Assembly: GCA_017556805.1 (NCBI GenBank)
Contig: JAFYMC010000028.1
Coordinates: 186,001-250,000 of the forward strand
Length of the DNA stretch: 64,000 nt
Reading direction: 5' to 3'
From: Lachnospiraceae bacterium
GTDB lineage: Bacteria > Bacillota > Clostridia > Lachnospirales > Lachnospiraceae
Below, piece after piece: positions 1-64,000 of the stretch. The position numbers and the translations under genes were made by a program. Below the pieces are notes generated by a model that was given only the letters and a program-made list of their open reading frames with translations, made no database searches and was not told the DNA's origin. Position 1 is the stretch's first letter, and every line of letters begins with the position of its first letter.

Positions 1-1
1 G

Positions 2-1012
2 GAAACCGGAAATCCGAAGGAGCTTTCGGACCTTGGTCTTCGTTACGATTTGACCTTGCCACTGTCCCGTTACTATGCCTGCCACAGAGCAGACCTTCCG
101 GCACCGTTTAAGTGCATCCAGATTGACCAGGTGTTCCGTGCGGAGCGTCCGCAGAAAGGCCGCCTGCGCCAGTTTGTTCAGTGTGATATCGACATCTTGG
201 GCTCCGATTCCGTAAACTGTGAAATCGAGCTCATCAGCACTACCGCAAAGGCACTTTTAAATGTAGGCATCAAAAACTTCAAGGTGAAAATTAACGACCG
301 TCGTGTTTTAAAGAGTCTCATCTATGCCGCAGGCTTTACCCCGGCAGATGCAGACAGCGTATGTATCGTATTCGATAAAATGGACAAAATCGGCGCAGAA
401 GGTGTTGCCGCTGAGTTGATTGAAAAAGGCTTTGCCCCGGATACCGTAAAGAAGTTTACCGACCTCATGAGTATTTCTCCGTTTACCTTAGACGAAGCAG
501 TAAAATACTGTGAGGACAAGGCTCCGGTAGAGAGCTTACGCTATATCATCGACACCGTTACCACGCTTGCGGGAGATTCCTTCTCCATCGTTTACGATAA
601 GTCTCTGGTACGTGGTCAGGGCTACTACACCGGCACAATTTTCGAAATCGAGTCTCTGGACTTCGGTAGCTCCATTGCAGGCGGCGGCCGTTACGACAAC
701 TTAATCGGCAAGTTCTTAAACGAGTCCGTTCCGGCTGTGGGCTTCTCCATCGGTTTTGAGCGTATTGCCAGCATCTTAACCGCTGCAAACTATCAGATTC
801 CGGATGATAAGAAGCGTATCGCCGTTATTTACGATACCGCTGATATTCTCCCGGCATTAGCAAAGGCCGATGAATTCCGTAGTACCTACGAAGTCGTTCT
901 TTACGAACGTCCGAAGAAGTTGGGTAAACTGTTCGGAAAGTTGGAGGAGCAGGGCTTCTACGGCTGCTATATTTTAAACGAGTCCGAAGACATCAAAGTA
1001 TTCGGCGCATAA
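2..1012 (+). CDS. hisS: Histidine--tRNA ligase, 5'-truncated by window edge
   Basis: Charges tRNA-His with histidine in the cytoplasm. The reading frame is open from base 2, so the gene begins before the window; 336 residues are visible. Class II motif 2 is seen as FRAERPQKGR near residue 45. The histidine-binding segments are LVRGQGYYTG and AGGGRYDNL, and motif 3 is GFSIGFERI. The segment LVRGQGYYTG differs slightly from the common LVRGLDYYT form. After motif 3 about 85 residues remain, a short anticodon-binding domain. A strong intrinsic terminator follows 18 bases after the stop. The full catalytic motif set argues for a true synthetase rather than a HisZ-type paralogue. Confidence 0.93.
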   Translation, partial: ETGNPKELSDLGLRYDLTLPLSRYYACHRADLPAPFKCIQIDQVFRAERPQKGRLRQFVQCDIDILGSDSVNCEIELISTTAKALLNVGIKNFKVKINDRRVLKSLIYAAGFTPADADSVCIVFDKMDKIGAEGVAAELIEKGFAPDTVKKFTDLMSISPFTLDEAVKYCEDKAPVESLRYIIDTVTTLAGDSFSIVYDKSLVRGQGYYTGTIFEIESLDFGSSIAGGGRYDNLIGKFLNESVPAVGFSIGFERIASILTAANYQIPDDKKRIAVIYDTADILPALAKADEFRSTYEVVLYERPKKLGKLFGKLEEQGFYGCYILNESEDIKVFGA

Positions 1013-1030
1013 TTCCGTTTTTAACAACCA

Positions 1031-1061
1031 AGGGCTGTCACAACATGTGACAGCCCTTTTT
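1031..1061 (+). terminator. Intrinsic terminator after hisS
   Basis: A 12-bp perfect stem (AGGGCTGTCACA pairing with TGTGACAGCCCT), a 3-nt loop and a run of five T. It separates hisS from the export operon. Confidence 0.92.
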
Positions 1062-1077
1062 CGGATGCAGGGCAGAC

Positions 1078-1106
1078 TTGCATTTTATCCGGTTCCATAG
1101 TATACT
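1078..1106 (+). promoter_or_regulatory. SigmaA promoter of the export operon
   Basis: TTGCAT at 1078-1083, a 17-bp spacer, then TATACT at 1101-1106. It lies just after the hisS terminator and upstream of four tightly spaced genes. Confidence 0.8.
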
Positions 1107-1159
1107 TTTTACGTAACAAACTGTTGGCGGTCACATTCTGCCGGAAAGGACGGTGCCTT

Positions 1160-1825
1160 TTGCTTAACGTAGAACACATTTCGTTTTCTTATCGTAAAAA
1201 AGAAGTTCTCCGGGATATTTCCTTTACCGCAAAGGAAGGAGATTTTATCGGTATCATCGGGAAAAACGGATGCGGCAAATCCACTCTCCTTTCAGTTCTC
1301 GCGGGAGTCAGACTACCGGCAGGCGGCACCGTATCCTTTGACGGTGTACCTCTGTTTTCCAAAAAAGGAGCATCGGCCGGCATCATTGGCTATGTTCCCC
1401 AGTTAAACCCTTTGCTTCCGGAGCTTTCCGTCCGGGACAATGTAAGACTTTGGAAACAAAAAAGCACCGCACCGGATACCTCTTCCGACGAACTGTTCCT
1501 CCGACTGGAACTGACCGACGTTATGCACACTCCGGTGGCAAAGCTGTCGGAGGGCCTAAAAAAGCGGGTCAGCATTGCTTCCGTTTTACAGAACCATCCG
1601 AAGATACTGATTTTGGACGAACCGTCCGCAGCCCTGGACTTACCTTGTAAGGAAGTTATACACAAACAACTGCTTACGTTTTCCGAACAGGGCGGAATTG
1701 TCCTGTTTACCTCCCATGAGGAGGCGGAGCTTTCACTCTGTTCTACTCTTTATATATTAAAAGAGGGCTGCCTGTTGCAGGTTCCGAACACATTAGATAA
1801 ACATACGCTGATACAACAGTTTTAA
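1160..1825 (+). CDS. ABC transporter ATP-binding protein
   Basis: Cytoplasmic ATPase subunit of an ABC exporter, 221 residues. Walker A (GKNGCGKST) is at residues 34-42. A degenerate signature, LSEGLKKR, is followed by Walker B (ILILDEPSAALD) and an H-loop in TSHEE. The start chosen is the TTG at 1160, nine bases after GGAAAGGA; an in-frame upstream start at 1124 has no ribosome site. The next genes are a lipoprotein and two ABC-2 type permeases, spaced 19 and 32 bases apart and then overlapping, so this ATPase probably powers those permeases. The substrate cannot be told from sequence. Confidence 0.88.
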   Translation: MLNVEHISFSYRKKEVLRDISFTAKEGDFIGIIGKNGCGKSTLLSVLAGVRLPAGGTVSFDGVPLFSKKGASAGIIGYVPQLNPLLPELSVRDNVRLWKQKSTAPDTSSDELFLRLELTDVMHTPVAKLSEGLKKRVSIASVLQNHPKILILDEPSAALDLPCKEVIHKQLLTFSEQGGIVLFTSHEEAELSLCSTLYILKEGCLLQVPNTLDKHTLIQQF

Positions 1826-1844
1826 CCTTAGGAGGATTGGGATT

Positions 1845-3278
1845 ATGAAAACAACAAACGCACACGCGAATACACGCATCTTGCGCTCTTTCATCACTGT
1901 CATTGTACTTTGTACCATGCTGTTTTCCCTTTCGGGCTGTTCAAAAAAAGACCCTCGGGAAGACCTTGATGCCGCTTACCAAAAGACCTTTGTAGACGAT
2001 AATCCGATGGCATCCGTACTGGGTCTTACGGAGCTTACGACCAAACTCAATGAAAATGCGGCTCACTCTGCCGGTTACTCCTTTACCATTCAGGAAATTT
2101 CCGGCAAGGGCTTGGAGCAGTACGCGGGCTTTCTATCCGGTCTCGGATTTTCCGTTGACCGCGCTTCCGATTTATTAAACAGAAAAAGCATTGCTACCTT
2201 GGATATTACCTACGCAGGCACCACCTGCCTCACCTTAGGAGGACAGATTCAGGGATCCGAGCTTTTCTTTACGGTTCCGCAGTTATTGGATCATAACGTA
2301 ACCGTGGATCTTGCCACCATGCAGGAGGATTTAACCTCCGATTCCATGGTTGCACAATTACTCAAAGCCTACGAAATCTCCTTACCGGAGAACCTTTTTG
2401 CAGAGCTGTCACAGGTACTCGCCACCACTTCGGAAAATACCGAAGACTTGCTTGCCGCATGGGAAGCATTAGATGCGGCACTTCTCGTAGAAAAGCTTGG
2501 CAAGAAAGAAATCTCCCTGCCGGAAAACGTTACCGCAAAGCACGTATATAAGGTTACAATCCCGAAGCAGGCTTATGTAGACTTCATGAATGCATATTTC
2601 GATTATTCCGAACAATCCTCCGCGCTCCTTAAAAACACCTTCGCTCCGGAGGAAGAAGGCGGGTCCGACTCTGATTTTGCAAACGCAAAAGAAGAATTCC
2701 GGAAGCTGGCCGACTCCATGGGTGACATTGTCGTCAATGTAGCCGTTACCAAGAACGGATATATCAACTATATGACAAGCACGATTACCGCAGAAGAAGA
2801 CACTGCCACCTTTACCGCCACCTTTACCGGAACAAACGCACCGTTAGAAGCGTGCAAGCTTGTTGCGGATGCCACCTTGGATGGGAAAGCATATCACTTT
2901 GACCTTGTGCAGGAGTTTAATCCTATGGACAAGGAAATCGATATTACCGCAAAAGCCAGCGAGGATAACACACGACTGTTCTTCTTTGACTGCGTCGGTA
3001 CCTTTGAAAACATTCAAAAAGGTGAGAAATTCGCTCTGGATTTGGACTATGTGGAGTTGGAGTACGGTACAGACTTCTCCCTTTCCCTTGCCGGTGACTG
3101 CTACGTAGATACTACCGCCTGCAACATTACCGCACCTGTCCCGTCCGAGCGCAACCTGCTTCGCATGAGTGAGGCAGATTACACCGCACTTTTACAGGAG
3201 ATAGAATCCAATTTAGAAGAAAACCTTCTTCTTTCCACCGTTTTCAAAATGCTTGATTTCGGAATCTCCATTAAGTAA
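1845..3278 (+). CDS. Predicted lipoprotein of ABC export operon, unknown function
   Basis: 477 residues. The N-terminus is basic, then hydrophobic, then a lipobox LSGC near residue 32, so the mature protein should be lipid-anchored outside the membrane. The rest is an acidic extracytoplasmic domain with many beta-prone Thr/Val stretches and no motif I recognise. The start ATG follows GGAGG. The gene sits between the ABC ATPase and the two permeases, which suggests an accessory subunit of that exporter or a substrate-engaging component. This role is inferred from position only. Confidence 0.8.
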   Translation: MKTTNAHANTRILRSFITVIVLCTMLFSLSGCSKKDPREDLDAAYQKTFVDDNPMASVLGLTELTTKLNENAAHSAGYSFTIQEISGKGLEQYAGFLSGLGFSVDRASDLLNRKSIATLDITYAGTTCLTLGGQIQGSELFFTVPQLLDHNVTVDLATMQEDLTSDSMVAQLLKAYEISLPENLFAELSQVLATTSENTEDLLAAWEALDAALLVEKLGKKEISLPENVTAKHVYKVTIPKQAYVDFMNAYFDYSEQSSALLKNTFAPEEEGGSDSDFANAKEEFRKLADSMGDIVVNVAVTKNGYINYMTSTITAEEDTATFTATFTGTNAPLEACKLVADATLDGKAYHFDLVQEFNPMDKEIDITAKASEDNTRLFFFDCVGTFENIQKGEKFALDLDYVELEYGTDFSLSLAGDCYVDTTACNITAPVPSERNLLRMSEADYTALLQEIESNLEENLLLSTVFKMLDFGISIK

Positions 3279-3310
3279 CATACAACGCCATACCCAAAGG
3301 AGGAACTGCC

Positions 3311-4507
3311 ATGTCCGTTCTCTTTTTTCTACAACTAAAAAGAGCTCTAAAAGCAGTTCCGCGGGTGATTGCAGGTGCAACCATCCCGCTTCTCCTTGTG
3401 GGCATGGCTGTTTTTTTTGCATGGAGCCATTACACCTCTTCCTCGAAAACACTCCTGTCCCCGGTAGCTTTGGTCAATCAGGATGCAGGCGATTCTCTTA
3501 ACATGATTCTTCCGATGATTACGGAATCCGAGGCGGCCTCCGGCTTTACTTTTATGGAAATGTCCGAGGCTGCGGCCATGAAAGCCCTTGAGAAGGGAGA
3601 TGTCTGCGCTGCCCTCATCCTCCCGAAGGACATGGTCTCCGGCATTTTAGACTCCACCAACACACCTGCCCGTCTGTATCTTCCTAAGAGTACTACAGCG
3701 CCTTCTCTTCTTATCGGCAAATACGCCGAGGCCGGTTCACGCACCTTAGGAGCCTCCCAGGCCGGGATTTATAGCGCTACCGACCTTTATAAAACCTACG
3801 GCCTTACCGACCATCTTTCCGATGTGTATTACGATATCAACACCGCCAATCTCAAATACGCCCTTTCCAGAGAGTCCGCCTTTTCGGTAGCATCTACTAC
3901 CGCAACCGGCATGCTCTCGCTTCCGGAATACTACGGCTGTACCCTGTTTCTTTGCATTCTGCTCTTTTTCGGAGCAGGTATGGGCAGTTTTCTGGGCACC
4001 CCTGCCCCGAAGACCTTTTCCGATCAACTCCGCAGAAACGGAATGGGTACCTTTTCCTTAGAACTGAGTCTGTTCCTTCCCCTCGGCCTGTTCTTTTTTA
4101 TTCTTACCTTTTGCCTTGGGGGATTGGCACATATTTTTCTTCCGGGGCTCAGCTTTACCGGAGCTACCGCCCTTTTCCTCCTGTGTCTGGCACTTTGCTT
4201 CACCGCCTTCACACAGCTCATCTTTTCCTTTACGAAAAACACCGGCCACGGACTGTTACTGTTTCTTTTCCTCGGCTTGTTTATGATATTATTTGGCGGA
4301 GGCTTTTTACCTTACGCCTTTTTACCGGATCTTTGCACCGACCTGACACCGTTCCTGCCCCTTGCCGCCTGTCTGGCAGGCCTGCGCCGGGCAGTTACCG
4401 GGGCTCTGTCTCTTACCGACAGTCTGCTCTTGCTGCTTCATTTCGGTGTACTTTCGGGCCTTCTGGTATTGCTTTCCTTAATCGGAAGAAGGGAGGTACA
4501 CGAATGA
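3311..4507 (+). CDS. ABC-2 type permease, first subunit
   Basis: 398 residues. One N-terminal membrane segment (about residues 17-35) is followed by a large extracytoplasmic loop of about 180 residues and then five or six C-terminal membrane segments rich in Leu, Phe and Gly. This topology is typical of ABC-2 type exporters such as the YhgE/Pip-like permeases. The ribosome site is AAAGGAGG, seven bases before ATG. The stop overlaps the start of the second permease (ATGA), so the two are translationally coupled and likely form a heterodimer with the upstream ATPase. Confidence 0.8.
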   Translation: MSVLFFLQLKRALKAVPRVIAGATIPLLLVGMAVFFAWSHYTSSSKTLLSPVALVNQDAGDSLNMILPMITESEAASGFTFMEMSEAAAMKALEKGDVCAALILPKDMVSGILDSTNTPARLYLPKSTTAPSLLIGKYAEAGSRTLGASQAGIYSATDLYKTYGLTDHLSDVYYDINTANLKYALSRESAFSVASTTATGMLSLPEYYGCTLFLCILLFFGAGMGSFLGTPAPKTFSDQLRRNGMGTFSLELSLFLPLGLFFFILTFCLGGLAHIFLPGLSFTGATALFLLCLALCFTAFTQLIFSFTKNTGHGLLLFLFLGLFMILFGGGFLPYAFLPDLCTDLTPFLPLAACLAGLRRAVTGALSLTDSLLLLLHFGVLSGLLVLLSLIGRREVHE

Positions 4508-5589
4508 ACCCACTTACCTTCTTTGCCCTACAGCTAAAACGTATCGGAAAACGTTCGTTTTTTGTCTGTCTGCTCCTTCTCTTTCCGATCCTTTTGTTTT
4601 TCCTCTCACGGGCCTTTACCGGAGAAGAAGACTCCCGTATCCAGGTAGGAATTTTCCTTGAAACGGAGGATTCGCTGGCAAAAACACTTTGCGAAAAACT
4701 GGTAACCTCGGAGGATTCCTTATTCTCCTTTTCCTACACAGACACCGAAGAAGACCTGATAAAGGCGGTACAAAGCAACCGCTTCGAATGCGGTTATCTG
4801 TTAAAAAAGGACCTGGGTGCAGAGCTTGACCGCAATCACCTGAAAAACCTGATTACGGTATACACCTCCGAAACCACCACTTGTACCGGCGTATTGAACG
4901 AACTGGTCTATGCCGCTTTATTTGAAGAATATTCCCTTTCCCTCCTTCAGTCCACTCTGGAGGAGGCTGGTCATCTTCCCTTTACGAAGACCGCATCGAA
5001 GGATAGTTCCCTGCCACCCGTGGCAAAGGAGGAACTTGAACGGATTTACCGTTCCCACCTGACGGACGGTTCCACCTTCCGTATTGATGTTATCCTGCCG
5101 TCGGAATCCGAAGAACTTCCGGCTACCGGTACACAAGCTGCCACTATGCCTTTGCTTCGAGGACTCACCGCCTTATTTTTACTATTGTGCGGCTTCGTTG
5201 CCCTGCTTACATCGGTACGCGATAACCAAAACGGACTGTATACCCGTCTTCACGCCATACAGAAGTTGCTGTATCCTTCCCTTACTCTTACGGCATACCT
5301 GCTTCCTTCCGCATGTGTCTGCCTGATAGGGTTGGGCATCAGTGGGACACTTACCCACTTGGGAACGGAGTTTTTGGCATTGTTTTGTTACATGATTGCA
5401 CTACTATTGTTTTACTTGCTTCTCGGGTCCTTACTTCGCAATCACACGCTACTGTGTGCCGCCTTCCCGGTTTTGGTTCTTTGTACCCTTGTATTTACAC
5501 CGGTAATTACGGACCTTTCCGCTTTTTTCCCTTGGATCAAAGCGGTACGTTACCTTTTCCCGACCTATTATTATCTTATGTTTTTCTAG
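4504..5589 (+). CDS. ABC-2 type permease, second subunit
   Basis: 361 residues, starting at the ATG that overlaps the stop of the preceding permease. A longer in-frame open frame reaches back to 3952, but that part is antiparallel noise within the first permease. The topology mirrors the first subunit: one N-terminal membrane segment (LLLLFPILLFFLS), a soluble extracytoplasmic loop to about residue 210, then a cluster of membrane segments at the C-terminus. It is the last gene of the ATPase, lipoprotein, permease, permease operon. Confidence 0.8.
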   Translation: MNPLTFFALQLKRIGKRSFFVCLLLLFPILLFFLSRAFTGEEDSRIQVGIFLETEDSLAKTLCEKLVTSEDSLFSFSYTDTEEDLIKAVQSNRFECGYLLKKDLGAELDRNHLKNLITVYTSETTTCTGVLNELVYAALFEEYSLSLLQSTLEEAGHLPFTKTASKDSSLPPVAKEELERIYRSHLTDGSTFRIDVILPSESEELPATGTQAATMPLLRGLTALFLLLCGFVALLTSVRDNQNGLYTRLHAIQKLLYPSLTLTAYLLPSACVCLIGLGISGTLTHLGTEFLALFCYMIALLLFYLLLGSLLRNHTLLCAAFPVLVLCTLVFTPVITDLSAFFPWIKAVRYLFPTYYYLMFF

Positions 5590-5652
5590 GTCACCGAAAG
5601 CGACACTTTTGTATTTCATTACACATATATATTTTGATTAGGAGAACTTGCA

Positions 5653-6318
5653 ATGGAACATAACGTAGATTTACATGAAATTTCCGACGGGAAATTATAT
5701 ACAAAAAATGATATGGTAAAGTTAGGCTGTGACGGTTGTACCGGCAAGGCCTCTTGCTGTCGTTTTGCAGAGGATACCATTACCCTGGACCCATACGATA
5801 TGTATCGGTTAAGCACCGGAGAGGGCCTGTCCTTCGAACTTCTTTACAGCAGAGCACTTATCGCCCTTTCTCCTGTCAAAGGGCTTTTACTTCCTCATCT
5901 GAACTTTTCCAAAGAAACCGGTTCCTGTCCGTTTTTAGAAACGGACGGTCTTTGTCGTATCCACGGAAACCGTCCGGGGCTTTGCCGCCTCTTCCCTCTG
6001 GCTCGTTACTTTGAAGAAGACAACTTGCACTACATCCTGCAGATACATGAATGTCCGAATCCGGTAACACCGAAAGTAAAAATAAAAAACTGGCTGGGAA
6101 TTCCGAATTTGGACCGTTACGAAGCGTTTCTTACCGAATGGCACAAGCTGGTTGCCGCTACCCAGAAAAAAATCACAGCCGCTACGGACAATCAAACCAT
6201 CAACACCGTAACGACTGTGTTCTTAAAGCTGTTTTATTTGACCCCATATGGGAAAGAGGAAGACTTCTACTCGCAGTTCCTGCAAAGGAAAGAAGCATTC
6301 CAAGCATCACTTACATAA
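5653..6318 (+). CDS. YkgJ-type cysteine cluster protein
   Basis: 221 residues. The cysteine pattern is that of the YkgJ/CxxCx family: CDGCTGKASCC near residues 26-36, then CPFLETDGLCRIHGNRP and CRLFP near residues 97-121, plus a further Cys in HECPNP. Such clusters are thought to bind a metal or Fe-S centre; the reaction is unknown. AGGAG precedes the ATG. The gene runs tail to tail with zupT, with the two stops overlapping by 8 bases. Confidence 0.82.
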   Translation: MEHNVDLHEISDGKLYTKNDMVKLGCDGCTGKASCCRFAEDTITLDPYDMYRLSTGEGLSFELLYSRALIALSPVKGLLLPHLNFSKETGSCPFLETDGLCRIHGNRPGLCRLFPLARYFEEDNLHYILQIHECPNPVTPKVKIKNWLGIPNLDRYEAFLTEWHKLVAATQKKITAATDNQTINTVTTVFLKLFYLTPYGKEEDFYSQFLQRKEAFQASLT

Positions 6319-7192
6319 ACAACAACAAGCTTACTGCCATCACCATCATTCCGGCAATGAGGCCGTAAATGGAGATATGATGCTCTCCGTACTCTCTGGC
6401 CGCCGGAAGAAGCTCATCCACGGAAATAAATACCATGATGCCTGCCACACCTGCAAAGATAATACCGAATACCACGTCATTCATGACCGGCATCAAAATC
6501 AGCCAGCCGATTAATGCGCCGATCGGCTCCGCAAGGCCGGAAATAAAGGAATAGAAAAATGCCTTTTTCCGGGAGCCGGTGGCCTGATAAATCGGCACTG
6601 ACACCGCAATTCCCTCCGGGATATTGTGGATGGCGATTGCTGCTACAATCGGTATTGCAATACTCGGGTCCTGTAAGGCGGAAACAAAGGTAGCCAGGCC
6701 TTCCGGGAAATTGTGCACCCCAACGGCCAGCGCAGTAAACACTCCCATGCGCATGAGCTTACTCTTCTTTGGGCTATCCTCTTCCGCTTCCACACACAGT
6801 TCCCTTCTCTCGCAGTCTTCTCTGGCGGCACAATCGTTACATTTTTCCCCCTTGGAACGCTTACAATCCGCCACAACTTGCTTCGCTTCGTGAGGATTCT
6901 CCTCCGAAGGAATCACCTTATCGATAATCGCAATCAAAAAGATACCTCCGAAAAAGGCTGCCACCGTAGCCCAGGAGCCGCCCTTTGTCCCAAGCTCCGT
7001 AATCAGAGAATCCTTCGCCTTTACAAATATCTCTATCATGGAAACATAAATCATGACACCTGCGGAAAAACCGAGGCTCAAGGACAAGAAACGCTTATTG
7101 GTTTTCTTTGCGACAAAGGCAATCAAACTACCGATTCCGGTACTTAATCCCGCAAATAAGGTAAGTAAAAAAGGAAACATAACCTGACCCAT
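6311..7192 (-). CDS. zupT: ZIP-family metal transporter (ZupT type)
   Basis: Imports divalent metals such as zinc, iron or manganese across the membrane. 293 residues with about eight membrane helices. The ZIP signature HNFPEGLATF lies in the first metal-binding helix and HNIPEGIAVS in the second. Between helices is a cysteine-rich loop (CNDCAAREDCERRELC) that could bind metal. The start at 7192 has AAAGG ten bases upstream. An inverted repeat resembling DtxR/IdeR operators lies upstream (7266-7291), pointing to metal-responsive repression. Which metal is used cannot be decided from sequence. Confidence 0.9.
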   Translation of the reverse strand: MGQVMFPFLLTLFAGLSTGIGSLIAFVAKKTNKRFLSLSLGFSAGVMIYVSMIEIFVKAKDSLITELGTKGGSWATVAAFFGGIFLIAIIDKVIPSEENPHEAKQVVADCKRSKGEKCNDCAAREDCERRELCVEAEEDSPKKSKLMRMGVFTALAVGVHNFPEGLATFVSALQDPSIAIPIVAAIAIHNIPEGIAVSVPIYQATGSRKKAFFYSFISGLAEPIGALIGWLILMPVMNDVVFGIIFAGVAGIMVFISVDELLPAAREYGEHHISIYGLIAGMMVMAVSLLLFM

Positions 7193-7265
7193 ATTCTCAC
7201 GACCTTTCTACCAGTATACGATACCGGTTATTTTATGTTACTATTTCGAATCATATAATATTTTC

Positions 7266-7291
7266 CTAAGGTTAGCAATCGCTAACCTTAG
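7266..7291. promoter_or_regulatory. DtxR/IdeR-like operator upstream of zupT
   Basis: Perfect 11-bp inverted repeat, CTAAGGTTAGC and GCTAACCTTAG, separated by AATC. The half-site resembles the actinobacterial DtxR/IdeR box (TTAGGTTAGSCTAACCTAA), with a wider centre. On the - strand a TTGACA (7314-7309) would place the -10 region inside this palindrome. Confidence 0.6.
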
Positions 7292-7312
7292 TTAATAATA
7301 ACATTATTTGTC

Positions 7313-7347
7313 AAAAAAAGCAAGACTTTTTTCACTGTCTTGCTTTT
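7313..7347 (-). terminator. Terminator after the MATE/Nudix/GNAT operon
   Basis: Stem AAAAGCAAGAC / GTCTTGCTTTT around an A-rich loop, followed on the - strand by seven T. Confidence 0.8.
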
Positions 7348-7358
7348 GTACTTTTTCT

Positions 7359-8264
7359 TTACAGTCTTTTCTTTGCCATCATATAATAAACACATATTTT
7401 ATACCCTGCATACCCATACATATGATCCAGTCCCGTATAAGTATATCCAAGGTATGCTTCCTTCATCCCCGCATCCTTTAAATACTTTGTCCCGATGGTA
7501 ACCATATTGACGCCGATATGCCGTCCCCGATGGCTTGGTTTTACCGTAGTACAGCCTACGCTTCCGAGCCCCTCTCCTTCCGTTTCCAGATTCACAAATA
7601 AGGTTCCTACGACTTCCTCTCCGTCTGTAGCAATCAGTACCTTCGGATTCTGCTTCCCCTCTCCCCGGTATAGTTCCTCGTTTTTATAATACTGTGTAAA
7701 CTCCCCGTACGCCGCATCGGTACATGCATACACCTTCTCTGCATCCTCCTCCGTGGCAAACCGGTAGCAAATCCCCTCTACCGTATCTCCTACGTTATAC
7801 TCTTCCGTTACAAACTCCGACAACGGAAACCGCATGTCAAAACAGTTGCAGTCCCAGGAATGGGTATATCCCCGCTTCTCAAAAAACTCGCTTGCCACAG
7901 TATCCAATCCCTCATACAACCGCTCATTCACCGCATCCGTATACCGTTTGCTTGTAGGTACTCCCGGCATCAGGTAATCATATCCGGCCCCTACGGTTAC
8001 CTCTTCAAAACCGGCATCCCTGACTGCTTGTTCTGCTTTAGAAAGCAGCTCCAATCCGATGCCTTTGTTTCGGTATTCCTGATCTACACAGAGCATGAGA
8101 ATCGTATTGTTATGTACAACGGCAGAACCGATTAAAACATTCTGTCCGTTGCGTTTTTCAATCACTTTACACTCTTTATTTTCTAAAATATTCCGTACTG
8201 TGGCGTCTTCCCGCACAATAAAAGGGAAGTTCCGGCGGAACAAATCGATCCATTCACTTATCAT
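7359..8264 (-). CDS. Tandem GNAT acetyltransferase
   Basis: 301 residues with two GNAT folds. The first acetyl-CoA motif is YRNKGIGLELL near residues 82-92; the second is HRGRHIGVNMV near residue 245. Tandem GNAT proteins transfer acetyl groups to small molecules or proteins; the substrate here is unknown. It is the last gene of a likely three-gene operon with a MATE exporter and a Nudix hydrolase (gap 32 bases to the Nudix gene), followed by a strong terminator. The pairing with a MATE exporter could suggest detoxification, which is inference. Confidence 0.85.
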   Translation of the reverse strand: MISEWIDLFRRNFPFIVREDATVRNILENKECKVIEKRNGQNVLIGSAVVHNNTILMLCVDQEYRNKGIGLELLSKAEQAVRDAGFEEVTVGAGYDYLMPGVPTSKRYTDAVNERLYEGLDTVASEFFEKRGYTHSWDCNCFDMRFPLSEFVTEEYNVGDTVEGICYRFATEEDAEKVYACTDAAYGEFTQYYKNEELYRGEGKQNPKVLIATDGEEVVGTLFVNLETEGEGLGSVGCTTVKPSHRGRHIGVNMVTIGTKYLKDAGMKEAYLGYTYTGLDHMYGYAGYKICVYYMMAKKRL

Positions 8265-8296
8265 TCCGAATCACCTTTCTATCTTCCATACAAGCG

Positions 8297-8818
8297 CTAC
8301 TCCCTCTCATGAGCTCCGTACTTCTTCCTTTTATCAAACAACAACTGTATCAACGATTTATAATACGGAATAAACACTCCCGTATCAAGCATAGCAAAAA
8401 TCTCATCTATGGTGGCCCACTTCACCCGTTGTACCTCCGACTCCTGTAGCGTTAGCGTATCGATATCCACTTCCTTTTCAATCAAATAAATATCATCGAA
8501 ACCCTTGTCAAAATTAATGGTCAAATGCGGACGTACTCCCTGTAAATCCAGTTTCAGACCGATTTCCTCAAGCACCTCCCGCTCTGCGGCATCCTGACTG
8601 GAATCTCCCATGGTGGCACTGCCGCCCACGGTAATGTCCCACATATTGGAAAAGCCTTCCTTAAAGGGCTGTCTCTGCTGAATCAGCATCTCACCTTTGC
8701 TGTTAAAAATGCATACATGCACCACCATATGATAGCTGTCGGCTGCAAACTCCGAGCCCCGTACCATGGTTCTCCCTGTTTTGATTCTGTCCTTATCGTA
8801 AACATCCCAAAGTTCCAT
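8297..8818 (-). CDS. Nudix hydrolase, YfcD/IPP-isomerase-like
   Basis: 173 residues. The Nudix box runs from GSATMGDSS to REVLEEIGL around residues 66-88; the first acidic residue of the box is Asp instead of the usual Glu. The N-terminus (MELWDVYDKDRIKTG) and a Met-initiated QQRQPFKEG segment resemble the isopentenyl-diphosphate-isomerase-like Nudix subgroup. It probably cleaves a nucleoside-diphosphate-linked or related substrate. It lies 13 bases downstream of the MATE gene in the same operon. Confidence 0.87.
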   Translation of the reverse strand: MELWDVYDKDRIKTGRTMVRGSEFAADSYHMVVHVCIFNSKGEMLIQQRQPFKEGFSNMWDITVGGSATMGDSSQDAAEREVLEEIGLKLDLQGVRPHLTINFDKGFDDIYLIEKEVDIDTLTLQESEVQRVKWATIDEIFAMLDTGVFIPYYKSLIQLLFDKRKKYGAHERE

Positions 8819-8831
8819 TCTTATCCTCCTG

Positions 8832-10214
8832 TCAAGTTCCTATTTCATGTTCCAGTTTGCGATAAATCGTCAAACGCATGGTCAGATAGCAGGCCAGTCC
8901 GCCGACCACATTTGAAATCGGCTCTGCCATAAATACTCCTTTTACTCCAAAACCTATCATCGGCAACAGCAAAGTCAACGGCACCACGATGATTGCCTTC
9001 CGAAGCAAGGAAAAGAAAATCGCGTGTTTGGCATCTCCCACTGCCTGAAATACCGATTGCCCGGCAAACTGAAGCGCCATAAGCACAAACCCGAAGAAAT
9101 AAATTTTTAACATTGCAATGCCCGGTTCTATCATTGCCGCTTCGTCCGAGAAAATACCGAACCAGAAGCGAGGAAATAGAAGAATCAAAATCCAGGCCAC
9201 CATCGTATAGGCAGCTCCGACAACCGTATTAAACCGTATGGCAGACTTCGTTCTCCCATAGGCCTTTGCCCCGTAATTAAAGCTGATGACCGGCTGGGCT
9301 CCGTTTACAATACCGAACACCGGCAACATCACGATTTCACGGATGGAATTAGTCACTGTCATAATACCTACATAGGTATCTCCGCCGTAGCTTTGCAAGG
9401 TGGAATTGCACGCCACCTGTACCGCACAGTTCGTTCCTTGCATAATGAAGTTCGCCATACCCAGCTTAAAAATCTCTTTCGTAATCCGCTTATCGATTCT
9501 GATATTCTGCATCCGAAGGGGTATCGCTGTCTTTTTTCCAAACAGAAACCGTAAAATCCAAACAGCGGAACATGCCTGACTGAGCACCGTTGCAAAAGCC
9601 GCACCGGCTACGCCCATATCAAACACAAAAATGAAAATCGGGTCCAATATAATATTTACCACAGCACCGATCACAATGGAACACATACCAATTTTCGGAA
9701 ATCCCTGGGCATTGATATAACCGTTTAACCCGGTAGACAGCATGGAAAATACCGTTCCCAGCAAATAAATCTTCAAATACTCGCCGGCGTATACAAAAGA
9801 TGCTTCACTGGCACCAAAGGCAAACAGAATCGGTTTATGGAACAAATACCCTGCTGCTATCAAAAAGACGGAACTGCACAGCAAAAGCCCGAAAGAAGTC
9901 CCAAGGATTTTTCCTGCTTCTTCCTCATCCCCGCGACCTCTTGCCATGGCAAACAACGGTACTCCACCGTTTCCGAACAATGCGGTAAAGGCCATAATCA
10001 GCGTAATTACCGGAAAGGTCAGACCCACACCGGTCAGTGCCAATCCCTCTCCGCCTTCCATATGTCCCAAGTAAATCCGGTCCACCACATTGTACAAAAG
10101 CTGAACCAGCTGGGCTATGGTCAACGGTATTGCCTGGGCTACAATACACTTCCACACCGCACCTTTGGAAAAATCGATTTTTGATGTCTTGCTTTCTGTT
10201 CTCATATCCGTCAC
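8832..10214 (-). CDS. MATE-family efflux transporter
   Basis: 460 residues with twelve predicted membrane helices, arranged as two six-helix bundles typical of MATE antiporters, which exchange cations for drugs or metabolites. Typical signatures include PLTIAQLVQLLYNVVDRIYLG near the N-terminus and the GANFIMQ-like segment before helix 7. First gene of a MATE, Nudix, GNAT operon, with a clear sigmaA promoter 40 bases upstream. The substrate is unknown. Confidence 0.9.
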   Translation of the reverse strand: MTDMRTESKTSKIDFSKGAVWKCIVAQAIPLTIAQLVQLLYNVVDRIYLGHMEGGEGLALTGVGLTFPVITLIMAFTALFGNGGVPLFAMARGRGDEEEAGKILGTSFGLLLCSSVFLIAAGYLFHKPILFAFGASEASFVYAGEYLKIYLLGTVFSMLSTGLNGYINAQGFPKIGMCSIVIGAVVNIILDPIFIFVFDMGVAGAAFATVLSQACSAVWILRFLFGKKTAIPLRMQNIRIDKRITKEIFKLGMANFIMQGTNCAVQVACNSTLQSYGGDTYVGIMTVTNSIREIVMLPVFGIVNGAQPVISFNYGAKAYGRTKSAIRFNTVVGAAYTMVAWILILLFPRFWFGIFSDEAAMIEPGIAMLKIYFFGFVLMALQFAGQSVFQAVGDAKHAIFFSLLRKAIIVVPLTLLLPMIGFGVKGVFMAEPISNVVGGLACYLTMRLTIYRKLEHEIGT

Positions 10215-10253
10215 TTCCTACACTTCATACCGGCCAAAAGCCCTCTGTCATGT

Positions 10254-10282
10254 ATTATACACCCGCTCCGAATTCCTTGCAA
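10254..10282 (-). promoter_or_regulatory. SigmaA promoter of the MATE operon
   Basis: On the - strand, TTGCAA (10282-10277), a 17-bp spacer and TATAAT (10259-10254). Confidence 0.75.
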
Positions 10283-10298
10283 GAACATCCGCATTCGG

Positions 10299-11273
10299 TC
10301 ATTCATTCTGTCGTACTACCTGCTGCTCCTTGATTAACGGATAAAGATAAAGTTCTCTTCCTTCCAAATCACACCGATGCATATCCACAGCGCTGATGCA
10401 ATTGTTTTCATAGGTAGTGTAATAATAAATCCCCTTGTCTGTATTCATACAGGAGGTATACGCAGTTATCTCGTAACTACCGTCCGGCAGACGCACACAG
10501 CCCCGCTGCTGTTCCACCGCCCCGAGAATATGAAAAAACTGGCTGATGCTCTCGTTTTCGCTCTCCCCGGATACGGAATTCAACTTTACAAAGGCAGCCC
10601 GGACAAATCGGGAGGCTGAGGACAAATCCCCCGGAAGGCCGATGCCTCCCATTCCTCTACTGTAAGTTGTCAGAGAAACATCTCCGAACCGGTTCTCCGG
10701 GGTCCGGGGTGTCAGATTGATATAATCGTTTAAATGTGTCATGTGATAGTCAAAGGGTGGATTATTGGTCAAAACTCCAATCGGATTCTCATGAATATGA
10801 AGCCCATCTGCCATAGACTCCACCGTAATTGCGCCTTCTCTGTCGGCGATGATCCAGTGAAGAGGTGATAGCGGGAACTTGTCACTGAAATTAATATTAC
10901 AAAGATTAATTTTCTCCAGTAATATTCTTGCCTCCGATAAATCTTTACACTGAGACAAAATCCACGGAACAAACTCAAAGGGAGCAATATTGTCCTTTCC
11001 CTCCGTTCGCGGAAAATAATACGCATTTCCCGGAAAATTTAAGCCTGCCATAGAAAGACCGTGCTCGTTCGTAGCTTCATAATACAAGGGATAATTGTCA
11101 ACCACCGTTGCCATGCCGATGATGGCGTAGTGACTCTTTATAGAATCCTTGGTTCTAAACTTGAATTCATAATTCCGTGGAGTAATCGTTACATTCTCCT
11201 CATAGGTATACTCCAAATCAAGAGTACGCCCAAAATAATGGTCTTTTGTTTGATAGGTGATTGCCGTGCACAT
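10299..11273 (-). CDS. bsh: Bile salt hydrolase (choloylglycine hydrolase family)
   Basis: Hydrolyses the amide bond of glycine- or taurine-conjugated bile acids; an N-terminal nucleophile hydrolase. The start is the ATG at 11273, five bases after GGAGG, which places Cys at position 2 so that removal of Met exposes the nucleophile. A longer frame from 11339 would bury this Cys. The result is 324 residues, the usual BSH length. Other conserved residues visible are Arg16 and Asp19 (GRTLDLE), Asn79 (GLNFP), Asn170/171 (VLTNNPPF) and Arg222 (SSASRF). The LTNNP and GLPGDLSSASRF context favours a bile salt hydrolase over penicillin V acylase. No signal peptide: cytoplasmic. Confidence 0.92.
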   Translation of the reverse strand: MCTAITYQTKDHYFGRTLDLEYTYEENVTITPRNYEFKFRTKDSIKSHYAIIGMATVVDNYPLYYEATNEHGLSMAGLNFPGNAYYFPRTEGKDNIAPFEFVPWILSQCKDLSEARILLEKINLCNINFSDKFPLSPLHWIIADREGAITVESMADGLHIHENPIGVLTNNPPFDYHMTHLNDYINLTPRTPENRFGDVSLTTYSRGMGGIGLPGDLSSASRFVRAAFVKLNSVSGESENESISQFFHILGAVEQQRGCVRLPDGSYEITAYTSCMNTDKGIYYYTTYENNCISAVDMHRCDLEGRELYLYPLIKEQQVVRQNE

Positions 11274-11365
11274 ACTACCTCCGAATACATACTGTGATTT
11301 TGTAGTTACTCTTAGCATTCCCATGTAGTATTCTCTCATTCAAACCGACACAATCCCTTCACATA

Positions 11366-11408
11366 CAAAAAAGGTGTCCCATCGTCATCATTGACATACG
11401 GGACGCCT
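11366..11408 (-). terminator. Terminator after the uridine-kinase-like gene
   Basis: Stem AGGCGTCCC / GGGACACCT with one mismatch, a loop of about 19 nt, then six T on the - strand. Confidence 0.75.
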
Positions 11409-11413
11409 AACAT

Positions 11414-12481
11414 TTAACAGTTAATCTGAATTGTCATATCGCAACGTTCCTTTACATCCATCCCATCAAAGTACCGATACTCCATCGGAATCCACTCCAC
11501 AAAAAAACGTTTCGCAAGCTCCGGCGAATTTCTCTTCATAATCCGCACCTTCTGCAGTTCCGGAGATACCTCCAGGAATACCGAAAGGTTATAGTGCTCT
11601 GCCAAATCCGGGTGCATACTGTAAGCGCCTTCGATGATATTCAGTCCGGATGGTACTTTCCTTTCTGTCGGCAAAAGGGTAAATGTTCCACAGTCAAACC
11701 GGCGATATTCCACCGTCTCATCTTTTGATAACGGCACCAGAACCTCCGCAAGAAAGCGCTCTCTGTCTACATTGCCTCCCGGCTCCGCAAAACGTTCCGG
11801 CGTCCTTTGCTCCGGACGCAAAAAGAAATCATCCATGTGAAACACCGTACAATCATAGACCTGACTCAGAAGCTTACTTAAGGTCGTTTTACCGCTGGCA
11901 CTTCCACCTTCTACGGCAAGGATAACTCTTTCCTGTGCCAACATCCGGTCAATCCGGGCAAACAACGGAAGAAAACGTACATACTCCTTTCTCATCAAGC
12001 GATAGGCCGGTACATATTCGGCACGAAACCCTTCCGAGTGATGACAGGCCGGACAACCTTTTTCACGCCACTTTTTCAGTGCGTCTTCTACTTCAGCCTC
12101 CGGAAACGGAAGCGCATCCTCCCGTGCCAACTCGGAAAGCACTGCCAGCTTCTCCTCCAAACGCTCTTTGCCATCCTCCACAGGTGACCCGGATAGCACA
12201 AACAGCTTCGCAAAGGTATCCGCACCAAGCCCTTCCTTCATATAATCCAGATGTACTCTGCAATAATCTCCGTCCAACGGTTCAATTAACTCTCCTGAGG
12301 CAGGCCATGCCGTTTCCGCCTCTTTGCAAAGATAGGCTTTCACCGAAGCTACATCGGATACCAAATGCTCACACCCGAAGGAACTCTGATAGATAAACTT
12401 AAATAAATCCGTAACCGAAAGCTTCGGATACTTTTCACATTGCTGCAGCAATGCAATTTTTGTCTCTTCACGACGATTCAT
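11414..12481 (-). CDS. Uridine kinase-like P-loop kinase with N-terminal helical domain
   Basis: 355 residues. The C-terminal half is a phosphoribulokinase/uridine-kinase-type P-loop kinase: Walker A GGSASGKTT at residues 192-200, HMDDFFL near 217, and GGNVDRERF. The N-terminal 180 residues form a mostly helical domain of unknown role containing a CPACHH segment. The family phosphorylates nucleosides or similar alcohols; the exact substrate is not clear. It starts 27 bases after the ECF S-component stop, so both are likely on one mRNA. Import and phosphorylation of the same compound is a plausible but unproven link. Confidence 0.83.
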   Translation of the reverse strand: MNRREETKIALLQQCEKYPKLSVTDLFKFIYQSSFGCEHLVSDVASVKAYLCKEAETAWPASGELIEPLDGDYCRVHLDYMKEGLGADTFAKLFVLSGSPVEDGKERLEEKLAVLSELAREDALPFPEAEVEDALKKWREKGCPACHHSEGFRAEYVPAYRLMRKEYVRFLPLFARIDRMLAQERVILAVEGGSASGKTTLSKLLSQVYDCTVFHMDDFFLRPEQRTPERFAEPGGNVDRERFLAEVLVPLSKDETVEYRRFDCGTFTLLPTERKVPSGLNIIEGAYSMHPDLAEHYNLSVFLEVSPELQKVRIMKRNSPELAKRFFVEWIPMEYRYFDGMDVKERCDMTIQINC

Positions 12482-12508
12482 TCTTACAACTTCCTCTTTG
12501 TTTCTCTT

Positions 12509-13042
12509 TTATGCTTTTGAACGCTCCAAACGCTCCAGTACCATTACAATGATCGGAACCAGAATAATCTGCAAAATGATACCCGGAACAGCATTCGTCA
12601 CCGCTCCTGCTAAGAATGCGGAAAATCCGAAACTTCCACCGGTAAGGCCCAGACAGGTAAACATTACTGCACCCCATACCAAACGCCCCGTAATCATTGC
12701 CACAAACAACGATACATACAAAGAAACCGGCTTCTTCGGCAACCGCTTATACAACAATCCCGCTATCGCACCATAGGTTGCCAGTTCAAAGGCCATGCAA
12801 ACCGCCGTCGGGAACATCGGTGGCATTCCCAAGGTAGCAGATCGTAACAGCGGCGCAATCAATCCCACTGCTAAACCCCACGGCCATCCGCAAATAAAGC
12901 CGCACAGCAGCACCGGAATGTGCATCGGACAAAGCATGGCGCCGATTTGCGGAATCTGACCCGTAAAAAACGGTAACACATAAGCCATAGCCAAAAACAA
13001 CGCTGATAATACCATGTTAAAAATCGGACTTTTCTTTTTCAT
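12509..13042 (-). CDS. ECF transporter S component, substrate unknown
   Basis: 177 residues with about six membrane helices. It has the compact form and the MHIPVLLCGFICGWPWGL pattern of energy-coupling-factor substrate-binding subunits, which capture vitamins or other micronutrients and hand them to a shared EcfAA'T module encoded elsewhere. Key substrate-loop features do not match a vitamin class that I know well. AAGGAG precedes the ATG. The gene has a long structured leader with an internal terminator, suggesting control by a metabolite, and is followed by a uridine-kinase-like gene. Confidence 0.8.
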   Translation of the reverse strand: MKKKSPIFNMVLSALFLAMAYVLPFFTGQIPQIGAMLCPMHIPVLLCGFICGWPWGLAVGLIAPLLRSATLGMPPMFPTAVCMAFELATYGAIAGLLYKRLPKKPVSLYVSLFVAMITGRLVWGAVMFTCLGLTGGSFGFSAFLAGAVTNAVPGIILQIILVPIIVMVLERLERSKA

Positions 13043-13258
13043 AGGTAACTCCTTTTCTGTAGAACCTCAAATCTCGTTTGCGAGGTTCTCTTGTCACAAA
13101 AAAAGGCGTCATCCTCCCTTCTGGGAAAATAGCACCTTCTTAGTGTCAGTCATAAACATATTTTAAACACATGAAAGAAATCTCTGTCTGTATTTACAGC
13201 ATGTGGATTTCTCCTATATGAAAAGAGCTTCTGCCCTTACGTCATCCTTCTGAACAAC
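13043..13258 (-). promoter_or_regulatory. Structured leader with attenuator; unassigned riboswitch candidate
   Basis: About 216 nt from the predicted start of transcription to the ECF S-component. Visible elements in order: hairpin AAGGGC-AGAA-GCTCTT; a nested stem-loop with outer GAAATC / GATTTC and inner CTGTAAATACAG; alternative pairing CACATG / CATGTG; a terminator (13138-13098); then a further hairpin AGAACCTC / GAGGTTCT just before the ribosome site. The octamer GGATGACG occurs twice, near the 5' end and inside the terminator. I could not match it to a riboswitch class I know, including TPP, FMN, cobalamin, THF, preQ1 and purine. Confidence 0.55.
13098..13138 (-). terminator. Intrinsic terminator within the ECF S-component leader
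   Basis: On the - strand AAGGTG pairs with CGCCTT, with an inner TTCCC-AGAA-GGGA stem, followed by seven T. It lies 56 bases before the start codon and well inside the leader, as expected for attenuation. Confidence 0.75.
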
Positions 13259-13264
13259 AAGGAC

Positions 13265-13293
13265 AGTATACCATATCTTTCCACCCATTGCAA
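13265..13293 (-). promoter_or_regulatory. SigmaA promoter of the ECF S-component leader
   Basis: TTGCAA (13293-13288), a 17-bp spacer and TATACT (13270-13265) on the - strand. Confidence 0.8.
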
Positions 13294-13305
13294 GAAAAAG
13301 AAAAG

Positions 13306-13716
13306 TTAATTTTTTACAATATTATCCACCTTAGAAAGCACATCCTCAAGCATTACCGACATGGTAACATCCTGTACGCCGGCGATTAGATTCTCACAAC
13401 GATTCATCGGAATCAGGATGCGGATGGCATCTGCCTGTCCCACGGCAACCGCCATCTGAGGCGTTACCTCTCCGTACATGGAATCCGCCACAACAATGCC
13501 AATAGGTCCGATAATGACATCTGTTTTGCGGCATGCCACAACCACCGGATTCTCCCCTGTTGCCGCCTGCTTCGCTCCGGCTTTAAGCATAGCTGCCGTG
13601 GCCGCGGCATTGGTTCCCACCGCCGTAATCTGCACCTGCGGATACCGTGTCGATATTTCCTTTACCAACTGGGCTCCCAGTTGACCGCCTTGTCCGTCAA
13701 TAATTAAAATATTCAT
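13306..13716 (-). CDS. DUF3842 family protein
   Basis: 136 residues. The N-terminus MNILIIDGQGGQLGAQ is a Rossmann-like glycine-rich beta-loop-helix, followed by alternating strands and helices with a conserved NRCENLIAG segment, as I know for DUF3842 proteins of Clostridia. The function is unknown. It has its own promoter, and the stop lies just before the promoter of the ECF operon. Confidence 0.8.
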   Translation of the reverse strand: MNILIIDGQGGQLGAQLVKEISTRYPQVQITAVGTNAAATAAMLKAGAKQAATGENPVVVACRKTDVIIGPIGIVVADSMYGEVTPQMAVAVGQADAIRILIPMNRCENLIAGVQDVTMSVMLEDVLSKVDNIVKN

Positions 13717-13747
13717 ATAAACCTCGTATTGTCATAGAATTATTATC

Positions 13748-13776
13748 AGTATAGCATATTCTCCGTCGCTATGCAA
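13748..13776 (-). promoter_or_regulatory. SigmaA promoter of the DUF3842 gene
   Basis: TTGCAT (13776-13771), a 17-bp spacer and TATACT (13753-13748) on the - strand. Confidence 0.75.
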
Positions 13777-13796
13777 ACGCCACCATGCATTTTCAA

Positions 13797-14219
13797 TTAA
13801 GAAATCGCCTTCTCTAAAAACAACTCCATCGGCTGTTCATAGCCCGGCACCGTCGGTACAAAGCCACCGCAGTCCTTATATCCCAGCTTACGATAGAAGT
13901 GCTGAGCCTCCTCGTCGGCCTGAGTGGAAGTCAAAAGCATACCGTAGCCCTTCTCCTTCATCTCCGCCTCCCAATGCTCCATTAGCAGCCGTCCGTAGCC
14001 TTTCTTCTGATGTTCCCAAGCCACAAAAAGCAACGTGCAAAAAGGCGTGTTGTCCCAGAATAAATTAAAACGAAGTAAGCCTACCGGATTCCCGTCTGCT
14101 TCCAGTACATAGCCCCGCTCATCGCGAACCTTACGGGCGAACTCATCCTCCGGCAAATGTCGGTCAAGACTATACCAAAAGGACTTATCCTCTAATGCCA
14201 TATATCTGATTTTTATCAT
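13797..14219 (-). CDS. GNAT family N-acetyltransferase
   Basis: 140 residues, a single GNAT domain. The acetyl-CoA binding motif is HQKKGYGRLLMEHW near residues 73-86, and HFYRKLGYKDCG near residue 110 is the usual GNAT C-terminal signature. The acceptor is unknown. It is a monocistronic gene between two terminator or promoter elements. Confidence 0.87.
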   Translation of the reverse strand: MIKIRYMALEDKSFWYSLDRHLPEDEFARKVRDERGYVLEADGNPVGLLRFNLFWDNTPFCTLLFVAWEHQKKGYGRLLMEHWEAEMKEKGYGMLLTSTQADEEAQHFYRKLGYKDCGGFVPTVPGYEQPMELFLEKAIS

Positions 14220-14230
14220 AACTTCCTCCT

Positions 14231-14271
14231 AAAAAAGCGGAGCGACTGCCTACCAAAAAGAGCAGTCGTCC
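14231..14271 (-). terminator. Terminator after the helical protein gene
   Basis: GGACGACTGC pairs with GCAGTCGCTCC across a 12-nt loop, followed on the - strand by GCTTTTTT. Confidence 0.65.
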
Positions 14272-14292
14272 TTACTTTTCATTACATTCCAA

Positions 14293-14937
14293 CTACAGCG
14301 ACATATCCAAAATCGCTCCGCCTACATTGCCGGAATACTTTACAAAATACTGCACCTTGGACAAGTCTACATTGCCCATATCCACCTCCACCACATTGGC
14401 CTCCTGAGCCTTGGCAAAGTCTGCGGACTTCTCTCCCATGCTTGACGAGAGTTCATTCGCCTCCTCATTCAGCTTATCCATCTTCTTGCGGAACTCCTCT
14501 TCCTCTTCTTCGTCCCACAGAGACTTTCTCTTATGACGCTCTGCCTGCAGGGCTATGGTCTGGGCCATCTTTGCCGCCTGATACAAATCGCCGTCATACT
14601 CCATCACCTTTTTTTCGTCGCTTGGCGGAACAATATCGCCCTTTGACATGGCACGAACCACCGCCATAATCTTGGCTTCATCAATGGCTTGCTTTTCTTT
14701 GGCGGCTATCTGTGTCTTCTCTGCTGCCATATTAGCCTCCGCAAACAGCATGGCATTGTACTTCTCCCGATCCTTTAACAACTGCTTCCGGGACGCCTCC
14801 GTCAAAATCAGTTCACTGCCCTCTTCGGTCTTTATAAGCTCCGCATTCTTCGCCTCCAGGGCCTCATGTCCCTTGGGAATCCGATAGGCCTCATAGGTAT
14901 GAAGAAAACCGGACATGTTGTTGCTCACACAACTCAT
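14293..14937 (-). CDS. Helical coiled-coil protein, unknown
   Basis: 214 residues, almost wholly alpha-helical and highly charged (runs of Glu and Lys, for example EEEEEEFRKK near residue 145). No membrane segment or signal peptide. The last 30 residues switch to a beta-prone segment (VEVDMGNVDLSKVQYFVKY). I do not recognise the family. The gene stands alone and is preceded by about 290 bases holding the type I toxin-antitoxin locus. A cytoplasmic structural or adaptor role is possible but unsupported. Confidence 0.6.
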   Translation of the reverse strand: MSCVSNNMSGFLHTYEAYRIPKGHEALEAKNAELIKTEEGSELILTEASRKQLLKDREKYNAMLFAEANMAAEKTQIAAKEKQAIDEAKIMAVVRAMSKGDIVPPSDEKKVMEYDGDLYQAAKMAQTIALQAERHKRKSLWDEEEEEEFRKKMDKLNEEANELSSSMGEKSADFAKAQEANVVEVDMGNVDLSKVQYFVKYSGNVGGAILDMSL

Positions 14938-15105
14938 ACTTTGCCCTCCTTTGCCAACGCGGTAAAAGGATCTCCTTTACCGGATTCAAAACGTACGGGA
15001 ACTCCGTTTCCCGCATAAAATGTCTTATCTTATATATCGGCAAAAGTAGGGGAAAAATGTAGACTTCTCTAAGAAATCTCCTTTCAAAACAGGTGTATAA
15101 AAAAC

Positions 15106-15135
15106 TTGCAAAATTGTACAGCCCTGTGTTATACT
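15106..15135 (+). promoter_or_regulatory. Promoter of the antisense antitoxin RNA
   Basis: TTGCAA (15106-15111), an 18-bp spacer and TATACT (15130-15135), driving a short + strand RNA convergent with the toxin gene. Confidence 0.7.
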
Positions 15136-15141
15136 ATCTTT

Positions 15142-15235
15142 AGAAAGAGCAACCGCCACCAAGGTGGTTGACCTCACTTAGTAGCAAAAATGCCTACCTC
15201 GCACCGGCAAGTACAAAGGTAGGCATTTTTATTTT
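15142..15235 (+). ncRNA. Predicted type I antitoxin RNA
   Basis: Short RNA of about 90 nt running from the promoter at 15106-15135 to the shared terminator hairpin (stem AAAAATGCCTACCT with AGGTAGGCATTTTT, 15186-15230). Its 5' part forms a CCACC-AA-GGTGG hairpin. The element CGCCACC can pair, with one G-U, with GGTGGTG, which overlaps the Shine-Dalgarno region of the toxin mRNA. The convergent layout with one shared bidirectional terminator matches the par/Fst-type type I toxin-antitoxin layout. Confidence 0.6.
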
Positions 15236-15327
15236 CGCTTGTTATTCCTATCTATGTAGGCAAGCAGTGTAATGAGTAACGTTCCGAATAAAATCATTAA
15301 AGAAATTGCTTCGTAAATAGTCATCAT
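15229..15327 (-). CDS. Putative holin-like small toxin (type I TA)
   Basis: A 32-residue ORF starting MMTIYEAISLMILFG, with one hydrophobic helix (residues 5-25) and a charged tail DRNNKRK. This is the pattern of the short holin-like toxins of Firmicutes, which insert in the membrane. It is preceded by GGGAGGTGG and a consensus promoter. Its stop codon lies in the T tract of a terminator shared with the convergent RNA. Too short for usual gene finders. The start could be either of two adjacent ATG codons. Confidence 0.75.
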   Translation of the reverse strand: MMTIYEAISLMILFGTLLITLLAYIDRNNKRK

Positions 15328-15392
15328 ACGCACCACCTCCCTTCCGTAATTGTCCGGGAGGCTACCACCCTGTACACGATTGCTCTATCATT

Positions 15393-15421
15393 ATTATATC
15401 ATGATTCGAACAAACGTTCAA
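15393..15421 (-). promoter_or_regulatory. SigmaA promoter of the small toxin
   Basis: TTGAAC (15421-15416), a 17-bp spacer and a perfect TATAAT (15398-15393) on the - strand. The untranslated leader is about 58 nt. Confidence 0.8.
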
Positions 15422-15443
15422 GTGATTTTCTTCGTTTTCTCTT

Positions 15444-16424
15444 TTATTTTCCCGTAAGTTCCTTTATCTCCTTCCGCTCTCTATAAACACTTCGCGCCAA
15501 AAGCACACCACCATAAATTAAAATCGAGACAAACAGAATAAACATAAAATCTCTCCCCGAGGTATAGGTGCTCGGACGGTATCCTGCTACGATTACATGA
15601 GCAATACAGTAGGAAATCGGATAGTACAGAATCGTCTCAATCACAGCTTTTCCCTTTGCCTTGTGTCTTACAAACAACCATACAACAAACAACACGCCCA
15701 CACATACTACCGCAAGCACAAAGTAATAACCAAGCACATGTCTCGGCAATGTAATGACACCGCCGCTTGTTACCGGCTCCCCGTACACACAGACATCCTC
15801 GCGACCGTCATTGGAAGTATAATATACCGAAATCTCCTCTGTGACTCCCTTCTGAATCGTCACAGATTGTGCACCGCTCTTCGAAAACCATTGACTCCAA
15901 AGAGCGGTCCATGCCTCTATCTGATAATACCGCACTCCCTCGGCAGTTCCCTCTTCCCAACCGCTGTAAGCATCCTCCACGCAACGATACTCCGTCACCC
16001 GTTCATCAAAAGTAATGGTGATGCTTTCGTCACCGTTTTCCTTTATGGTAAACAAATTCGCTTCATACGGAAAATATACCGGGATACTTAAGCAAGCAAA
16101 CGCCGCCACGAACAACGCCACCAGAAACAGACCGGTGCACATCATTGTTTTCACTTTCTGTTTCCGCAACTTACGCTGTAAGTTTACAAGAGGCATCACA
16201 TCAGCCCTACTATCAGATTCCTCCCCGCCATTCATACCTTCTGTGCCGTTCTTCTGCGCCGAAACCGTATCCGGCGTCTGCGACAACCTCATCTTTTCGT
16301 ACTCTTCCTTACACTCGGTGCATCCTTCCAAATGCTCCTTCACAAACTCACCGGTATCCGCACTCACCATATCCTCCGCATACAGCGGCAGCAGATCGCG
16401 TACAATACTACATTCATTCTTCAT
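15444..16424 (-). CDS. Zinc-finger anti-sigma factor, membrane-bound
   Basis: 326 residues. The N-terminal zf-HC2 type domain has C-x-x-x-HLEGCTEC near residues 30-40, the ZAS motif that binds an ECF sigma factor in the cytoplasm. One membrane helix is near residues 95-115, then an extracytoplasmic sensory region and further membrane segments near the C-terminus. The start is the ATG at 16424, nine bases after GGAGG, and it overlaps the sigma gene by 11 bases, so the two are coupled. It very likely holds the adjacent sigma factor inactive until a signal is sensed. Confidence 0.83.
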   Translation of the reverse strand: MKNECSIVRDLLPLYAEDMVSADTGEFVKEHLEGCTECKEEYEKMRLSQTPDTVSAQKNGTEGMNGGEESDSRADVMPLVNLQRKLRKQKVKTMMCTGLFLVALFVAAFACLSIPVYFPYEANLFTIKENGDESITITFDERVTEYRCVEDAYSGWEEGTAEGVRYYQIEAWTALWSQWFSKSGAQSVTIQKGVTEEISVYYTSNDGREDVCVYGEPVTSGGVITLPRHVLGYYFVLAVVCVGVLFVVWLFVRHKAKGKAVIETILYYPISYCIAHVIVAGYRPSTYTSGRDFMFILFVSILIYGGVLLARSVYRERKEIKELTGK

Positions 16425-16914
16425 AATCACTTTCCTCCAATCCTTTTATTAACATAGTCCGGGCACGGTGATAGGTCACGCAGGCCCAATTGTCCGTCTT
16501 CCCGAACATCTGCGCAATCTGTTTAAAACTCAATTCCGCATAGGTTCGCCACATGAAGACTTCCTTGTAAGGCTCCGGAATCCGGTGCAACAAGTCTTGA
16601 AGTTCCTTTGCGGTTTCCTTCCGGGCAATCCGCTCTTCTACAGATGTATTCGAATCGGAAATGTTTAGCAGTTCGGGCGTGTCTATATTCTCTGTTTTCC
16701 CGCTGTTCTTCAAAAAAGAATAATAACAGTTTTTCGCAATCTGGCACAGCCACACACGAACCTCGCACTCTCCGCGAAACTTATGAATTGCCTTTACGGC
16801 CTTAAAGAACGTATCGCTCGTCACTTCTTCCGCTACATGCGCATCTCCCGAAAGCCGCAACACATACCGATATACAGCCTTAAAATAGGTATTGTACAGT
16901 TCTTCAAACTCCAC
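16414..16914 (-). CDS. ECF-type RNA polymerase sigma factor
   Basis: 166 residues with sigma70 region 2 (YNTYFKAVYRYVLRLSGD to HKFRGECEVRVWLCQIAKN) and region 4 (EPYKEVFMWRTYAELSFKQI, a helix-turn-helix). No region 1 or 3, so it is an extracytoplasmic-function sigma factor. It starts with GTG eight bases after GGAGG. It overlaps the anti-sigma gene. The sequence upstream contains TGTAAG and GTCTTA spaced 16-17 bases apart, which may be its own autoregulated promoter. Confidence 0.87.
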   Translation of the reverse strand: MEFEELYNTYFKAVYRYVLRLSGDAHVAEEVTSDTFFKAVKAIHKFRGECEVRVWLCQIAKNCYYSFLKNSGKTENIDTPELLNISDSNTSVEERIARKETAKELQDLLHRIPEPYKEVFMWRTYAELSFKQIAQMFGKTDNWACVTYHRARTMLIKGLEESDYEE

Positions 16915-16937
16915 GACCCTATCACCTCCTTTCCCTT

Positions 16938-16969
16938 ATAAGACTCCGGAAAGCAGAAAATCTTACAAG
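16938..16969 (-). promoter_or_regulatory. Possible autoregulated ECF promoter
   Basis: On the - strand CTTGTAAGA is followed after about 16 bases by AGTCTTAT, close to the sigma gene start. It does not look like a sigmaA promoter. Assignment to this sigma factor is inference. Confidence 0.35.
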
Positions 16970-16989
16970 AATTTTTCAAAAAAATTATT

Positions 16990-17538
16990 TTACAATCTCT
17001 GGTTTCTTTTTCCTATCGTAATGGTTCGCTCTCTGTCCCCCGGTGCGGTACACCTTAGTTCCACCACATAATCATTTTCCGTTACCTCATGGACCACATA
17101 CCATCTTCTTCGATCATCCAAGTAATAGGCGTCTTCACCATTCACCGACCTCCAAAGCGTACGACTGCCTCCCAGTAGCCACAAAGGCGATAGCGCAATC
17201 GCAAAAAGTGAAAGATAACTTACCATAAACTCATAGGTCATAGCAGAGAGATACCACTGACTTCCGATATAGTAAATTGCCAGTAAGAAACATTGTCTAC
17301 GGAATTTCCAGTCAAAGGACCGACGCTTTAAGTGACGGTATTTGGTTCGGAAATACAACTGGACCGCAACAGACGTGTCCCCCCATGCCAAAACAAGTAC
17401 CGCAACAATGCCCAGCACCGGATCCCAATAAGTAGCCGTTTCCTCATGATGTATCTGCCCATATCCGCAAAGAAGCAGAAATAGTGTGTTACAGACCAGT
17501 GCAACCATGAATATAAGCAGCTTTGTTGTTTTTTTCAT
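16990..17538 (-). CDS. Four-helix membrane protein, unknown
   Basis: 182 residues from the ATG at 17538, which follows GGAGG by seven bases (an in-frame ATG at 17583 lacks a ribosome site). Four hydrophobic helices are seen: residues 5-25, 41-62, 91-111 and 117-137. A soluble C-terminal tail of about 45 residues has beta-prone repeats ending in TITIGKRN. I do not recognise the family. It ends 76 bases before the sigma gene and could be unrelated to it. Confidence 0.65.
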   Translation of the reverse strand: MKKTTKLLIFMVALVCNTLFLLLCGYGQIHHEETATYWDPVLGIVAVLVLAWGDTSVAVQLYFRTKYRHLKRRSFDWKFRRQCFLLAIYYIGSQWYLSAMTYEFMVSYLSLFAIALSPLWLLGGSRTLWRSVNGEDAYYLDDRRRWYVVHEVTENDYVVELRCTAPGDRERTITIGKRNQRL

Positions 17539-17563
17539 ATAGATACCTCCGTCCGTTTGAAAC

Positions 17564-17589
17564 AAAAGGACCTGCCGGGGCAAGTCCTT
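17564..17589 (-). terminator. Terminator after the GrpB operon
   Basis: AAGGAC-T-TGCC pairs with GGCA-G-GTCCTT, followed by TTTT on the - strand. A related hairpin occurs at 18948-18972. Confidence 0.6.
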
Positions 17590-17686
17590 ACAACTTTACA
17601 AACTTTGATTAATATAAGTTATCCTCCCATACTAATTATCTTTGTCGTTGCGACTATTTCATTATACTAATTTTTCTCTTCTTTCG

Positions 17687-18238
17687 TCAAGTTTCAATGT
17701 AGTTTCGGTGCTCCTCCCAATCATTCTCACTCAACACCTTAAAGTCCAAGATACCTTCTATGCCATCGGTACTTTCCGCATATCCCCAGGAAAACCCGGC
17801 AAGGAACGTCAATTGATTGTCATTCATTCTGGAAGGCGGATCTACAAGATAGGTATGCGCCGTCCAAATCAGCTTCTCGTTATTCCTTAAGTTACTGCAA
17901 GGGGCATCAAACAGTTCCGCCGGATATCCCACACAAAAGTACGGCGGCACTGTACCGACACAATCCAACTCATATCTGACATTGACACTCTCTTTGCCGT
18001 CAACTGTATTGTACTCTTCCCATCGCATAATCTGAATAAAACCGCAATATCTCTCATATCCCTGTAAATTCAAATCATCAAAATACGCATGAATCATCGG
18101 ATAACCGATACATTGATTCACATCAAATGGCACATTTAACGCACCAAAGCCGGACTCCTCCGGATTTTCCATTGCCTTATAGTCAACGGTTATATAATTG
18201 GTCTTGTTCCGTAATTGAAATGGGATGGAATATTTCAT
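17687..18238 (-). CDS. Conserved-type hypothetical protein next to GrpB
   Basis: 183 residues, soluble, with mixed alpha and beta and many aromatic residues (GYERYCGFIQIMRW, FLAGFSWGYAES). No motif I recognise. Its start codon directly follows the GrpB-family stop (TAA then ATG), so it is translationally coupled to it. It ends in a terminator. A shared role with the nucleotidyltransferase-like partner is possible but unsupported. Confidence 0.6.
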   Translation of the reverse strand: MKYSIPFQLRNKTNYITVDYKAMENPEESGFGALNVPFDVNQCIGYPMIHAYFDDLNLQGYERYCGFIQIMRWEEYNTVDGKESVNVRYELDCVGTVPPYFCVGYPAELFDAPCSNLRNNEKLIWTAHTYLVDPPSRMNDNQLTFLAGFSWGYAESTDGIEGILDFKVLSENDWEEHRNYIET

Positions 18239-18832
18239 TTATACAGTACCTCCTTCTTCTGCCAACCGGGTATATTTCTCCACAAACTCCGTCTTCGCCA
18301 GCATATATTCCTGCCGGTTGTCTCCATACCGTAACGCCAGCTTCTGCTTCAGCTCGCTGTATTCCTTCGCCGCCTCCGGATGCTCTCTCAAATATTGCGC
18401 AAACAGCAACTCCGGTCTCGGTACCTCATTTTCCCTGATATGTATGTAGCACTTATATTGCTCCACACCATCCACCGTATAAGGCACCACAAAATTCATG
18501 CAATTCTTCCTCTGCTTCGTCTTATCCGGGTACTTCGTACATAGATACCCCGCATCCGACATCCGCTTGCAGAAGGCGTCCAAATCGATATCTTTCTTCA
18601 AAATCGCCAGGATATCTACCGTTGGTTTCGCCAACATCCCCGGAATCGAAGTACTGCCAAAATGAAAAATGTCCTCGATGCTGTCGCCGGCTGTATGCCA
18701 TAGTTTCTCTTTTTCTTCTTCAAAGATAACTGTCCAGTTCGGGTCATATTCCCGTAGCAGGACAGGATAAGAAGCCAATTGGGCTACGGTGATTTCACTT
18801 TGACTGTCCATGTTTTTCAATTTCCAAGACAT
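18239..18832 (-). CDS. GrpB family protein (nucleotidyltransferase fold)
   Basis: 197 residues. The segments REYDPNWTVIFEEEK, HFGSTSIPGMLAKPTVDIL and YPDKTKQRKNCMNFV are typical of the GrpB/UPF0157 family, which has a nucleotidyltransferase fold with the GS...D-x-D-like motif. Its reaction is not known. The start at 18832 is seven bases after GGAGGG (a GTG six bases upstream is less likely). First gene of a two-gene operon with its own promoter at 18878-18906. Confidence 0.83.
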   Translation of the reverse strand: MSWKLKNMDSQSEITVAQLASYPVLLREYDPNWTVIFEEEKEKLWHTAGDSIEDIFHFGSTSIPGMLAKPTVDILAILKKDIDLDAFCKRMSDAGYLCTKYPDKTKQRKNCMNFVVPYTVDGVEQYKCYIHIRENEVPRPELLFAQYLREHPEAAKEYSELKQKLALRYGDNRQEYMLAKTEFVEKYTRLAEEGGTV

Positions 18833-18877
18833 AAACACACCCTCCTATGTCTTTACACATTTACTACTCTTACTCCA

Positions 18878-18906
18878 ATGATAGCACAGAAATACGGGCA
18901 TGTCTA
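18878..18906 (-). promoter_or_regulatory. Promoter of the GrpB operon
   Basis: TAGACA (18906-18901), a 17-bp spacer and TATCAT (18883-18878) on the - strand. Confidence 0.55.
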
Positions 18907-18947
18907 GGTGGACGAAAAGTGCCGACGCAGTCATTCCCATGCAAAGT

Positions 18948-18972
18948 AAAAGGACCTGCCAATGCAAGCCCT
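18948..18972 (-). terminator. Terminator after the CptN-like toxin remnant
   Basis: AGGGCTTGC pairs with GGCAGGTCCT with two G-U pairs, then four T on the - strand. It is similar in sequence to the hairpin at 17564-17589. Confidence 0.5.
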
Positions 18973-18997
18973 CTTCATCACCTAATACTCATCATAA

Positions 18998-19306
18998 CTA
19001 CGACTTATCTTGAAGCTTTTCTAAAATCCTCAGCACGTCCGGCTGTGTCGGAACAAATTTTACTCCTCGCTTTAACATTCCTAATACCTTACGTGCTTTC
19101 TGTTCTACTTCTCTTTTCTTCTTCTCTACAATGTTCCTGTACTTCTCGATTCGGGTAGATAACGGTATCAACCAATAAATCCCCGTAACCGAATCCTCAA
19201 AGCAATAGTAATGCGGTCTGTTCTCCTCTTTGTTACCCTTTAGATACGGTTCCTGCATATCCGCAAAGAACTTATCCTTTACAATATAAAAACCTGTTCT
19301 TTTCAT
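18998..19306 (-). pseudogene. Type III toxin (CptN-like), internally deleted
   Basis: An open frame of 102 residues. The N-terminus (GFYIVKDKFF, YLKGNKEENRPHYYC, IYWLIPLSTRIEKY) and the C-terminus (ARKVLGMLKRGVKFVPTQPD) look like the two ends of CptN-type endoribonuclease toxins. As I recall, these are about 150-160 residues, so a central part of roughly 50 residues seems lost in frame after EKKK. It is preceded by one 45-nt repeat and a terminator in the type III order. It may be inactive; full-length homologues are needed to prove the deletion. Confidence 0.6.
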
Positions 19307-19326
19307 ATCTACACCTCACCCTTTGT

Positions 19327-19358
19327 AAAAAAAGTCCCCCACTTTACAGCGGAGGACT
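19327..19358 (-). terminator. Terminator between CptI repeat and toxin
   Basis: AGTCCTCCGC pairs with GTGGGGGACT, six-nt loop, then seven T on the - strand. Type III systems carry such a terminator between antitoxin repeats and toxin, so most transcripts are antitoxin. Confidence 0.8.
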
Positions 19359-19366
19359 ACACTTGA

Positions 19367-19411
19367 AACCCAACCATTTCTATACCGCATATTGGTCAGC
19401 GGTAAACTTAC
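19367..19411 (-). repeat. CptI-like antitoxin repeat, copy A (45 nt)
   Basis: Reads GTAAGTTTACCGCTGACC at its 5' end and AATGGTTGGGTT at its 3' end on the - strand, 45 nt in all. It is nearly identical to two copies at 21919-22008 and related to one at 24683-24727. The promoter at 19423-19451 puts the transcript start at about 19416, just before the repeat. The 45-nt unit length matches what I know of CptI antitoxins. Confidence 0.72.
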
Positions 19412-19422
19412 TTTCTATATTG

Positions 19423-19451
19423 ATAACAACACGAAAGTATGTTCTTGTCAA
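19423..19451 (-). promoter_or_regulatory. Promoter of the CptI-like RNA
   Basis: TTGACA (19451-19446), a 17-bp spacer and TGTTAT (19428-19423) on the - strand. Confidence 0.65.
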
Positions 19452-19497
19452 GTGCACATTACTATATTATGCACGTTTCTCAAAAAAACATATCCCC

Positions 19498-20472
19498 TCA
19501 AGCCCGATAATCCGTCGCCTTATAATTTACCGCCGCCAAAAGTCCCGATATCTGCGCCTTAAAATTTGCCGCATCCTGATTTAACACCTTGGTTAAAGAA
19601 CCGTGTGTATCGTTCATACCGTAGGCAATGTAAGCCGGACGCATCAGCTCCTTATACCGTTCCACGGCCGCATTCACCGACCGGGCATCCGTAACATCCA
19701 CGTTCGTAAACAGTTCCGTGATATTGTTTTTCAAAGCTTCATTGGTTGCGGACTGAACACCCGCAGTCATGCCTTGAACCTTCGGCTCATAATACTTCCC
19801 GGTGAGGCGGCTGATCTTCGCTCGCAACTCATTTATGGCCTCGATTTCACCGTCACTTAATACTCTGGCAATTCCGTAATACTCCGACAGCCCTTCATAC
19901 TCCGTCTTTACATAATTACCGTTCTCAAGTGTCTGACGCTCCAAATCAATCAATGCCTCATTGTATTCCTGCATCGCCCGGTTCACCACCGCTGCCTGCT
20001 CCTTGGTAAGCCGCTTATCGGCAAAGGCTCTTACTCCGCTTTCCGCAATCCCCATTTCCGCATAATGCTTGTAATCAATATTGGCATTCTTTCCGATTCC
20101 GCAACCGATGCTGTCCGTTGCCGACTTCAACATCATACGGCACTGTTCCAACTCATCCTTGCTGAATGTCACGCCACCAATCTTATAATTGCCATCCGCA
20201 GAAGTCCTCGGCACAGTATCCCGGAAAAACAAATCCAACGAGTACTCACACGTCCGTTCCAGCTCCCCCACATGCTTTAGGTCGTCAAGAGAAACACTGC
20301 TTTCATAGCTTCCCGCTTCCTTTGAAATCAGCACCAAATCCTTACTTTCGGCTTTTAACTGCTCCCAGTTTTCCTTGATTTTCTCCGTATTCAACCGACG
20401 CGCGATCGGCTGAAGCTGCGGGCGCACCAAATTTGCCTCCGGCTTATTCAATGAAAATAAATCAATCGCCAT
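19498..20472 (-). CDS. Soluble helical protein, unknown
   Basis: 324 residues, mainly alpha-helical and acidic, with no membrane segment and no motif I recognise. It begins MAIDLFSLNKPEANL, and there are repeated segments rich in Ala, Asn and Glu near residues 235-310. Long, mixed-composition helices may form a coiled-coil scaffold. The gene stands alone between the CptI copy A locus and a terminator. Codon use resembles core genes more than the AT-rich island. Confidence 0.55.
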   Translation of the reverse strand: MAIDLFSLNKPEANLVRPQLQPIARRLNTEKIKENWEQLKAESKDLVLISKEAGSYESSVSLDDLKHVGELERTCEYSLDLFFRDTVPRTSADGNYKIGGVTFSKDELEQCRMMLKSATDSIGCGIGKNANIDYKHYAEMGIAESGVRAFADKRLTKEQAAVVNRAMQEYNEALIDLERQTLENGNYVKTEYEGLSEYYGIARVLSDGEIEAINELRAKISRLTGKYYEPKVQGMTAGVQSATNEALKNNITELFTNVDVTDARSVNAAVERYKELMRPAYIAYGMNDTHGSLTKVLNQDAANFKAQISGLLAAVNYKATDYRA

Positions 20473-20566
20473 ATCCTTGCCCTCCTTGCAATGTCAATCG
20501 GAATCCTTTCCTTTTGCATCTGTTACTAATAATATCGGCTGAAGGGAAAGGGTTGTTAATCCTCAA

Positions 20567-20601
20567 AACAAAAAGACCCCAATCCAAGCAGATTAGAGTC
20601 T
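20567..20601 (-). terminator. Terminator after the XRE regulator
   Basis: AGACTCTAATC pairs with GATTGGGGTCT through three G-U pairs, then five T on the - strand. Confidence 0.75.
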
Positions 20602-20644
20602 GATTGTTATGAACAGAGATGGTGTTTCTTCTCCTTATATTGCT

Positions 20645-21721
20645 CTATTTCCCCATATACAACTTCAGTTTCTCCATACTCTGTTTCACCCTCTCATTAT
20701 CGCGAAAATGCTTCCTGTATCCCGGATTCCGCATTACCCCAACCAGTTCTTCCCGGAATTCTTCCAAACTCACCAATGCACCGTTTGAGATAAACCGGAG
20801 TTCCTCTCCCAAATCACCGAAGAATGCGGAATCTCGTAAAATATCCTCTGCATGAAGCACATTTTCCACATAAGCTTCAAAGCACTTTGCTGCCTCTTCT
20901 TCCTCGCCGGAGTGCAAATAGTAGTCCGTCATTTGCGTTGCTCCACGATAAAACGGAATCCCCAGTTCCTGTTCCATCCGGCACATCATTTCCGCATATG
21001 TCCGCTCTTTTTCCCTGTCCTCCGTTGCCACCGCAATCCCTGCCATGCGTGACAAACAAATCAAGGCATTCTGTACACACTCAAACAAGAACTGCTCACA
21101 TTCCTTCCGGGCGGCCTCGTAATCCTTCTTCACATACAAAAGTAATGCCTTTAAATGTCTGGCATTAAAGTCAAAGTCCGAGATTGTGGCAAGAACGTTT
21201 TCAGCATCTTCAAACCTCTGACTTGTGAGGTAAAAGCTTGCAAGATAACGTTTCGCTTCAAACTTCATCTCGTCCTCTTCAGACTTGCACAGTTTTAACA
21301 AAAGCTCCTCCAGGATTTGCATCTGCTCCTTGGTTATCACTCCCTGCACCTGCAACTTCGTGAGCCGCTTCGCACATGCCATCGTAAGCAGTTCGGAGTT
21401 CGGATACTCCCGAAACTTTTCCTTCCAATACAACATTTCTGCATCGGCTCCCTCTGTCCGCCCGATTTCCTCTGCGGTATCCCCGAACGCCTTCACCTGT
21501 TCCGGTGATAACTGTTCTTCATAAGAAAGCAATGTGTTTAAATCGGTATGCAACGCCCGCGCAAGAGGTGCAAGCAGCATAATATCCGGCATGGAGCTGT
21601 CCGTCTCCCACTTACACACCGCAGGCTCCGAAATTCCCAACAGATTCGCCAGTTCCCTCTGTGTCATATTTGCCTGCTTCCGCAACCGGCAAATCCGCTT
21701 TCCAAATGTCTCAACCGCCAT
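20645..21721 (-). CDS. XRE family regulator with TPR-like C-terminal domain
   Basis: 358 residues. An N-terminal Cro/C1-type helix-turn-helix is at residues 8-62 (MTQRELANLLGISEPAVCKWETD). The rest is a helical array with TPR-like character (EDAENVLATISDF, LHSGEEEEAAKCFEAY), a layout often used to sense peptides or partners. AAAGGAGG precedes the ATG, with a clear promoter upstream. A second protein of the same design is encoded at 46351-47325. The target genes are unknown. Confidence 0.85.
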   Translation of the reverse strand: MAVETFGKRICRLRKQANMTQRELANLLGISEPAVCKWETDSSMPDIMLLAPLARALHTDLNTLLSYEEQLSPEQVKAFGDTAEEIGRTEGADAEMLYWKEKFREYPNSELLTMACAKRLTKLQVQGVITKEQMQILEELLLKLCKSEEDEMKFEAKRYLASFYLTSQRFEDAENVLATISDFDFNARHLKALLLYVKKDYEAARKECEQFLFECVQNALICLSRMAGIAVATEDREKERTYAEMMCRMEQELGIPFYRGATQMTDYYLHSGEEEEAAKCFEAYVENVLHAEDILRDSAFFGDLGEELRFISNGALVSLEEFREELVGVMRNPGYRKHFRDNERVKQSMEKLKLYMGK

Positions 21722-21777
21722 AGTCTCAGCCTCCTTTTCCTCAACTCATTTTGTTTCGAATAGGATCCTATGGCTTT

Positions 21778-21806
21778 ATTATAGCATGGAAGATGGGGTG
21801 GGACAA
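21778..21806 (-). promoter_or_regulatory. Promoter of the XRE regulator
   Basis: TTGTCC (21806-21801), a 17-bp spacer and TATAAT (21783-21778) on the - strand. Confidence 0.65.
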
Positions 21807-21880
21807 TTGAGGGGAAGTTAAGTGTGGGTTAAGAGGTGATAACCTTGAAGAAAGAATGTAAAATATATCCTCCTCCACAT

Positions 21881-21909
21881 AAAAAGTCCTCCGCTATACA
21901 GCAGAGGAC
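21881..21909 (-). terminator. Terminator after CptI-like repeats, locus B
   Basis: GTCCTCTGC pairs with GCGGAGGAC, then five T on the - strand. Same design and sequence type as the terminator at 19327-19358, but here no toxin gene follows. Confidence 0.75.
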
Positions 21910-21918
21910 AAGACTTAC

Positions 21919-22008
21919 AATCCAACCATTTCTATACCGCATATCGGTCAGCGGTATACTTACAACCCGACCACTTATATCCCGCGTATCGGTCATCGGC
22001 ACACTTAC
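21919..22008 (-). repeat. Two tandem CptI-like repeats, locus B
   Basis: Two adjacent 45-nt units: 22008-21964 and 21963-21919, each starting GTAAGT and ending in GGTYGGRTT. A third start (GTAAGTCTTG) merges into the terminator. The unit nearer the terminator differs from copy A at only a few positions. The array begins one base after the HepT stop, with no clear promoter of its own. No toxin follows within the next 200 bases. Confidence 0.75.
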
Positions 22009-22009
22009 T

Positions 22010-22417
22010 CTAGACATCTAACCCTGTAATATACTTCTCTACCTTAGCCACGAGATAGCCTGCATTCTCCACCTGCTGTCTTGTCTCTTCCTTACTGGCA
22101 AGATAAAAATCATCGTAGTCGGAAGCATTTCTGATTTGCTCCGCGCGGGCAACCTTCTGATAATCCTCCGGAGTAAATGTTCCATCCCCTTTATAAATAA
22201 AAGTAAGATTAAACTGCTTTAACGCACCGTTATGTGTCATTACCTCTATCAGTTCCGTAGCAAGCAACGCCTTAATACTTTTCTCTATTGCATAAAATGC
22301 TCTGTTGTTGGCCGATTTAAAAGATCCTTTCTCCAGTAATTCCTTTGATTCCTCTAACAGTTCTTTTGCCCGCTCAAAGCGAAGCTTTGCCAAAATCATT
22401 CCCTGTTCCTTATCCAT
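22010..22417 (-). CDS. HEPN domain protein (HepT-like toxin)
   Basis: 135 residues from the ATG at 22417, which overlaps the end of the nucleotidyltransferase gene by 8 bases. It is a helical bundle of the HEPN type, with ANNRAFYAIEKSIKALL near residues 36-52 and a THNG segment, as in the COG1895-type family. Such proteins pair with minimal nucleotidyltransferases as toxin and antitoxin; the nucleotidyltransferase modifies the HEPN protein. The strict RX4-6H motif is not obvious, so nuclease activity is uncertain. Confidence 0.78.
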   Translation of the reverse strand: MDKEQGMILAKLRFERAKELLEESKELLEKGSFKSANNRAFYAIEKSIKALLATELIEVMTHNGALKQFNLTFIYKGDGTFTPEDYQKVARAEQIRNASDYDDFYLASKEETRQQVENAGYLVAKVEKYITGLDV

Positions 22418-22763
22418 ACAAAACCTCCCCCTCAGTCGCAATGCTCCTAAAATACGGATACCAAGTCTTCTTCTCTTCAAACTCATCATACGGCAGGCAG
22501 ACAAAATTCACAATAGCAAAATGCTTCATTGCCAATTCCGTGGCTATCGCCGCCAACTTCTCATCATACTTCTTTACTTCCAAACGGTCACTCTTTGTCA
22601 AAAGCGCAATATCAATATCCGAATCTTCCGTATAATCACCTCTCGCACAAGAGCCGTAAAGAACCACCTCTACCAAGTCCTCCTGCATCAAGTCACGGAC
22701 CAGATAGGTGCTTTCTGTTTTTACGGCATCGATTAAGTTGTCATTCAAAACTGTATCGTACAT
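22410..22763 (-). CDS. Minimal nucleotidyltransferase (MntA-like antitoxin)
   Basis: 117 residues. The nucleotidyltransferase motif GSCARGDYTEDSDID is at residues 37-51, with metal-binding Asp49 and Asp51. The family adds AMP or other nucleotides to a partner HEPN protein and silences it. GGAGG stands seven bases before the ATG. Antitoxin first and toxin overlapping is the usual order. A promoter with an internal perfect palindrome precedes it. Confidence 0.83.
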   Translation of the reverse strand: MYDTVLNDNLIDAVKTESTYLVRDLMQEDLVEVVLYGSCARGDYTEDSDIDIALLTKSDRLEVKKYDEKLAAIATELAMKHFAIVNFVCLPYDEFEEKKTWYPYFRSIATEGEVLYG

Positions 22764-22791
22764 ATCTAGCCCTCCTTTCGATTCTAATATA

Positions 22792-22821
22792 AGTATAGCA
22801 CAAATAATTATTTGCTAGCAA
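22792..22821 (-). promoter_or_regulatory. Promoter with palindromic spacer upstream of mntA/hepT
   Basis: TTGCTA (22821-22816), an 18-bp spacer and TATACT (22797-22792) on the - strand. The spacer holds the perfect 14-bp palindrome CAAATAATTATTTG (22801-22814), a candidate operator. Confidence 0.55.
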
Positions 22822-22846
22822 TACCTTTTGCATGAAATAATCCTAT

Positions 22847-23581
22847 CTACAAAATAATACATTCCCCATCCTTACAGATTTGCGTGAGTTGCCTATCCTT
22901 AATCCGATACGCTTCTCCATACAGTGTCGTTTGTCCGTTCTCAATCATGATATAACTACCGTCATTCATAGCAATGATTTCATGACCCACACTATCCTCA
23001 AAGGTAATGTCCTCTATTAAACGCATCCCGTCCAAATACTCATCTCTAAGCTTTTGAAAATGCGGATAAATATTGATATTTGTTATGCCAAGACCCGGAA
23101 TCCACCGTTCATAAAGCGGGTCAAGTGCCTCTCCTTCCAGCTCCGGCCCGGCATAAACCATATCTGCACAATTCATGGAACCCGCACTCCACGCGACCAA
23201 AATCCCCTTAAACCCTAACAAACGTTCCTTCAAACGAAGCTGCTTCATGAACCTGTTTTGTGTCGGCACATGTCCCCCTGCCAAAATAATCACATCCATA
23301 TCCGGTAAGTTTTCAATAATGTCCGGGTTTCTATCATCACACTGTGCAAGATACGAAACACTCAGCCCGCTCATCGGAAGCGCTTCTTTTAAACATGCAT
23401 ATACACCATCATTCTTCTCATGGTTATCCGGATTCGCACAAACAATCAGCACCCTTGCATCCTGTGGCCAAATGGATTTCAATTTGTCCAACAGCCCATT
23501 CCGTTGAATCAGAACATCCGGTATTCTTTTCCCGTTCATCTTAATGGCTCCTCCAAGAGAGCTTGTCAACATTGCTTTCAT
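22847..23581 (-). CDS. Peptidase S51 (dipeptidase E)-like protein
   Basis: 244 residues from the ATG at 23581, eight bases after GGAGG. The nucleophile elbow is AWSAGSMN with Ser132, preceded by ILAGGHVPTQN, as in peptidase S51/dipeptidase E and type 1 glutamine-amidotransferase-like proteins. It is probably a cytoplasmic serine hydrolase acting on small peptides. The gene lies between MntA/HepT and an APH-like kinase. Confidence 0.8.
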   Translation of the reverse strand: MKAMLTSSLGGAIKMNGKRIPDVLIQRNGLLDKLKSIWPQDARVLIVCANPDNHEKNDGVYACLKEALPMSGLSVSYLAQCDDRNPDIIENLPDMDVIILAGGHVPTQNRFMKQLRLKERLLGFKGILVAWSAGSMNCADMVYAGPELEGEALDPLYERWIPGLGITNINIYPHFQKLRDEYLDGMRLIEDITFEDSVGHEIIAMNDGSYIMIENGQTTLYGEAYRIKDRQLTQICKDGECIIL

Positions 23582-23609
23582 AATACACACCTCCGCAAAT
23601 CCGATTTAT

Positions 23610-24524
23610 TTACCTATACTGACACAATTCATACGCAGTTTTCATATTCGTAATAAGCTGCTCGCATTCTTCAAGGCTTTCTCCACTCGCCAGTTCTTCT
23701 CTGAAAAGCCAAATGACCGTTTCAATATACAAACAGCGCAATAAAGTCTCACAGGGAATACCAACGCTTTCACCAAGACTTTTCACAAAATCAATGATGA
23801 TCTCCTTTGGCTCTGAGACTAAGTCGTCTCTGAATTCATCCAGTATAAATCGCGACAAATCAAATACCGGGTCACCTGCTACACCTTTAGGGTCAATCAC
23901 CGTATAGCTACCATTTTCATTCTCAAGTATATTTTCGTGGTGTAAATCGCCATGTAACAGAACATTGCGTGAATACTTCCTACATATCTCTTTCAGCATG
24001 CTCTCGGCGCTTTCAAGATATTGACGTAGTTCTTCACAATCCTTACGATTTTTTGTTCCTTCCTTTCCCGCCTCAAACCATTCGGTATATGCAGGGAATA
24101 CACTGTCCGGCAAGTCAGGTTTGTGTAATTCCTTAAATATGGACCCTACAATCTTTATCCGTTCCTCACGGCATGCACTTTCATATAACGTATCCGCAGG
24201 AATAATTCGTTCCATTATATAAACCTTATCCTCAAGTGAATACTCATAAAGTTTGCAGAAATTCTCTCCTTGGAACTGTATTAATGACATTATTTCTTTT
24301 ACATCTTCATAAAACTCATTGTTAATAAGAATTTTGAGTATTACTTTCCCATACCGTTTTGAAATCGCATAAAAAATCAGACTGTTAACGGAAAGCGATT
24401 GCTGAAATGTTATTTCGGACAATTCCCATTGCTCTTTGTATTTTTCAACAACATGAATTCGCTCGTTATATCTTTCCGCACCTAACTTATTTATAAATCG
24501 TTCCGCTTGCGTATATGTCAACAA
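23610..24524 (-). CDS. APH-fold kinase (aminoglycoside/hydroxyurea resistance-like)
   Basis: 304 residues. The catalytic loop is HGDLHHENIL at 191-200 with the putative base Asp193, and the metal site is VIDPKG followed by GDPVFDLSRF. These match the APH(6)/hydroxyurea phosphotransferase branch of the protein-kinase-like fold. The drug or metabolite it phosphorylates cannot be told. The start is a TTG at 24524 behind a weak AAGG, and an adjacent TTG is an alternative. It has no close partner gene. Confidence 0.8.
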   Translation of the reverse strand: MLTYTQAERFINKLGAERYNERIHVVEKYKEQWELSEITFQQSLSVNSLIFYAISKRYGKVILKILINNEFYEDVKEIMSLIQFQGENFCKLYEYSLEDKVYIMERIIPADTLYESACREERIKIVGSIFKELHKPDLPDSVFPAYTEWFEAGKEGTKNRKDCEELRQYLESAESMLKEICRKYSRNVLLHGDLHHENILENENGSYTVIDPKGVAGDPVFDLSRFILDEFRDDLVSEPKEIIIDFVKSLGESVGIPCETLLRCLYIETVIWLFREELASGESLEECEQLITNMKTAYELCQYR

Positions 24525-24682
24525 ATCAATCCCGCCTTCCTAAGTATAATGCCATAATTATACCAGAATGCTAAGGCAAATGCCAGTGAAAAGCTGGATT
24601 TCACAATAGCCATGTTAAATAAGTGTGGGTGGGAGACTTCCCGTCATAAGCCCCCCCTATTTGCCCCTTGGCCAAACAAAAC
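24525..24682. other. Intergenic stretch downstream of CptI copy C
   Basis: Between the APH-like gene and the orphan CptI repeat. It holds G- and C-rich tracts (seven C at about 24650) and no ORF, clear terminator or toxin remnant that I can see. Confidence 0.4.
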
Positions 24683-24727
24683 AATCCGACCATTTATATC
24701 CCACATACCGATTAGTGATACACTTAC
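24683..24727 (-). repeat. CptI-like repeat, copy C (45 nt, diverged)
   Basis: 45 nt starting GTAAGTGTATCACTAATCGG and ending AATGGTCGGATT on the - strand. It aligns over its full length to the copies at 19367-19411 and 21919-22008, but the central stem has changed. It lies 13 bases after the RES gene stop. Neither the typical terminator nor a toxin follows. Confidence 0.65.
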
Positions 24728-24740
24728 AAATCTACATGTA

Positions 24741-26048
24741 TCAAGTCTCTTCATCTTGTATCGGAGTATGAAAAGGCTTCGTCATTTCTAAAAACTCAAA
24801 AATATCAAAATCATAATTAGCATTCACATTGCTTTCTTGTTTCAATTCATACTTTCTATTTGCCTCTTCTTTCTTAAATTTGCAACCAATATAATTCTTT
24901 CGCTCATCTCGCAATTCTTCAGTTTCATAAGTTACCTTTTTAAGTAGCACCATTTTTTCACTACCCTTTACGCATTCATAACGGGAAGAGTTAAACGACA
25001 TCACATTATATCCATCTGTTTGAACACTATCGTATATAATCCCACCAATTCCAATCTTTCTAAATATATCTGCTATAAATTGCGTTATATGATAGTCTTT
25101 ACGTTCCTGTACCGGAATAGAAAAAAGATTTTTAAACGAATACATAATATTCAGCTTAATTATCTCACACCTATTTTCTTCTTTCTTCAATGTTTCTTCT
25201 CTAAAGTCTAAATAGACTGATTCATCTTTACATAAGATTTCCGCCACTGTACATATTTGACCAACATAAGACTTTATCTCAGCAATAGCAGTAGTCTCCT
25301 TACTCGCTACATATAAAAAAGAGCATCCTTCCCGATTAAACCTACCGGCAGAAGCAAGGCATGGTGGTGGCGCAAGCACCTCCTTGTCTATATAAGGAAA
25401 TGAAATTTCTTTTTCAACCTCCCCAAGTAATATCTGCTCTTTATTTCCCCCTTCTCTAGCTCGATAAAACACCTTATTATATATATTTACTTTTGGCAAA
25501 AAATCTAATATCTCCCTAAAAAACAACACATATTTTTCTTCTATCTCATAGTAATTTTTACTATTTAAATCATTTTTTATGTTGTTAATCACTAGTGATT
25601 CTGCATTCTTTAATGGCTTTGTTGCATGTGAATCAAGGAATAATTTATAGATACTTTGCACTCCATTATTTTCTGAAGAGGTAAAAATTGAAACATCGCC
25701 CAAATCTGTTTTTTTAAGCAATACAACCATAAATTCATATGCCGTATTAGAATCTAATTTATTCCTGAAAATTTCATTTTCTTCTACTAAAAACATTGGA
25801 GCAAACAGACCGGCGCCAACTACTCTTTTAAGAGAAATAAGTTGCATTCCATATTGATTATAAGAATAATGAAATCTAATTGCATCCACTATATCTTGCA
25901 GCAATTCATCATTATTACAAATATTTATGCCAAGATTTTTACCGCATATAGAGCAAATTTCCTTATTATCTCTACTTTGCCATCTCTCTAGATAATTAAT
26001 AACTTTTTCTACTTTTATGCACTGCCTGCAAACATAGAATTCGTCCAT
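24741..26048 (-). CDS. RES domain protein with N-terminal zinc ribbon
   Basis: 435 residues. An N-terminal zinc ribbon (Cys7, Cys10, Cys32, Cys35) leads into a helical middle region. A C-terminal RES domain follows: Arg196 in FYRARE, GRFN at 235, Glu257 in AIAEIKS and Ser341 in IIYDS. RES toxins degrade NAD+. Here no Xre antitoxin gene is adjacent; the long N-terminal part resembles what is seen in HEPN/RES N-terminal fusions and may act as sensor. Strong AT bias marks the start of the foreign block. Defence function is inferred. Confidence 0.82.
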   Translation of the reverse strand: MDEFYVCRQCIKVEKVINYLERWQSRDNKEICSICGKNLGINICNNDELLQDIVDAIRFHYSYNQYGMQLISLKRVVGAGLFAPMFLVEENEIFRNKLDSNTAYEFMVVLLKKTDLGDVSIFTSSENNGVQSIYKLFLDSHATKPLKNAESLVINNIKNDLNSKNYYEIEEKYVLFFREILDFLPKVNIYNKVFYRAREGGNKEQILLGEVEKEISFPYIDKEVLAPPPCLASAGRFNREGCSFLYVASKETTAIAEIKSYVGQICTVAEILCKDESVYLDFREETLKKEENRCEIIKLNIMYSFKNLFSIPVQERKDYHITQFIADIFRKIGIGGIIYDSVQTDGYNVMSFNSSRYECVKGSEKMVLLKKVTYETEELRDERKNYIGCKFKKEEANRKYELKQESNVNANYDFDIFEFLEMTKPFHTPIQDEET

Positions 26049-26145
26049 ATTTATATCCTCCTCATAGCATATCTTTTCTTTCCACCATTATATCACATCA
26101 TATCCTGTTTTTAGGCACAAAAAAGCCCAGAGTTCTCTGAACATG

Positions 26146-26174
26146 AAAAAGGCACCTGCCGTTTAACAGATGCC
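26146..26174 (-). terminator. Terminator after the transposase
   Basis: GGCATCTG pairs with CAGGTGCC (one T-G), loop of eight, then five T on the - strand. Confidence 0.75.
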
Positions 26175-26192
26175 GTAGTCAATTACTGTTCA

Positions 26193-26597
26193 TCATACCT
26201 TCGTATTATCAGGCTGATGCCTTTGAATATAGGAAATACAATTTTTCAAATGGTCCTCGTCCTTAATCGGCTCCCATGATTTTCCTCCCCATAGTCCTTT
26301 TTCTACTTGTTCAACTAAAATTGGAAATTCTTTTCTAATCAATCTTGATGAAGTTCCAAATAACATTTGTCCTACCTGTGATGGAAGCAACTCCGTTCTT
26401 ACCAAAACGTGAACATGATTATATGCCACTGTACTTTCAACTAATTCTACTCCTTCTTTACGCTCAATTACTTCCTCAATAATTTCTTTTAGCTTCGTAC
26501 GTATTTCTTCACTATAAAACATGTTTTTCCTATATTTTGTTGCACCAATAAAATGATAATAATTTAGATATGCTCTATCCTCTGATAGCCGTTTCAA
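26193..26597 (-). mobile_element. tnpA: IS200/IS605-type transposase TnpA (Y1 HUH)
   Basis: 134 residues. The metal-binding HUH motif is NHVHVLV, and GTSSRLIRKEFP and SYIQRHQ follow; the last Tyr-containing segment is the likely nucleophile site. This single-strand transposase moves IS200-like elements. The start is the TTG at 26597, eight bases after AAAGGAGG; an upstream in-frame TTG at 26660 lacks a good site. There is no TnpB partner. Element ends were not recognised, although the terminator hairpin could be part of the right end. Confidence 0.85.
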
Positions 26598-27115
26598 CCT
26601 TTTTTCCTCCTTTTGCTTTATCCTCAATTGTGTCAACACTGCTTGTGTTGCTTTTTTCAATATCCAAAGTATTCCTAATGGTTATTCAATTATATACAAG
26701 TATCCATAAGGTGTCGTCACCTCTTCCTTTCCCTCTCCCAACCATTCTCCCTGTCCCTACATGCACATCCCCCCTTACCAATACTTGCCCAATCTCTTTT
26801 GTCCAGCATATCCTAGTCACAACAAAAAGAACCTCCGATAAGTCCTTCCTCGCTAAAAGCATAAACGGAGGGACTCGAATTTGTTAAGCACCGAGATAAT
26901 CACTCATTTTAAAGGTTGCCCTTGGCGACGATGTCCTTGCCAAGTGGTTTTCCGAAGCCTTCTGTTAATATTTGGATTTTGGGATGAGGTGTCAGGGAGG
27001 TGCCGAGAACATCAAAAAGAGACTTATTCCCCTCTCTACACCCCTTCTCTCTCCCATTCCAATTCTCATTACATGAACACGCTTATCGCTCATATAACTC
27101 TCACTACTTCAATGC
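26598..27115. other. Intergenic region with att-like sequence and hairpin
   Basis: No convincing gene. It contains CCTCCG at 26832 and CGGAGG at 26866-26871, which can pair on the - strand in front of a T-rich run, a 15-nt copy of the tRNA-Ser 3' region (26865-26879) and a 14-nt word, CGACGATGTCCTTG (26926-26939), that recurs at 31573-31586. Confidence 0.5.
26865..26879 (-). other. Partial copy of tRNA-Ser 3' end (att-like)
   Basis: On the - strand TTCGAGTCCCTCCGT, matching 14 of 15 bases of TTCGAATCCCTCCGT in tRNA-Ser at 31652-31638, in the same orientation. It may mark the far end of an island inserted at the tRNA. No integrase is present. Confidence 0.45.
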
Positions 27116-28588
27116 TTAAGTCAGCGAAATAACTCCATTACATAATTCTCTGAACCTGGTATCCTTGTATACCTTAGTCAGATTCTTATTATCCGCAAAA
27201 TAAAGCATAAAATCAATTATCTCATTGATTCTTTCTCCATGCACAGGCGATTTAATTAATAACAAAATCTCTTTTGCATTATTGGCACGAATACTATTTC
27301 CCTCATAAATAGAATCCATATATCTCTTAAATATTTCCAGAAATAGTATTACCTGTTCCTTTGACAATATCTTAAAAAATGCATCATAATATTCTTTCCC
27401 TTTCGGCGATACCCCTTCACAATATGCAACTTCCTTACCGATTCTACATTCTGTTATAATTGAAATCAATTTTGCCTCTTGATCCTTAGGAATATCTGAT
27501 GACTTAGATATATATTTCATAATGTCCTTGATTATTGGTGGTTCATTATAATAATTATCCCAGCTATAATGTGTAATTAGTAAGTTATCACACAGATTGC
27601 TAATCATAATACTTCGGTCCGATATCGTCAAAAAAGATAAGCCATCACATGCTTCAATAAAACCATACGCCAAATTTTCTTTTACTGCGTCTAAATTATT
27701 TTTGTAATACTCTTTCTTTTCTCCCAATGAATACTTAGTCTCAGATTTTGCATAAGGCCAAATCACTTTGGACACTGAAATAACATTCTGACGTACCTCA
27801 TTAGAAGTATCTTCCGACAAATATATTCCAAACATAGCTACCAACAAATTCGATGCCATACCCGACGACAAATCCGCTATGGCATGCTGAAAAGATTGTA
27901 GCGTTGTAGAATCTAATGGTTCTGTCCTTCTCTTAATATTATCAATAATTTGATGTACTTGTATTGCCGACGCAGAAGGTACATCATTTATCACCTCAGT
28001 AACACAGGTCTTTAACCACCCCAATAATTCATATGAATTGATATCATATGAGTTAGGGTGAGAAGCCCCTATCTGATTTCTCATATCTAAAATGTGGCAT
28101 AACTTCCGATAAACAATATCAGAAATCCATTCTAGCTTCTTCAATGTATCTAGCATAACTCTATCTTTCAAACCAGACAAATCATTTTCGCTTGTATACT
28201 GATCCCTATTTTTGTTATTACATGCCTGATCATAAAATGTATCTAGTCCATAATACACTATTTTTCTTCGTAAGTTTAAAACCACTTCGTTCCACACATA
28301 ATTTAACGAAGCATCAAACAATCCAATTGCTGCACCTGCAACAAATCTTGACAAATAATATGCGTCTCGCTTTTGCTCTATTGGAATTTGATTCAATAAA
28401 CTTGGCAACATGGCCATTACATTCTCTCTTTCATCAAACGAGGCTATAACATTTTCAGAAGGCAAACCTACAGATAATAAAAATGCCTCAAAACCATTAT
28501 ATGTTTCAACATACACTTCACTACTTTCTGTATTTACTATCTCACTTCTCACATTTTTTCTCCTTTGCTTCACAACTTTTTTTGTCAT
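27116..28588 (-). CDS. HEPN-like protein, unknown family
   Basis: 490 residues, AT-rich coding sequence unlike core genes here. Mostly alpha-helical. Near residue 170 it reads RNQIGASHPNSY, which fits the RX4-6H motif of HEPN ribonucleases and often reads RN...HP in abortive infection proteins. No other domain is recognised. Start ATG at 28588, seven bases after AGGG. The neighbours are a coiled-coil membrane protein and a nuclease in an AT-rich block by tRNA-Ser. A role in phage defence is plausible but not shown. Confidence 0.6.
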   Translation of the reverse strand: MTKKVVKQRRKNVRSEIVNTESSEVYVETYNGFEAFLLSVGLPSENVIASFDERENVMAMLPSLLNQIPIEQKRDAYYLSRFVAGAAIGLFDASLNYVWNEVVLNLRRKIVYYGLDTFYDQACNNKNRDQYTSENDLSGLKDRVMLDTLKKLEWISDIVYRKLCHILDMRNQIGASHPNSYDINSYELLGWLKTCVTEVINDVPSASAIQVHQIIDNIKRRTEPLDSTTLQSFQHAIADLSSGMASNLLVAMFGIYLSEDTSNEVRQNVISVSKVIWPYAKSETKYSLGEKKEYYKNNLDAVKENLAYGFIEACDGLSFLTISDRSIMISNLCDNLLITHYSWDNYYNEPPIIKDIMKYISKSSDIPKDQEAKLISIITECRIGKEVAYCEGVSPKGKEYYDAFFKILSKEQVILFLEIFKRYMDSIYEGNSIRANNAKEILLLIKSPVHGERINEIIDFMLYFADNKNLTKVYKDTRFRELCNGVISLT

Positions 28589-28719
28589 GTCCAAACCCTA
28601 ACATATCTTTTTATAGTACATCAGATTTAATTATATCATTAAACAAATACAGCAATTATGAATAAAATAAGTTTTCCTACATTTCAAATTATTAAAATAC
28701 ATTCTTCTAACAATCAAAC

Positions 28720-29511
28720 TCACTCATACCAATATGATATATCATTCAGTCTATCTATAATCCTTTCTTTGTCTAGTTTTCCTTCTTCATTGATTAGCCC
28801 CAACTCAACCAATCTGCTATACTGACCCACTGATATTCCCTTTATCCCCTCATTCAATAGACTTATTAGATAATCACGATTTGGTTCCCATCTATCTTTT
28901 AAATAATTTCCTCCTTTTCTTTTCCTTAGCCTTTCCGCTTCACGCTGAGCATCAAATTGCTCTCTCTTTAAACATTCTATAATTAACTCTTTCTCTTCGA
29001 GTTCTTTCTTATATTTGGCTTTTTCTTCTTCGTTCAAATTTGCTTTATTCATTAATTCGTTAATAATTTTATCCTTATCCTCTTCTTGATTTTGTATCTC
29101 CTCTGTTTTCTCGGAGCTAATCTTATCCAAATGAGAAATTTTGTCATTTAAACTATTTAGCTTTTCTCCGAACCTCTCCTCAATTTTTCCAAGTGTAACC
29201 GAAATATCTTTCATAAAGTCATACGATGAATTGTAAAACTTTGAACTTGTTTCGTCCGCCTTAAAATAGAAAAAAATAGAAATAAAAATTGAAAAGAATG
29301 CCAATAACATAGATAAGATACTCTCTAACGAAAACTCATTTTTAATTATGGAATAGCAAATCAAGCCGATAAACATAACACTTGCAATACCCCCTGCAAT
29401 ACAGATTGTTATTTTTATCGGATCATTCTTCCCTTTTGCATTTTCTAATTCGAGCAACTTATTTAATATTTCTTTATATCCTTCCAAATCCTTCTCATCT
29501 TTTTTAAACAT
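28720..29511 (-). CDS. Two-helix membrane protein with long coiled coil
   Basis: 263 residues. Two membrane helices (about 33-55 and 62-83) form a hairpin. A long charged coiled coil follows (about 105-205), then a C-terminal helical domain with ISVGQYSRLVELGLINEEG, which has a winged-helix feel. AT-rich codon use matches its neighbours. I do not recognise the family. Membrane anchoring plus coiled coil would fit an effector or a sensor in an anti-phage set, by position only. Confidence 0.6.
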   Translation of the reverse strand: MFKKDEKDLEGYKEILNKLLELENAKGKNDPIKITICIAGGIASVMFIGLICYSIIKNEFSLESILSMLLAFFSIFISIFFYFKADETSSKFYNSSYDFMKDISVTLGKIEERFGEKLNSLNDKISHLDKISSEKTEEIQNQEEDKDKIINELMNKANLNEEEKAKYKKELEEKELIIECLKREQFDAQREAERLRKRKGGNYLKDRWEPNRDYLISLLNEGIKGISVGQYSRLVELGLINEEGKLDKERIIDRLNDISYWYE

Positions 29512-29561
29512 ATTTTTATCTCCTCTCCTTTGTATTTATTTTTCTACGTCAGAACTTCTCC

Positions 29562-29888
29562 TCAATCATCGACAAACTCATCTGTCGTATTACAACTCTC
29601 TGCTATTTCCTCTCCATTAGCGACAAACCGATACACTCGTTCTCTAAACATATCTATCATTACTTCTTCGAACTCCCAGAGATTCTTTTTTATATCCACA
29701 AAAGGAAATGCAGTTTCCCCATACTCCTTAATTTCTCCTTGAATCATGTGACCTCTATCCGTATCATCAAAGCAAAGATATCCTTCTTTGAACTTATCAG
29801 TCACATGGAGTACTACTTGCGCTCCACCATATGGGGAAGTTTTGATAAGATACAACGCCTTCTCGTTCGGCTGTTTACTCCTCTGCAT
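29562..29888 (-). CDS. Small protein overlapping the NucS-like nuclease gene
   Basis: 108 residues if it starts at the ATG at 29888, which overlaps the end of the nuclease gene by 14 bases; a start at 29918 is possible. Mixed alpha-beta, acidic C-terminus (EEIAESCNTTDEFVDD), no known motif. The overlap shows co-translation with the nuclease, so it may be its partner or regulator. That role is inferred. Confidence 0.55.
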   Translation of the reverse strand: MQRSKQPNEKALYLIKTSPYGGAQVVLHVTDKFKEGYLCFDDTDRGHMIQGEIKEYGETAFPFVDIKKNLWEFEEVMIDMFRERVYRFVANGEEIAESCNTTDEFVDD

Positions 29889-30858
29889 CAGCACTCTTCT
29901 CCCTCTCCATATACTCACTACGCAAATCCATTAACAGCTTTCCGCTTGATTTCTGAAGTACGAAGGCATAGGTTTGTACTGAAGACCAGCCGTAGATTCC
30001 CTTCAACCACTGCTGCAAAGTCATTATTCCGTTTGCAGTTGCAACTTGACCATCTTCTTGTAATGTTGCTTCCTCCGTAGTTCCCTTTGCAACCAAAGCG
30101 TCCCCGACCTGCACTACTCCCCATTCCAGCATCTTGTCAATCTTCGGTAATACTTGCCTTGTGATATCACGTTTCTTTTCCTTGATAATGATGTCTTTCC
30201 TTACCACATCCACATAAAAATCCTTATACTCCATCACTGGCAAAATCCGTTTAACATCAACAAAAACAGACTCTCCCATCTTATACGGGCAAATTCTGTG
30301 GCAACTGATATCCACATGATTACTGTTTAACCATGCCACCGCAGATAATGTCTGTTCATCGAAATCAGAGGCAATTAAAATGATTCTCTGATGCACATTG
30401 AAATCCACAATTTCATTGTTGTTCACAAAGTCCGTCAGCTTTCTTTTCGCAATCTCCACCGAAGTCAATTCTTCCTTGCCAAACTCCGCCTTATGCTTTT
30501 CGACATACGGTGCAAACACATTTTGAATCAGTTCATCCGGTGTTTTAATTGTTGCACAACTAGCTGCATACCGGATTGCTTGGAATTCAAATGCTTCCTT
30601 TCTTCCCTCAATATCTTTTCTATCCCGTTTAATTTCAATCAAAACCAAATTTCCTGAATCATCAATCGCAGTCAAATCACTCCGTCCTAGTTTTTCGTTT
30701 TTCACTTGTTGCCCCACAACCAGCAAAGATTCCTCATCATCACACACCATATCGATATTTTTTCTAAGAATCTCTTCAATATCGCTTTCTTTCATCCCTA
30801 ATTCCGCAAAAGTGATTTCTTCCAATTTCAGCGGTTGTTTATTGTCTAAACAATACAT
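29875..30858 (-). CDS. PD-(D/E)XK nuclease, NucS/DUF91-like
   Basis: 327 residues. The catalytic set is Asp61 (GRSDLTAID), Glu75 and Lys77 (LVLIEIKRD), in the spacing of PD-(D/E)XK nucleases, and the following segment EAFEFQAIRYAASCA resembles the NucS/DUF91-type C-terminal nuclease. The C-terminal part has mixed helices ending in a charged tail. GGAGG stands seven bases before the ATG. The gene overlaps a small ORF. In this genomic setting a role in foreign DNA attack is plausible. Confidence 0.75.
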   Translation of the reverse strand: MYCLDNKQPLKLEEITFAELGMKESDIEEILRKNIDMVCDDEESLLVVGQQVKNEKLGRSDLTAIDDSGNLVLIEIKRDRKDIEGRKEAFEFQAIRYAASCATIKTPDELIQNVFAPYVEKHKAEFGKEELTSVEIAKRKLTDFVNNNEIVDFNVHQRIILIASDFDEQTLSAVAWLNSNHVDISCHRICPYKMGESVFVDVKRILPVMEYKDFYVDVVRKDIIIKEKKRDITRQVLPKIDKMLEWGVVQVGDALVAKGTTEEATLQEDGQVATANGIMTLQQWLKGIYGWSSVQTYAFVLQKSSGKLLMDLRSEYMEREKSADAEE

Positions 30859-31044
30859 TCTTGTGCCTCCAATACATATCTACAAATGATTTTAAACCTT
30901 TAAATTGATTGTAACACATTAAAACATATTCGTCAATTTAAACTTCAAGTGTATTCCTGTCTTTTCTCAATAAAACTTCCATAGAATTAGTTCCTCAGTA
31001 GTTTTCACTATCCCACAATCTATTTTCTTTAGCCATTTTCCCAG

Positions 31045-31073
31045 TTGACTTTTATTAGATTTTCTTCTATAAT
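31045..31073 (+). promoter_or_regulatory. SigmaA promoter of the 107-residue ORF
   Basis: TTGACT (31045-31050), a 17-bp spacer and TATAAT (31068-31073). Confidence 0.75.
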
Positions 31074-31117
31074 TTATTTACAGGTTTAGACCAAGTACAA
31101 TAGAAAGGAGTGCCGCC

Positions 31118-31441
31118 ATGTCTGTTAAATTTTCAGGCTTCGATGATCTTCAAAAGCAACTAAAGAAGATGGCTGACGGTGCCAAAGAACTGGAGCGCAC
31201 TAAAGAAGTTTCATTCAGCGAACTCTTCACCACCAAGTTCATGAGAAAGCATTCAAAATTTTCCTCTTTCGATGAGTTTCTTGATGCTGGAAATTTCAAC
31301 GTTGAATCATCTGAAGACTTCGAAGTCATCCCTGATGATGTTTTTGACCGCCATGTTTCTGCATATACAAATTTCACTGATTGGGATGATATGTTAAGTA
31401 CTGCAACCGATGAATACGTGTCCAGAAAGCTCGGTCTCTAA
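31118..31441 (+). CDS. Small acidic protein, possibly phage-derived
   Basis: 107 residues, the only + strand gene between 6.3 and 45 kb apart from small RNA. The N-terminus (VKFSGFDDLQKQLKKM) resembles the start of HK97 gp10-type phage proteins, but the rest (SFDEFLDAGNFNVESSEDFEV) does not. It has a consensus promoter, AAAGGAG before the ATG and a strong terminator, so it is likely well expressed. Function unknown. Confidence 0.6.
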   Translation: MSVKFSGFDDLQKQLKKMADGAKELERTKEVSFSELFTTKFMRKHSKFSSFDEFLDAGNFNVESSEDFEVIPDDVFDRHVSAYTNFTDWDDMLSTATDEYVSRKLGL

Positions 31442-31449
31442 CATTTTTA

Positions 31450-31500
31450 AAGTGAAGCAGTTTTTCGAAAAAAGATTGAAATACTGCTTCACTTCTTTTA
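31450..31500 (+). terminator. Terminator after the 107-residue ORF
   Basis: 12-bp stem AAGTGAAGCAGT / ACTGCTTCACTT followed by CTTTTATTTT. Confidence 0.8.
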
Positions 31501-31588
31501 TTTTCTTTGTTTCATTGTTGACCACATTCTCTCCAAAATCTCCGGCACCTTTTGGGCACTTCTTGCTTTCTCCGACGATGTCCTTGAC

Positions 31589-31619
31589 AAAAAAAGTGCC
31601 AATCCACTGGGATTGACAC
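31589..31619 (-). terminator. Terminator after tRNA-Ser
   Basis: GTGTCAATCC pairs with GGATTGGCAC with one mismatch, loop CAGT, then seven T on the - strand. Confidence 0.75.
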
Positions 31620-31632
31620 TAATGTTTTAGAG

Positions 31633-31718
31633 CGGAGACGGAGGGATTCGAACCCTCGTGCCCTTGCAGGCAAACTGATTTCGAGTCAGTCTCGTTACGG
31701 CCTCTTCGATACGTCTCC
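31633..31718 (-). tRNA. tRNA-Ser (CGA)
   Basis: 86 nt. Acceptor stem GGAGACG pairs with CGTCTCC, with discriminator G. The anticodon loop CTCGAAA sits between ACTGA and TCAGT and gives anticodon CGA (reads UCG). A long variable arm and the T-loop GTTCGAATC are present. CCA is not encoded. It lies 39 bases after holA and is followed by a terminator; its 3' end may be an integration site. Confidence 0.93.
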
Positions 31719-31757
31719 GTATATTTATGGTAACAGCTTACGCTGTAGTACCCGTTA

Positions 31758-32735
31758 TTATGCGCCAACGGCGGTGAGTAAGAAAAGTTCTACTGCAATG
31801 CGCTCGTCGATGCGTCCGGTTTTGATTTGCTCCTCAAGCTCTGTTCCGTAGGTAATCAGATGCAGGAGCTGCGCTTTTGTAAAGTTCTTTGCCTGGGACA
31901 GGCATTTGCCTACCGCGAAAGGCGGCATTCCTGCTTTGGATGCAATAGCGGAACGGTCCAGTCCCTGCCGGTTCATTTCCGCTGCCTGCAATATCATATT
32001 GCACTGGCGCACCATAAGGTACAGCACCGTCATGGGCTTTTCCCGCACGGAAAGCAGGTCATGGTAAAGCTCTAAGGCAAGCTTCTTATTCCTTGCTCCC
32101 AAGGCGTCTGTCATGGCAAATATCTTTCCGGAAATCTGCTCCGTGGTCACCGTCAGGATGTCTTCCTTTGTCACCACTTCCCGATCGCCGATGTAGCAAA
32201 CCAGCTTTTCGATTTCGGTCTCGATGTTCTCCATGTCGGTACCGACACGCTCCAAGAACAACCGCAAATCGTCTCTGCTGATTTTCTTGCTGTCTTTGTT
32301 CAAAAGCTGGGCAACCCAAACGCTTAAGTCGTCCTCGCTGAGGCCGTTCATCTCGCAGACATAGCCGCAGTCCTTCACAGCCTTAAACATCCGGCTTCGT
32401 TTGTCCACCTCGGACTCGTTAAATATCAGTACCGCCGTGTCCGGGAGGTTCGCAATCTCATCCGCAAAATCACACGCATTTTTAAAGGCTCCGGTATTCT
32501 CCAGAACAATGACGCGGTGCTCCGCAAAGAAAGGCATGGTCTCTGCCAGATTCCGGACTTCGTTCCAGTCGGTATCTTTGCCGGAGAACACGGACAAATT
32601 CATCTCGTCTCCCCCGCCAAGGGCTCCTGCCTTTAATTTGGAAGTATAGAGGCGGCGCAGATACATCTCCGTCCCGTAAAGCAGGTATACGGTCTTGTAC
32701 TGCCCGGTTTTGATATGCTCCTTAATTCCCTTCAT
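31758..32735 (-). CDS. holA: DNA polymerase III subunit delta
   Basis: Clamp-loader subunit that opens the sliding clamp ring. 325 residues from the ATG at 32735, five bases after GGAG; a longer in-frame ORF from 32843 has a hydrophobic, unlikely N-terminus. Typical delta segments are YLLYGTEMYLRRLY near the start, VIVLENTGAF, LIFNESEVDKRSRMFKAV, and a C-terminal domain with MVRQCNMILQAAEM. Its neighbours are tRNA-Ser downstream and the YolD/Y-polymerase pair upstream. Confidence 0.88.
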   Translation of the reverse strand: MKGIKEHIKTGQYKTVYLLYGTEMYLRRLYTSKLKAGALGGGDEMNLSVFSGKDTDWNEVRNLAETMPFFAEHRVIVLENTGAFKNACDFADEIANLPDTAVLIFNESEVDKRSRMFKAVKDCGYVCEMNGLSEDDLSVWVAQLLNKDSKKISRDDLRLFLERVGTDMENIETEIEKLVCYIGDREVVTKEDILTVTTEQISGKIFAMTDALGARNKKLALELYHDLLSVREKPMTVLYLMVRQCNMILQAAEMNRQGLDRSAIASKAGMPPFAVGKCLSQAKNFTKAQLLHLITYGTELEEQIKTGRIDERIAVELFLLTAVGA

Positions 32736-32839
32736 AGGCACTCCTTTAACATGGTACACCACAAACGAAACGGTACACTTAACGTACCAATCTATTGTAC
32801 ATGAAAGAGGGAAAAATGGCAAGAGGAAATTTTGTATTT

Positions 32840-33256
32840 TCAATGCAATTCTTCCAACTCTATCATACTCTTCAGTTCCACTCTTCTCCCATCCGTAAAC
32901 ACCAGCTCCCCGGCGTACCCATCCACCTTCTTCACCTTACCGGTTACCGTTTCATAGGCCCCGCCGGACTTCTTTTCGTCCGGTTTGAAATAAGTTACCG
33001 TTACTGATGGATGCTCCGACAAATGCTCCTGTAACTGCTGCAAACGAAGGTCCAGCAGTTCCTTGCTGTTTTCGTCAAGCTCGATTTCCTCCTCCGTCAG
33101 TCTGGCGGTCTCCTTAATAGCCGCTTCATGGCCGGTCAATGCCGCAAAGGGTGCAAACTGCGCCGCCCGGTCCAAAAGAGGCATCTGCGGATACTTCCGC
33201 GATACATGGTGCGGCAAATCTATAATATCGTCGTATCGATGCTCGTCGTCTCTCAT
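32840..33256 (-). CDS. YolD-like family protein
   Basis: 138 residues. The N-terminus RKYPQMPLLDRAAQFAPFAAL and the C-terminal small domain (GKVKKVDGYAGELVFTDG, ending in hydrophobic ELKSMIELEE) fit YolD-like proteins, which are commonly encoded next to Y-family polymerases and may control their activity. GGAGG is eight bases from the ATG. It lies 75 bases after the polymerase gene, probably in the same LexA-controlled unit. Confidence 0.82.
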   Translation of the reverse strand: MRDDEHRYDDIIDLPHHVSRKYPQMPLLDRAAQFAPFAALTGHEAAIKETARLTEEEIELDENSKELLDLRLQQLQEHLSEHPSVTVTYFKPDEKKSGGAYETVTGKVKKVDGYAGELVFTDGRRVELKSMIELEELH

Positions 33257-33331
33257 CCCGATGTCCTCCTTTCCGTCGGTTCTTCGCTCTCGTCGTCTGC
33301 GCTAAAACTCCTCTGTCGCTCTCGCCAAACG

Positions 33332-34849
33332 TTACGCCTTATGTCCTCCGATCTGGTTGTTCCGCTCCACTGTCATGGCACCTTCCTGCAGGTTCATGCC
33401 CTTTATCATGGCATTCTTGCCGAAGCGTTTCTTTACGGAAAGCATGGCCTCCTGGAGCTTCCGTTCCTTCTCGCGCGCTTCCTGTTCCGCCACCTGTTCC
33501 TTTTTAAGTGCTTCGTAGTCTGTAAATAAATCAAGCTGTTCAAACTTCGCCTTTTCCACTACAGTGCTTTCCTCCACCAGATGATTCGCCACCACCGTAA
33601 TCCGACGCACCAAAAGCTGCGGATTCACAATCTCATCATACAGTTCCATCACTTTATCGATAATCAGCTTCGTAGAGGAGGTCTGCCGACCTAGATTCGT
33701 AGTGCCGTGAGCGTGCTTCGGCACCCGCCTGCCGTACCCGTCCACCGTCACCTCCCCGGTATAGTGAATGTCCGAGCGGGTCAGGTTCTCGATATCGTAC
33801 CCCACCGTCAACACAATCTGGTCCGTCACCAGCTTCTTTTCCACCAAGTCTAACACCAAAAGGTCCGTCATTTCCCGCACAATGAGTTTTCCCTTCTCAA
33901 ACTCGTAAGGCTCCTGCAGTACCTGTCCGGAGCTGACGCTGTTCACCTCCGGCTTATATTCCTTAATCATCGCAATGGTCGTCGGCTCGTATCCCCAGGC
34001 GTGGTCAATGAGCAACTCCGCATTTACACCGAACAGCTTATACAACAGCTCCTCATTGTAAAACTCTCCCGGTCCGCCAAGGGAACACCGGGCAATGTCT
34101 CCCATGGTATAAATTCCCACCTCTTCCAGCTTCTTTTGATACCCGCGCCCCACACGCCAAAAGGCAGTCAACGGTCGGTGTGTCCAAAGAAGTCTCCGGT
34201 AGCTCATCTCATCCAGTTCCGCAATCCGCACGCCGTCCGCATCCGGGGTTACCTTCTTCGCCATAATATCCATGGCCACCTTGCAAAGGTATAGATTCGT
34301 CCCGATGCCTGCCGTGGCGGTAATACCGGTTTCCGCCAGCACATTTTTGATCATCTTTGCCGCCAGTTCCTTCGGTGTCAACCCGTAGGTATGCAGATAG
34401 TTCGTCACATCCAGAAACACCTCGTCAATGGAATATACATGGATGTCCTCCGGTGCTACATACTGCAAATACACATTGTAAATCCGGGTGCTGTAATCCA
34501 AATACAGCGCCATCCGTGGCGGTGCCGTGATATAGGAAATCTCCAATTCCGGATAAGTATCCAGTTCTTTGGAAAAGTGAGACGTTCCGGAAAACCGCCG
34601 TCCCGGCGCCTTATTCCGTCGCTCCGCATTGGCTTCCTTTACCTTCTGCACCACTTCGAAAAGTCGCGCCCGGCCCGGAATGCCATACCGTTTTAAAGAC
34701 GGAGAAACCGCCAGACAAATGGTCTTCTCCGTCCGCGCAGCATCCGCCACCACAAGATTCGTCGTCAGCGGGTCCAGCCCTCGCTCCATACACTCCACGG
34801 AGGCATAGAAGGATTTTAGGTCGATGGCGATGTAGGTTCGATTTTCCAT
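33332..34849 (-). CDS. Y-family DNA polymerase (UmuC-type)
   Basis: Translesion DNA polymerase, 505 residues from the ATG at 34849, seven bases after AAAGGAGG. The N-terminal catalytic motif is IAIDLKSFYASVE, with metal-binding Asp; the second is YSIDEVFLDVT. A helix-hairpin-helix region follows (YTMGDIAR, and the little finger domain after residue 250). It has no separate UmuD. A LexA-type box overlaps the -35 of its promoter, so it should be induced by DNA damage. YolD-like partner downstream. Confidence 0.88.
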   Translation of the reverse strand: MENRTYIAIDLKSFYASVECMERGLDPLTTNLVVADAARTEKTICLAVSPSLKRYGIPGRARLFEVVQKVKEANAERRNKAPGRRFSGTSHFSKELDTYPELEISYITAPPRMALYLDYSTRIYNVYLQYVAPEDIHVYSIDEVFLDVTNYLHTYGLTPKELAAKMIKNVLAETGITATAGIGTNLYLCKVAMDIMAKKVTPDADGVRIAELDEMSYRRLLWTHRPLTAFWRVGRGYQKKLEEVGIYTMGDIARCSLGGPGEFYNEELLYKLFGVNAELLIDHAWGYEPTTIAMIKEYKPEVNSVSSGQVLQEPYEFEKGKLIVREMTDLLVLDLVEKKLVTDQIVLTVGYDIENLTRSDIHYTGEVTVDGYGRRVPKHAHGTTNLGRQTSSTKLIIDKVMELYDEIVNPQLLVRRITVVANHLVEESTVVEKAKFEQLDLFTDYEALKKEQVAEQEAREKERKLQEAMLSVKKRFGKNAMIKGMNLQEGAMTVERNNQIGGHKA

Positions 34850-34893
34850 AGTATGCCTCCTTTCTGTGGTTATTGTCTCGCTCTTCACTTTTT

Positions 34894-34935
34894 AGTATAC
34901 AACTTCTTTTTGCAATTCGCAAGAACTTTTGTTCG
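34894..34935 (-). promoter_or_regulatory. LexA-controlled promoter of the polymerase
   Basis: -35 TTGCGA (34922-34917), a 17-bp spacer and -10 TATACT (34899-34894). A LexA box, CGAACAAAAGTTCT (34935-34922), fits the Firmicutes consensus CGAACRNRYGTTYG closely and abuts the -35. Confidence 0.78.
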
Positions 34936-34938
34936 ATA

Positions 34939-35110
34939 TTATCCATCGCTTTTTTCCACATACTCCTCTACAATCGGAATATGTGTCGCTGTCTGTCCGA
35001 TGTTCCAGTAGCAATTTCCCATCGTACTCAATTAAAACGCAGGTGCCGATACGGTTTCCTTTCGGTTGCGGTGCATTCTCGTTCCTGTAATAAAATTGTG
35101 CTTGTGTCAT
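34939..35110 (-). pseudogene. Nudix hydrolase remnant
   Basis: The first 45 residues (QPKGNRIGTCVLIEYDGKLL and LEHRTDSDT) read like the start of a Nudix hydrolase, but the Nudix box is absent. After SDT the other frame reads HIPIVEEYVEKSDG and stops, which looks like the end of such a protein. An internal deletion with a frame change would explain both. The remnant ends just before the LexA-controlled promoter. Confidence 0.55.
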
Positions 35111-35223
35111 TGTCTACCTCCATTTCGCCTTAGCCTCTAACATCAGCTTACAACCTTTCCCCAGGGGCAAGTCAAGTCTTTCTTTCCTTGCGTGTAGACC
35201 GTGCTTTGCACGTGCCCGCACGC

Positions 35224-35257
35224 AAAACCCCGGAACAAGCTTCCGCCTGTTCCGGGG
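35224..35257 (-). terminator. Terminator after trpB
   Basis: Perfect 10-bp stem CCCCGGAACA / TGTTCCGGGG, then four T on the - strand. Confidence 0.85.
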
Positions 35258-35302
35258 CCCAAATCACTTCATATTCTCTTACTTTCCATTCAAAAGAACT
35301 TC

Positions 35303-36520
35303 TTATCTGATACCGTATCTCTCAATAACATAGTCCATATCCTTGTCACCGCGGCCGGAGAGGTTAATCAGCACAGAACCCTTGCCCATCTTCTTTGCAA
35401 GCTTCATACCGTATGCTACCGCATGAGCACTCTCGATTGCCGGAATAATACCCTCTAAGCGGGATAAGGTAAAGAATGCGTCGATGGTCTCTTCATCGTC
35501 TACCACATCATACTTAACTCTTCCGATGTCACGAAGGAATGCGTGCTCCGGACCGGAGGACGGATAGTCAAGACCGCTGGCAACGGAATATACCGGAGCC
35601 GGCTCACCGTTCTCATCCTTAAGCATAATACTGTTAAAGCCATGCATAACACCTTCCGTACCATACTTTAAACTTGCTGCATGGTCTCCAAGCTTCGGAC
35701 CGCGTCCAAGCGGCTCCACACCGTAAATATCTACCGGATCGTTTAAGAAGCCTGCGAACATACCTGCCGCATTGGAACCGCCGCCCACACATGCAACCAC
35801 TGCATCCGGAAGCTCACCGGTCATTTCTAAGAACTGCTCTCTTGCCTCAATACCTACGATGCTCTGGAAATCACGTACCATTAACGGGAACGGGTGCGGT
35901 CCCAATACAGAACCGATACAGTACATGGAATTCTTGTAATCCTTTGCATATGCCGCAAATGCCGCATCTACCGCTTCCTTTAAGGTCTGAAGGCCTTCGG
36001 TAACCTCTACCACGTTTGCACCGAGAATCTTCATACGAGCCACATTCGGAGCCTGCTTCTTAATATCCACGGCACCCATATAAATGTCACACTCAAGACC
36101 GAAATAAGCCGCTGCCGTAGCAAGCGCCACACCGTGCTGTCCCGCACCGGTCTCGGCAATCACCTTCTTCTTGCCCATATACTTTGCAAGAAGTGCTTCT
36201 CCCATACAATGATTGAGCTTATGTGCACCACTGTGATTTAAGTCCTCACGCTTTACATAAAGCTGTACATTACCCAGGGAACCGGACAATCTCTCAAGGT
36301 AAGAAACCGGAGTCGGTCTGCCCTGAAACTCCTTACGGATACGGCGAAGCTCGGCAATAAATCTTCTAGATTTACAAATGGTATGATATGCCTCGGAAAT
36401 CTCATCCATTGCCCTCTTTAAATCCGCATCAACATAGGAACCGCCGTACTTGCCAAAGTAGCCGTTCTCATCCGGGTAATTCTTAAAATAGGTTTCGAAA
36501 TCAACATTATTCATCTTCAT
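35303..36520 (-). CDS. trpB: Tryptophan synthase beta chain
   Basis: Joins indole and L-serine to tryptophan using PLP. 405 residues. The PLP lysine is Lys101 in GAHKLNH, the catalytic Glu123 is in [10 protein letters not shown], and the phosphate loop is GGGSNAAG. No trpA or other trp gene is adjacent, so it may salvage free indole or use subunits encoded elsewhere. GGAGG is eight to nine bases from the ATG. A Trp-specific T-box and a small basic ORF precede it, so expression should rise on tryptophan starvation. Confidence 0.93.
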
Positions 36521-36601
36521 AATTATATCCTCCTGATATCTGTTCTATTTACTATATTTTGTTTTACTCCCGGCGGATGAACCCGCCCATTACTATTCTT
36601 G

Positions 36602-36661
36602 TTACTTTTCAATTACTTTCCGGGACACGCTTTGGCGTCGCCATCGTTTGGTTAATAACAT
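36602..36661 (-). CDS. Small basic leader peptide upstream of trpB
   Basis: 19 residues, MLLTKRWRRQSVSRKVIEK, with one Trp codon. AGGAGG stands six bases before the ATG, so it is likely translated. It sits after the T-box terminator and 80 bases before trpB. A short GC-rich hairpin (GGCGG / CCGCC) lies between it and trpB. It may couple translation to trpB or be a leftover; no homologue is known to me. Confidence 0.5.
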   Translation of the reverse strand: MLLTKRWRRQSVSRKVIEK

Positions 36662-36679
36662 ATACGCACCTCCTAAACA

Positions 36680-36955
36680 TAAGAAAAGCCCTTGACAGAA
36701 TTGTAGTTCTGTCAAGGACGAATACTTTACCTATCCGCGGTGCCACCTTGATTCACGGAAAAACCGTGCTCCTTAGAGGATACTGACATATCCCGGACAA
36801 CTAACGTATGCCCCTACGTCGCAGAATACTCTGTGCCGGTGCACATTTGACTGCGCCCTCCGCGGTCCATTTGATAACCTGTGTTTCACCCGACTCTCAG
36901 CAACGCGGGCTCTCTGTGGAAGCATAATTACCGTTATCTCCGCTTCAACGGTTTA
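36680..36955 (-). promoter_or_regulatory. T-box riboswitch (Trp) of trpB
   Basis: The T-box sequence AAGGTGGCACCGCG is at 36749-36736. The specifier loop contains TGG (36869-36867) in AAATGGACC, as expected for tRNA-Trp. Stem I elements AGAGAGCC and GCTGAGAG are upstream. The terminator stem CCTTGACAGAA / TTCTGTCAAGG (36717-36690) ends the leader. Uncharged tRNA-Trp would favour antitermination into trpB. Confidence 0.92.
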
Positions 36956-36972
36956 TCATATAACATGTAATA

Positions 36973-37001
36973 ATTAAAGCACTTTCGGGGGATTTTGTCA
37001 A
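36973..37001 (-). promoter_or_regulatory. Promoter of the trpB T-box transcript
   Basis: TTGACA (37001-36996), a 17-bp spacer and TTTAAT (36978-36973) on the - strand. Confidence 0.7.
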
Positions 37002-37053
37002 TAGGTATTTTGTGCACCGATCGAGTTTTCCTGATTCGACACAAGCAGTATCC

Positions 37054-37896
37054 CTACTCCTCACAAAACAATTTTCGGACAAGACCATCCAACCCTTTTG
37101 TATTCAATGCCTTCTTCCCGGTCTCATATGTCAGAAACAGATTAACACCTAAGTATATTCCATTTTTCTCATATGTACCCAACTTATATAGTGCTGTATC
37201 TGCATACTCCGGGTCATCCATCATTCCAAAATGCTCTAAATATACTTCCTCTCGCATAGGCATCCTAAGAATTGTAAAGTCCGGATACACCTTCACTCCA
37301 CCAGCCAACATAAGAGGATATTCATACCGGTACGGAATTCCCAAGGAATACAACTTATCCGCAATAATCTTTTCCGATTTTGAACGAACCCGTTCTCCTC
37401 TTTCTGTCAGTATTATATTCTCATCCTCTTCAAACGTTTTCCCTTTATATTCCACTGCCTGCCATTGTTTTACAAACTCCTCATCTGATATTACCACCGG
37501 AGTAATTAATTCTTTTCGATAAGAATTTGTTTCTCGATAAAGATTCTTTAAACATGTTTTATCATACACCTCCCTGAAACACTCAATAGCTCGGATTCGC
37601 TCCTCCGCTCTTTTTACAACAAGCTTATCATAATCACGTTGAGCCAACCTTTTTACAAGATTCAACTCACTTTTCCTCATATATCTCCCATTCCCGTTAT
37701 GATTAGATTCTTCGCCGGCCTCTCTCTCCGCTTTCCGATTCGTTTCGTGCTCTTTATAATAATACTCTACTCCATACTGCTTTCGTGTAATTCGCAATCT
37801 TCCTAGCGGTGCCGTTTCCAGTCTTTTTCTTGCATTTTCCACAATTTTCTTAAGTTGCATTAATTCTTCCTCTAAGATTCTCTCTGTTGTTTTCAT
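37054..37896 (-). CDS. PD-(D/E)XK nuclease-like protein
   Basis: 280 residues. The N-terminal half is charged and helical. The C-terminal half has a restriction-endonuclease-like pattern: Glu175 (RSKSEKIIADKL), RYEYPL, Asp206 in YPDFTIL and Glu221-His222 in YLEHFGMMD. This arrangement is shared by a group of stand-alone nuclease-like proteins in gut Clostridia; activity is not known. GGAGG is five bases from the ATG. The upstream 475 bases hold an array of 53-bp hairpin repeats on the same strand. Confidence 0.65.
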   Translation of the reverse strand: MKTTERILEEELMQLKKIVENARKRLETAPLGRLRITRKQYGVEYYYKEHETNRKAEREAGEESNHNGNGRYMRKSELNLVKRLAQRDYDKLVVKRAEERIRAIECFREVYDKTCLKNLYRETNSYRKELITPVVISDEEFVKQWQAVEYKGKTFEEDENIILTERGERVRSKSEKIIADKLYSLGIPYRYEYPLMLAGGVKVYPDFTILRMPMREEVYLEHFGMMDDPEYADTALYKLGTYEKNGIYLGVNLFLTYETGKKALNTKGLDGLVRKLFCEE

Positions 37897-37948
37897 AAAA
37901 ACCTCCTGTTTATTCTTTCCATTCCACCTGTTTGCCAGTTTCTCCGAT

Positions 37949-38371
37949 TTAGTCGGGATGTTTTTCTTTTTCTGCCCCGACTAATTGCTGATTTTCTCCT
38001 TCTAGTCGGTTGACTTCTCGATTATTCTCCCGACTAATAACTTATCGCTCGTATTTCGTCGGGGCATTTTTCAATTCCGTTTCCGACTATTCATGCACTT
38101 TCCAAATTTAGTAGGGAGACGCTCTAATTCTATCCCCTACCAAATATTCTATTTCCTTATTTAGTCGGGTCACGCTCTCATTTTGTCCCCTACCAAATAT
38201 TCTATTTCCTTATTTAGTCGGGTCACGCGCTCATTTTGTCCCCTACCAAGCATTCTTTTTCCTTATTTAGGCGAGGCACGCTCTCATTTTGACCCTACCG
38301 AGCATTCTTTTTCTCTATTTAGTCGGAGCCTCCTCAAAATCGTTCCCCGACCAATCCCACAATTCCTCTTT
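37949..38371. repeat. Array of eight to nine 53-bp hairpin repeats
   Basis: Units start at 37949, 38002, 38055, 38108, 38161, 38214, 38267, 38319 and a partial at 38371, which is inside the comEC stop region. The period is 53 bases (52 for the last two). Each unit begins near TTAGTCGGG and carries a partly complementary CCCGACTAA or CCCCTACC about 18-20 bases later. The stem is perfect over 9 bp in the first unit, 7 bp in the second, weaker in others. Units starting at 38161 and 38214 are almost identical; others have diverged. Not CRISPR: whole units repeat and there are no unique spacers. Confidence 0.85.
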
Positions 38372-40927
38372 TCAGTCGGACTTACGCCACCGCTCCACTT
38401 GTATCCAACCATTCCTCCCCACCTTCACCGTCACACATCCGTTCTCATCCGTCCGGTACACCCTGCTGTTTGCCCCGTAGAGCGTTTCTAACGTCTCGGT
38501 GTGAGGATGGCCGTACCGATTATCCTTTCCGCAGGATATGACAGAAATAGGAGGCTGTAACGCAGAGATAAACTCTTCCGAGGAGGCGGTATAGGACCCG
38601 TGGTGGGAAACCTTCAATACTTCCACGGACGACAACAGGCTTCCGGATTCTTTTTGTTCCTCCAACAACCGCAGTTCTCCCTCCTTCTCCATATCTCCGG
38701 TCAACAATAAGTCAAACGCTCCATAGGAAGCCAACAACACCATTGAGGCCGCATTTTTACTATCGTAACTAACTCCGGCTTCCGGTGCCAGGCAGGACAA
38801 CATCAGTTTCTTTCCTACCCACACGCGGTCACCTGCCTTCATGAAACTGACTTCCACCTGCTTCTCTTGCGCCAGCCTAAGCAGTTCTACATATGCTTCA
38901 TCCGCCGCTTCCGCTCGCACACCTTCTGTTGCTTCATCATTCGTTCCTCCCGCATGTTCCGCATCGGTTCCATCCCACTCCGGCAAAACAAGCCTCTTTA
39001 TCACCGGTGTTCCGGTATACCCGAGTACACACTCCCGATAGCCCGAATACTCCGGCATCTCCGCAAGAATCTCCCGCACACCACTCATATGGTCACTGTC
39101 GGTGTGGCTGACAAACGCACAATCAATTACGCGGATTCCTTGAGACTTCAGATATGGAATCAGTCGCTTTTCTCCGACATTTTGCACACTCGTACTGCCG
39201 CCGTCCACCAAAAGAACCGCACCCCCTTGCTCCCGCAACACAATTCCGTCTCCTTGACCTACATCAAGAAAGGCCGCTTCAAAATGCGTCAAGGATATAG
39301 GCAATAAGCACAACGGCAGAAACAGCAGTAAAAGAAATACTACCGTTTGACGTTCCGTTCTCCTCCCTTTTGCGTACCACCTATACACTCCTGCCGCCAA
39401 CAAAGCATAATACACACAAACCTGCCACCCCTCCGGTTTCCCGACAAGCAAAAGCGAGCCCGGCAGTTGTTCTACCCATCGGCACAGTTCCTCATAAATC
39501 CATAAGATTCCCCGGGCTCCTCCCGCAAAAAAGAAACCGAACCACGGTACAAACAAGCCGCATACTCCTGACAACAACCCACACAACAATAAAATCGTCA
39601 TCAGCGGTACAACCACCGGATTCAAAAAGAATCCATAGGTGGGATACTCAAAAAAGTGAACTACGGTAAATGGAAATGTAACTGCCTGAATGGCAAGACC
39701 GAAGAGAAACATACTTTTACATTTTTCCGTTATGTACTCCCTCACCCGGCTCCGCTTGCTGTATGTCACTTCTTCCTCCCGCTTCGTTCCCCGGAGCAGT
39801 ACCGCCAGTACCGACGCCCCATAAGCAGCGGCGAAGGACAGTTGAAAGGACGCTGTATAAAGTGCGCCGGGACTTCCGCATAAAATCACAATCACACTGA
39901 CCGACATCGCAGATAGCGTATCATAGGTCCTCCCCAGAATTGTAGCCACTAAAAGCAATATAAACATAATTACCGCTCGCTTCGTGGAGATTCCCGCTTC
40001 CACAAAGGTTCCGTACAAGATTACTCCTCCACACGCCACCGGGATGGCCCCGTTCCGTCCCAGAATCGTCTTTCGCAAAAGAGTATATAAGGCAGTCCCG
40101 ATTAAAGATACATGAAGTCCAGAAATCGCCAAAATATGCGAAATTCCACCGTGCCGATACAGTTCCTTTGTCTCCTCCGACAAAAGGGCACGTTCCCCCA
40201 GAAGCATAGAGGAAATTACTCCGGCCCCTTCTTCTCCCAGATAAGTCACATAACGATTCAATAATTGATTTTTTGCTTGAAATAATGCCTGATGCAGGCG
40301 ATGATAGGTAACAGAACGAATCCGAACGGTTTTCCCGTAAACAGCTCCCGTAATCCCCTGTGAAAAATAAAACTCCCTTGCATCAAATCCGCCCGGATTC
40401 GACGCCTCCTCAAATACACTCCCGCTTCCGTATACAAAAATTTCCTGCCCGTACTTTAATTCTCCGTTTTCCGTAGCAATATCGTCTAAATAGACCAATA
40501 GCGTTCCTACCGGCCGGTACTCGCCTCCCTCATACGGCATTGCCACCGCATCCGAAAGCTCCAGCCGGACACCGTCATCCGTCCACCGGATATGGGAAAC
40601 CGTGCCTTCCGCCAATACCTCTCGCCCGGCCTCCAGACACTCCCGAAAGGCGCTTGCGTCTCTTTCGTATGTCAGCATAGCTCCGGTCATCACGCATCGG
40701 CCCAACAGTAAAAACACCGGCGCCAACAACAATAGCTTATCCGCCACGGACACCCGCCGTCGTCCCCTATGAAGACTTCGTAAAAACCATATGACTCCCC
40801 AAAACAATCCGACAGCTGCCGTAACCGCAATCCATCCGGAGTACTTTGCCAGAAAAATTCCCAGCACAAAAACGGCGGCACAAAGTACCGCCGGTCTTTT
40901 TAATATGATAACCCGCTTCCCTACCAT
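38372..40927 (-). CDS. comEC: ComEC/Rec2-type DNA uptake protein
   Basis: Membrane channel for single-stranded DNA uptake. 851 residues: N-terminal membrane helices and OB-like region, a competence domain with ISHILAISGLHVSLIG near residue 250, more membrane helices, then a C-terminal metallo-beta-lactamase domain with FLDVGQGDGIVL, VSHTDSDHMSG and KVSHHGSYTAS. Its stop lies in the first partial unit of the 53-bp repeats. Last gene of the comEA operon (gap 12 bases to gerM-like gene). Confidence 0.9.
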   Translation of the reverse strand: MVGKRVIILKRPAVLCAAVFVLGIFLAKYSGWIAVTAAVGLFWGVIWFLRSLHRGRRRVSVADKLLLLAPVFLLLGRCVMTGAMLTYERDASAFRECLEAGREVLAEGTVSHIRWTDDGVRLELSDAVAMPYEGGEYRPVGTLLVYLDDIATENGELKYGQEIFVYGSGSVFEEASNPGGFDAREFYFSQGITGAVYGKTVRIRSVTYHRLHQALFQAKNQLLNRYVTYLGEEGAGVISSMLLGERALLSEETKELYRHGGISHILAISGLHVSLIGTALYTLLRKTILGRNGAIPVACGGVILYGTFVEAGISTKRAVIMFILLLVATILGRTYDTLSAMSVSVIVILCGSPGALYTASFQLSFAAAYGASVLAVLLRGTKREEEVTYSKRSRVREYITEKCKSMFLFGLAIQAVTFPFTVVHFFEYPTYGFFLNPVVVPLMTILLLCGLLSGVCGLFVPWFGFFFAGGARGILWIYEELCRWVEQLPGSLLLVGKPEGWQVCVYYALLAAGVYRWYAKGRRTERQTVVFLLLLFLPLCLLPISLTHFEAAFLDVGQGDGIVLREQGGAVLLVDGGSTSVQNVGEKRLIPYLKSQGIRVIDCAFVSHTDSDHMSGVREILAEMPEYSGYRECVLGYTGTPVIKRLVLPEWDGTDAEHAGGTNDEATEGVRAEAADEAYVELLRLAQEKQVEVSFMKAGDRVWVGKKLMLSCLAPEAGVSYDSKNAASMVLLASYGAFDLLLTGDMEKEGELRLLEEQKESGSLLSSVEVLKVSHHGSYTASSEEFISALQPPISVISCGKDNRYGHPHTETLETLYGANSRVYRTDENGCVTVKVGRNGWIQVERWRKSD

Positions 40928-40939
40928 GAAACTCCTTTC

Positions 40940-41860
40940 CTATTCTTCTTCAATCACGTTCAAATTCCGCTCATACGGAACCGATAAATCCATCTTTTGA
41001 TATAACTTTTCTTGCTTACCCTCTACCAAAAACTGCACTTGATAAATCCCCGGCAACTCCGCCAACGTATTTACCACCGAATATATCACAATTTCCTCCG
41101 ACACTTCCGGCAGCTTGTCCAAAAACTCTCTGCTGAAATCTACCGTACACACATTGTCTTTTGTGGAAACCGCAAGCAGCTTTACATCCTCCGAAAGCAC
41201 CGGATACATCTCCGACGCCACCGGTCCGTTAATTAACTGTTGCAGTACGATCTTTTCCTCCGCCTCGGAACCGGTATACGGAATCTTCAGATTAGACGCC
41301 AGCAGTGCGGTCCCGTCCTCGTTGGTATAATAAATCTTCGCATATAAATACTGATAATAGTTTGCATCCGGTCCGGTACTGTCGATGAAGTCCGTCTCCT
41401 TCATAATGCCGACGGGCATCTTCTCACTGTTCATTAACGGCTGTCCCGCCACATAAAACACCACCGAATCTATTTTTTCCGTCTGACACAGGGTCTTTAC
41501 AATTGCTGCCCGCATCAGCACCTCACGAATGCCGGTCACGGTAGCGTAACTCTCATCAAAGGACAACGTGGTCAATCCGCTGGCCTCAATAAATACCTGC
41601 GGAAGCGTCACCGTCTCCGGTATAGCCGGTATATGCCCGTCCATGGACGGAGTCCGCAGTTTTTCAAGCAGCTCCTGCGCCAGCTTGGTTCCATCCGATA
41701 CCTTTGTATCATACCATTCCTCCGACAAGCCGGTCTCTTCCTTGTCCGGATAATACACCAAAATATCGCCTTCCCATAAGGTAGGCTCCGGATTATTTTT
41801 ACATCCTGCCGATAATAACAACGCCAGAACGAATACAATTATCCATCCTCTTTGTTTCAT
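40940..41860 (-). CDS. GerMN domain lipoprotein
   Basis: 306 residues with a signal peptide and lipobox (LLLSAGC, Cys20). Two GerMN-type repeats are recognisable by the ILVYYPD and KIYYTNEDGTALL starts and by spaced TLSFD and TVDFSREFL segments. GerM proteins act in spore envelope assembly or germination. Here it stands between a histidine kinase (gap 11) and comEC (gap 12) in one operon, so an envelope role linked to this kinase is possible. Confidence 0.82.
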   Translation of the reverse strand: MKQRGWIIVFVLALLLSAGCKNNPEPTLWEGDILVYYPDKEETGLSEEWYDTKVSDGTKLAQELLEKLRTPSMDGHIPAIPETVTLPQVFIEASGLTTLSFDESYATVTGIREVLMRAAIVKTLCQTEKIDSVVFYVAGQPLMNSEKMPVGIMKETDFIDSTGPDANYYQYLYAKIYYTNEDGTALLASNLKIPYTGSEAEEKIVLQQLINGPVASEMYPVLSEDVKLLAVSTKDNVCTVDFSREFLDKLPEVSEEIVIYSVVNTLAELPGIYQVQFLVEGKQEKLYQKMDLSVPYERNLNVIEEE

Positions 41861-41871
41861 CGTCTGCCTCC

Positions 41872-43287
41872 TTACTGTACCGTCATTACAAAACTGAGCG
41901 GAATGCGCACCGTAAAAATGGAACCCACTCCCGGTATACTCTGCACCTTAACGGAACCCTTGTGCATCTGCACCGCACTCTTTGTAATGGAAAGCCCCAG
42001 ACCGGTACCGCCGGTTTCTCTGGAACGTGCCTTATCCACACGATAAAAACGATCAAATACAAGTCCCTGTTCTTCCTCCGGGATTCCCACTCCGGTATCC
42101 TCTACCTTTACATAAAAGTATTTGTGGTCCGCATTCAAAGACACCATTACTCTGCCACCGTCGCGGTTATACTTGATTGCATTCTCGATTAAATTTGTAA
42201 ACACCAGAGAAATCTTAACCTGATCCACCTCCGCCAGTACCGTACGATAACTTTCAAATACCATCTCAATACCGCGCTTTAATGCCAGAGGCTTCAAACG
42301 TTTTAAAATAATCTCCAGCAATTCGTTAATATTTACTTCCGCAATATTGAGTTCTCCTGCGGTTTTATCCAGCTTTACCAGTGCCAGCAAGTCATTTACG
42401 ATCTGTGCCTCTCTGTCAATCTCCGCGTTAATGTCCGTTATGAATTCCCGGTACATTTCAATCGGCACATCCGGCTCTAAAATAAGAGAATCCGAAAGCA
42501 CCTTGATTGCCGTAAGCGGTGTCTTTAACTCGTGGGATACGTTGGAGACAAACTCCTGTCTGGATTTCTCCGTGGCCGCCATACGTTCCATCATACGTCC
42601 TACGGCATCTCCGATTTGTCGTACCTCGGAAAAGCTCCCGGCTTCAATAACCTGCGTACTGTCTAAATTCTCGGTCACCTGCTCGATTCCCTCCGCCAGG
42701 GTATGCAAAGGCTTGGTCATTCCTCCCGAAAGCCCGAGAGCAACCACCAATAAAACAAGCGCGGTACTGAAAAACAGTACCGACATATTATTCCGGAAAG
42801 CCTCCTGCTCCGTAAGTACATCCGCCAAAGAGCTTTCCAACACCATAACACCGATTACCTGCCCCGTACTTTCTGCGCTGGCACCTAATACAATCGGCAG
42901 AACCATCTCTGCCACACCTTCCGTCTCGTTATAGTAGGTCTTTACCTCCCCACGCATGGCACAGATGGCTTCTTCGGAAATCATGGTCTTTCCTTCTTCT
43001 CTGCCCGCCGTATCCTTTACCGTCACCAAGCTGCCGTTTATCAACATAATCCGGCCGCTTAACATTGTAGCCAATGTTTGCAATTGTGCGGTTACCTCCG
43101 GTTGCAGCTGCTGTTGCAAATAGCCGTTCTGGGCAATCTGTCCCGCAAGTGCGGTTCCCTGCTCCCGCATGGATTCCAGACGACTGTCGTAGCAACGTTT
43201 CCAATGGGACCCCTGCGTAATTTCCATTCCTACAAACAGCGGAATCAGGCCGGCTGCCAAAATGATACATAGCAGGCGGAAACGCAT
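41872..43287 (-). CDS. Sensor histidine kinase, HAMP-containing
   Basis: 471 residues from the ATG at 43287 (an in-frame start at 43368 would overlap the regulator gene and has no site). Two membrane helices flank a 140-residue extracytoplasmic sensor; HAMP follows, then an H-box with SHELKTPLTAI (phospho-His), N-box ENAIKYN, and G-boxes VEDTGVGIP and TGLGLSI. A WalK/PhoR-like class I kinase. Partner regulator directly upstream in the operon. Confidence 0.88.
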   Translation of the reverse strand: MRFRLLCIILAAGLIPLFVGMEITQGSHWKRCYDSRLESMREQGTALAGQIAQNGYLQQQLQPEVTAQLQTLATMLSGRIMLINGSLVTVKDTAGREEGKTMISEEAICAMRGEVKTYYNETEGVAEMVLPIVLGASAESTGQVIGVMVLESSLADVLTEQEAFRNNMSVLFFSTALVLLVVALGLSGGMTKPLHTLAEGIEQVTENLDSTQVIEAGSFSEVRQIGDAVGRMMERMAATEKSRQEFVSNVSHELKTPLTAIKVLSDSLILEPDVPIEMYREFITDINAEIDREAQIVNDLLALVKLDKTAGELNIAEVNINELLEIILKRLKPLALKRGIEMVFESYRTVLAEVDQVKISLVFTNLIENAIKYNRDGGRVMVSLNADHKYFYVKVEDTGVGIPEEEQGLVFDRFYRVDKARSRETGGTGLGLSITKSAVQMHKGSVKVQSIPGVGSIFTVRIPLSFVMTVQ

Positions 43288-43312
43288 ACTTTTCCCTGCT
43301 TTTATCGTTTTT

Positions 43313-44002
43313 TTAAACCTTGAAAAAATAGCCAACCCCCCATTTTGTATGTATGTAATCCGGCTCACTCGGATTCTGTTCGATCTTCTCGCGCAGTCTT
43401 CTCACATGAACATCTACGGTTCTTACATCGCCCGGATACTCATACCCCCAGACAATGTTTAACAAATTCTCACGGCTGTATACCTTGTTCGGATTGGTCA
43501 TAAGAAGTTCCAGCAAATCAAACTCCTTTGCCGTAAGATTAATCTCGGTCCCGCGGAGAAATACTCTGCGTCCGTCTCTTTCCAGACGAATCTCTCCCAC
43601 AGTAAGAAAATTCGCTTCCGCTGCCGCCTCCGTCTGCTTTCTGCTACGACGCAGAATCGCTTTGATACGGGCCTTTACCTCCAGTATATTAAACGGTTTT
43701 GTAATATAATCATCCGCACCGTACTCCAGACCCATAATTTTATCGATATCCTCACTCTTTGCGGTCAACATGACAATCGGCACATCGGAAAATTCACGAA
43801 TCTGCTGACAAACCTCGAACCCGGAAAGCTTCGGCAGCATCAGGTCCAGAAGAATCACATCGTAAGACGTCGCTTTCGCCGCCGCCAACGCCTCTTCTCC
43901 GTCGTATGCACAATCCACCGTCAGACCTTCCTGTTCCAGGCTGAACTTAATCCCCTTCACGATTAACTTCTCATCATCCACCACCAAAACTCTCTTTTCC
44001 AT
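43313..44002 (-). CDS. OmpR-family response regulator
   Basis: 229 residues. Receiver domain with acidic pocket VVDDE and phospho-Asp in VILLDLMLPKL, Thr in MLTAKSED and Lys in ITKPF. C-terminal winged helix of the PhoB/WalR type (EFDLLELLMTNPNKVYSRENLLN). It starts 10 bases after comEA and ends 25 bases before the kinase start. Target genes unknown; the operon layout suggests competence or envelope functions. Confidence 0.9.
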   Translation of the reverse strand: MEKRVLVVDDEKLIVKGIKFSLEQEGLTVDCAYDGEEALAAAKATSYDVILLDLMLPKLSGFEVCQQIREFSDVPIVMLTAKSEDIDKIMGLEYGADDYITKPFNILEVKARIKAILRRSRKQTEAAAEANFLTVGEIRLERDGRRVFLRGTEINLTAKEFDLLELLMTNPNKVYSRENLLNIVWGYEYPGDVRTVDVHVRRLREKIEQNPSEPDYIHTKWGVGYFFKV

Positions 44003-44012
44003 AATCCACCTC

Positions 44013-44690
44013 TCATTTTACAGTAATCTGCTCTTTTACACGTTCAAACATGGCATCTCCGATGCCGGAAACATTCTTCAGTTCCTCAATCCTTTGAAAA
44101 GGTCCTACCCTTTCCCGGTATTGCAAAATACTTTGTGCCTTTGCCTCACCGATACCGCTTAAGGTCATCAATTTCTCCAAGCCCGCAGTATTTATGTTTA
44201 CCTTCCCGGAATCTCCCGACTCTGCACCGTTTGCGGATGCTGTCCGTTCCGGGACAGACAACTCTTTTGTCTCGTCCGTTGTAGGAACATACACCTTCTG
44301 TCCGTCCGAAAGCAATGCCGCAAGGTTGTGATAAGACCGGTCCGCAGCCTCCGTAAAACCGCCTGCCGCGGCAATGCCGTCCGCCACTCTGCTACCGGGG
44401 TGCAACGTATATACCCCTTCACTGACCACTGCTCCGCAGATATGCACACATACAAACGCCTCCGGCTGTTCTCCGGAAGAAGTTATCTTCCCCTCGCCCT
44501 GTTCCGTTTCCCGGGGCCCGTTCGTTATCCGGTCCGCATCAGTTGTAGGCGTACCTTGTTCTTTCGGTGCCTTTTCAAACACAATTTGCTCCGATTCCTG
44601 CCCCAGGTAACGCATTCCCACATAACCCGCGCCGCAAAGAACCACAAAGCAAACCGCCAGAACCGGTTTTATTTTCTTATTTTTGTCCAT
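44013..44690 (-). CDS. comEA: ComEA-type DNA receptor
   Basis: 225 residues. N-terminal membrane anchor (residues 8-27), then an SLBB domain (VCVHICGAVVSEGVY, GSRVADGIAAAGG) and a C-terminal helix-hairpin-helix DNA-binding pair (INTAGLEKLMTLSGIGEAKA and IEELKNVSGIGDAMF). ComEA binds double-stranded DNA outside the membrane and hands it to ComEC. First gene of a five-gene operon ending with comEC. GGAGG is three to four bases from the ATG. Confidence 0.9.
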   Translation of the reverse strand: MDKNKKIKPVLAVCFVVLCGAGYVGMRYLGQESEQIVFEKAPKEQGTPTTDADRITNGPRETEQGEGKITSSGEQPEAFVCVHICGAVVSEGVYTLHPGSRVADGIAAAGGFTEAADRSYHNLAALLSDGQKVYVPTTDETKELSVPERTASANGAESGDSGKVNINTAGLEKLMTLSGIGEAKAQSILQYRERVGPFQRIEELKNVSGIGDAMFERVKEQITVK

Positions 44691-44737
44691 ACATCCTCCC
44701 TACAAAGAATGGGGATGGACGCGTTCTCTCATTTTCT

Positions 44738-44766
44738 ATTGTAACGGAACTTTTCCAAAAAAACAA
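44738..44766 (-). promoter_or_regulatory. Promoter of the comEA operon
   Basis: TTGTTT (44766-44761), a 17-bp spacer and TACAAT (44743-44738) on the - strand. The -35 lies in the T tract of the upstream terminator. Confidence 0.6.
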
Positions 44767-44812
44767 GTGGTTTCCGATGGGAATTTACACCCCTTCACCA
44801 ATCGAAAACCAC
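44755..44812 (-). terminator. Terminator after the DMT transporter gene
   Basis: GTGGTTTTCGATTGG pairs with CCCATCGGAAACCAC, then seven T on the - strand. Confidence 0.85.
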
Positions 44813-44823
44813 ACCGACTTCCT

Positions 44824-45267
44824 CTATTTTCCCCCTACCGTCTTAAACCAGATGACGCCGCCCACGGTAATAGCCGCTGCGCAAAGCTTCTGCCAGGAAA
44901 AAGGCACCTTTTCCGTACCGAACAATCCAAACACCTCAATCAGATAGGATGCCACCAGTTGGGCGGTAACAATAAACATGGCTGATTTTGCCGGTCCCAA
45001 AAGTGCCACGCTCTTTATGACCGTAAATGTAATGAATGCACCCAAAATACCGCCTAACAGGAAATATTTCGGACTGACCTGAAGCAACGAACCGATGGCC
45101 TTCTCTTTCCCTGAAATAAACCAGGCCGCCACACAGACCAAAAGCGCGGAAAACTGTACAAACCCAGCCGCCGTCCATATACTGGTCTGCTTAGTTACTC
45201 CCGCATTCCACACGCCCTGAATACTCATCAGCGCTCCCGATATAAGCGCAATCAAAAATCCCAACAT
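44824..45267 (-). CDS. DMT-family transporter, YdcZ/DUF606 type
   Basis: 147 residues with five membrane helices, as in the small DUF606 (YdcZ) branch of the drug/metabolite transporter superfamily. The segments LIALISGALMSIQGVWNAG and LVASYLIEVFGLFG are typical. These small transporters may act as dimers; the substrate is not known. Monocistronic with a strong terminator. Confidence 0.83.
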   Translation of the reverse strand: MLGFLIALISGALMSIQGVWNAGVTKQTSIWTAAGFVQFSALLVCVAAWFISGKEKAIGSLLQVSPKYFLLGGILGAFITFTVIKSVALLGPAKSAMFIVTAQLVASYLIEVFGLFGTEKVPFSWQKLCAAAITVGGVIWFKTVGGK

Positions 45268-45390
45268 AAATCTACCTCCTTATTACGGGAAGTATGTGCA
45301 CATCTTTTTACAAATATTCGGTGAAAAAGGGTTGTAATTCCGCAGTAGTTATGCCAAGATAGTAGCAAAGAAACCCGATTGGAGAAACCT

Positions 45391-46266
45391 ATGAAAAGAG
45401 CAGCACAAAAAAGCAACCTACAATTTAAAACAAGGCGTTTTCTCGCAGGTCGGCTCCTTGCCCTGCTTCTTTTGTTTTGCCTTTCTCCGTTCTCCCGTGT
45501 TTTCTACAGCATGGCCGTTATGGGCATTTACAGTAAAATGAACGAAAAAACAAGCCTTTTACAGTCAGAAGGAATCGAGCTTTCCGTTCCAGGCGGTCTT
45601 TCCACTCTGCGCTCCGACTGGTATCCCTTTGTCATGACCTTTGAGGCCAACCGCGGCTTTCAACGTTTTACCGGCGATTCCTCCCTGGATTTGACCATTC
45701 TGTACAATTTTCCGGCCTTCTCTCCTTTCAAAGGGTGCAGCCGGCTCTATGACACCGATTCCCCCTATTACAACAGCTTTTACGGGGCTTATCTGGTCAA
45801 GGACACGGACGGCGACGCTTACGGTTTTATAAGACAGGCCGACGGTACGCTCTACCCGGATGCCGCATCAGTAGCCGAAGTACCGAACTATGATTTTTGG
45901 AAACTGGTCTTATCGGAGTTCGGTCTGACAAATAAAAATGCGGTCTTTGATTGGACGGTTACAGATATTTCCGAACCGCTTACCTATGCCGGAGAAGACG
46001 GTTTTTATCGTATGGACGCCACCCTTACCGTAAACGGTTCTTCCCACAAATATGACGGTTTTACCCAATCCTATCTCCAGTACGGAAAACCGAATTTTCC
46101 GGTCACGGACCCGTTGGCTCCTGTACCCATGTACGGCAGACTGTACGGCAAATATCTGGAAGACAAGCAAGTATCGCTGTTCTTCTATATCGTAGCAGCA
46201 GACAAAGACGTTCTGGAGAAATGTGATAGAGAAATCCTTTCAAAGAGTTCCTTCACTTATGAATAG
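45391..46266 (+). CDS. Membrane-anchored protein, unknown
   Basis: 291 residues from the ATG at 45391, six bases after GGAG. One N-terminal membrane helix (about residues 15-45) and a large extracytoplasmic, beta-rich domain with many Tyr, Phe and Gly. No cysteine lipobox. No motif recognised. Alone on the + strand and followed by a bidirectional terminator. Confidence 0.65.
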   Translation: MKRAAQKSNLQFKTRRFLAGRLLALLLLFCLSPFSRVFYSMAVMGIYSKMNEKTSLLQSEGIELSVPGGLSTLRSDWYPFVMTFEANRGFQRFTGDSSLDLTILYNFPAFSPFKGCSRLYDTDSPYYNSFYGAYLVKDTDGDAYGFIRQADGTLYPDAASVAEVPNYDFWKLVLSEFGLTNKNAVFDWTVTDISEPLTYAGEDGFYRMDATLTVNGSSHKYDGFTQSYLQYGKPNFPVTDPLAPVPMYGRLYGKYLEDKQVSLFFYIVAADKDVLEKCDREILSKSSFTYE

Positions 46267-46293
46267 AATTACACTATTCCCCATCAAAAATAG

Positions 46294-46328
46294 CGGCCCG
46301 GGATTCATTGCCCGAGCCGTTTATTTTT
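46294..46328 (+). terminator. Bidirectional terminator
   Basis: CGGCCCGGG pairs with CCCGAGCCG with one internal mismatch, followed by TTTATTTTT on the + strand and by TTTTTGATGG on the - strand. Serves the + gene at 45391 and the XRE gene at 46351. Confidence 0.75.
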
Positions 46329-46350
46329 CCGTTATTCTTTTCCGTACCTT

Positions 46351-47325
46351 CTACCCAAGCGTCTCACGACCGTAACGCTTCATGAGATATGCTTTCACAC
46401 TCGGGTCACGTTCCGCCAGCTTGTTGCAGGCATCGGCAACTGCCTTTCTCCTTTCGAGAATTGCCTTTTCGTCAAACATTTTTACTCCGAAGCGCAGTAT
46501 ATACCCCTGCAAGCAGTCGTAAACCACATATTCCGAAAGCAAAATTTCTTCATTTCCCGTGCGTTTTCTCATCTCCTCCAGTGCCTCTGCCAGTTCAAGA
46601 GATTTCTTTACTTTATCCTCCGAAACGCACTCCGTACAGAACCAAATATCCTTCATCTTCTTGTCCGTGGCAAAGCAGGCAAGCTCATACAGATTCTGCT
46701 TCAGATACAATCCGAATTCCGGTGTATCCTTGGAAAATAACTGTTCTTTTTTCTGTTCACGAGTATCGTACCAGTTCGGATACTTCTCTCCGTAAATCGT
46801 CAGAGCCTCTTCCGTCTTTCCCTCCGCATGCAGGAGCTTCGCCTTCATATTCCAAGCGTTTAATCGTACTGTTTCCTCGGTACAACCGTTTAAAATCTTA
46901 TCGCAGATTGCCAGAAATTCCTCCTTATGCGCCAGTAACATCTCCTTATCGTTGTCTGCCATATCCCCTGCAAGATTCCACATATAATAATGCATCACCA
47001 AGTAGTCATTCGGATACTCATGATACGCCTTTGCGATCACTTCATGGGCCTTCGACTGTTCCGTTAACCACAGACTCCGGTAATATGTAAGCGTCTCCGC
47101 AATCTCCGCCTGTACTCTCTCCTCGTCGTATCCCATGAGTTCGTCCAAAGTCACTCCGAAATAATGGGCTAACGGGAACAACAACGTAATATCCGGGTAG
47201 GTCTCGTTTCTTTCCCACTTACTCACTGCGGTTACTGAAATTCCTAATACCTCTGCAATCTGCTCCTGGGTTACCCCCTTCGTTTTTCTTAATCTCTTTA
47301 TGTTTTCACCGATTCTGATTTCCAT
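46351..47325 (-). CDS. XRE family regulator with helical C-terminal domain
   Basis: 324 residues from the ATG at 47325, seven bases after AAAGGAGG. Helix-turn-helix at residues 6-60 (VTQEQIAEVLGISVTAVSKW). The C-terminal 250 residues form a TPR-like helical repeat region (EAYHEYPNDYLVMHYYMWNLA). Same architecture as the protein at 20645-21721. The ligand and targets are unknown. Confidence 0.85.
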   Translation of the reverse strand: MEIRIGENIKRLRKTKGVTQEQIAEVLGISVTAVSKWERNETYPDITLLFPLAHYFGVTLDELMGYDEERVQAEIAETLTYYRSLWLTEQSKAHEVIAKAYHEYPNDYLVMHYYMWNLAGDMADNDKEMLLAHKEEFLAICDKILNGCTEETVRLNAWNMKAKLLHAEGKTEEALTIYGEKYPNWYDTREQKKEQLFSKDTPEFGLYLKQNLYELACFATDKKMKDIWFCTECVSEDKVKKSLELAEALEEMRKRTGNEEILLSEYVVYDCLQGYILRFGVKMFDEKAILERRKAVADACNKLAERDPSVKAYLMKRYGRETLG

Positions 47326-47483
47326 ACAAAATCCTCCTTTCAAACCAAAACTGTATGTTTCAGCGTTTCTTGGCAAATAGAACAGGCCTGTTTCTATTTC
47401 TATCATAACAAAAACCAGGAAAATGTACAGAACTTGTCAAGCAAATCCAATTTAACTTACAGTTCAAAAATCCCCCTTGCAGT

Positions 47484-47514
47484 AAAAAGAGCCGTCGTAC
47501 TTACGACAGCTCTT
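47484..47514 (-). terminator. Terminator after the TIGR01906 gene
   Basis: AAGAGCTGTCGT pairs with ACGACGGCTCTT with one G-T pair, then five T on the - strand. Confidence 0.85.
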
Positions 47515-47530
47515 CCTTTACTCAATCTCC

Positions 47531-48184
47531 TTATTCTCTCCCTTGTACCATACGCTTCCGTAACAGCAAATAACTTACCAGACACACCAACGCCCCTAAA
47601 AATACACCGCCGAAAATCAACAACGCACAGTGCATAAAAAATTCATCCGGAAGAAGCAAAATAATCGGGTCGGTCCGGTAATCGAAAATCCAATAATCGT
47701 TGTTAAAAAACAACTCATGAAAAATAACAAACACCTTATCCCAAAACAGCGCCACCAAAATTCCCAGCACCGTCGGCAAACCACAGGACACAATCGCCGT
47801 CATCTTCAAATACCGGTACTCTTTTTTCTTTGCCATAACCACAATCCCGACTACACCGAAAAGGCTACCGAATACTGCCAGATACTTAAAGATATCAAAG
47901 ATTTCCTTTACCTCTTCAAAATGTATCCGCCCGGTTTCGGACATAGGCAATGTCGGGAATTCTAAGTAACCATCCTTCCATGCCATGTTATAATCAATTA
48001 GTACGTCGTAATTCTCTCTGATTTCCTCTTCGGAAAGTCCCGTATACTCCGCAATCCCTAACGCCTCCATATCGTGATAGTACAACGGCCGGAATGCCAA
48101 CGTCCCTACCACGGAGATTCCTATAATTGCTAACGTCAGAACAAGCGCCAATACCGCCTGCGACCACCAAAGTGCTTTTTTCAT
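47531..48184 (-). CDS. TIGR01906-type membrane protein
   Basis: 217 residues with four or five membrane helices. The pattern with an extracytoplasmic Asn-Tyr-rich loop (IRENYDVLIDYN) and KEYRYLK between helices is the one I know for TIGR01906 integral membrane proteins of Firmicutes (Lit-like). Function unknown. A stand-alone gene with terminator. Confidence 0.8.
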   Translation of the reverse strand: MKKALWWSQAVLALVLTLAIIGISVVGTLAFRPLYYHDMEALGIAEYTGLSEEEIRENYDVLIDYNMAWKDGYLEFPTLPMSETGRIHFEEVKEIFDIFKYLAVFGSLFGVVGIVVMAKKKEYRYLKMTAIVSCGLPTVLGILVALFWDKVFVIFHELFFNNDYWIFDYRTDPIILLLPDEFFMHCALLIFGGVFLGALVCLVSYLLLRKRMVQGRE

Positions 48185-48225
48185 ACCGGCATACCTCTCT
48201 TCCTCACTGTTTCCTCCTCATTATA

Positions 48226-48266
48226 AAACAAAGCGTCCTTCCATTGCAAGGATGGAAAGACGCTTT
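48226..48266 (-). terminator. Terminator after the ABC exporter operon
   Basis: 15-nt arms AAAGCGTCTTTCCAT / ATGGAAGGACGCTTT with one G-T pair, then GTTTTAT on the - strand. Confidence 0.85.
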
Positions 48267-48279
48267 TCTCTATTTCTTT

Positions 48280-50175
48280 CTAGGTGGCAAAACCGGCGAA
48301 CTGGTTCTGGTAAAGTTTTGCGTATTCGCCGTTCTTTTCTAATAGTTCCTCGTGGTTACCTTCTTCCACAATAACGCCGCCCTTTAATACCACAATCTTA
48401 TCCGCATCGCGAATGGTAGACAAACGATGTGCAATGATAAGACTGGTACGATTCTTCATAAGAGCAAGCATCGCCTGCTGAATATGCATCTCGGTACGGG
48501 TATCCACATTGGAGGTTGCCTCATCCAAAATGAGAATCTGCGGATTTGCGATTACCGCACGGGCAATAGCCAGAAGCTGACGCTGTCCCTGGGACAGGTT
48601 GCTGCCTCCCTCGGTCAGTACTGTATCATAACCATCCGGCAGACGTTCGATAAACTTATCCGCCTTTGCGGTCTTTGCCGCAAACTTAATCTCCTCTTCC
48701 GTAGCATCCGGATTACCGTAACGGATGTTGGCACGAATGGTGTCCGCAAACAATACCGTATCCTGCAATACAATTGCGATGGAATCACGTAAGGTCTTCT
48801 TCGGAAGCTCCGTAATATCCATTCCGTCCACGTAAATCTTACCGCCGTCCAGCTCATAGAAACGGGTTAAAAGATTTACTACCGTGGTCTTACCGGAACC
48901 GGTAGCACCGACGATTGCGATTCTCTGGCCCTTCTTTACGGAAAGGTCCATTCCCTTAAGTACCGGCTCATCCGGCACATAACCGAACTCGATATCCTTG
49001 AATTCGATATTACCCTGAATCTGAGTCACCTCTACATCAAGGGTACCTTCATCAATTTCATCCGGCGTATCCATAATCTCGAAAATACGCTCCGCACCTG
49101 CAAGTGCAGTCATAATGGAAGCATACTGGTTTGCGATTTCGTTAATCGGACGGTTAAACTTCTTGGAGTACTGCAGCATTGCCTGAATATCACCCGGGGT
49201 CATTCCGCTGCCGTTTATCATAAAGAAAATGCCGAAAGCAGCTACCAATACGTACTGTAAATTTCCGAGGAAGTTCATGCACGGTCCCATAATGGAGCCG
49301 AATACTCTGGACTTGATACTGGTCTTACGAAGTCCTTCACTGATTTCACTGAAGCGCTCAATGGACTCCGGCTCCTTACCGTAAGACACAACGGTCTTAT
49401 ACCCGATGACCATTTCCTCTACTTCACCGTTTAACTTACCCAAAAGCATCTGCTGCTCCACAAAATAGCGGCGCATAAACTTTGCCAGCTTTGCGGAAAC
49501 AAGCAGGGTAAGCGGAACGGTAATAAAGGCAACCAAAGTAACAATCACATTACAGCGAAGCATGAAGTAAAGTGCTCCGAAGAAGGTCAAAATACTGGAA
49601 AACAGGGACGCAATAGACTGGGAAACCGCATTGGAAACGTTTTCTACGTCATTGGTCATACGGGACATCAAGTCACCGTGACGACGATTATCGGTCTCTG
49701 CGATGGACAAACGGCTGATTTTTGCAAACAGGTCATTACGCATGGCAAATACCGTATCCTGGGAAATCTTTGCGGATAAAATACTCTGCAAATAGGTAAA
49801 GCCCGCACTGAAGGCAAACAAAATAATCATCTTCAGCAAAATCTGCTTCATACTGTCAAAGTCAACCGTAAACTTTCCGTTTACCAGCTTGATGGTATCA
49901 ATTGCCTGGCCCTGTAGGGTCGGTCCGAACAAATCAAGTACTGTCACAGCACTCATGGTAAGCAATAATGCAAATAGGAAGTACTTACTTCTGCCGATTA
50001 CCTTTACCAGACGAAGCAACGTCTTTCCGGTATTTTTCGGCTTCTCTTTATTGAGGCGTGCCCCCATCGGGCCTCCCGGTCCTCTGCGGCCTCCCGGTCC
50101 AAAACCCGGACCCGGACGCCCCATCGGCATCCCCTGTGGCGGCTGTCCCTGAGGTGGTTTATTCTGATTACTCAT
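48280..50175 (-). CDS. ABC exporter half-transporter (canonical ATP site)
   Basis: 631 residues from the ATG at 50175, eight bases after GGAGG. An N-terminal Pro/Gly/Gln-rich tail (about 40 residues) precedes six membrane helices. The nucleotide-binding domain has Walker A GATGSGKTT, signature LSQGQRQ, Walker B ILILDEATSN and His in IIAHRLSTI. The catalytic Glu and His are intact. It overlaps the preceding gene by 8 bases and should form a heterodimer with it, as in the LmrCD/TM287-288 family. Confidence 0.88.
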   Translation of the reverse strand: MSNQNKPPQGQPPQGMPMGRPGPGFGPGGRRGPGGPMGARLNKEKPKNTGKTLLRLVKVIGRSKYFLFALLLTMSAVTVLDLFGPTLQGQAIDTIKLVNGKFTVDFDSMKQILLKMIILFAFSAGFTYLQSILSAKISQDTVFAMRNDLFAKISRLSIAETDNRRHGDLMSRMTNDVENVSNAVSQSIASLFSSILTFFGALYFMLRCNVIVTLVAFITVPLTLLVSAKLAKFMRRYFVEQQMLLGKLNGEVEEMVIGYKTVVSYGKEPESIERFSEISEGLRKTSIKSRVFGSIMGPCMNFLGNLQYVLVAAFGIFFMINGSGMTPGDIQAMLQYSKKFNRPINEIANQYASIMTALAGAERIFEIMDTPDEIDEGTLDVEVTQIQGNIEFKDIEFGYVPDEPVLKGMDLSVKKGQRIAIVGATGSGKTTVVNLLTRFYELDGGKIYVDGMDITELPKKTLRDSIAIVLQDTVLFADTIRANIRYGNPDATEEEIKFAAKTAKADKFIERLPDGYDTVLTEGGSNLSQGQRQLLAIARAVIANPQILILDEATSNVDTRTEMHIQQAMLALMKNRTSLIIAHRLSTIRDADKIVVLKGGVIVEEGNHEELLEKNGEYAKLYQNQFAGFAT

Positions 50176-51919
50176 TTGCAGCACCTCCTTCCATATATGC
50201 ACCTGACTTCATCTGAGAATCATAAATGTCACGGTAGGTTTCACTGCACTGTAACAGCTCCTCGTGAGTTCCGCAGTGTAAAATCGTTCCTTCCTCCAAG
50301 ACCGCAATACGGTCTGCCTGCTTTACGCTGGCAATACGCTGTGCAATCATAATAATCGTGGTATCGTCCAACTTCTCTTTTAAGGCGCGCTGTAATTTAC
50401 CTTCGGTAACTAAGTCAAGGGCAGATGTGGAATCGTCCAAAATCAGAACCTCCGGCTTACGAAGCATCGCACGTGCAATGGATACACGCTGCTTCTGACC
50501 GCCGGAAAGGGAAGCGCCCTTTTCGGCAATAAACGTATCGTACTGCTCATTAAAACCTTCGATAAAGTCCGCCGCCTGAGCAATGGTTGCCGCTTCCTTA
50601 ATTTCCTCCATGGAAGCCTCCGGATTACCCCAACGAATGTTATTGGCTACGGTGTCGGAGAAGAGTTCACTCTTCTGCATCACATAACCGATTTTCTCAC
50701 GAAGGGCAGTCAAATCATATTCCTTTACATCCACACCGTCAAAAAGCACCGTTCCCTCCGTCGCATCGTAAAAACGCGGCAGAAGGTTTACAAGAGAGGT
50801 TTTACCGCAACCGGTAGCACCGATAATTGCAAGAGTCTCTCCCTGATTAATTTTCAAATTAATATCGTGAAGTACCGGATCGCCATGGGTTCCCGGATAA
50901 CGGAAGGACACATTCTTGAACTCGATGGTAGCCTTTCCGGTTCCTTCCGTAACAACTCCGCCCTCAATGACCGGATCCGCATCGATAACTTCATTGATAC
51001 GACCTGCGGATGCCATAGCACGGGATACGGACTGGAACATCATGGAAACCATCATGACGGACATTAAAATCTGAGTCACATAAGATATCGCCGCCATAAT
51101 GGAACCGGTGGACATGCCTGCATTCTCAATATGTATCTGGAAACCGCCGATGTAGATAATGGCAATAACCGCAAAGTTCATCACCAACGTAATGACCGGT
51201 CCGAACAATGCCATAATCTTTAATACCTTGAAGTTCGTATCGCGCAGTTCGCCGTTTACTCCTTCAAAACGCTTAATCTCGTATTCTTCCTGGCCGTAAG
51301 CCTTTACCACTCTGGCACCGCCCACGTTTTCCTGTACTACGGAATTTACCTTATCAAGCTTCTTCTGAACTACCGCAAACAACGGCGTAGCCTTCATAAG
51401 AATAAAGGTAACCATGATAATCATCACCGGAAGAGCACAAGCCAGTACCACACCGAAGCTTAAATCCAACGTCAGCATCATCAGTGCACCGCCGATAAAA
51501 AACATTGGTGCACGGACACACATACGGAGTAACATTTCCACGAACTCCACTACCATAGCAATATCGTTGGTCATACGGGTAACCAGGGAACCTGTCGTAA
51601 AATCATCCGTCTGCTCAATAGAAAGAGACATTACTTTCTTATACGCATGTACACGCAAATCCTTGCCGAAGCTCTGAGCCGCTCTTGCTGCGGTATAGGC
51701 ACAGCATACACCGAAAAATCCTCCTACAAGAACAATCAGCAACATCAAAAGACCGGTACGGATGACATAGCCCATGTCACCGTTCTCCAAGCCCCGGTCC
51801 ACGATACCGGACATCAGCTTCGGTTGCATCAAGTCCGCAAACACCTCTCCCATCATCATTAGCGGAGAAATCACTGCGAAAAACCAATACGGTTTTAAAA
51901 ATCGAAACAACTTTCTCAT
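50168..51919 (-). CDS. ABC exporter half-transporter (degenerate ATP site)
   Basis: 583 residues from the ATG at 51919, seven bases after AAAGGAG. Six membrane helices, then a nucleotide-binding domain with Walker A GATGCGKTS, signature LSGGQKQ, Walker B VLILDDSTSAL and MIAQRIAS. The catalytic Glu is replaced by Asp and the switch His by Gln, the mark of the non-hydrolysing site in heterodimeric exporters. It starts the two-gene operon. The substrate is probably a drug or lipid. Confidence 0.88.
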   Translation of the reverse strand: MRKLFRFLKPYWFFAVISPLMMMGEVFADLMQPKLMSGIVDRGLENGDMGYVIRTGLLMLLIVLVGGFFGVCCAYTAARAAQSFGKDLRVHAYKKVMSLSIEQTDDFTTGSLVTRMTNDIAMVVEFVEMLLRMCVRAPMFFIGGALMMLTLDLSFGVVLACALPVMIIMVTFILMKATPLFAVVQKKLDKVNSVVQENVGGARVVKAYGQEEYEIKRFEGVNGELRDTNFKVLKIMALFGPVITLVMNFAVIAIIYIGGFQIHIENAGMSTGSIMAAISYVTQILMSVMMVSMMFQSVSRAMASAGRINEVIDADPVIEGGVVTEGTGKATIEFKNVSFRYPGTHGDPVLHDINLKINQGETLAIIGATGCGKTSLVNLLPRFYDATEGTVLFDGVDVKEYDLTALREKIGYVMQKSELFSDTVANNIRWGNPEASMEEIKEAATIAQAADFIEGFNEQYDTFIAEKGASLSGGQKQRVSIARAMLRKPEVLILDDSTSALDLVTEGKLQRALKEKLDDTTIIMIAQRIASVKQADRIAVLEEGTILHCGTHEELLQCSETYRDIYDSQMKSGAYMEGGAANE

Positions 51920-52030
51920 TCGTCTTCTCCTTTCTCTTTCAAACATTAATTAGAATTATAACTCACTAAAAAAAATAAGTCAAGAACAGCTTTTAACTAT
52001 TCTGTGACTTATTTGTGAATTATTTACTTT

Positions 52031-52372
52031 TTAGAAATTCCTTCCGTTCCATCCCCAGTCGTTCACACCATGGTAAGTCACATACACCGCATTGCCCGGA
52101 ATCCCCAGTTCCTTCTCGTACAGTGCACAAATCTTCTCTGTCAGACTCTCATAGGCACTGCCGGAGGCTGCGCCAAAGAGACTTACCGATACATAGGCTC
52201 CCTTATCCAACTTCTTTCCGCCCATGTACAAATCATAGTTATCCTCAAAGCCCACCATCAAAAAACTCTCCGGTTTGCCGATCACGGACATCATTTTTCC
52301 GAACTCGCCCTTTAACACATCCTTCTTTTCCTGCGGTACGGACACGGTAATTTTGGAATCAATAAACGGCAT
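52031..52372 (-). CDS. MIF-like tautomerase
   Basis: 113 residues. Pro is at position 2 directly after the start, the catalytic base of tautomerases of the MIF/phenylpyruvate tautomerase family. YVTYHGVNDWGWNGRNF at the C-terminus is the characteristic MIF end. It starts three bases after the GGDEF gene stop and so is co-transcribed. Function in bacteria is not well known. Confidence 0.83.
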   Translation of the reverse strand: MPFIDSKITVSVPQEKKDVLKGEFGKMMSVIGKPESFLMVGFEDNYDLYMGGKKLDKGAYVSVSLFGAASGSAYESLTEKICALYEKELGIPGNAVYVTYHGVNDWGWNGRNF

Positions 52373-52375
52373 ATT

Positions 52376-54286
52376 CTAATTCTCCTTTTTCCTTGCTTTC
52401 TTTTTATTTTTCTCTTCATACATCTTCTTATCCGCATCCCCGATACATTCCTCAATCGTGCTGTACGGATCCAAGCGAACAAGACTGCAACCGAAGCTGA
52501 CAGACATCATCGCCATTCCTTCATGCTGCGCATTGTACTCATCAATGGACAATTGTACTCTGTTCCAATAGCTCGCCGCCTCCTGTTCGGAAAAGGCCGT
52601 ACCCATCACGATGAATTCGTCTCCGCCATACCGGATTACGTAAGCGTCCGTTGTCTCTTCTTGCAAAATCCGACCGGTATCCCGGATAATCCGATCGCCT
52701 TCTTCATGACCGTACACATCGTTAATGGTTTTCAGACCATCAATATCCGCAAAGGATAAAAACAAATACAATTGTTTGTCGATACACTTTTCTTTTACAA
52801 TAGCAAAATAACGCGTCATACCGAACCGGTTATATACACCTGTAAGCGGATCGCGGATATTGGCATCATCCAGTTTTACCATGGCGTTAATTAACATCGT
52901 ATGCTTTCTCATATTCTCAATGGAATTACCGATATTATTTAACCAGATAATATATAACGGATTGGCAATCGGGAACGTACTGTCCGCAAAAATAATGTAG
53001 CCGTAATTACGATCCAGATAATGTAACGGCGAGAAAATATATAGCTTTGCATCCCCACTGTTCTCAAACATGGTATCCAAACCGTATTTGGAAGGGAACG
53101 GCTCCTTTTCAAAGAATTCCCCTTTCTTATAGGCAATCACCGGCCCCGCATCCTGCGTATACGCCAGCCACTCCTCGGAACTGCGCGTCTCCTGCTCCAC
53201 CGTAGCATTGCGAAATACATTATCGATAAACCCTTTATTTACACAGCAGTAAAACTCTCCCGGATTAATCTGCTTCACAAAATACTGTACGATATTCCTC
53301 CAACTGTCGAAGCCTACCGTTTCCATAATATTCTTCTCAAAATTAATCAGATGATGACTCATTACCCTTCGTGCGGAATCGGACACCATTCCTCTCGGAG
53401 ATATTCCGCTCAGACTTTCCCACTTTTTTTCCGGCTCGGACTTATCAAATATGATTTCATCCGGAACTCTGTAATCAGTCTTAACCGCCTCTCCGCCTAT
53501 CATCTTCAACAACGCCGTGCAGGCCTGTATCCCCACATCAAAGGAATTTACCTTCACCGAAATAATCTGCGGATAATGAAGACGACATTCGTACGTAGCA
53601 TCATAGCCGGTAATCAATACATCCTCCGGCACACGATAGCCTTCCTTGGATAAAATATCATACACGGTAATCGCCATTGTATCATTGGAGCATACAATGG
53701 CCTCCGGGAACGGAAGAGAAGACTCTAATACCTCTTTTGCGGCCTTTTCTCCGCCGATTACATAAAAATCGCCCTGGGTAATACGCTCCGGCTCCACCGG
53801 GATACGGTTTTCCCGTAAAACATCCAAATATGCCTTATAACGCGCCTCCGCATCGACATTCCCTTCAATACCTTTTACAAAATGAAGCTTGCGCATGCCC
53901 TTTTCTTTCACCAGATGTTCCATGACCCGACGCATTCCAACATAATTGTCCGCCCAGACCGCCGGTGCATTTTTATACTTGCAACCGATAGTAACAATCG
54001 GGCAGGAAACATTCTCTAACATTCGTTCGAGACGCTCCTTGTTCTGCTTCAGATGAAATACATCCGCAGATAAAATAATACCGTCGAACAAGTTCAAATC
54101 CGGCAACATTGCAATATTCATTTCTCCGAGATTGTGACTTCCCTTTTCGTAAATCCCTGTAAACCACACAAACGCAGCCACGTTACAACCATTGGATTTT
54201 CCGCACAACTCGATTCCTTTTAAAACCTCTGCCTGATTATCCGTATCAAGGGCCGTCATGATGACCGCGATATTCTTTCGCTTCAT
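52376..54286 (-). CDS. Periplasmic-binding-like sensor with GGDEF domain
   Basis: 636 residues with no signal peptide or membrane helix. Residues 1-270 form a LacI/sugar-binding-like domain (VAAFVWFTG, VCSNDTMAITVYDIL, VLITGYDATYECR). A middle domain of unknown fold follows. The C-terminus is a GGDEF domain with the intact RYGGDEFIV loop, so it should make cyclic di-GMP. A ligand such as a sugar may control this output in the cytoplasm. Co-transcribed with the MIF-like gene. Confidence 0.83.
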   Translation of the reverse strand: MKRKNIAVIMTALDTDNQAEVLKGIELCGKSNGCNVAAFVWFTGIYEKGSHNLGEMNIAMLPDLNLFDGIILSADVFHLKQNKERLERMLENVSCPIVTIGCKYKNAPAVWADNYVGMRRVMEHLVKEKGMRKLHFVKGIEGNVDAEARYKAYLDVLRENRIPVEPERITQGDFYVIGGEKAAKEVLESSLPFPEAIVCSNDTMAITVYDILSKEGYRVPEDVLITGYDATYECRLHYPQIISVKVNSFDVGIQACTALLKMIGGEAVKTDYRVPDEIIFDKSEPEKKWESLSGISPRGMVSDSARRVMSHHLINFEKNIMETVGFDSWRNIVQYFVKQINPGEFYCCVNKGFIDNVFRNATVEQETRSSEEWLAYTQDAGPVIAYKKGEFFEKEPFPSKYGLDTMFENSGDAKLYIFSPLHYLDRNYGYIIFADSTFPIANPLYIIWLNNIGNSIENMRKHTMLINAMVKLDDANIRDPLTGVYNRFGMTRYFAIVKEKCIDKQLYLFLSFADIDGLKTINDVYGHEEGDRIIRDTGRILQEETTDAYVIRYGGDEFIVMGTAFSEQEAASYWNRVQLSIDEYNAQHEGMAMMSVSFGCSLVRLDPYSTIEECIGDADKKMYEEKNKKKARKKEN

Positions 54287-54373
54287 GAATTTCCTCCCGC
54301 TTTATAACAATAATCCTTCTCTTGTAAAACCTCTATGTCCAGTGTACCATAACTCTTATTTTTTTACCACATT

Positions 54374-54410
54374 AAAAAAGCGGAAAATTTCATGAAAATC
54401 TTCCGCTTTT
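54374..54410 (-). terminator. Terminator after the DUF4153-type gene
   Basis: AAAAGCGGAA pairs with TTCCGCTTTT, loop of about 15 nt, then TTTAATG on the - strand. Confidence 0.7.
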
Positions 54411-54419
54411 CTTCGTCTC

Positions 54420-55934
54420 TTATTTACTTCTGCCGATTGCTCTCGGGATACTGAAATATGCCAGATCACTTTTTCGGTTACTTTCCCTGCGCATATCCTC
54501 ATAACACTCTTTTGCCTCTTCTGCTATCACACGGTCTGCCGCATGGGTCAGCCGCTCCACATGTACTAGCGCCGCATCTCCCAGCCCTTCCAATACACCG
54601 AAATCTACGGTTCCCAGCTTACCGGTCTGATACGCATTTACATTGTACTTTGCAATCATACCGTCTACATTGGAAAAGCACAGCACCCCAAACAGCAGGG
54701 TAAAGCTTACAAACGCCGCTCTGCAGAATCGCAGTTTCGTAAACTGAGCCACGATAATCAACACAAAAAACACCGCCAGCACCAGCATAAACCAGGACGT
54801 ATAAATCCGAAGCGGGGTCATCCCCATCTCATTGATATACAGTACCATTTTACTGAGTGCCGATGCAATCAGAAGCACCGTTCCCCCGGAAAGTAAGGTA
54901 CAATATACCTTCATTGCCACGGAAGGCGTCCCATCCTCTTTACGCTTTAAGAACAAATTCATACCGGTAATCACGCACAGATTAATTACCGCAACGGCAC
55001 ACAACTCAAAGAACCCCTTTCTGGCATAGGAGGAATAGCTGTACTCTCCCGGAAGTGTTCCGCCGAAGGCCGCCGTAAAATAGTTGAACTGCACCGCAAT
55101 ATACATCACATAAAACACGCAAATCGGAGTTACCATGGCATACCCGAGAACCGCCGGAAGCACCCGTCCTCCCTTCATATTAACAAACGGTTTGGTCCAG
55201 TGATTCCGTGTTGCCGCAAAGCTTCCGAACAGATACATCCACACCGGGATTGCCAGCAACAGCTCCAAAATATAACGGAACTCAAAGGACGGCAACGCCT
55301 CAAACAATGCTTCCATCTTATCCGCAAACATGGCATCGCTCCACATCAAAAGATACAACACCAGCACGGATAACGGCAGGGAACACAACAATCCTGCGAT
55401 AATATACAACGCTGTTTTACAGCTTTTCGGGTTCTTTAACAGTTTCTTTGCCGCAGCCGGCCCCTCATCAAATCTGGTAAACGCCTGTACACAAATGCCC
55501 TCCAGCAAATCCGCCGCAAAGTGCTCTCCGAACAATTCGGCTCCGCTAAGAGCAATTCCCAGATACGCCAGTAGAAAAAAGGTAAACGTCGCCGCCAGTG
55601 TATTCATCAGTCCGTTGGTACAAAACAACGGTACCAGACAAAACGCTTCCGCCACACAGAATACCGCACAATGTGCCTTTGTGGCCACCACGCCTTTGGT
55701 CCGCACATACACCGCACCCAAAATTCCCGTAAGCAGCCATACAATTCCACCCCAAAGGCCGCCGATATATCTCACCGCAAAATGGGTAAGGCAAAAGCTT
55801 ACTACAAAGCAGATTACACTAAGCACGGCCTCTTTGGTCGTAAACTCCCTCTTTTTTCCGCCGTCTTCTTGCTTTTCCTTTGTCACTTCCACAAGTGCCG
55901 TAGTTCCTTGTTCCATCGTTACTTGTCCGTCCAT
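54420..55934 (-). CDS. DUF4153/DUF4173-type membrane protein
   Basis: 504 residues with about twelve membrane helices. The segment YSYSSYARKGFFELCAVA and the position of the Tyr-Asn-rich loop match DUF4153/DUF4173 proteins of Firmicutes; I am not sure which of the two Pfam families applies. Function unknown. Third gene of an operon with DUF2975 and an HTH regulator (HTH stop two bases before its start). Confidence 0.75.
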   Translation of the reverse strand: MDGQVTMEQGTTALVEVTKEKQEDGGKKREFTTKEAVLSVICFVVSFCLTHFAVRYIGGLWGGIVWLLTGILGAVYVRTKGVVATKAHCAVFCVAEAFCLVPLFCTNGLMNTLAATFTFFLLAYLGIALSGAELFGEHFAADLLEGICVQAFTRFDEGPAAAKKLLKNPKSCKTALYIIAGLLCSLPLSVLVLYLLMWSDAMFADKMEALFEALPSFEFRYILELLLAIPVWMYLFGSFAATRNHWTKPFVNMKGGRVLPAVLGYAMVTPICVFYVMYIAVQFNYFTAAFGGTLPGEYSYSSYARKGFFELCAVAVINLCVITGMNLFLKRKEDGTPSVAMKVYCTLLSGGTVLLIASALSKMVLYINEMGMTPLRIYTSWFMLVLAVFFVLIIVAQFTKLRFCRAAFVSFTLLFGVLCFSNVDGMIAKYNVNAYQTGKLGTVDFGVLEGLGDAALVHVERLTHAADRVIAEEAKECYEDMRRESNRKSDLAYFSIPRAIGRSK

Positions 55935-55936
55935 TT

Positions 55937-56170
55937 CTACTCCTCCTGTTCATCCGCTCCCGGTCTTGTCGGGTCGTACTCTAAAATATCTCCCGGCTGA
56001 CAATCCAATACTTCACAAATCTTCTCCAAGGTAGAAAACCGCACCGCCTTTGCCTTTCCGGTCTTAAGAATCGATAGATTGGCCGGGGTAATCCCGATTT
56101 TCTCTGCCAGCTCATTGGAAGAAATTTTCCTTTTTGCCATCATCACATCCAGATTAATTACAATCCTCAT
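55937..56170 (-). CDS. Small HTH regulator (YozG-like)
   Basis: 77 residues, only a Cro/C1-type helix-turn-helix (ISSNELAEKIGITPANLSILK) with a short acidic tail. This compact form is commonly encoded next to DUF2975 membrane proteins. It lies between DUF2975 and the DUF4153-type gene with gaps of 11 and 2 bases and may regulate the operon in response to the membrane partner. Confidence 0.87.
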   Translation of the reverse strand: MRIVINLDVMMAKRKISSNELAEKIGITPANLSILKTGKAKAVRFSTLEKICEVLDCQPGDILEYDPTRPGADEQEE

Positions 56171-56181
56171 ACCGCACCTCT

Positions 56182-56634
56182 CTAAATTGTAAAATCATTC
56201 TCTTCCCTGATTTTGATTGCCTGTTCAAACACATTTTTCACCACACGCAAAATCAATCCCATAAACGCGCAGGCAACCAACACTACTACCGTAAACGGCT
56301 TCAATACCGCAAGGTACACAAACACCAGTACCTCACCGAAACAGCAATAAGAGATAATCCGAAGCATGGTTACGTTCTGCGCAACAAACGGCTGCTCCAT
56401 TCGGATGTTACGAAGCAGCACATCCAGACAAATGAGCGCCGCTACCGCAAACGGTACCGCACAGTACAGCGTAATCAACACCGGAAGGAAAACGCTCTCC
56501 TGTCCGCTTGCCACCACCAGGCTGTCATAGTACCTCACCAAAAACGGTGCAATCACACAACAGACCGCCACCAATACATACACTACCTTCACCAACCCCG
56601 AAGTCAACAGCACCGACTTATCTTTTCCGTTCAT
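56182..56634 (-). CDS. DUF2975 membrane protein
   Basis: 150 residues with four membrane helices. The segments FVAQNVTMLRIISYC and DVLLRNIRMEQPF are typical of DUF2975. Paired with a small HTH regulator, which is a common arrangement. It is the first gene of a three-gene operon, with a promoter at 56677-56705 (TTGACA, 17 bp, TAGGAT). Confidence 0.83.
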   Translation of the reverse strand: MNGKDKSVLLTSGLVKVVYVLVAVCCVIAPFLVRYYDSLVVASGQESVFLPVLITLYCAVPFAVAALICLDVLLRNIRMEQPFVAQNVTMLRIISYCCFGEVLVFVYLAVLKPFTVVVLVACAFMGLILRVVKNVFEQAIKIREENDFTI

Positions 56635-56676
56635 ATTAAACCTCCGCTAAATTTTTCCTGTAATTCCATTGATTAC

Positions 56677-56705
56677 ATCCTACCACCGGAAATATCTTTT
56701 GTCAA
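56677..56705 (-). promoter_or_regulatory. Promoter of the DUF2975 operon
   Basis: TTGACA (56705-56700), a 17-bp spacer and TAGGAT (56682-56677) on the - strand. Confidence 0.65.
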
Positions 56706-56744
56706 TAGTTTTTTATTGTTTTTCGATAATTATTTATTAAATTG

Positions 56745-56779
56745 CAAAAAAACTCCCGGCGGCCAACCCGTCGGGAGTT
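56745..56779 (-). terminator. Terminator after the flagellin gene
   Basis: AACTCCCGACGG pairs with CCGCCGGGAGTT with one mismatch, then seven T on the - strand. Confidence 0.85.
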
Positions 56780-56799
56780 AAAATCCTATTCCTATGCAA

Positions 56800-57552
56800 T
56801 TATCCGAGCAATTTTAACACGCCCGCATTGTTGTTCATCTGCGCCTTCATGGCAAAGATACGATACTGGGATAAAATGTCATCCCGGTTCTTATCCGTGA
56901 TGGCCTTACCGTAATCCGTATCCCGGATCCGGCTGTTGGCTGCCATAAGATTCAGACCTGCGTTTTCGTTATGATTTATAGTGTGATTCAGCACATTGGT
57001 CTTTGCACCCATTCTGCTTCTGGCCTTGCTCACCGCCTGAATAGCGTTGTCAATATCATCCAGGGAAAAGTCCCCCATCACACTGAAATCCGCAATCCCG
57101 AGAGACTCAAGCGTGGAACTGTCCATTTGAATCTCAAGACCGCCGCCGGACGGATTGGTTGCTAAAGAAAGACTGGCCATACTGCCGTCCAACAGCTTCA
57201 TTGTGTTGAAGTTTGTATTCTTCGCCGCATCCTGAATGAAGGCCTTCAGACCGTCAATCTCCATCTGAATCAATTCCTTGTCCGATGCGGAATAGATACC
57301 GTTGCCGGCCTGTACCGCAAGTTCGCGCATCCTCTGCAAAGAATCCTGCATGGTGGAAAGAGACCCATCCGCCACATTTAACAGATTGATACCGTCTGCC
57401 GCATTGTTGGTGCCGACGTTGTATCCGTTCACCTGTGCCAAAAGCTTTTCACTGATTGCAAGTCCCGCCGCATCGTCCGCCGCACTGTTAATCCGCTTGC
57501 CGCTGGCCAAAGAATTAAATAACCGCTGGGACTGAATTGCCGATACACTCAT
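56800..57552 (-). CDS. Short flagellin
   Basis: Filament subunit, 250 residues from the ATG at 57552 (seven bases after GGAGG). The N-terminal D0/D1 helix signature (LASGKRINSAADDAAGLAIS) and the C-terminal one (ANSRIRDTDYGKAITDKNRDDI, ending in NNNAGVLKLLG) are both intact. The variable surface domain is almost absent, so the protein is shorter than many flagellins. No other flagellar gene is near. Its promoter is sigmaA-like, not sigma28-like. Confidence 0.9.
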   Translation of the reverse strand: MSVSAIQSQRLFNSLASGKRINSAADDAAGLAISEKLLAQVNGYNVGTNNAADGINLLNVADGSLSTMQDSLQRMRELAVQAGNGIYSASDKELIQMEIDGLKAFIQDAAKNTNFNTMKLLDGSMASLSLATNPSGGGLEIQMDSSTLESLGIADFSVMGDFSLDDIDNAIQAVSKARSRMGAKTNVLNHTINHNENAGLNLMAANSRIRDTDYGKAITDKNRDDILSQYRIFAMKAQMNNNAGVLKLLG

Positions 57553-57615
57553 GGGAACTCCTCCTTTCCGTCGCACTCGTTTGACATAGAACCACATAGT
57601 TCTGTCTTCACTGAT

Positions 57616-57645
57616 ATTATATCATATTCCGGAAGCATTTGTCAA
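57616..57645 (-). promoter_or_regulatory. SigmaA promoter of the flagellin gene
   Basis: Perfect TTGACA (57645-57640), an 18-bp spacer and perfect TATAAT (57621-57616). No TAAA-N15-GCCGATAA-like sigma28 promoter is seen. Confidence 0.8.
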
Positions 57646-57680
57646 TTTTAACGCATAAAATCAGTTTTCCGCTTCCTCTG

Positions 57681-58652
57681 TCACGGCCGGTTTTTATCCC
57701 GGCAAATGAGCGCCTCTACCTCTTCTCTTTCCGGCATCACCGCCAGCGCTCCTTTTCTTGTGGTCACAATGGCCGCTGCCCCGTTGGCAAAGGTAAGCAT
57801 CTCCGTAAGCTCTTCCTTCTCATAGGCCCGGAACCCGTTCTCCAAAACATAGTGTAACACGCAGGCACAGAAGGTATCTCCCGCTCCCGTGGTCTCGATG
57901 GTATCCACCTTATAGCCGGGCACCTGTGCAAAACCTGCGTCGGAAAGCGCCATACTTCCGTTCTTTCCGAGGGAAACTAAAACAAGCGGAATCCGATACT
58001 CTTCCTTTAAACGCTCCGCTGCCTTTTTATAGTCCGTTTCTCCGGTCAGCCATTCGATTTCGTTGTCGGAAATTTTCAAAATATCACACTGCCGAAGGCC
58101 GTATATCGTCCGTTCCTTCGCTGTTTCCAGGCTGTCCCACAGCGGCTCCCGCAGGTTCGGATCGAAGGACACCAGCGCCCCTTCTCTCTTTGCCAAAGCC
58201 ACCGCTTCCTCCGTCGCCCGGCGACAGTTCTCCGCCGTCATGGACAGGGTCCCGAAATGAAAGATCCGGCAATCCGTCACAAGCTCCTTCTTTACATCCC
58301 CCGGCGTCAGCATCATATCCGCTCCCGGATTGCGGTAAAAGGAAAACTCTCTGTCTCCGTCCGCCAGCGTATGCACAAAGGCCAGCGTCGTATTCACATC
58401 TTTATCCCCTGCCAGACCGCTCGTATCGATTCCGGCATCCGTCACTGCCTGTCGCAGGCGCTTGCCGAACATATCCGCACCCACCTTACCGATAAATGCG
58501 GTACGATGGCCAAGCTTTGCAAGCATGGCAAGCACATTGCACGGTGCCCCGCCGGGATTGGCTTCCAGCAAAGGATTCCCCTGGGGACTGATTCCGTTTT
58601 CCGTAAAGTCGATCAGTAATTCTCCTAACGCGGTCACATCCATATGTTTCAT
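57681..58652 (-). CDS. PfkB-family carbohydrate kinase, probable fructokinase
   Basis: 323 residues. N-terminal GELLIDF and GGAPCNVLAMLAKLG; C-terminal ATP/anion-hole motif DTIETTGAGDTFCACV with the catalytic Asp. FYRNPGADMML and the SFDPNLR segment fit fructokinases. It phosphorylates fructose or a related sugar in the cytoplasm. The preceding gene is a histidine phosphatase (gap 27 bases) in the same direction; further upstream are an OYE and a GH43 gene. Confidence 0.88.
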   Translation of the reverse strand: MKHMDVTALGELLIDFTENGISPQGNPLLEANPGGAPCNVLAMLAKLGHRTAFIGKVGADMFGKRLRQAVTDAGIDTSGLAGDKDVNTTLAFVHTLADGDREFSFYRNPGADMMLTPGDVKKELVTDCRIFHFGTLSMTAENCRRATEEAVALAKREGALVSFDPNLREPLWDSLETAKERTIYGLRQCDILKISDNEIEWLTGETDYKKAAERLKEEYRIPLVLVSLGKNGSMALSDAGFAQVPGYKVDTIETTGAGDTFCACVLHYVLENGFRAYEKEELTEMLTFANGAAAIVTTRKGALAVMPEREEVEALICRDKNRP

Positions 58653-58679
58653 CGGATAACCTCCTTCCGGCTTCTGCTT

Positions 58680-59372
58680 TCAGGCATACACCAAGCCTTC
58701 CGTCTCTTTTTTAATGTCTGCTATATGCCTTGCATCGTTCATAATTTCAAACTTCGGTGCTATAAGTGCCCCTTCCTCCTCCGAAAGAGCCACCACCGTC
58801 ACCGCTGTATAATCCGGACATATGGCCGAGCACACAAACGGAAAGGGCAGGTTAAAAAAACGGGCCAAAGCCGCCGAAGACGCCCCGCCGTGGCTCACCA
58901 GTACAACGGTGCCGTAGCGCACCTTTCCTACCCGGTAGTAGTCTCCTTCGCGGGTATAGCCCAGCCCCGAAAGCCAGGCATCAAAGCCCTTCGCCAACGC
59001 ATCCGCCGTTGTCACCACCTTATTGTGCCGGTACTGCTCCGTCTCTCTCCAGGCCGGATGTAACAAGTCCTTTCCCTGCTCCACCAAATAGTCGGAGTTT
59101 AACCACGGATGTCCGTCCTCATACACCGGTGTACCGTCTGCGGAGCCCCATTTGATTTCCCGCATAAATTCCAGACCTTCCACCCCAAGGCCGAATTTCT
59201 CATCAATATGTATCGCCGTCTCCATGGCTCTGCCGCAGGTCGATGAAAAAATCTTCTCCACCGGTTCGCCCTTTAACCGCTCTGCCACCGCCTCACCATG
59301 CTTATGACCGAGCGGCGTCAGACAGTCCTTCTCGTAATTGGGATGTCCATGCCTTACAAATATAATACGCAT
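58680..59372 (-). CDS. Histidine phosphatase family protein
   Basis: 230 residues. The phosphohistidine RHG motif is at residues 7-9, with a second catalytic His in LVSHGGASS and Arg in SSTCGRAMETA. Phosphoglycerate-mutase-like fold. The substrate is unknown. It begins two bases after the OYE gene stop, so the two are in one operon. Confidence 0.87.
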   Translation of the reverse strand: MRIIFVRHGHPNYEKDCLTPLGHKHGEAVAERLKGEPVEKIFSSTCGRAMETAIHIDEKFGLGVEGLEFMREIKWGSADGTPVYEDGHPWLNSDYLVEQGKDLLHPAWRETEQYRHNKVVTTADALAKGFDAWLSGLGYTREGDYYRVGKVRYGTVVLVSHGGASSAALARFFNLPFPFVCSAICPDYTAVTVVALSEEEGALIAPKFEIMNDARHIADIKKETEGLVYA

Positions 59373-59374
59373 GT

Positions 59375-60457
59375 TTACTCACTCCTTAACCGCTTCATCT
59401 CCGCCGGACACTTATGAGCCGTAAACGGTCCGTACTGACAGGCTTGGCAGCCGAAGCACTTAGTAAACGGCTTACCTTCAATCACCGCATTGGCAAACTC
59501 CGGATCCGCTAAAATTGCCTTTGCCACATCTACCGTGTCCACATACTCATGCTCAATCAGATAATGAATCTGTTCCGGCTCTGTAAGTCCGCCCACACAG
59601 GACACCGGCACTCTTCCGTTAAAATGGTCTTTAAAATATGCACCGATACTCTGAATATCGGTAACCTTCTCATCGCGAAACGGTGGTACTGTCTCCAAAG
59701 AAGACATTCCGGAGGACACCTGTAAGTACTCACAACCGGCCTTTACATACTCCTCCGCAACCGCAATCGCATCCTCCAAGGTGCTGTCGCATCCGGAGGT
59801 ACGCACAGAAATCAAGAAATCCGGTCCGCAAAGCTCCCGTACCTTTGCAATCATTTCACTGCAAAATCTGGCTCTGTTTTCCGCAGAACCACCGTATTCG
59901 TCGGTTCTCAAATTGGCTGATGGAGCCATAAACTGATTAATCAGATAGCCGTGGCAACCGTGGAACTGTACGCCATCGTAGCCCGCCTCCTTGGCCCGTA
60001 CTGCCGCATCCACAAAAGACTGCTGCATAGCATGTACTTCCGCAAGGCTCATCTCCACCGTAGTATAATCTCCGCGGAAGCCCTGTCTTGTCACCGCAGA
60101 CGGACCGATGGCCGGCCCGCACTCCGGATTGGAAGTATAGCCGGTATGATTTAACTGGATAATCACTACCGCACCATACTTGTGACATCCTGCGGTAATC
60201 TCCTTGTGTCCCGCAATCTGCTCGTCGCTCCAAAGCCCCATATGGGTCTTACAAAATCTGCCGCCCGGGGTTACCGCCGTCGCCTCCACGCAAATCAGGC
60301 CGCAACCGCCCTTTGCCCGCTCGGTATAATGAGCCACCAACTTTTCGTTGGCCTTGCCGGAATCATCGGTAAAGTCAAACTTTACCGTTGGAGCAAAGGT
60401 AATTCTATTTTTCAACGTATGACTTCCGATTTGAATCGGGGTATTGGTTTTTATCAT
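59375..60457 (-). CDS. Old yellow enzyme-family flavin oxidoreductase
   Basis: 360 residues, a single TIM barrel binding FMN. Substrate-binding segments are GVQFHGCHGYLINQF and LRTDEYGGSAENRARF. Near the C-terminus there is a cysteine set, CFGCQACQYG and a later Cys, which may hold an Fe-S cluster as in the 2,4-dienoyl-CoA reductase branch, although the second NAD-binding half is missing. Its start region carries a 14-bp inverted repeat and its own promoter. Confidence 0.87.
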   Translation of the reverse strand: MIKTNTPIQIGSHTLKNRITFAPTVKFDFTDDSGKANEKLVAHYTERAKGGCGLICVEATAVTPGGRFCKTHMGLWSDEQIAGHKEITAGCHKYGAVVIIQLNHTGYTSNPECGPAIGPSAVTRQGFRGDYTTVEMSLAEVHAMQQSFVDAAVRAKEAGYDGVQFHGCHGYLINQFMAPSANLRTDEYGGSAENRARFCSEMIAKVRELCGPDFLISVRTSGCDSTLEDAIAVAEEYVKAGCEYLQVSSGMSSLETVPPFRDEKVTDIQSIGAYFKDHFNGRVPVSCVGGLTEPEQIHYLIEHEYVDTVDVAKAILADPEFANAVIEGKPFTKCFGCQACQYGPFTAHKCPAEMKRLRSE

Positions 60458-60460
60458 AAA

Positions 60461-60508
60461 AATGCACCTCCAAGTTCTATTTTAGAGCACTTGGAGGTGC
60501 ATTGTCAA
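60461..60508 (-). promoter_or_regulatory. Promoter overlapped by a 14-bp perfect inverted repeat
   Basis: -35 TTGACA (60508-60503), an 18-bp spacer and -10 TAAAAT (60484-60479). Arms AATGCACCTCCAAG (60503-60490) and CTTGGAGGTGCATT (60474-60461) are perfect complements; the second includes the ribosome site. One arm lies in the spacer and the other downstream of the start, so it may be an operator. For read-through RNA it would form a hairpin hiding the ribosome site. Confidence 0.65.
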
Positions 60509-60546
60509 TCCATATTAAAATCAAACCTCATCCTAGCCTGTTTACC

Positions 60547-61476
60547 CTATTCGATGCCCTTGACACCGTCACATTTTGCAATGGTATCGATGGAACCGTC
60601 CTCGTTGTAGGTAAACTCCGCCACACAAACGGAACGATGGAACAGGCTGCCCCCCGGAAGCTCTCCGGTGTGGTAGAACAAGTAGGAATGTCCCTTAAAA
60701 TCACATACGCCCGGATGATTGGTAAATACACCGCCCTCTTCCGTCATCAGCACACCGCCGTACTTCCACGGACCGGTCGGATTCTCAGAGGTAGAGTAAG
60801 CCAGATGCTCATCTCTCTTTCCTTCTCCGAACGCCGCATATACCATGTAATACAAGCCGTTTCTCTTATAAAACCACGGACCTTCTCCATAGGTGGTACC
60901 GGTCATGTGGCTGCCCTTTGCAAAGGACTCTTCGGTCATCGGAATCTTTACGATGCCCACTTCCTTGTTGTAGGAAATCATATCCTCGTTCAACAGCACA
61001 TAGCGAAGCTCCGGATTTCCGAAGTACAAATAAGCCTGACCGTCATCATCAATAAACACTGTAGGGTCGATATCGTTCCAGTCGCCCTCATCCACCAGAG
61101 GATAACCCAGGTCTTTAAACGGCCCGGTCGGACTGTCGGACACGCCTACCGCGATAGCCATACCGCCGTCCTTTTTATGTACCGGGCAATAGAGGTAGAA
61201 CTTACCGTTACGCTCCACTGCCTGAGGTGCCCATGCTCTGTCGTCCGCCCAGCTGATATCATCCAAGGAAAAAATCGGGCCGTGCTTCTCCCAATTCACC
61301 ATGTCCTTCGTGGAAAAGCAATACCAATCCACCATGGTATAGAAATCATTTACCAGCACATCTTCATCGTGAGTGGTATAAACATATAACGTATCTCCGT
61401 ACACCATCGGCGCCGGATCTGCGGTATACATGGATGTAACAATCGGATTTTTACAAAAAAGTTTCTTGTCTTCCAT
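60547..61476 (-). CDS. Glycoside hydrolase family 43 enzyme
   Basis: 309 residues, five-bladed beta-propeller type. Catalytic residues expected for GH43 are visible: Asp20 (TADPAP), Asp137 (NDIDPTVF) and Glu198 (YGEGPWF). It probably acts on xylo- or arabino-oligosaccharides. No signal peptide, so it acts inside the cell on imported oligosaccharides. Starts 17 bases after the symporter gene. Confidence 0.88.
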   Translation of the reverse strand: MEDKKLFCKNPIVTSMYTADPAPMVYGDTLYVYTTHDEDVLVNDFYTMVDWYCFSTKDMVNWEKHGPIFSLDDISWADDRAWAPQAVERNGKFYLYCPVHKKDGGMAIAVGVSDSPTGPFKDLGYPLVDEGDWNDIDPTVFIDDDGQAYLYFGNPELRYVLLNEDMISYNKEVGIVKIPMTEESFAKGSHMTGTTYGEGPWFYKRNGLYYMVYAAFGEGKRDEHLAYSTSENPTGPWKYGGVLMTEEGGVFTNHPGVCDFKGHSYLFYHTGELPGGSLFHRSVCVAEFTYNEDGSIDTIAKCDGVKGIE

Positions 61477-61493
61477 AGGTACCTCCGTAACTT

Positions 61494-63059
61494 TTATTCT
61501 GCCTGTTCTGCCTTTACTGCCTCGAAATCTTCTTCAATCTCCTTAGACGGCGGTGCGGTAAGCAGAGACACCACTACGATACAAATGGAAGAGAAGATGA
61601 ATGCCGGAAGTAACTCGTAAATTGCAAATGCGCCACCCAGCTTACTGATGACAAGCTTCCAAAGGAATACCATTCCGCCACCGGAAATCATACCCGCAAT
61701 CGCGCCCGCACGGTTGGTTCTCTTCCAGAACAGGGAGAACAGCATTAACGGTCCGAATGTCGCACCAAATCCTGCCCATGCAAAGGATACCACGTTAAAG
61801 ATAACGCTGTTCTCATCCAATGCAATCACAATTGCAATCAAAGCAATAACAAGTAACGTGATTCTGGTTACGAGCATTACCTGCTTATCCGTTGCCTTCT
61901 TCTTCGCAACACCCTGGAAAATGTTCTTCGCAAATGCGGAAGCCGCAATCAACAGATAAGAGTCGGAAGAACTGATGGTTGCCGCAAGAATACCTGCCAT
62001 AACAAAGCCCGCTAAAAGCGCCGGCAAAGAGCTGGTGGCAAGGGTAATAAAGATATTCTCCGCAGCCGCCTTGGTAAGGTGTGCCGTCGGGAACAACGCT
62101 CTCCCCGCAATACCGATGAATACCGCTACCGCAAGGGAAATCACTACCCAAATCATTGCGATTCTTCTGGAGAACTTAAGCTCTCCTTCCTTACGGATTG
62201 CCATGAAACGAAGAAGTACCTGCGGCATACCGAAGTAACCGAGGCCCCATGCCATCATGGAACATACCGTTAAGAAACCGTAGTCGGAAGCCGCACCAAA
62301 CACCGGAGCACCTGCTTCCACAAGCTGTACGCCGTTTGCATCTACGGTCGGATTACCGAGACCGAAAAATTCGAAAAAGCCCGGAATAGACTTTGCATTG
62401 TCCAATACCGCACCGATACCGCCGGCATTTCCCGTACTGATAACGACGATAACGGCTAACGCAACAATCATGACAATACCCTGCATAAAGTCGGAAGCAC
62501 TCTCTGCAAGGAATCCGCCCAGAAGGGTGTATAACAATACGAATACCGCACCGATAATCATCATGGTCTCGTACTTCATTCCGAATAGCGTGGAGAACAA
62601 CTTACCACAGGTCACGAAACAGCTTGCCGCATATACCGTGAAGAAAATCAGAATGAATACCGCAGCAATGGACATAATTACCTTCTTCTTCTCGCGGAAT
62701 CTGTTGGAGAAAAAGTCAGGAAGCGTAATGGAATTATTCGCTCTTACGCTGTAACGACGAAGTCTTTTCGCCACAATCAACCAGTTCAGGTAGGTACCGA
62801 TTGCCAGACCAAACGCGGTCCAAAACGCATCCGCCAGACCGCACCAATAAGCAACGCCCGGCAACCCCATTAAAAGCCAGCCGCTCATATCGGAAGCCTC
62901 CGCACTCATCGCCGTTACCCACGGACCGAGAGATCTTCCGCCAAGGAAATAGTCTTCGGAACTCTTATTTGCCTTTTTCGCAAATACTACACCGATTACA
63001 ATAACAACTGCCATGTAAATAATCATGGCCACTAAAATCTGTATGGTTTTACCATCCAT
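61494..63059 (-). CDS. putP: Sodium/solute symporter, PutP-like (sodium/proline)
   Basis: 521 residues, thirteen membrane helices. The SSS family signature near the start reads AEASDMSGWLLMGLPG and matches PutP-type sodium/proline symporters; SSDSYLLIAASAFAKNI near residue 335 carries the second sodium-site Ser/Thr pair. It is the first gene of an apparent operon with GH43. Because of the GH43 partner the true solute could be something other than proline. Confidence 0.87.
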   Translation of the reverse strand: MDGKTIQILVAMIIYMAVVIVIGVVFAKKANKSSEDYFLGGRSLGPWVTAMSAEASDMSGWLLMGLPGVAYWCGLADAFWTAFGLAIGTYLNWLIVAKRLRRYSVRANNSITLPDFFSNRFREKKKVIMSIAAVFILIFFTVYAASCFVTCGKLFSTLFGMKYETMMIIGAVFVLLYTLLGGFLAESASDFMQGIVMIVALAVIVVISTGNAGGIGAVLDNAKSIPGFFEFFGLGNPTVDANGVQLVEAGAPVFGAASDYGFLTVCSMMAWGLGYFGMPQVLLRFMAIRKEGELKFSRRIAMIWVVISLAVAVFIGIAGRALFPTAHLTKAAAENIFITLATSSLPALLAGFVMAGILAATISSSDSYLLIAASAFAKNIFQGVAKKKATDKQVMLVTRITLLVIALIAIVIALDENSVIFNVVSFAWAGFGATFGPLMLFSLFWKRTNRAGAIAGMISGGGMVFLWKLVISKLGGAFAIYELLPAFIFSSICIVVVSLLTAPPSKEIEEDFEAVKAEQAE

Positions 63060-63104
63060 ATCTTTTGTGCCTCCTCCTCGGGCAACGCCCGCAAACTACA
63101 GTTT

Positions 63105-63133
63105 ATTATAGCACAAAGGTAAAGTGATGTAAA
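63105..63133 (-). promoter_or_regulatory. SigmaA promoter of the symporter gene
   Basis: TTTACA (63133-63128), a 17-bp spacer and TATAAT (63110-63105) on the - strand. A small CGGGC / GCCCG hairpin lies just before the ribosome site. Confidence 0.75.
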
Positions 63134-63160
63134 GGAAAAGATTTACAATTGTACCCAAAT

Positions 63161-63207
63161 AAAAAGCCCTCCCGAAAGCTTTCGCTGCTTTCGGGAGAGC
63201 CTTTTTA
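63161..63207 (-). terminator. Terminator after the AIM24-family gene
   Basis: GGCTCTCCCGAAAG pairs with CTTTCGGGAGGGCT with one mismatch, then five T on the - strand. Confidence 0.88.
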
Positions 63208-63222
63208 TTTCATCATATCCTT

Positions 63223-63903
63223 TTAGTTTCCGGTCGGAATATACGGACGAATTGCGCCTGCCACATTGTTAATCGGCATGGTCTGAATCCAAACCTTACC
63301 CGGGCCGGATACTAACGTATTAAAGAAGCCCTCACCGCCCAGTAGCTTATTCTTAAGACCTGCCACCTGCTGGATCTCCATCTTACAGGAACTTTCCATT
63401 GCTGCCAGATAACCGGTATCTAATACCATACTCTGTCCCGCAGCCAAATCATATTCGATTACCGCACCGTCAAACTCTACAAATGCAACACCGTTTCCGG
63501 ACAGCTTCTGCATAATGAAACCTTCACCGCCAAAGAAGCCTGCACCCAGCTTTTTCTGCATATGTACGCTTAACTCTACCGTACTCTCGGATGCCAAGAA
63601 ACCGGACTTCTGTACAATCATCTCCTTGCCCGGTCCGATTTCAAACGGTACAATAGAACCCGGAAAACTGGACGCAAACGCAATCATGCCTTCGCCGCCC
63701 TTTGCGGTGTATGTATTCTGGAACATGGACTCACCGGAAAACATTCTGCCCAATGCCTTACCAAATCCACCACCCGTATTGGTGTCCATCTCCATATTCG
63801 GAGACATCCAACTCATGGAACCCTTCTCCGTAATCATCTTCTCTCCTGCCTCCAGATGACAAATCACCACCGGAAGATTTCCGCCCTTAATTTCGTACTT
63901 CAT
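63223..63903 (-). CDS. AIM24/TIGR00266 family protein
   Basis: 226 residues, beta-rich, with no membrane segment. The repeated pattern GEKMITEKGSMSWMS, GEGFIMQKLSGNGVAF and GEGFFNTLVSGPGKVW is that of TIGR00266 proteins (AIM24 superfamily), which form beta-sandwich assemblies. Function in bacteria unknown. GGAGG is six bases from the ATG and a strong terminator follows. Confidence 0.87.
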   Translation of the reverse strand: MKYEIKGGNLPVVICHLEAGEKMITEKGSMSWMSPNMEMDTNTGGGFGKALGRMFSGESMFQNTYTAKGGEGMIAFASSFPGSIVPFEIGPGKEMIVQKSGFLASESTVELSVHMQKKLGAGFFGGEGFIMQKLSGNGVAFVEFDGAVIEYDLAAGQSMVLDTGYLAAMESSCKMEIQQVAGLKNKLLGGEGFFNTLVSGPGKVWIQTMPINNVAGAIRPYIPTGN

Positions 63904-64000
63904 ACTGATCCTCCATTTCCCTCAAAAAGTTTTATAGTAGTGTATTCTTACACAGTCATTATTATAGCTTATCCGGGAATAAATTTCCATAGGTTTCGAC

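Follow-up and report, generated by a model that had tools for sequence, protein, structure and literature searches.

Whole-turn arrays of inverted-repeat units adjoin a family of PD-(D/E)XK-like nuclease genes in Lachnospiraceae

Results

Gene order and repeat array at the comEC locus

The window (the whole stretch of DNA analysed, 64,000 nucleotides) carries on its minus strand, in the order of transcription, comEC, an array of inverted-repeat units and a gene encoding a 280-residue protein. The features of the locus are as follows:

38372..40927, minus strand: comEC, the upstream neighbour of the array (open reading frame with matches to the Competence, DUF4131 and Lactamase_B domains)
37934..38375, minus strand: array of inverted-repeat units, eight full units and a terminal half unit at the comEC end, with a 53-bp period (one of 52)
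38368..38375, minus strand: terminal half unit, CCGACTGA, whose TGA is the comEC stop codon
38304..38356, minus strand: unit 1 in transcription order, arms TTGGTCGGGG / CTCCGACTAA
38252..38303, minus strand: unit 2, 52 bp, with degenerate arms
38199..38251, minus strand: unit 3, left arm GTAGGG and right arm CCCGAC (one mismatch)
38146..38198, minus strand: unit 4, left arm GTAGGG and right arm CCCGAC (one mismatch)
38093..38145, minus strand: unit 5, the sole unit with both arms altered, GTAGGG / CCCTAC
38040..38092, minus strand: unit 6
37987..38039, minus strand: unit 7
37934..37986, minus strand: unit 8, TTAGTCGGG / CCCGACTAA, the sole unit whose 9-nt arms form a perfect inverted repeat
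37902..37907, minus strand: AGGAGG, read from the letters, five bases before the ATG of the 280-residue gene and presumably ribosome-binding-site-like
37054..37896, minus strand: gene for the 280-residue PD-(D/E)XK-like nuclease, downstream of the array (open reading frame and conserved residues)

A preliminary description of this DNA had reported eight units and a partial one at a 53-base period with one of 52, and three methods agree with it. Tandem Repeats Finder (TRF) gives a period of 53 at 38099-38326; self-identity at lag 53 is 0.655 over 37949-38375, compared to 0.403 for the best of 500 shuffles at any lag from 5 to 199; and arm chaining finds 17 arms in eight full units with periods of 53, 52, 53, 53, 53, 53 and 53. 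The retention of both arms that had been described for units 1 to 3 was too generous a reading, as the arms of unit 8 (37949-37957 and 37976-37984) are the only perfect 9-nt pair found in the array. The matched change of GTAGGG with CCCTAC, likewise described, holds for unit 5 and not for units 3 and 4, which have CCCGAC, or for the degenerate pair of unit 2. Each of the six reading frames contains 3 to 14 stops over 37900-38371, and Rfam has no match in the array region at gathering scores. The window also contains a tRNA gene at 31633-31718 on the minus strand.

The gene downstream of the array

The window protein matches no Pfam family, and no solved chain matches it under E 0.1 (the best PDB chain, at E 0.15, is unrelated). 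Members of its family are present in 129 of 397 genomes drawn from Lachnospiraceae. All 43 aligned homologues match the PADLOC profile PDC-S68, 38 match PDC-S69 and 37 match HEAT_CxxC_PDDEXK (E up to 0.1); the PADLOC PD-DEXK profile is matched by 37 members, and PHROG profiles for endonucleases and for Holliday junction resolvases by 17 and 11 of the 43, respectively, with weak E-values. For most members, the PADLOC and PHROG matches are of PD-(D/E)XK or endonuclease types. The nuclease domain is what the family has in common with the candidate defence proteins PDC-S68, PDC-S69 and HEAT_CxxC_PDDEXK; the PDC-S68 profiles, however, are about 1200 positions long, and the match, including that of the window protein, lies at their C-terminal end.

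The invariant columns of the 43 aligned sequences include S172, K173, E175, D206, F207, H222 and G224, with E221 nearly invariant, and the window protein has all 15 of the conserved residues checked, E175, D206, E221 and H222 among them. We take the conserved residues to be catalytic, in a PD-(D/E)XK-like core with E-H replacing ExK. By its conserved acidic residues and core homology, the family is predicted to belong with the PD-(D/E)XK nuclease superfamily.

The surroundings of the family were tallied from 122 of 189 neighbouring open reading frames, at loci up to L212. Ribosomal S9 (five) and L13 (four) lead the best 25 of 148 Pfam families. Among the best 25 of 169 PADLOC profiles listed, none matches more than three members, and most are helicase- or ATPase-bearing profiles with two members each. 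We interpret both tallies as ordinary chromosomal surroundings rather than defence islands. At six loci (L170, L172, L175, L191, L195 and L214), rpsI (S9) precedes the array and the nuclease gene, and rplM (L13) precedes rpsI where tested. No relative of the window protein was found in the viral contigs searched. Three of 50,697 phage records match, the best of them a 4.2-kb record with no tandem repeat by TRF and with remaining genes that look bacterial, as do seven of 72,556 plasmid records, each over 23-51% of the query, of which the annotated ones are ATPases or helicases.

Arrays stand upstream of homologues in many genera

The arrays are associated with this gene family. A tandem array was detected within 1300 bp upstream at 49 of 77 homologue loci and downstream at 10 of 90, compared to 4 of 68 control tiles from 17 control regions in genomes of the survey. 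Of the control matches, all retained in the count, one looks like a coding repeat (L243, period 42) and another may be a real solo array (L237, period 54). When the full upstream sequence was taken, 57 of 86 loci had an array, or 56 of 85 once L027 was removed. These numbers derive from 95 fetched loci, of which two duplicates (L193 and L203) and seven with less than 150 bp upstream were omitted; L027, the same locus as L022, was dropped from the 49/77, 10/90 and 56/85 counts and from the period statistics filtered by stops, but retained in 57/86 and in the survey counts of arms nearer the consensus, of mispairs and of purines. The remaining 29 of 85 homologues have no array at the detection threshold, including all nine distant ones (L015, L016, L017, L023, L025, L026, L028, L029 and L030). 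Detection required a lag identity of 0.6 over 80 bp, so that degenerate arrays, such as that of L151 seen by eye, are missed. An open frame runs through 18 of the 56 arrays, and some of these may thus be coding.

A search beside homologues of the 280-residue protein, which the preliminary description had proposed, found upstream arrays at many homologues in other genera, with unrelated arms. Homologues away from comEC carry arms such as TACTGCGCA/TGCGCAGTA, GCATGC palindromes, GTCCGTGC/GCACGGAC and TTTTGATACGT/ACGTGTCAAAA. The order of comEC, array and homologue recurs in G006 (with other arms), G245, G089 and G224, with comEC in these relatives recognised by motifs and by reading of translations. 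In G007, a single degenerate unit precedes the comEC-linked nuclease gene, yet many solo arrays occur elsewhere in the genome.

The suggestion that the repeat and the nuclease-like gene form one unit is supported by the 49 of 77 loci. A plain minisatellite would account for the tandem arrangement and for a copy number of units that varies between species; it is highly improbable, given that the same architecture in unrelated sequences precedes homologues of one gene in many genera, and was rejected on gene association, conserved context and geometry.

Arms are complementary within each array and turn over between arrays

The arms differ from array to array (TTAGTCGGG, TTAGTTGGG, TTCGTTGGG, TTTGTTGGT and others), and the complement of each is found within its own array. 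Of 46 consensus units (those of the 56 arrays that have a full-length protein and a period of 52 or more), 34 contain inverted 6-mers, with 8.7 expected, and 21 contain inverted 7-mers, with 2.1 expected. The spacers drift faster than the arms: of the 34 arrays with clear arms and no fewer than 2.5 copies, 31 have arms that lie nearer the consensus than their spacers do.

Covariation of the two arms was seen between arrays. In an alignment of 45 units from 15 arrays, which is free of chance and reverse-strand matches (two of its loci, L074 and L076, may be two ends of one array), 87.1% of cells are paired, compared to 78.6% after shuffling (0 of 500 shuffles), and both sides are changed in 43 cells, compared to 16.6 (0 of 500). 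Two other alignments, A2 and A4, include some chance and reverse-strand matches. When right arms were swapped between arrays, pairing dropped, and 0 of 1000 swaps reached the observed value. Within one array, an arm did not pair significantly better with its own partner than with the arms of other units, in hairpin A (233 of 2000; 95 of 2000 with Watson-Crick pairs only) or in hairpin B (536 and 643 of 2000, respectively), and 12 units from two arrays of the window genome show no covariation beyond shuffles (84.0% of cells paired vs 84.4%). Because pairing falls between arrays and not within them, the arm type is a property of the array or genome rather than of the unit. The compensatory change that had been suspected from the window array is present between arrays, but was not significant within the arrays of the window genome or within single arrays. 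The comparison between arrays supports selection on the inverted repeat, or some upkeep of it.

Arm turnover is fast. An inverted 5-mer is common to 10 of 26 pairs of nucleases more than 60% identical, to 6 of 58 pairs at 50-60% and to 26 of 951 pairs under 50%; 16 of the 26 closest pairs share none. The global correlation of arms with proteins, with imperfect arm picking, is not significant (rho 0.04; 229 of 1000).

Constant spacer lengths and whole-turn periods

The spacing of the arms is strict. In 28 comEC-type arrays, the step from left to right arm is 26 in 138 of 145 cases, that from right to left arm is 27 in 144 of 161, and the period is 53 in 122 of 140, under a chaining procedure that mildly favours these three values. 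Among neighbouring unit pairs, 92 of 112 are of equal length with 22% of positions differing, and the other 20 differ by 21 net bases. Of the 28 chains, some of which are cut by contig ends, 21 open with a right arm and 23 close with a left arm; the unit is therefore probably right arm, spacer, left arm.

The 56 linked arrays have periods of 52-54 (29 arrays), 62-64 (14), 72-75 (9) and 83 bp (1), plus single arrays at 38, 39 and 70, such that 53 of the 56 fall in whole-turn classes. Steps of 10.5 bp are the expectation for B-DNA; we know of no reason for such steps in RNA. With one array per protein cluster (clusters below 42% identity, periods of at least 52 only, L197 and L209 excluded; n = 21), R is 0.847 at 10.5 bp with a phase of 6 degrees, a value reached in 0 of 20,000 uniform draws, and in 2 of 20,000 when the 5-turn class is left out (n = 13). 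Clustered arrays with stops in all six frames give 0 of 20,000 (n = 16), or 32 of 20,000 without the 5-turn class (n = 10); when inverted 6-mers are required as well, the values are 3 of 20,000 (n = 12) and, under this strictest filter and again without the 5-turn class, 201 of 20,000 (n = 8), the relatedness of the loci limiting all of these statistics. On the protein tree (79 of 91 proteins, those shorter than 240 or longer than 330 residues having been dropped), the period class changes at least 10 times (46 labelled rows, with the 70-bp array counted as seven turns). Periods of whole turns place all units of an array on the same face of the helix.

These properties bear on whether the array might be a selfish palindromic satellite without function, in which unequal recombination homogenises the units, template-switch (quasi-palindrome) correction keeps the arms complementary and the nuclease is a passenger or a mover. 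The scatter of positions, the solo copies and composite elements described below, and the pairing of arms no better with their own partners than with those of other units are all in keeping with such a satellite. It would leave unexplained why whole-turn periods were reached in several lineages, why spacer length is held while spacer sequence drifts and why arms are conserved more than spacers; moreover, the position beside comEC is retained in G000, G006, G007 (one unit), G089, G224 and G245. We regard it as quite improbable.

RNA-like features

The preliminary description compared the locus to type III systems. In these toxin-antitoxin systems (ToxIN, CptIN), tandem repeats lie upstream of a nuclease gene on one strand, and repeat length and sequence vary by locus (PMC8860590). 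The tandem repeats here are likewise upstream of the gene and on its strand. A corresponding reading is that the array is transcribed into a hairpin-repeat RNA, which would be an inhibitor or a processing substrate of the nuclease-like protein. The covariation of arms between arrays would be expected of such an RNA. Folded as RNA, the gene strand of the window array outscores all of 100 shuffles (z -4.7), and the opposite strand has z -3.3. Sense-strand mispairs in comEC-type arrays are more often G-U than A-C (77 vs 40 in hairpin A; 88 vs 61 in hairpin B), and the sense strand is purine-rich in 45 of 55 arrays, one locus being counted twice. By eye, comEC-type arrays have their purine-rich strand in the direction of the upstream gene at nearly all loci that could be read, L110 being an exception. 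The G-U excess and the purine-rich sense strand would suit an RNA role or a mutation bias linked to transcription.

Against this reading, DNA fold parameters yield a similar value for the window array (z -4.2), and the G-U excess of the survey arrays (39 vs 24 A-C) is spread over 13 arrays for, 10 against and 11 ties. A consensus scan of the window locus found no terminator-like site on the minus strand at 37897-37935, between the array and the start codon, where type III loci have a short terminator. Units with held spacer lengths and periods quantised in turns of B-DNA, and solo arrays with no family gene in their fetched flanks, also set these arrays apart from type III repeats. The window protein matched no solved chain under E 0.1, and no ToxN/AbiQ-type relation was found in the libraries searched (Pfam, PDB chains, PADLOC and PHROG). 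The type III-like layout is thus not supported, and an RNA role of this kind is unlikely.

Solo arrays and composite elements

Arrays also occur away from nuclease genes. An array is here termed solo when the fetched flanks, about 1-2 kb, contain no gene of the nuclease family. Three nuclease-linked arm types, which were not chosen at random (that of G051 was picked for its long array), served as probes; each led to solo arrays in the same genomes that match the linked array in arms and period. The window genome (G000) has two further arrays of the comEC type (G000:C37 and G000:C18), the former between nudix-like and methionine gamma-lyase-like genes, as named from translations. In G051, of another genus, the linked array (L177) is accompanied by a solo array on another contig with the same arms, with six exact pattern matches 53 bp apart and none for the control. 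Solo arrays adjoin many kinds of genes, and the occurrence of same-arm copies as solo intergenic arrays indicates that arrays spread within genomes. The preliminary description had counted a repeat found widely at unrelated sites without the gene among the signs of a plain minisatellite. Such copies were indeed found, to the letter of that sign; they do not imply a plain minisatellite, because in the three cases tested they share arms and period with the linked array.

Many contigs end in or beside arrays (for example G007:C34, C62, C59, C17 and C8), where short-read assemblies break, and the numbers of arrays given here are therefore minimum values. In G007, arrays were located at 13 places, several of them at contig ends, so that some may be two halves of a single array. 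With a covariance model built on 12 units, 5 of 41 genomes gave matches at E 0.01, including the window genome and G022, where the lone weak match (L085) was dropped as chance; a second model, built on 45 units, gave matches in 4 of 10 genus genomes. A two-unit pattern found 20 stretches. All lie in metagenome-assembled genomes (MAGs) with Lachnospiraceae, Eubacterium or Clostridiales in the title, and one MAG (RGIG4203) accounts for 10; most titles of the matching MAGs name ruminant gut samples, and the pattern was absent from the viral contigs searched. In a Clostridiales MAG (JAFZZM010000077.1; L119, about 7300-7400), two TTAGTCGGG/CCCGACTAA hairpins lie 53 bp apart with opposite arm order and no purine bias; they are perhaps unrelated, and were excluded from the counts.

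The presence of arrays follows that of the matching nuclease. An orthologue of the comEC type (E under 1e-90) was found in 4 of 397 genomes, and model-R2 arrays in 4 of these 4 compared to 2 of the other 393, in a survey that scored only 14 candidates per genome. Among genus genomes, comEC-type arrays occur in 3 of 3 with the matching nuclease and in 1 of 7 without it; arrays of a second type, with a 6-turn period, occur in 5 of 5 and 1 of 5, respectively, with nuclease-linked arrays counted in. The 6-turn pattern (TCATGGNA..TNCCATGA) matches seven units in G000, 31 in G006, 43 in G007, one each in G001, G004 and G009 and none in the other four genomes, and a reversed control pattern matches one each in G000 and G003. 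Nuclease paralogues of the 6-turn type were found in G000 (broken), G004, G006, G007 and G009. In the window genome, this second paralogue is split in two pieces (L272 1721-2526, G000:C19), and the 6-turn array beside it (2567-2981) retains regular arms and spacing. G000, G006 and G007 thus each have two array types that differ in arms and period, each with its own nuclease paralogue, that of G000 being the broken one.

Six composite elements of the 6-turn type have 12 arms each. Their spacings agree within 2 bp outside a central step, which is 76, 76, 75, 76, 77 and 65, and identity between elements is 0.23-0.49 over spacers of equal length; these elements are geometry without sequence. Eight solo loci (L256, L257, L258, L259, L261, L264, L265 and L266) consist of two palindrome triplets around a longer centre (step 75-77), with an additional half arm in L258. 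Some occupy corresponding places in two species, L256 and L264 by an L1-like ribosomal gene and L258 and L266 by a sigma-factor-like gene (gene names by reading).

The same geometry would be seen if the arrays served an unrelated host DNA-binding protein as operators or architectural sites, with the nuclease merely its commonest regulated neighbour, and solo arrays near many kinds of genes would fit that explanation. We consider it unlikely, because arrays accompany this one gene family far more often than they occur in controls, nucleases more than 60% identical more often have an arm type in common and each of the two array types in G000, G006 and G007 has its own paralogue. Since close nucleases share arm types more often and coexisting types each have their own paralogue, the nuclease is the most economical candidate for the protein that binds the arms.

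Discussion

Comparison with known systems

The nearest analogue in organisation is the REP/RAYT system (PMC2817692, PMC8266576). There, the enzyme gene reportedly adjoins its own palindromes, enzyme and palindromes coevolve, solo and composite copies are intergenic and the abundance of palindromes is tied to the presence of the enzyme (PMC2817692). Enzyme presence correlates with cognate palindromes here too (the 4 of 4 vs 2 of 393 above). The enzyme is, however, a PD-(D/E)XK-like nuclease here and a Y1 HuH transposase there; the arrays here are long and tandem, with whole-turn periods, and lie mostly on one side of the gene; and, by eye, the consensus units do not share a constant GTAG tag. 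Two-sided flanking as in REP/RAYT was not found, the upstream and downstream counts, of tandem arrays only, being 49 of 77 and 10 of 90. The Y1 transposase domain PF01797 was found in 2 of 10 genus genomes (G000 and G008) and not in G007, the richest in arrays, the genomes being incomplete. Membership of REP/RAYT was rejected because of the absence of a cognate Y1 transposase pattern and of two-sided flanking. The only Y1 (IS200-like) transposase domain found in the window genome lies in the window at 26223-26570 on the minus strand (G000:C29:212223-212570), more than 11 kb from the array.

Of the 28 comEC-type chains, 21 begin with an ACCCAAC-type arm and 23 end with a GTTGGGT-type arm, a likeness to integron attC sites, whose cores RYYYAAC / GTTRRRY we take such arms to fit. 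The arms of other lineages, in contrast, do not fit these cores. No integron integrase scored over the curated cut-off in any of 10 genus genomes, and attC sites were rejected on this negative search; sub-threshold tyrosine recombinase matches occur in 10 of 10 genus genomes and in 14 of 14 control genomes.

Lengths that change in steps of about one helical turn have been reported for the internal eliminated sequences of Paramecium, where they are explained by proteins that come together on the same side of the helix (PMC3464196). By analogy, that work on helical phase suggests a cooperative assembly on the array (PMC3464196). The Paramecium sequences occur singly and are cut out by a complex that includes a domesticated piggyBac transposase, whereas those described here are tandem arrays.

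A DNA platform for the adjacent nuclease

We think it somewhat probable that the inverted half-sites of the array form a platform, acting as DNA, that belongs to the adjacent PD-(D/E)XK-like nuclease and has also spread as solo copies. Most units are palindromes with two arms of about 6-12 bp, in which the arm sequence is lineage-specific and the spacer sequence largely free, with spacer length held. We infer from the sharing of arm types and the paired paralogues that the nuclease, or a protein tied to it, most likely binds the arms as dimers, which could then assemble cooperatively along the array on one face of the DNA. Such an assembly before the enzyme's own gene might regulate that gene or retain the enzyme; it may also serve to store a dangerous enzyme, or to cut and copy arrays. 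The arrays may perhaps have spread by repair after cutting by the nuclease.

A bolder proposal, which is possible but rather doubtful, is that of an undescribed class of system. A PD-(D/E)XK-like nuclease would both write and read the addresses that it occupies, helically phased palindromic arrays to which it would be recruited cooperatively along one face of the DNA. The array before the gene would act as a DNA sponge that checks the enzyme, a DNA counterpart of the type III antitoxin RNA, with copies seeded intergenically, and several pairs with differing arms and whole-turn periods could coexist in one genome.

No description of the pairing of a nuclease with such an array was found in the open-licence PMC literature searched, and on this literature and four profile libraries the pairing is rated new. 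A family of nucleases for which Pfam has no entry, present in about a third of the genomes searched of Lachnospiraceae, a bacterial family common in the gut, would thereby gain a cognate DNA element, and intergenic repeats that otherwise pass as anonymous satellites would be explained. The whole-turn geometry offers a sharp handle on how DNA positions or restrains a nuclease; if the nuclease does bind the arms, the natural arm types would show how one fold changes its DNA specificity.
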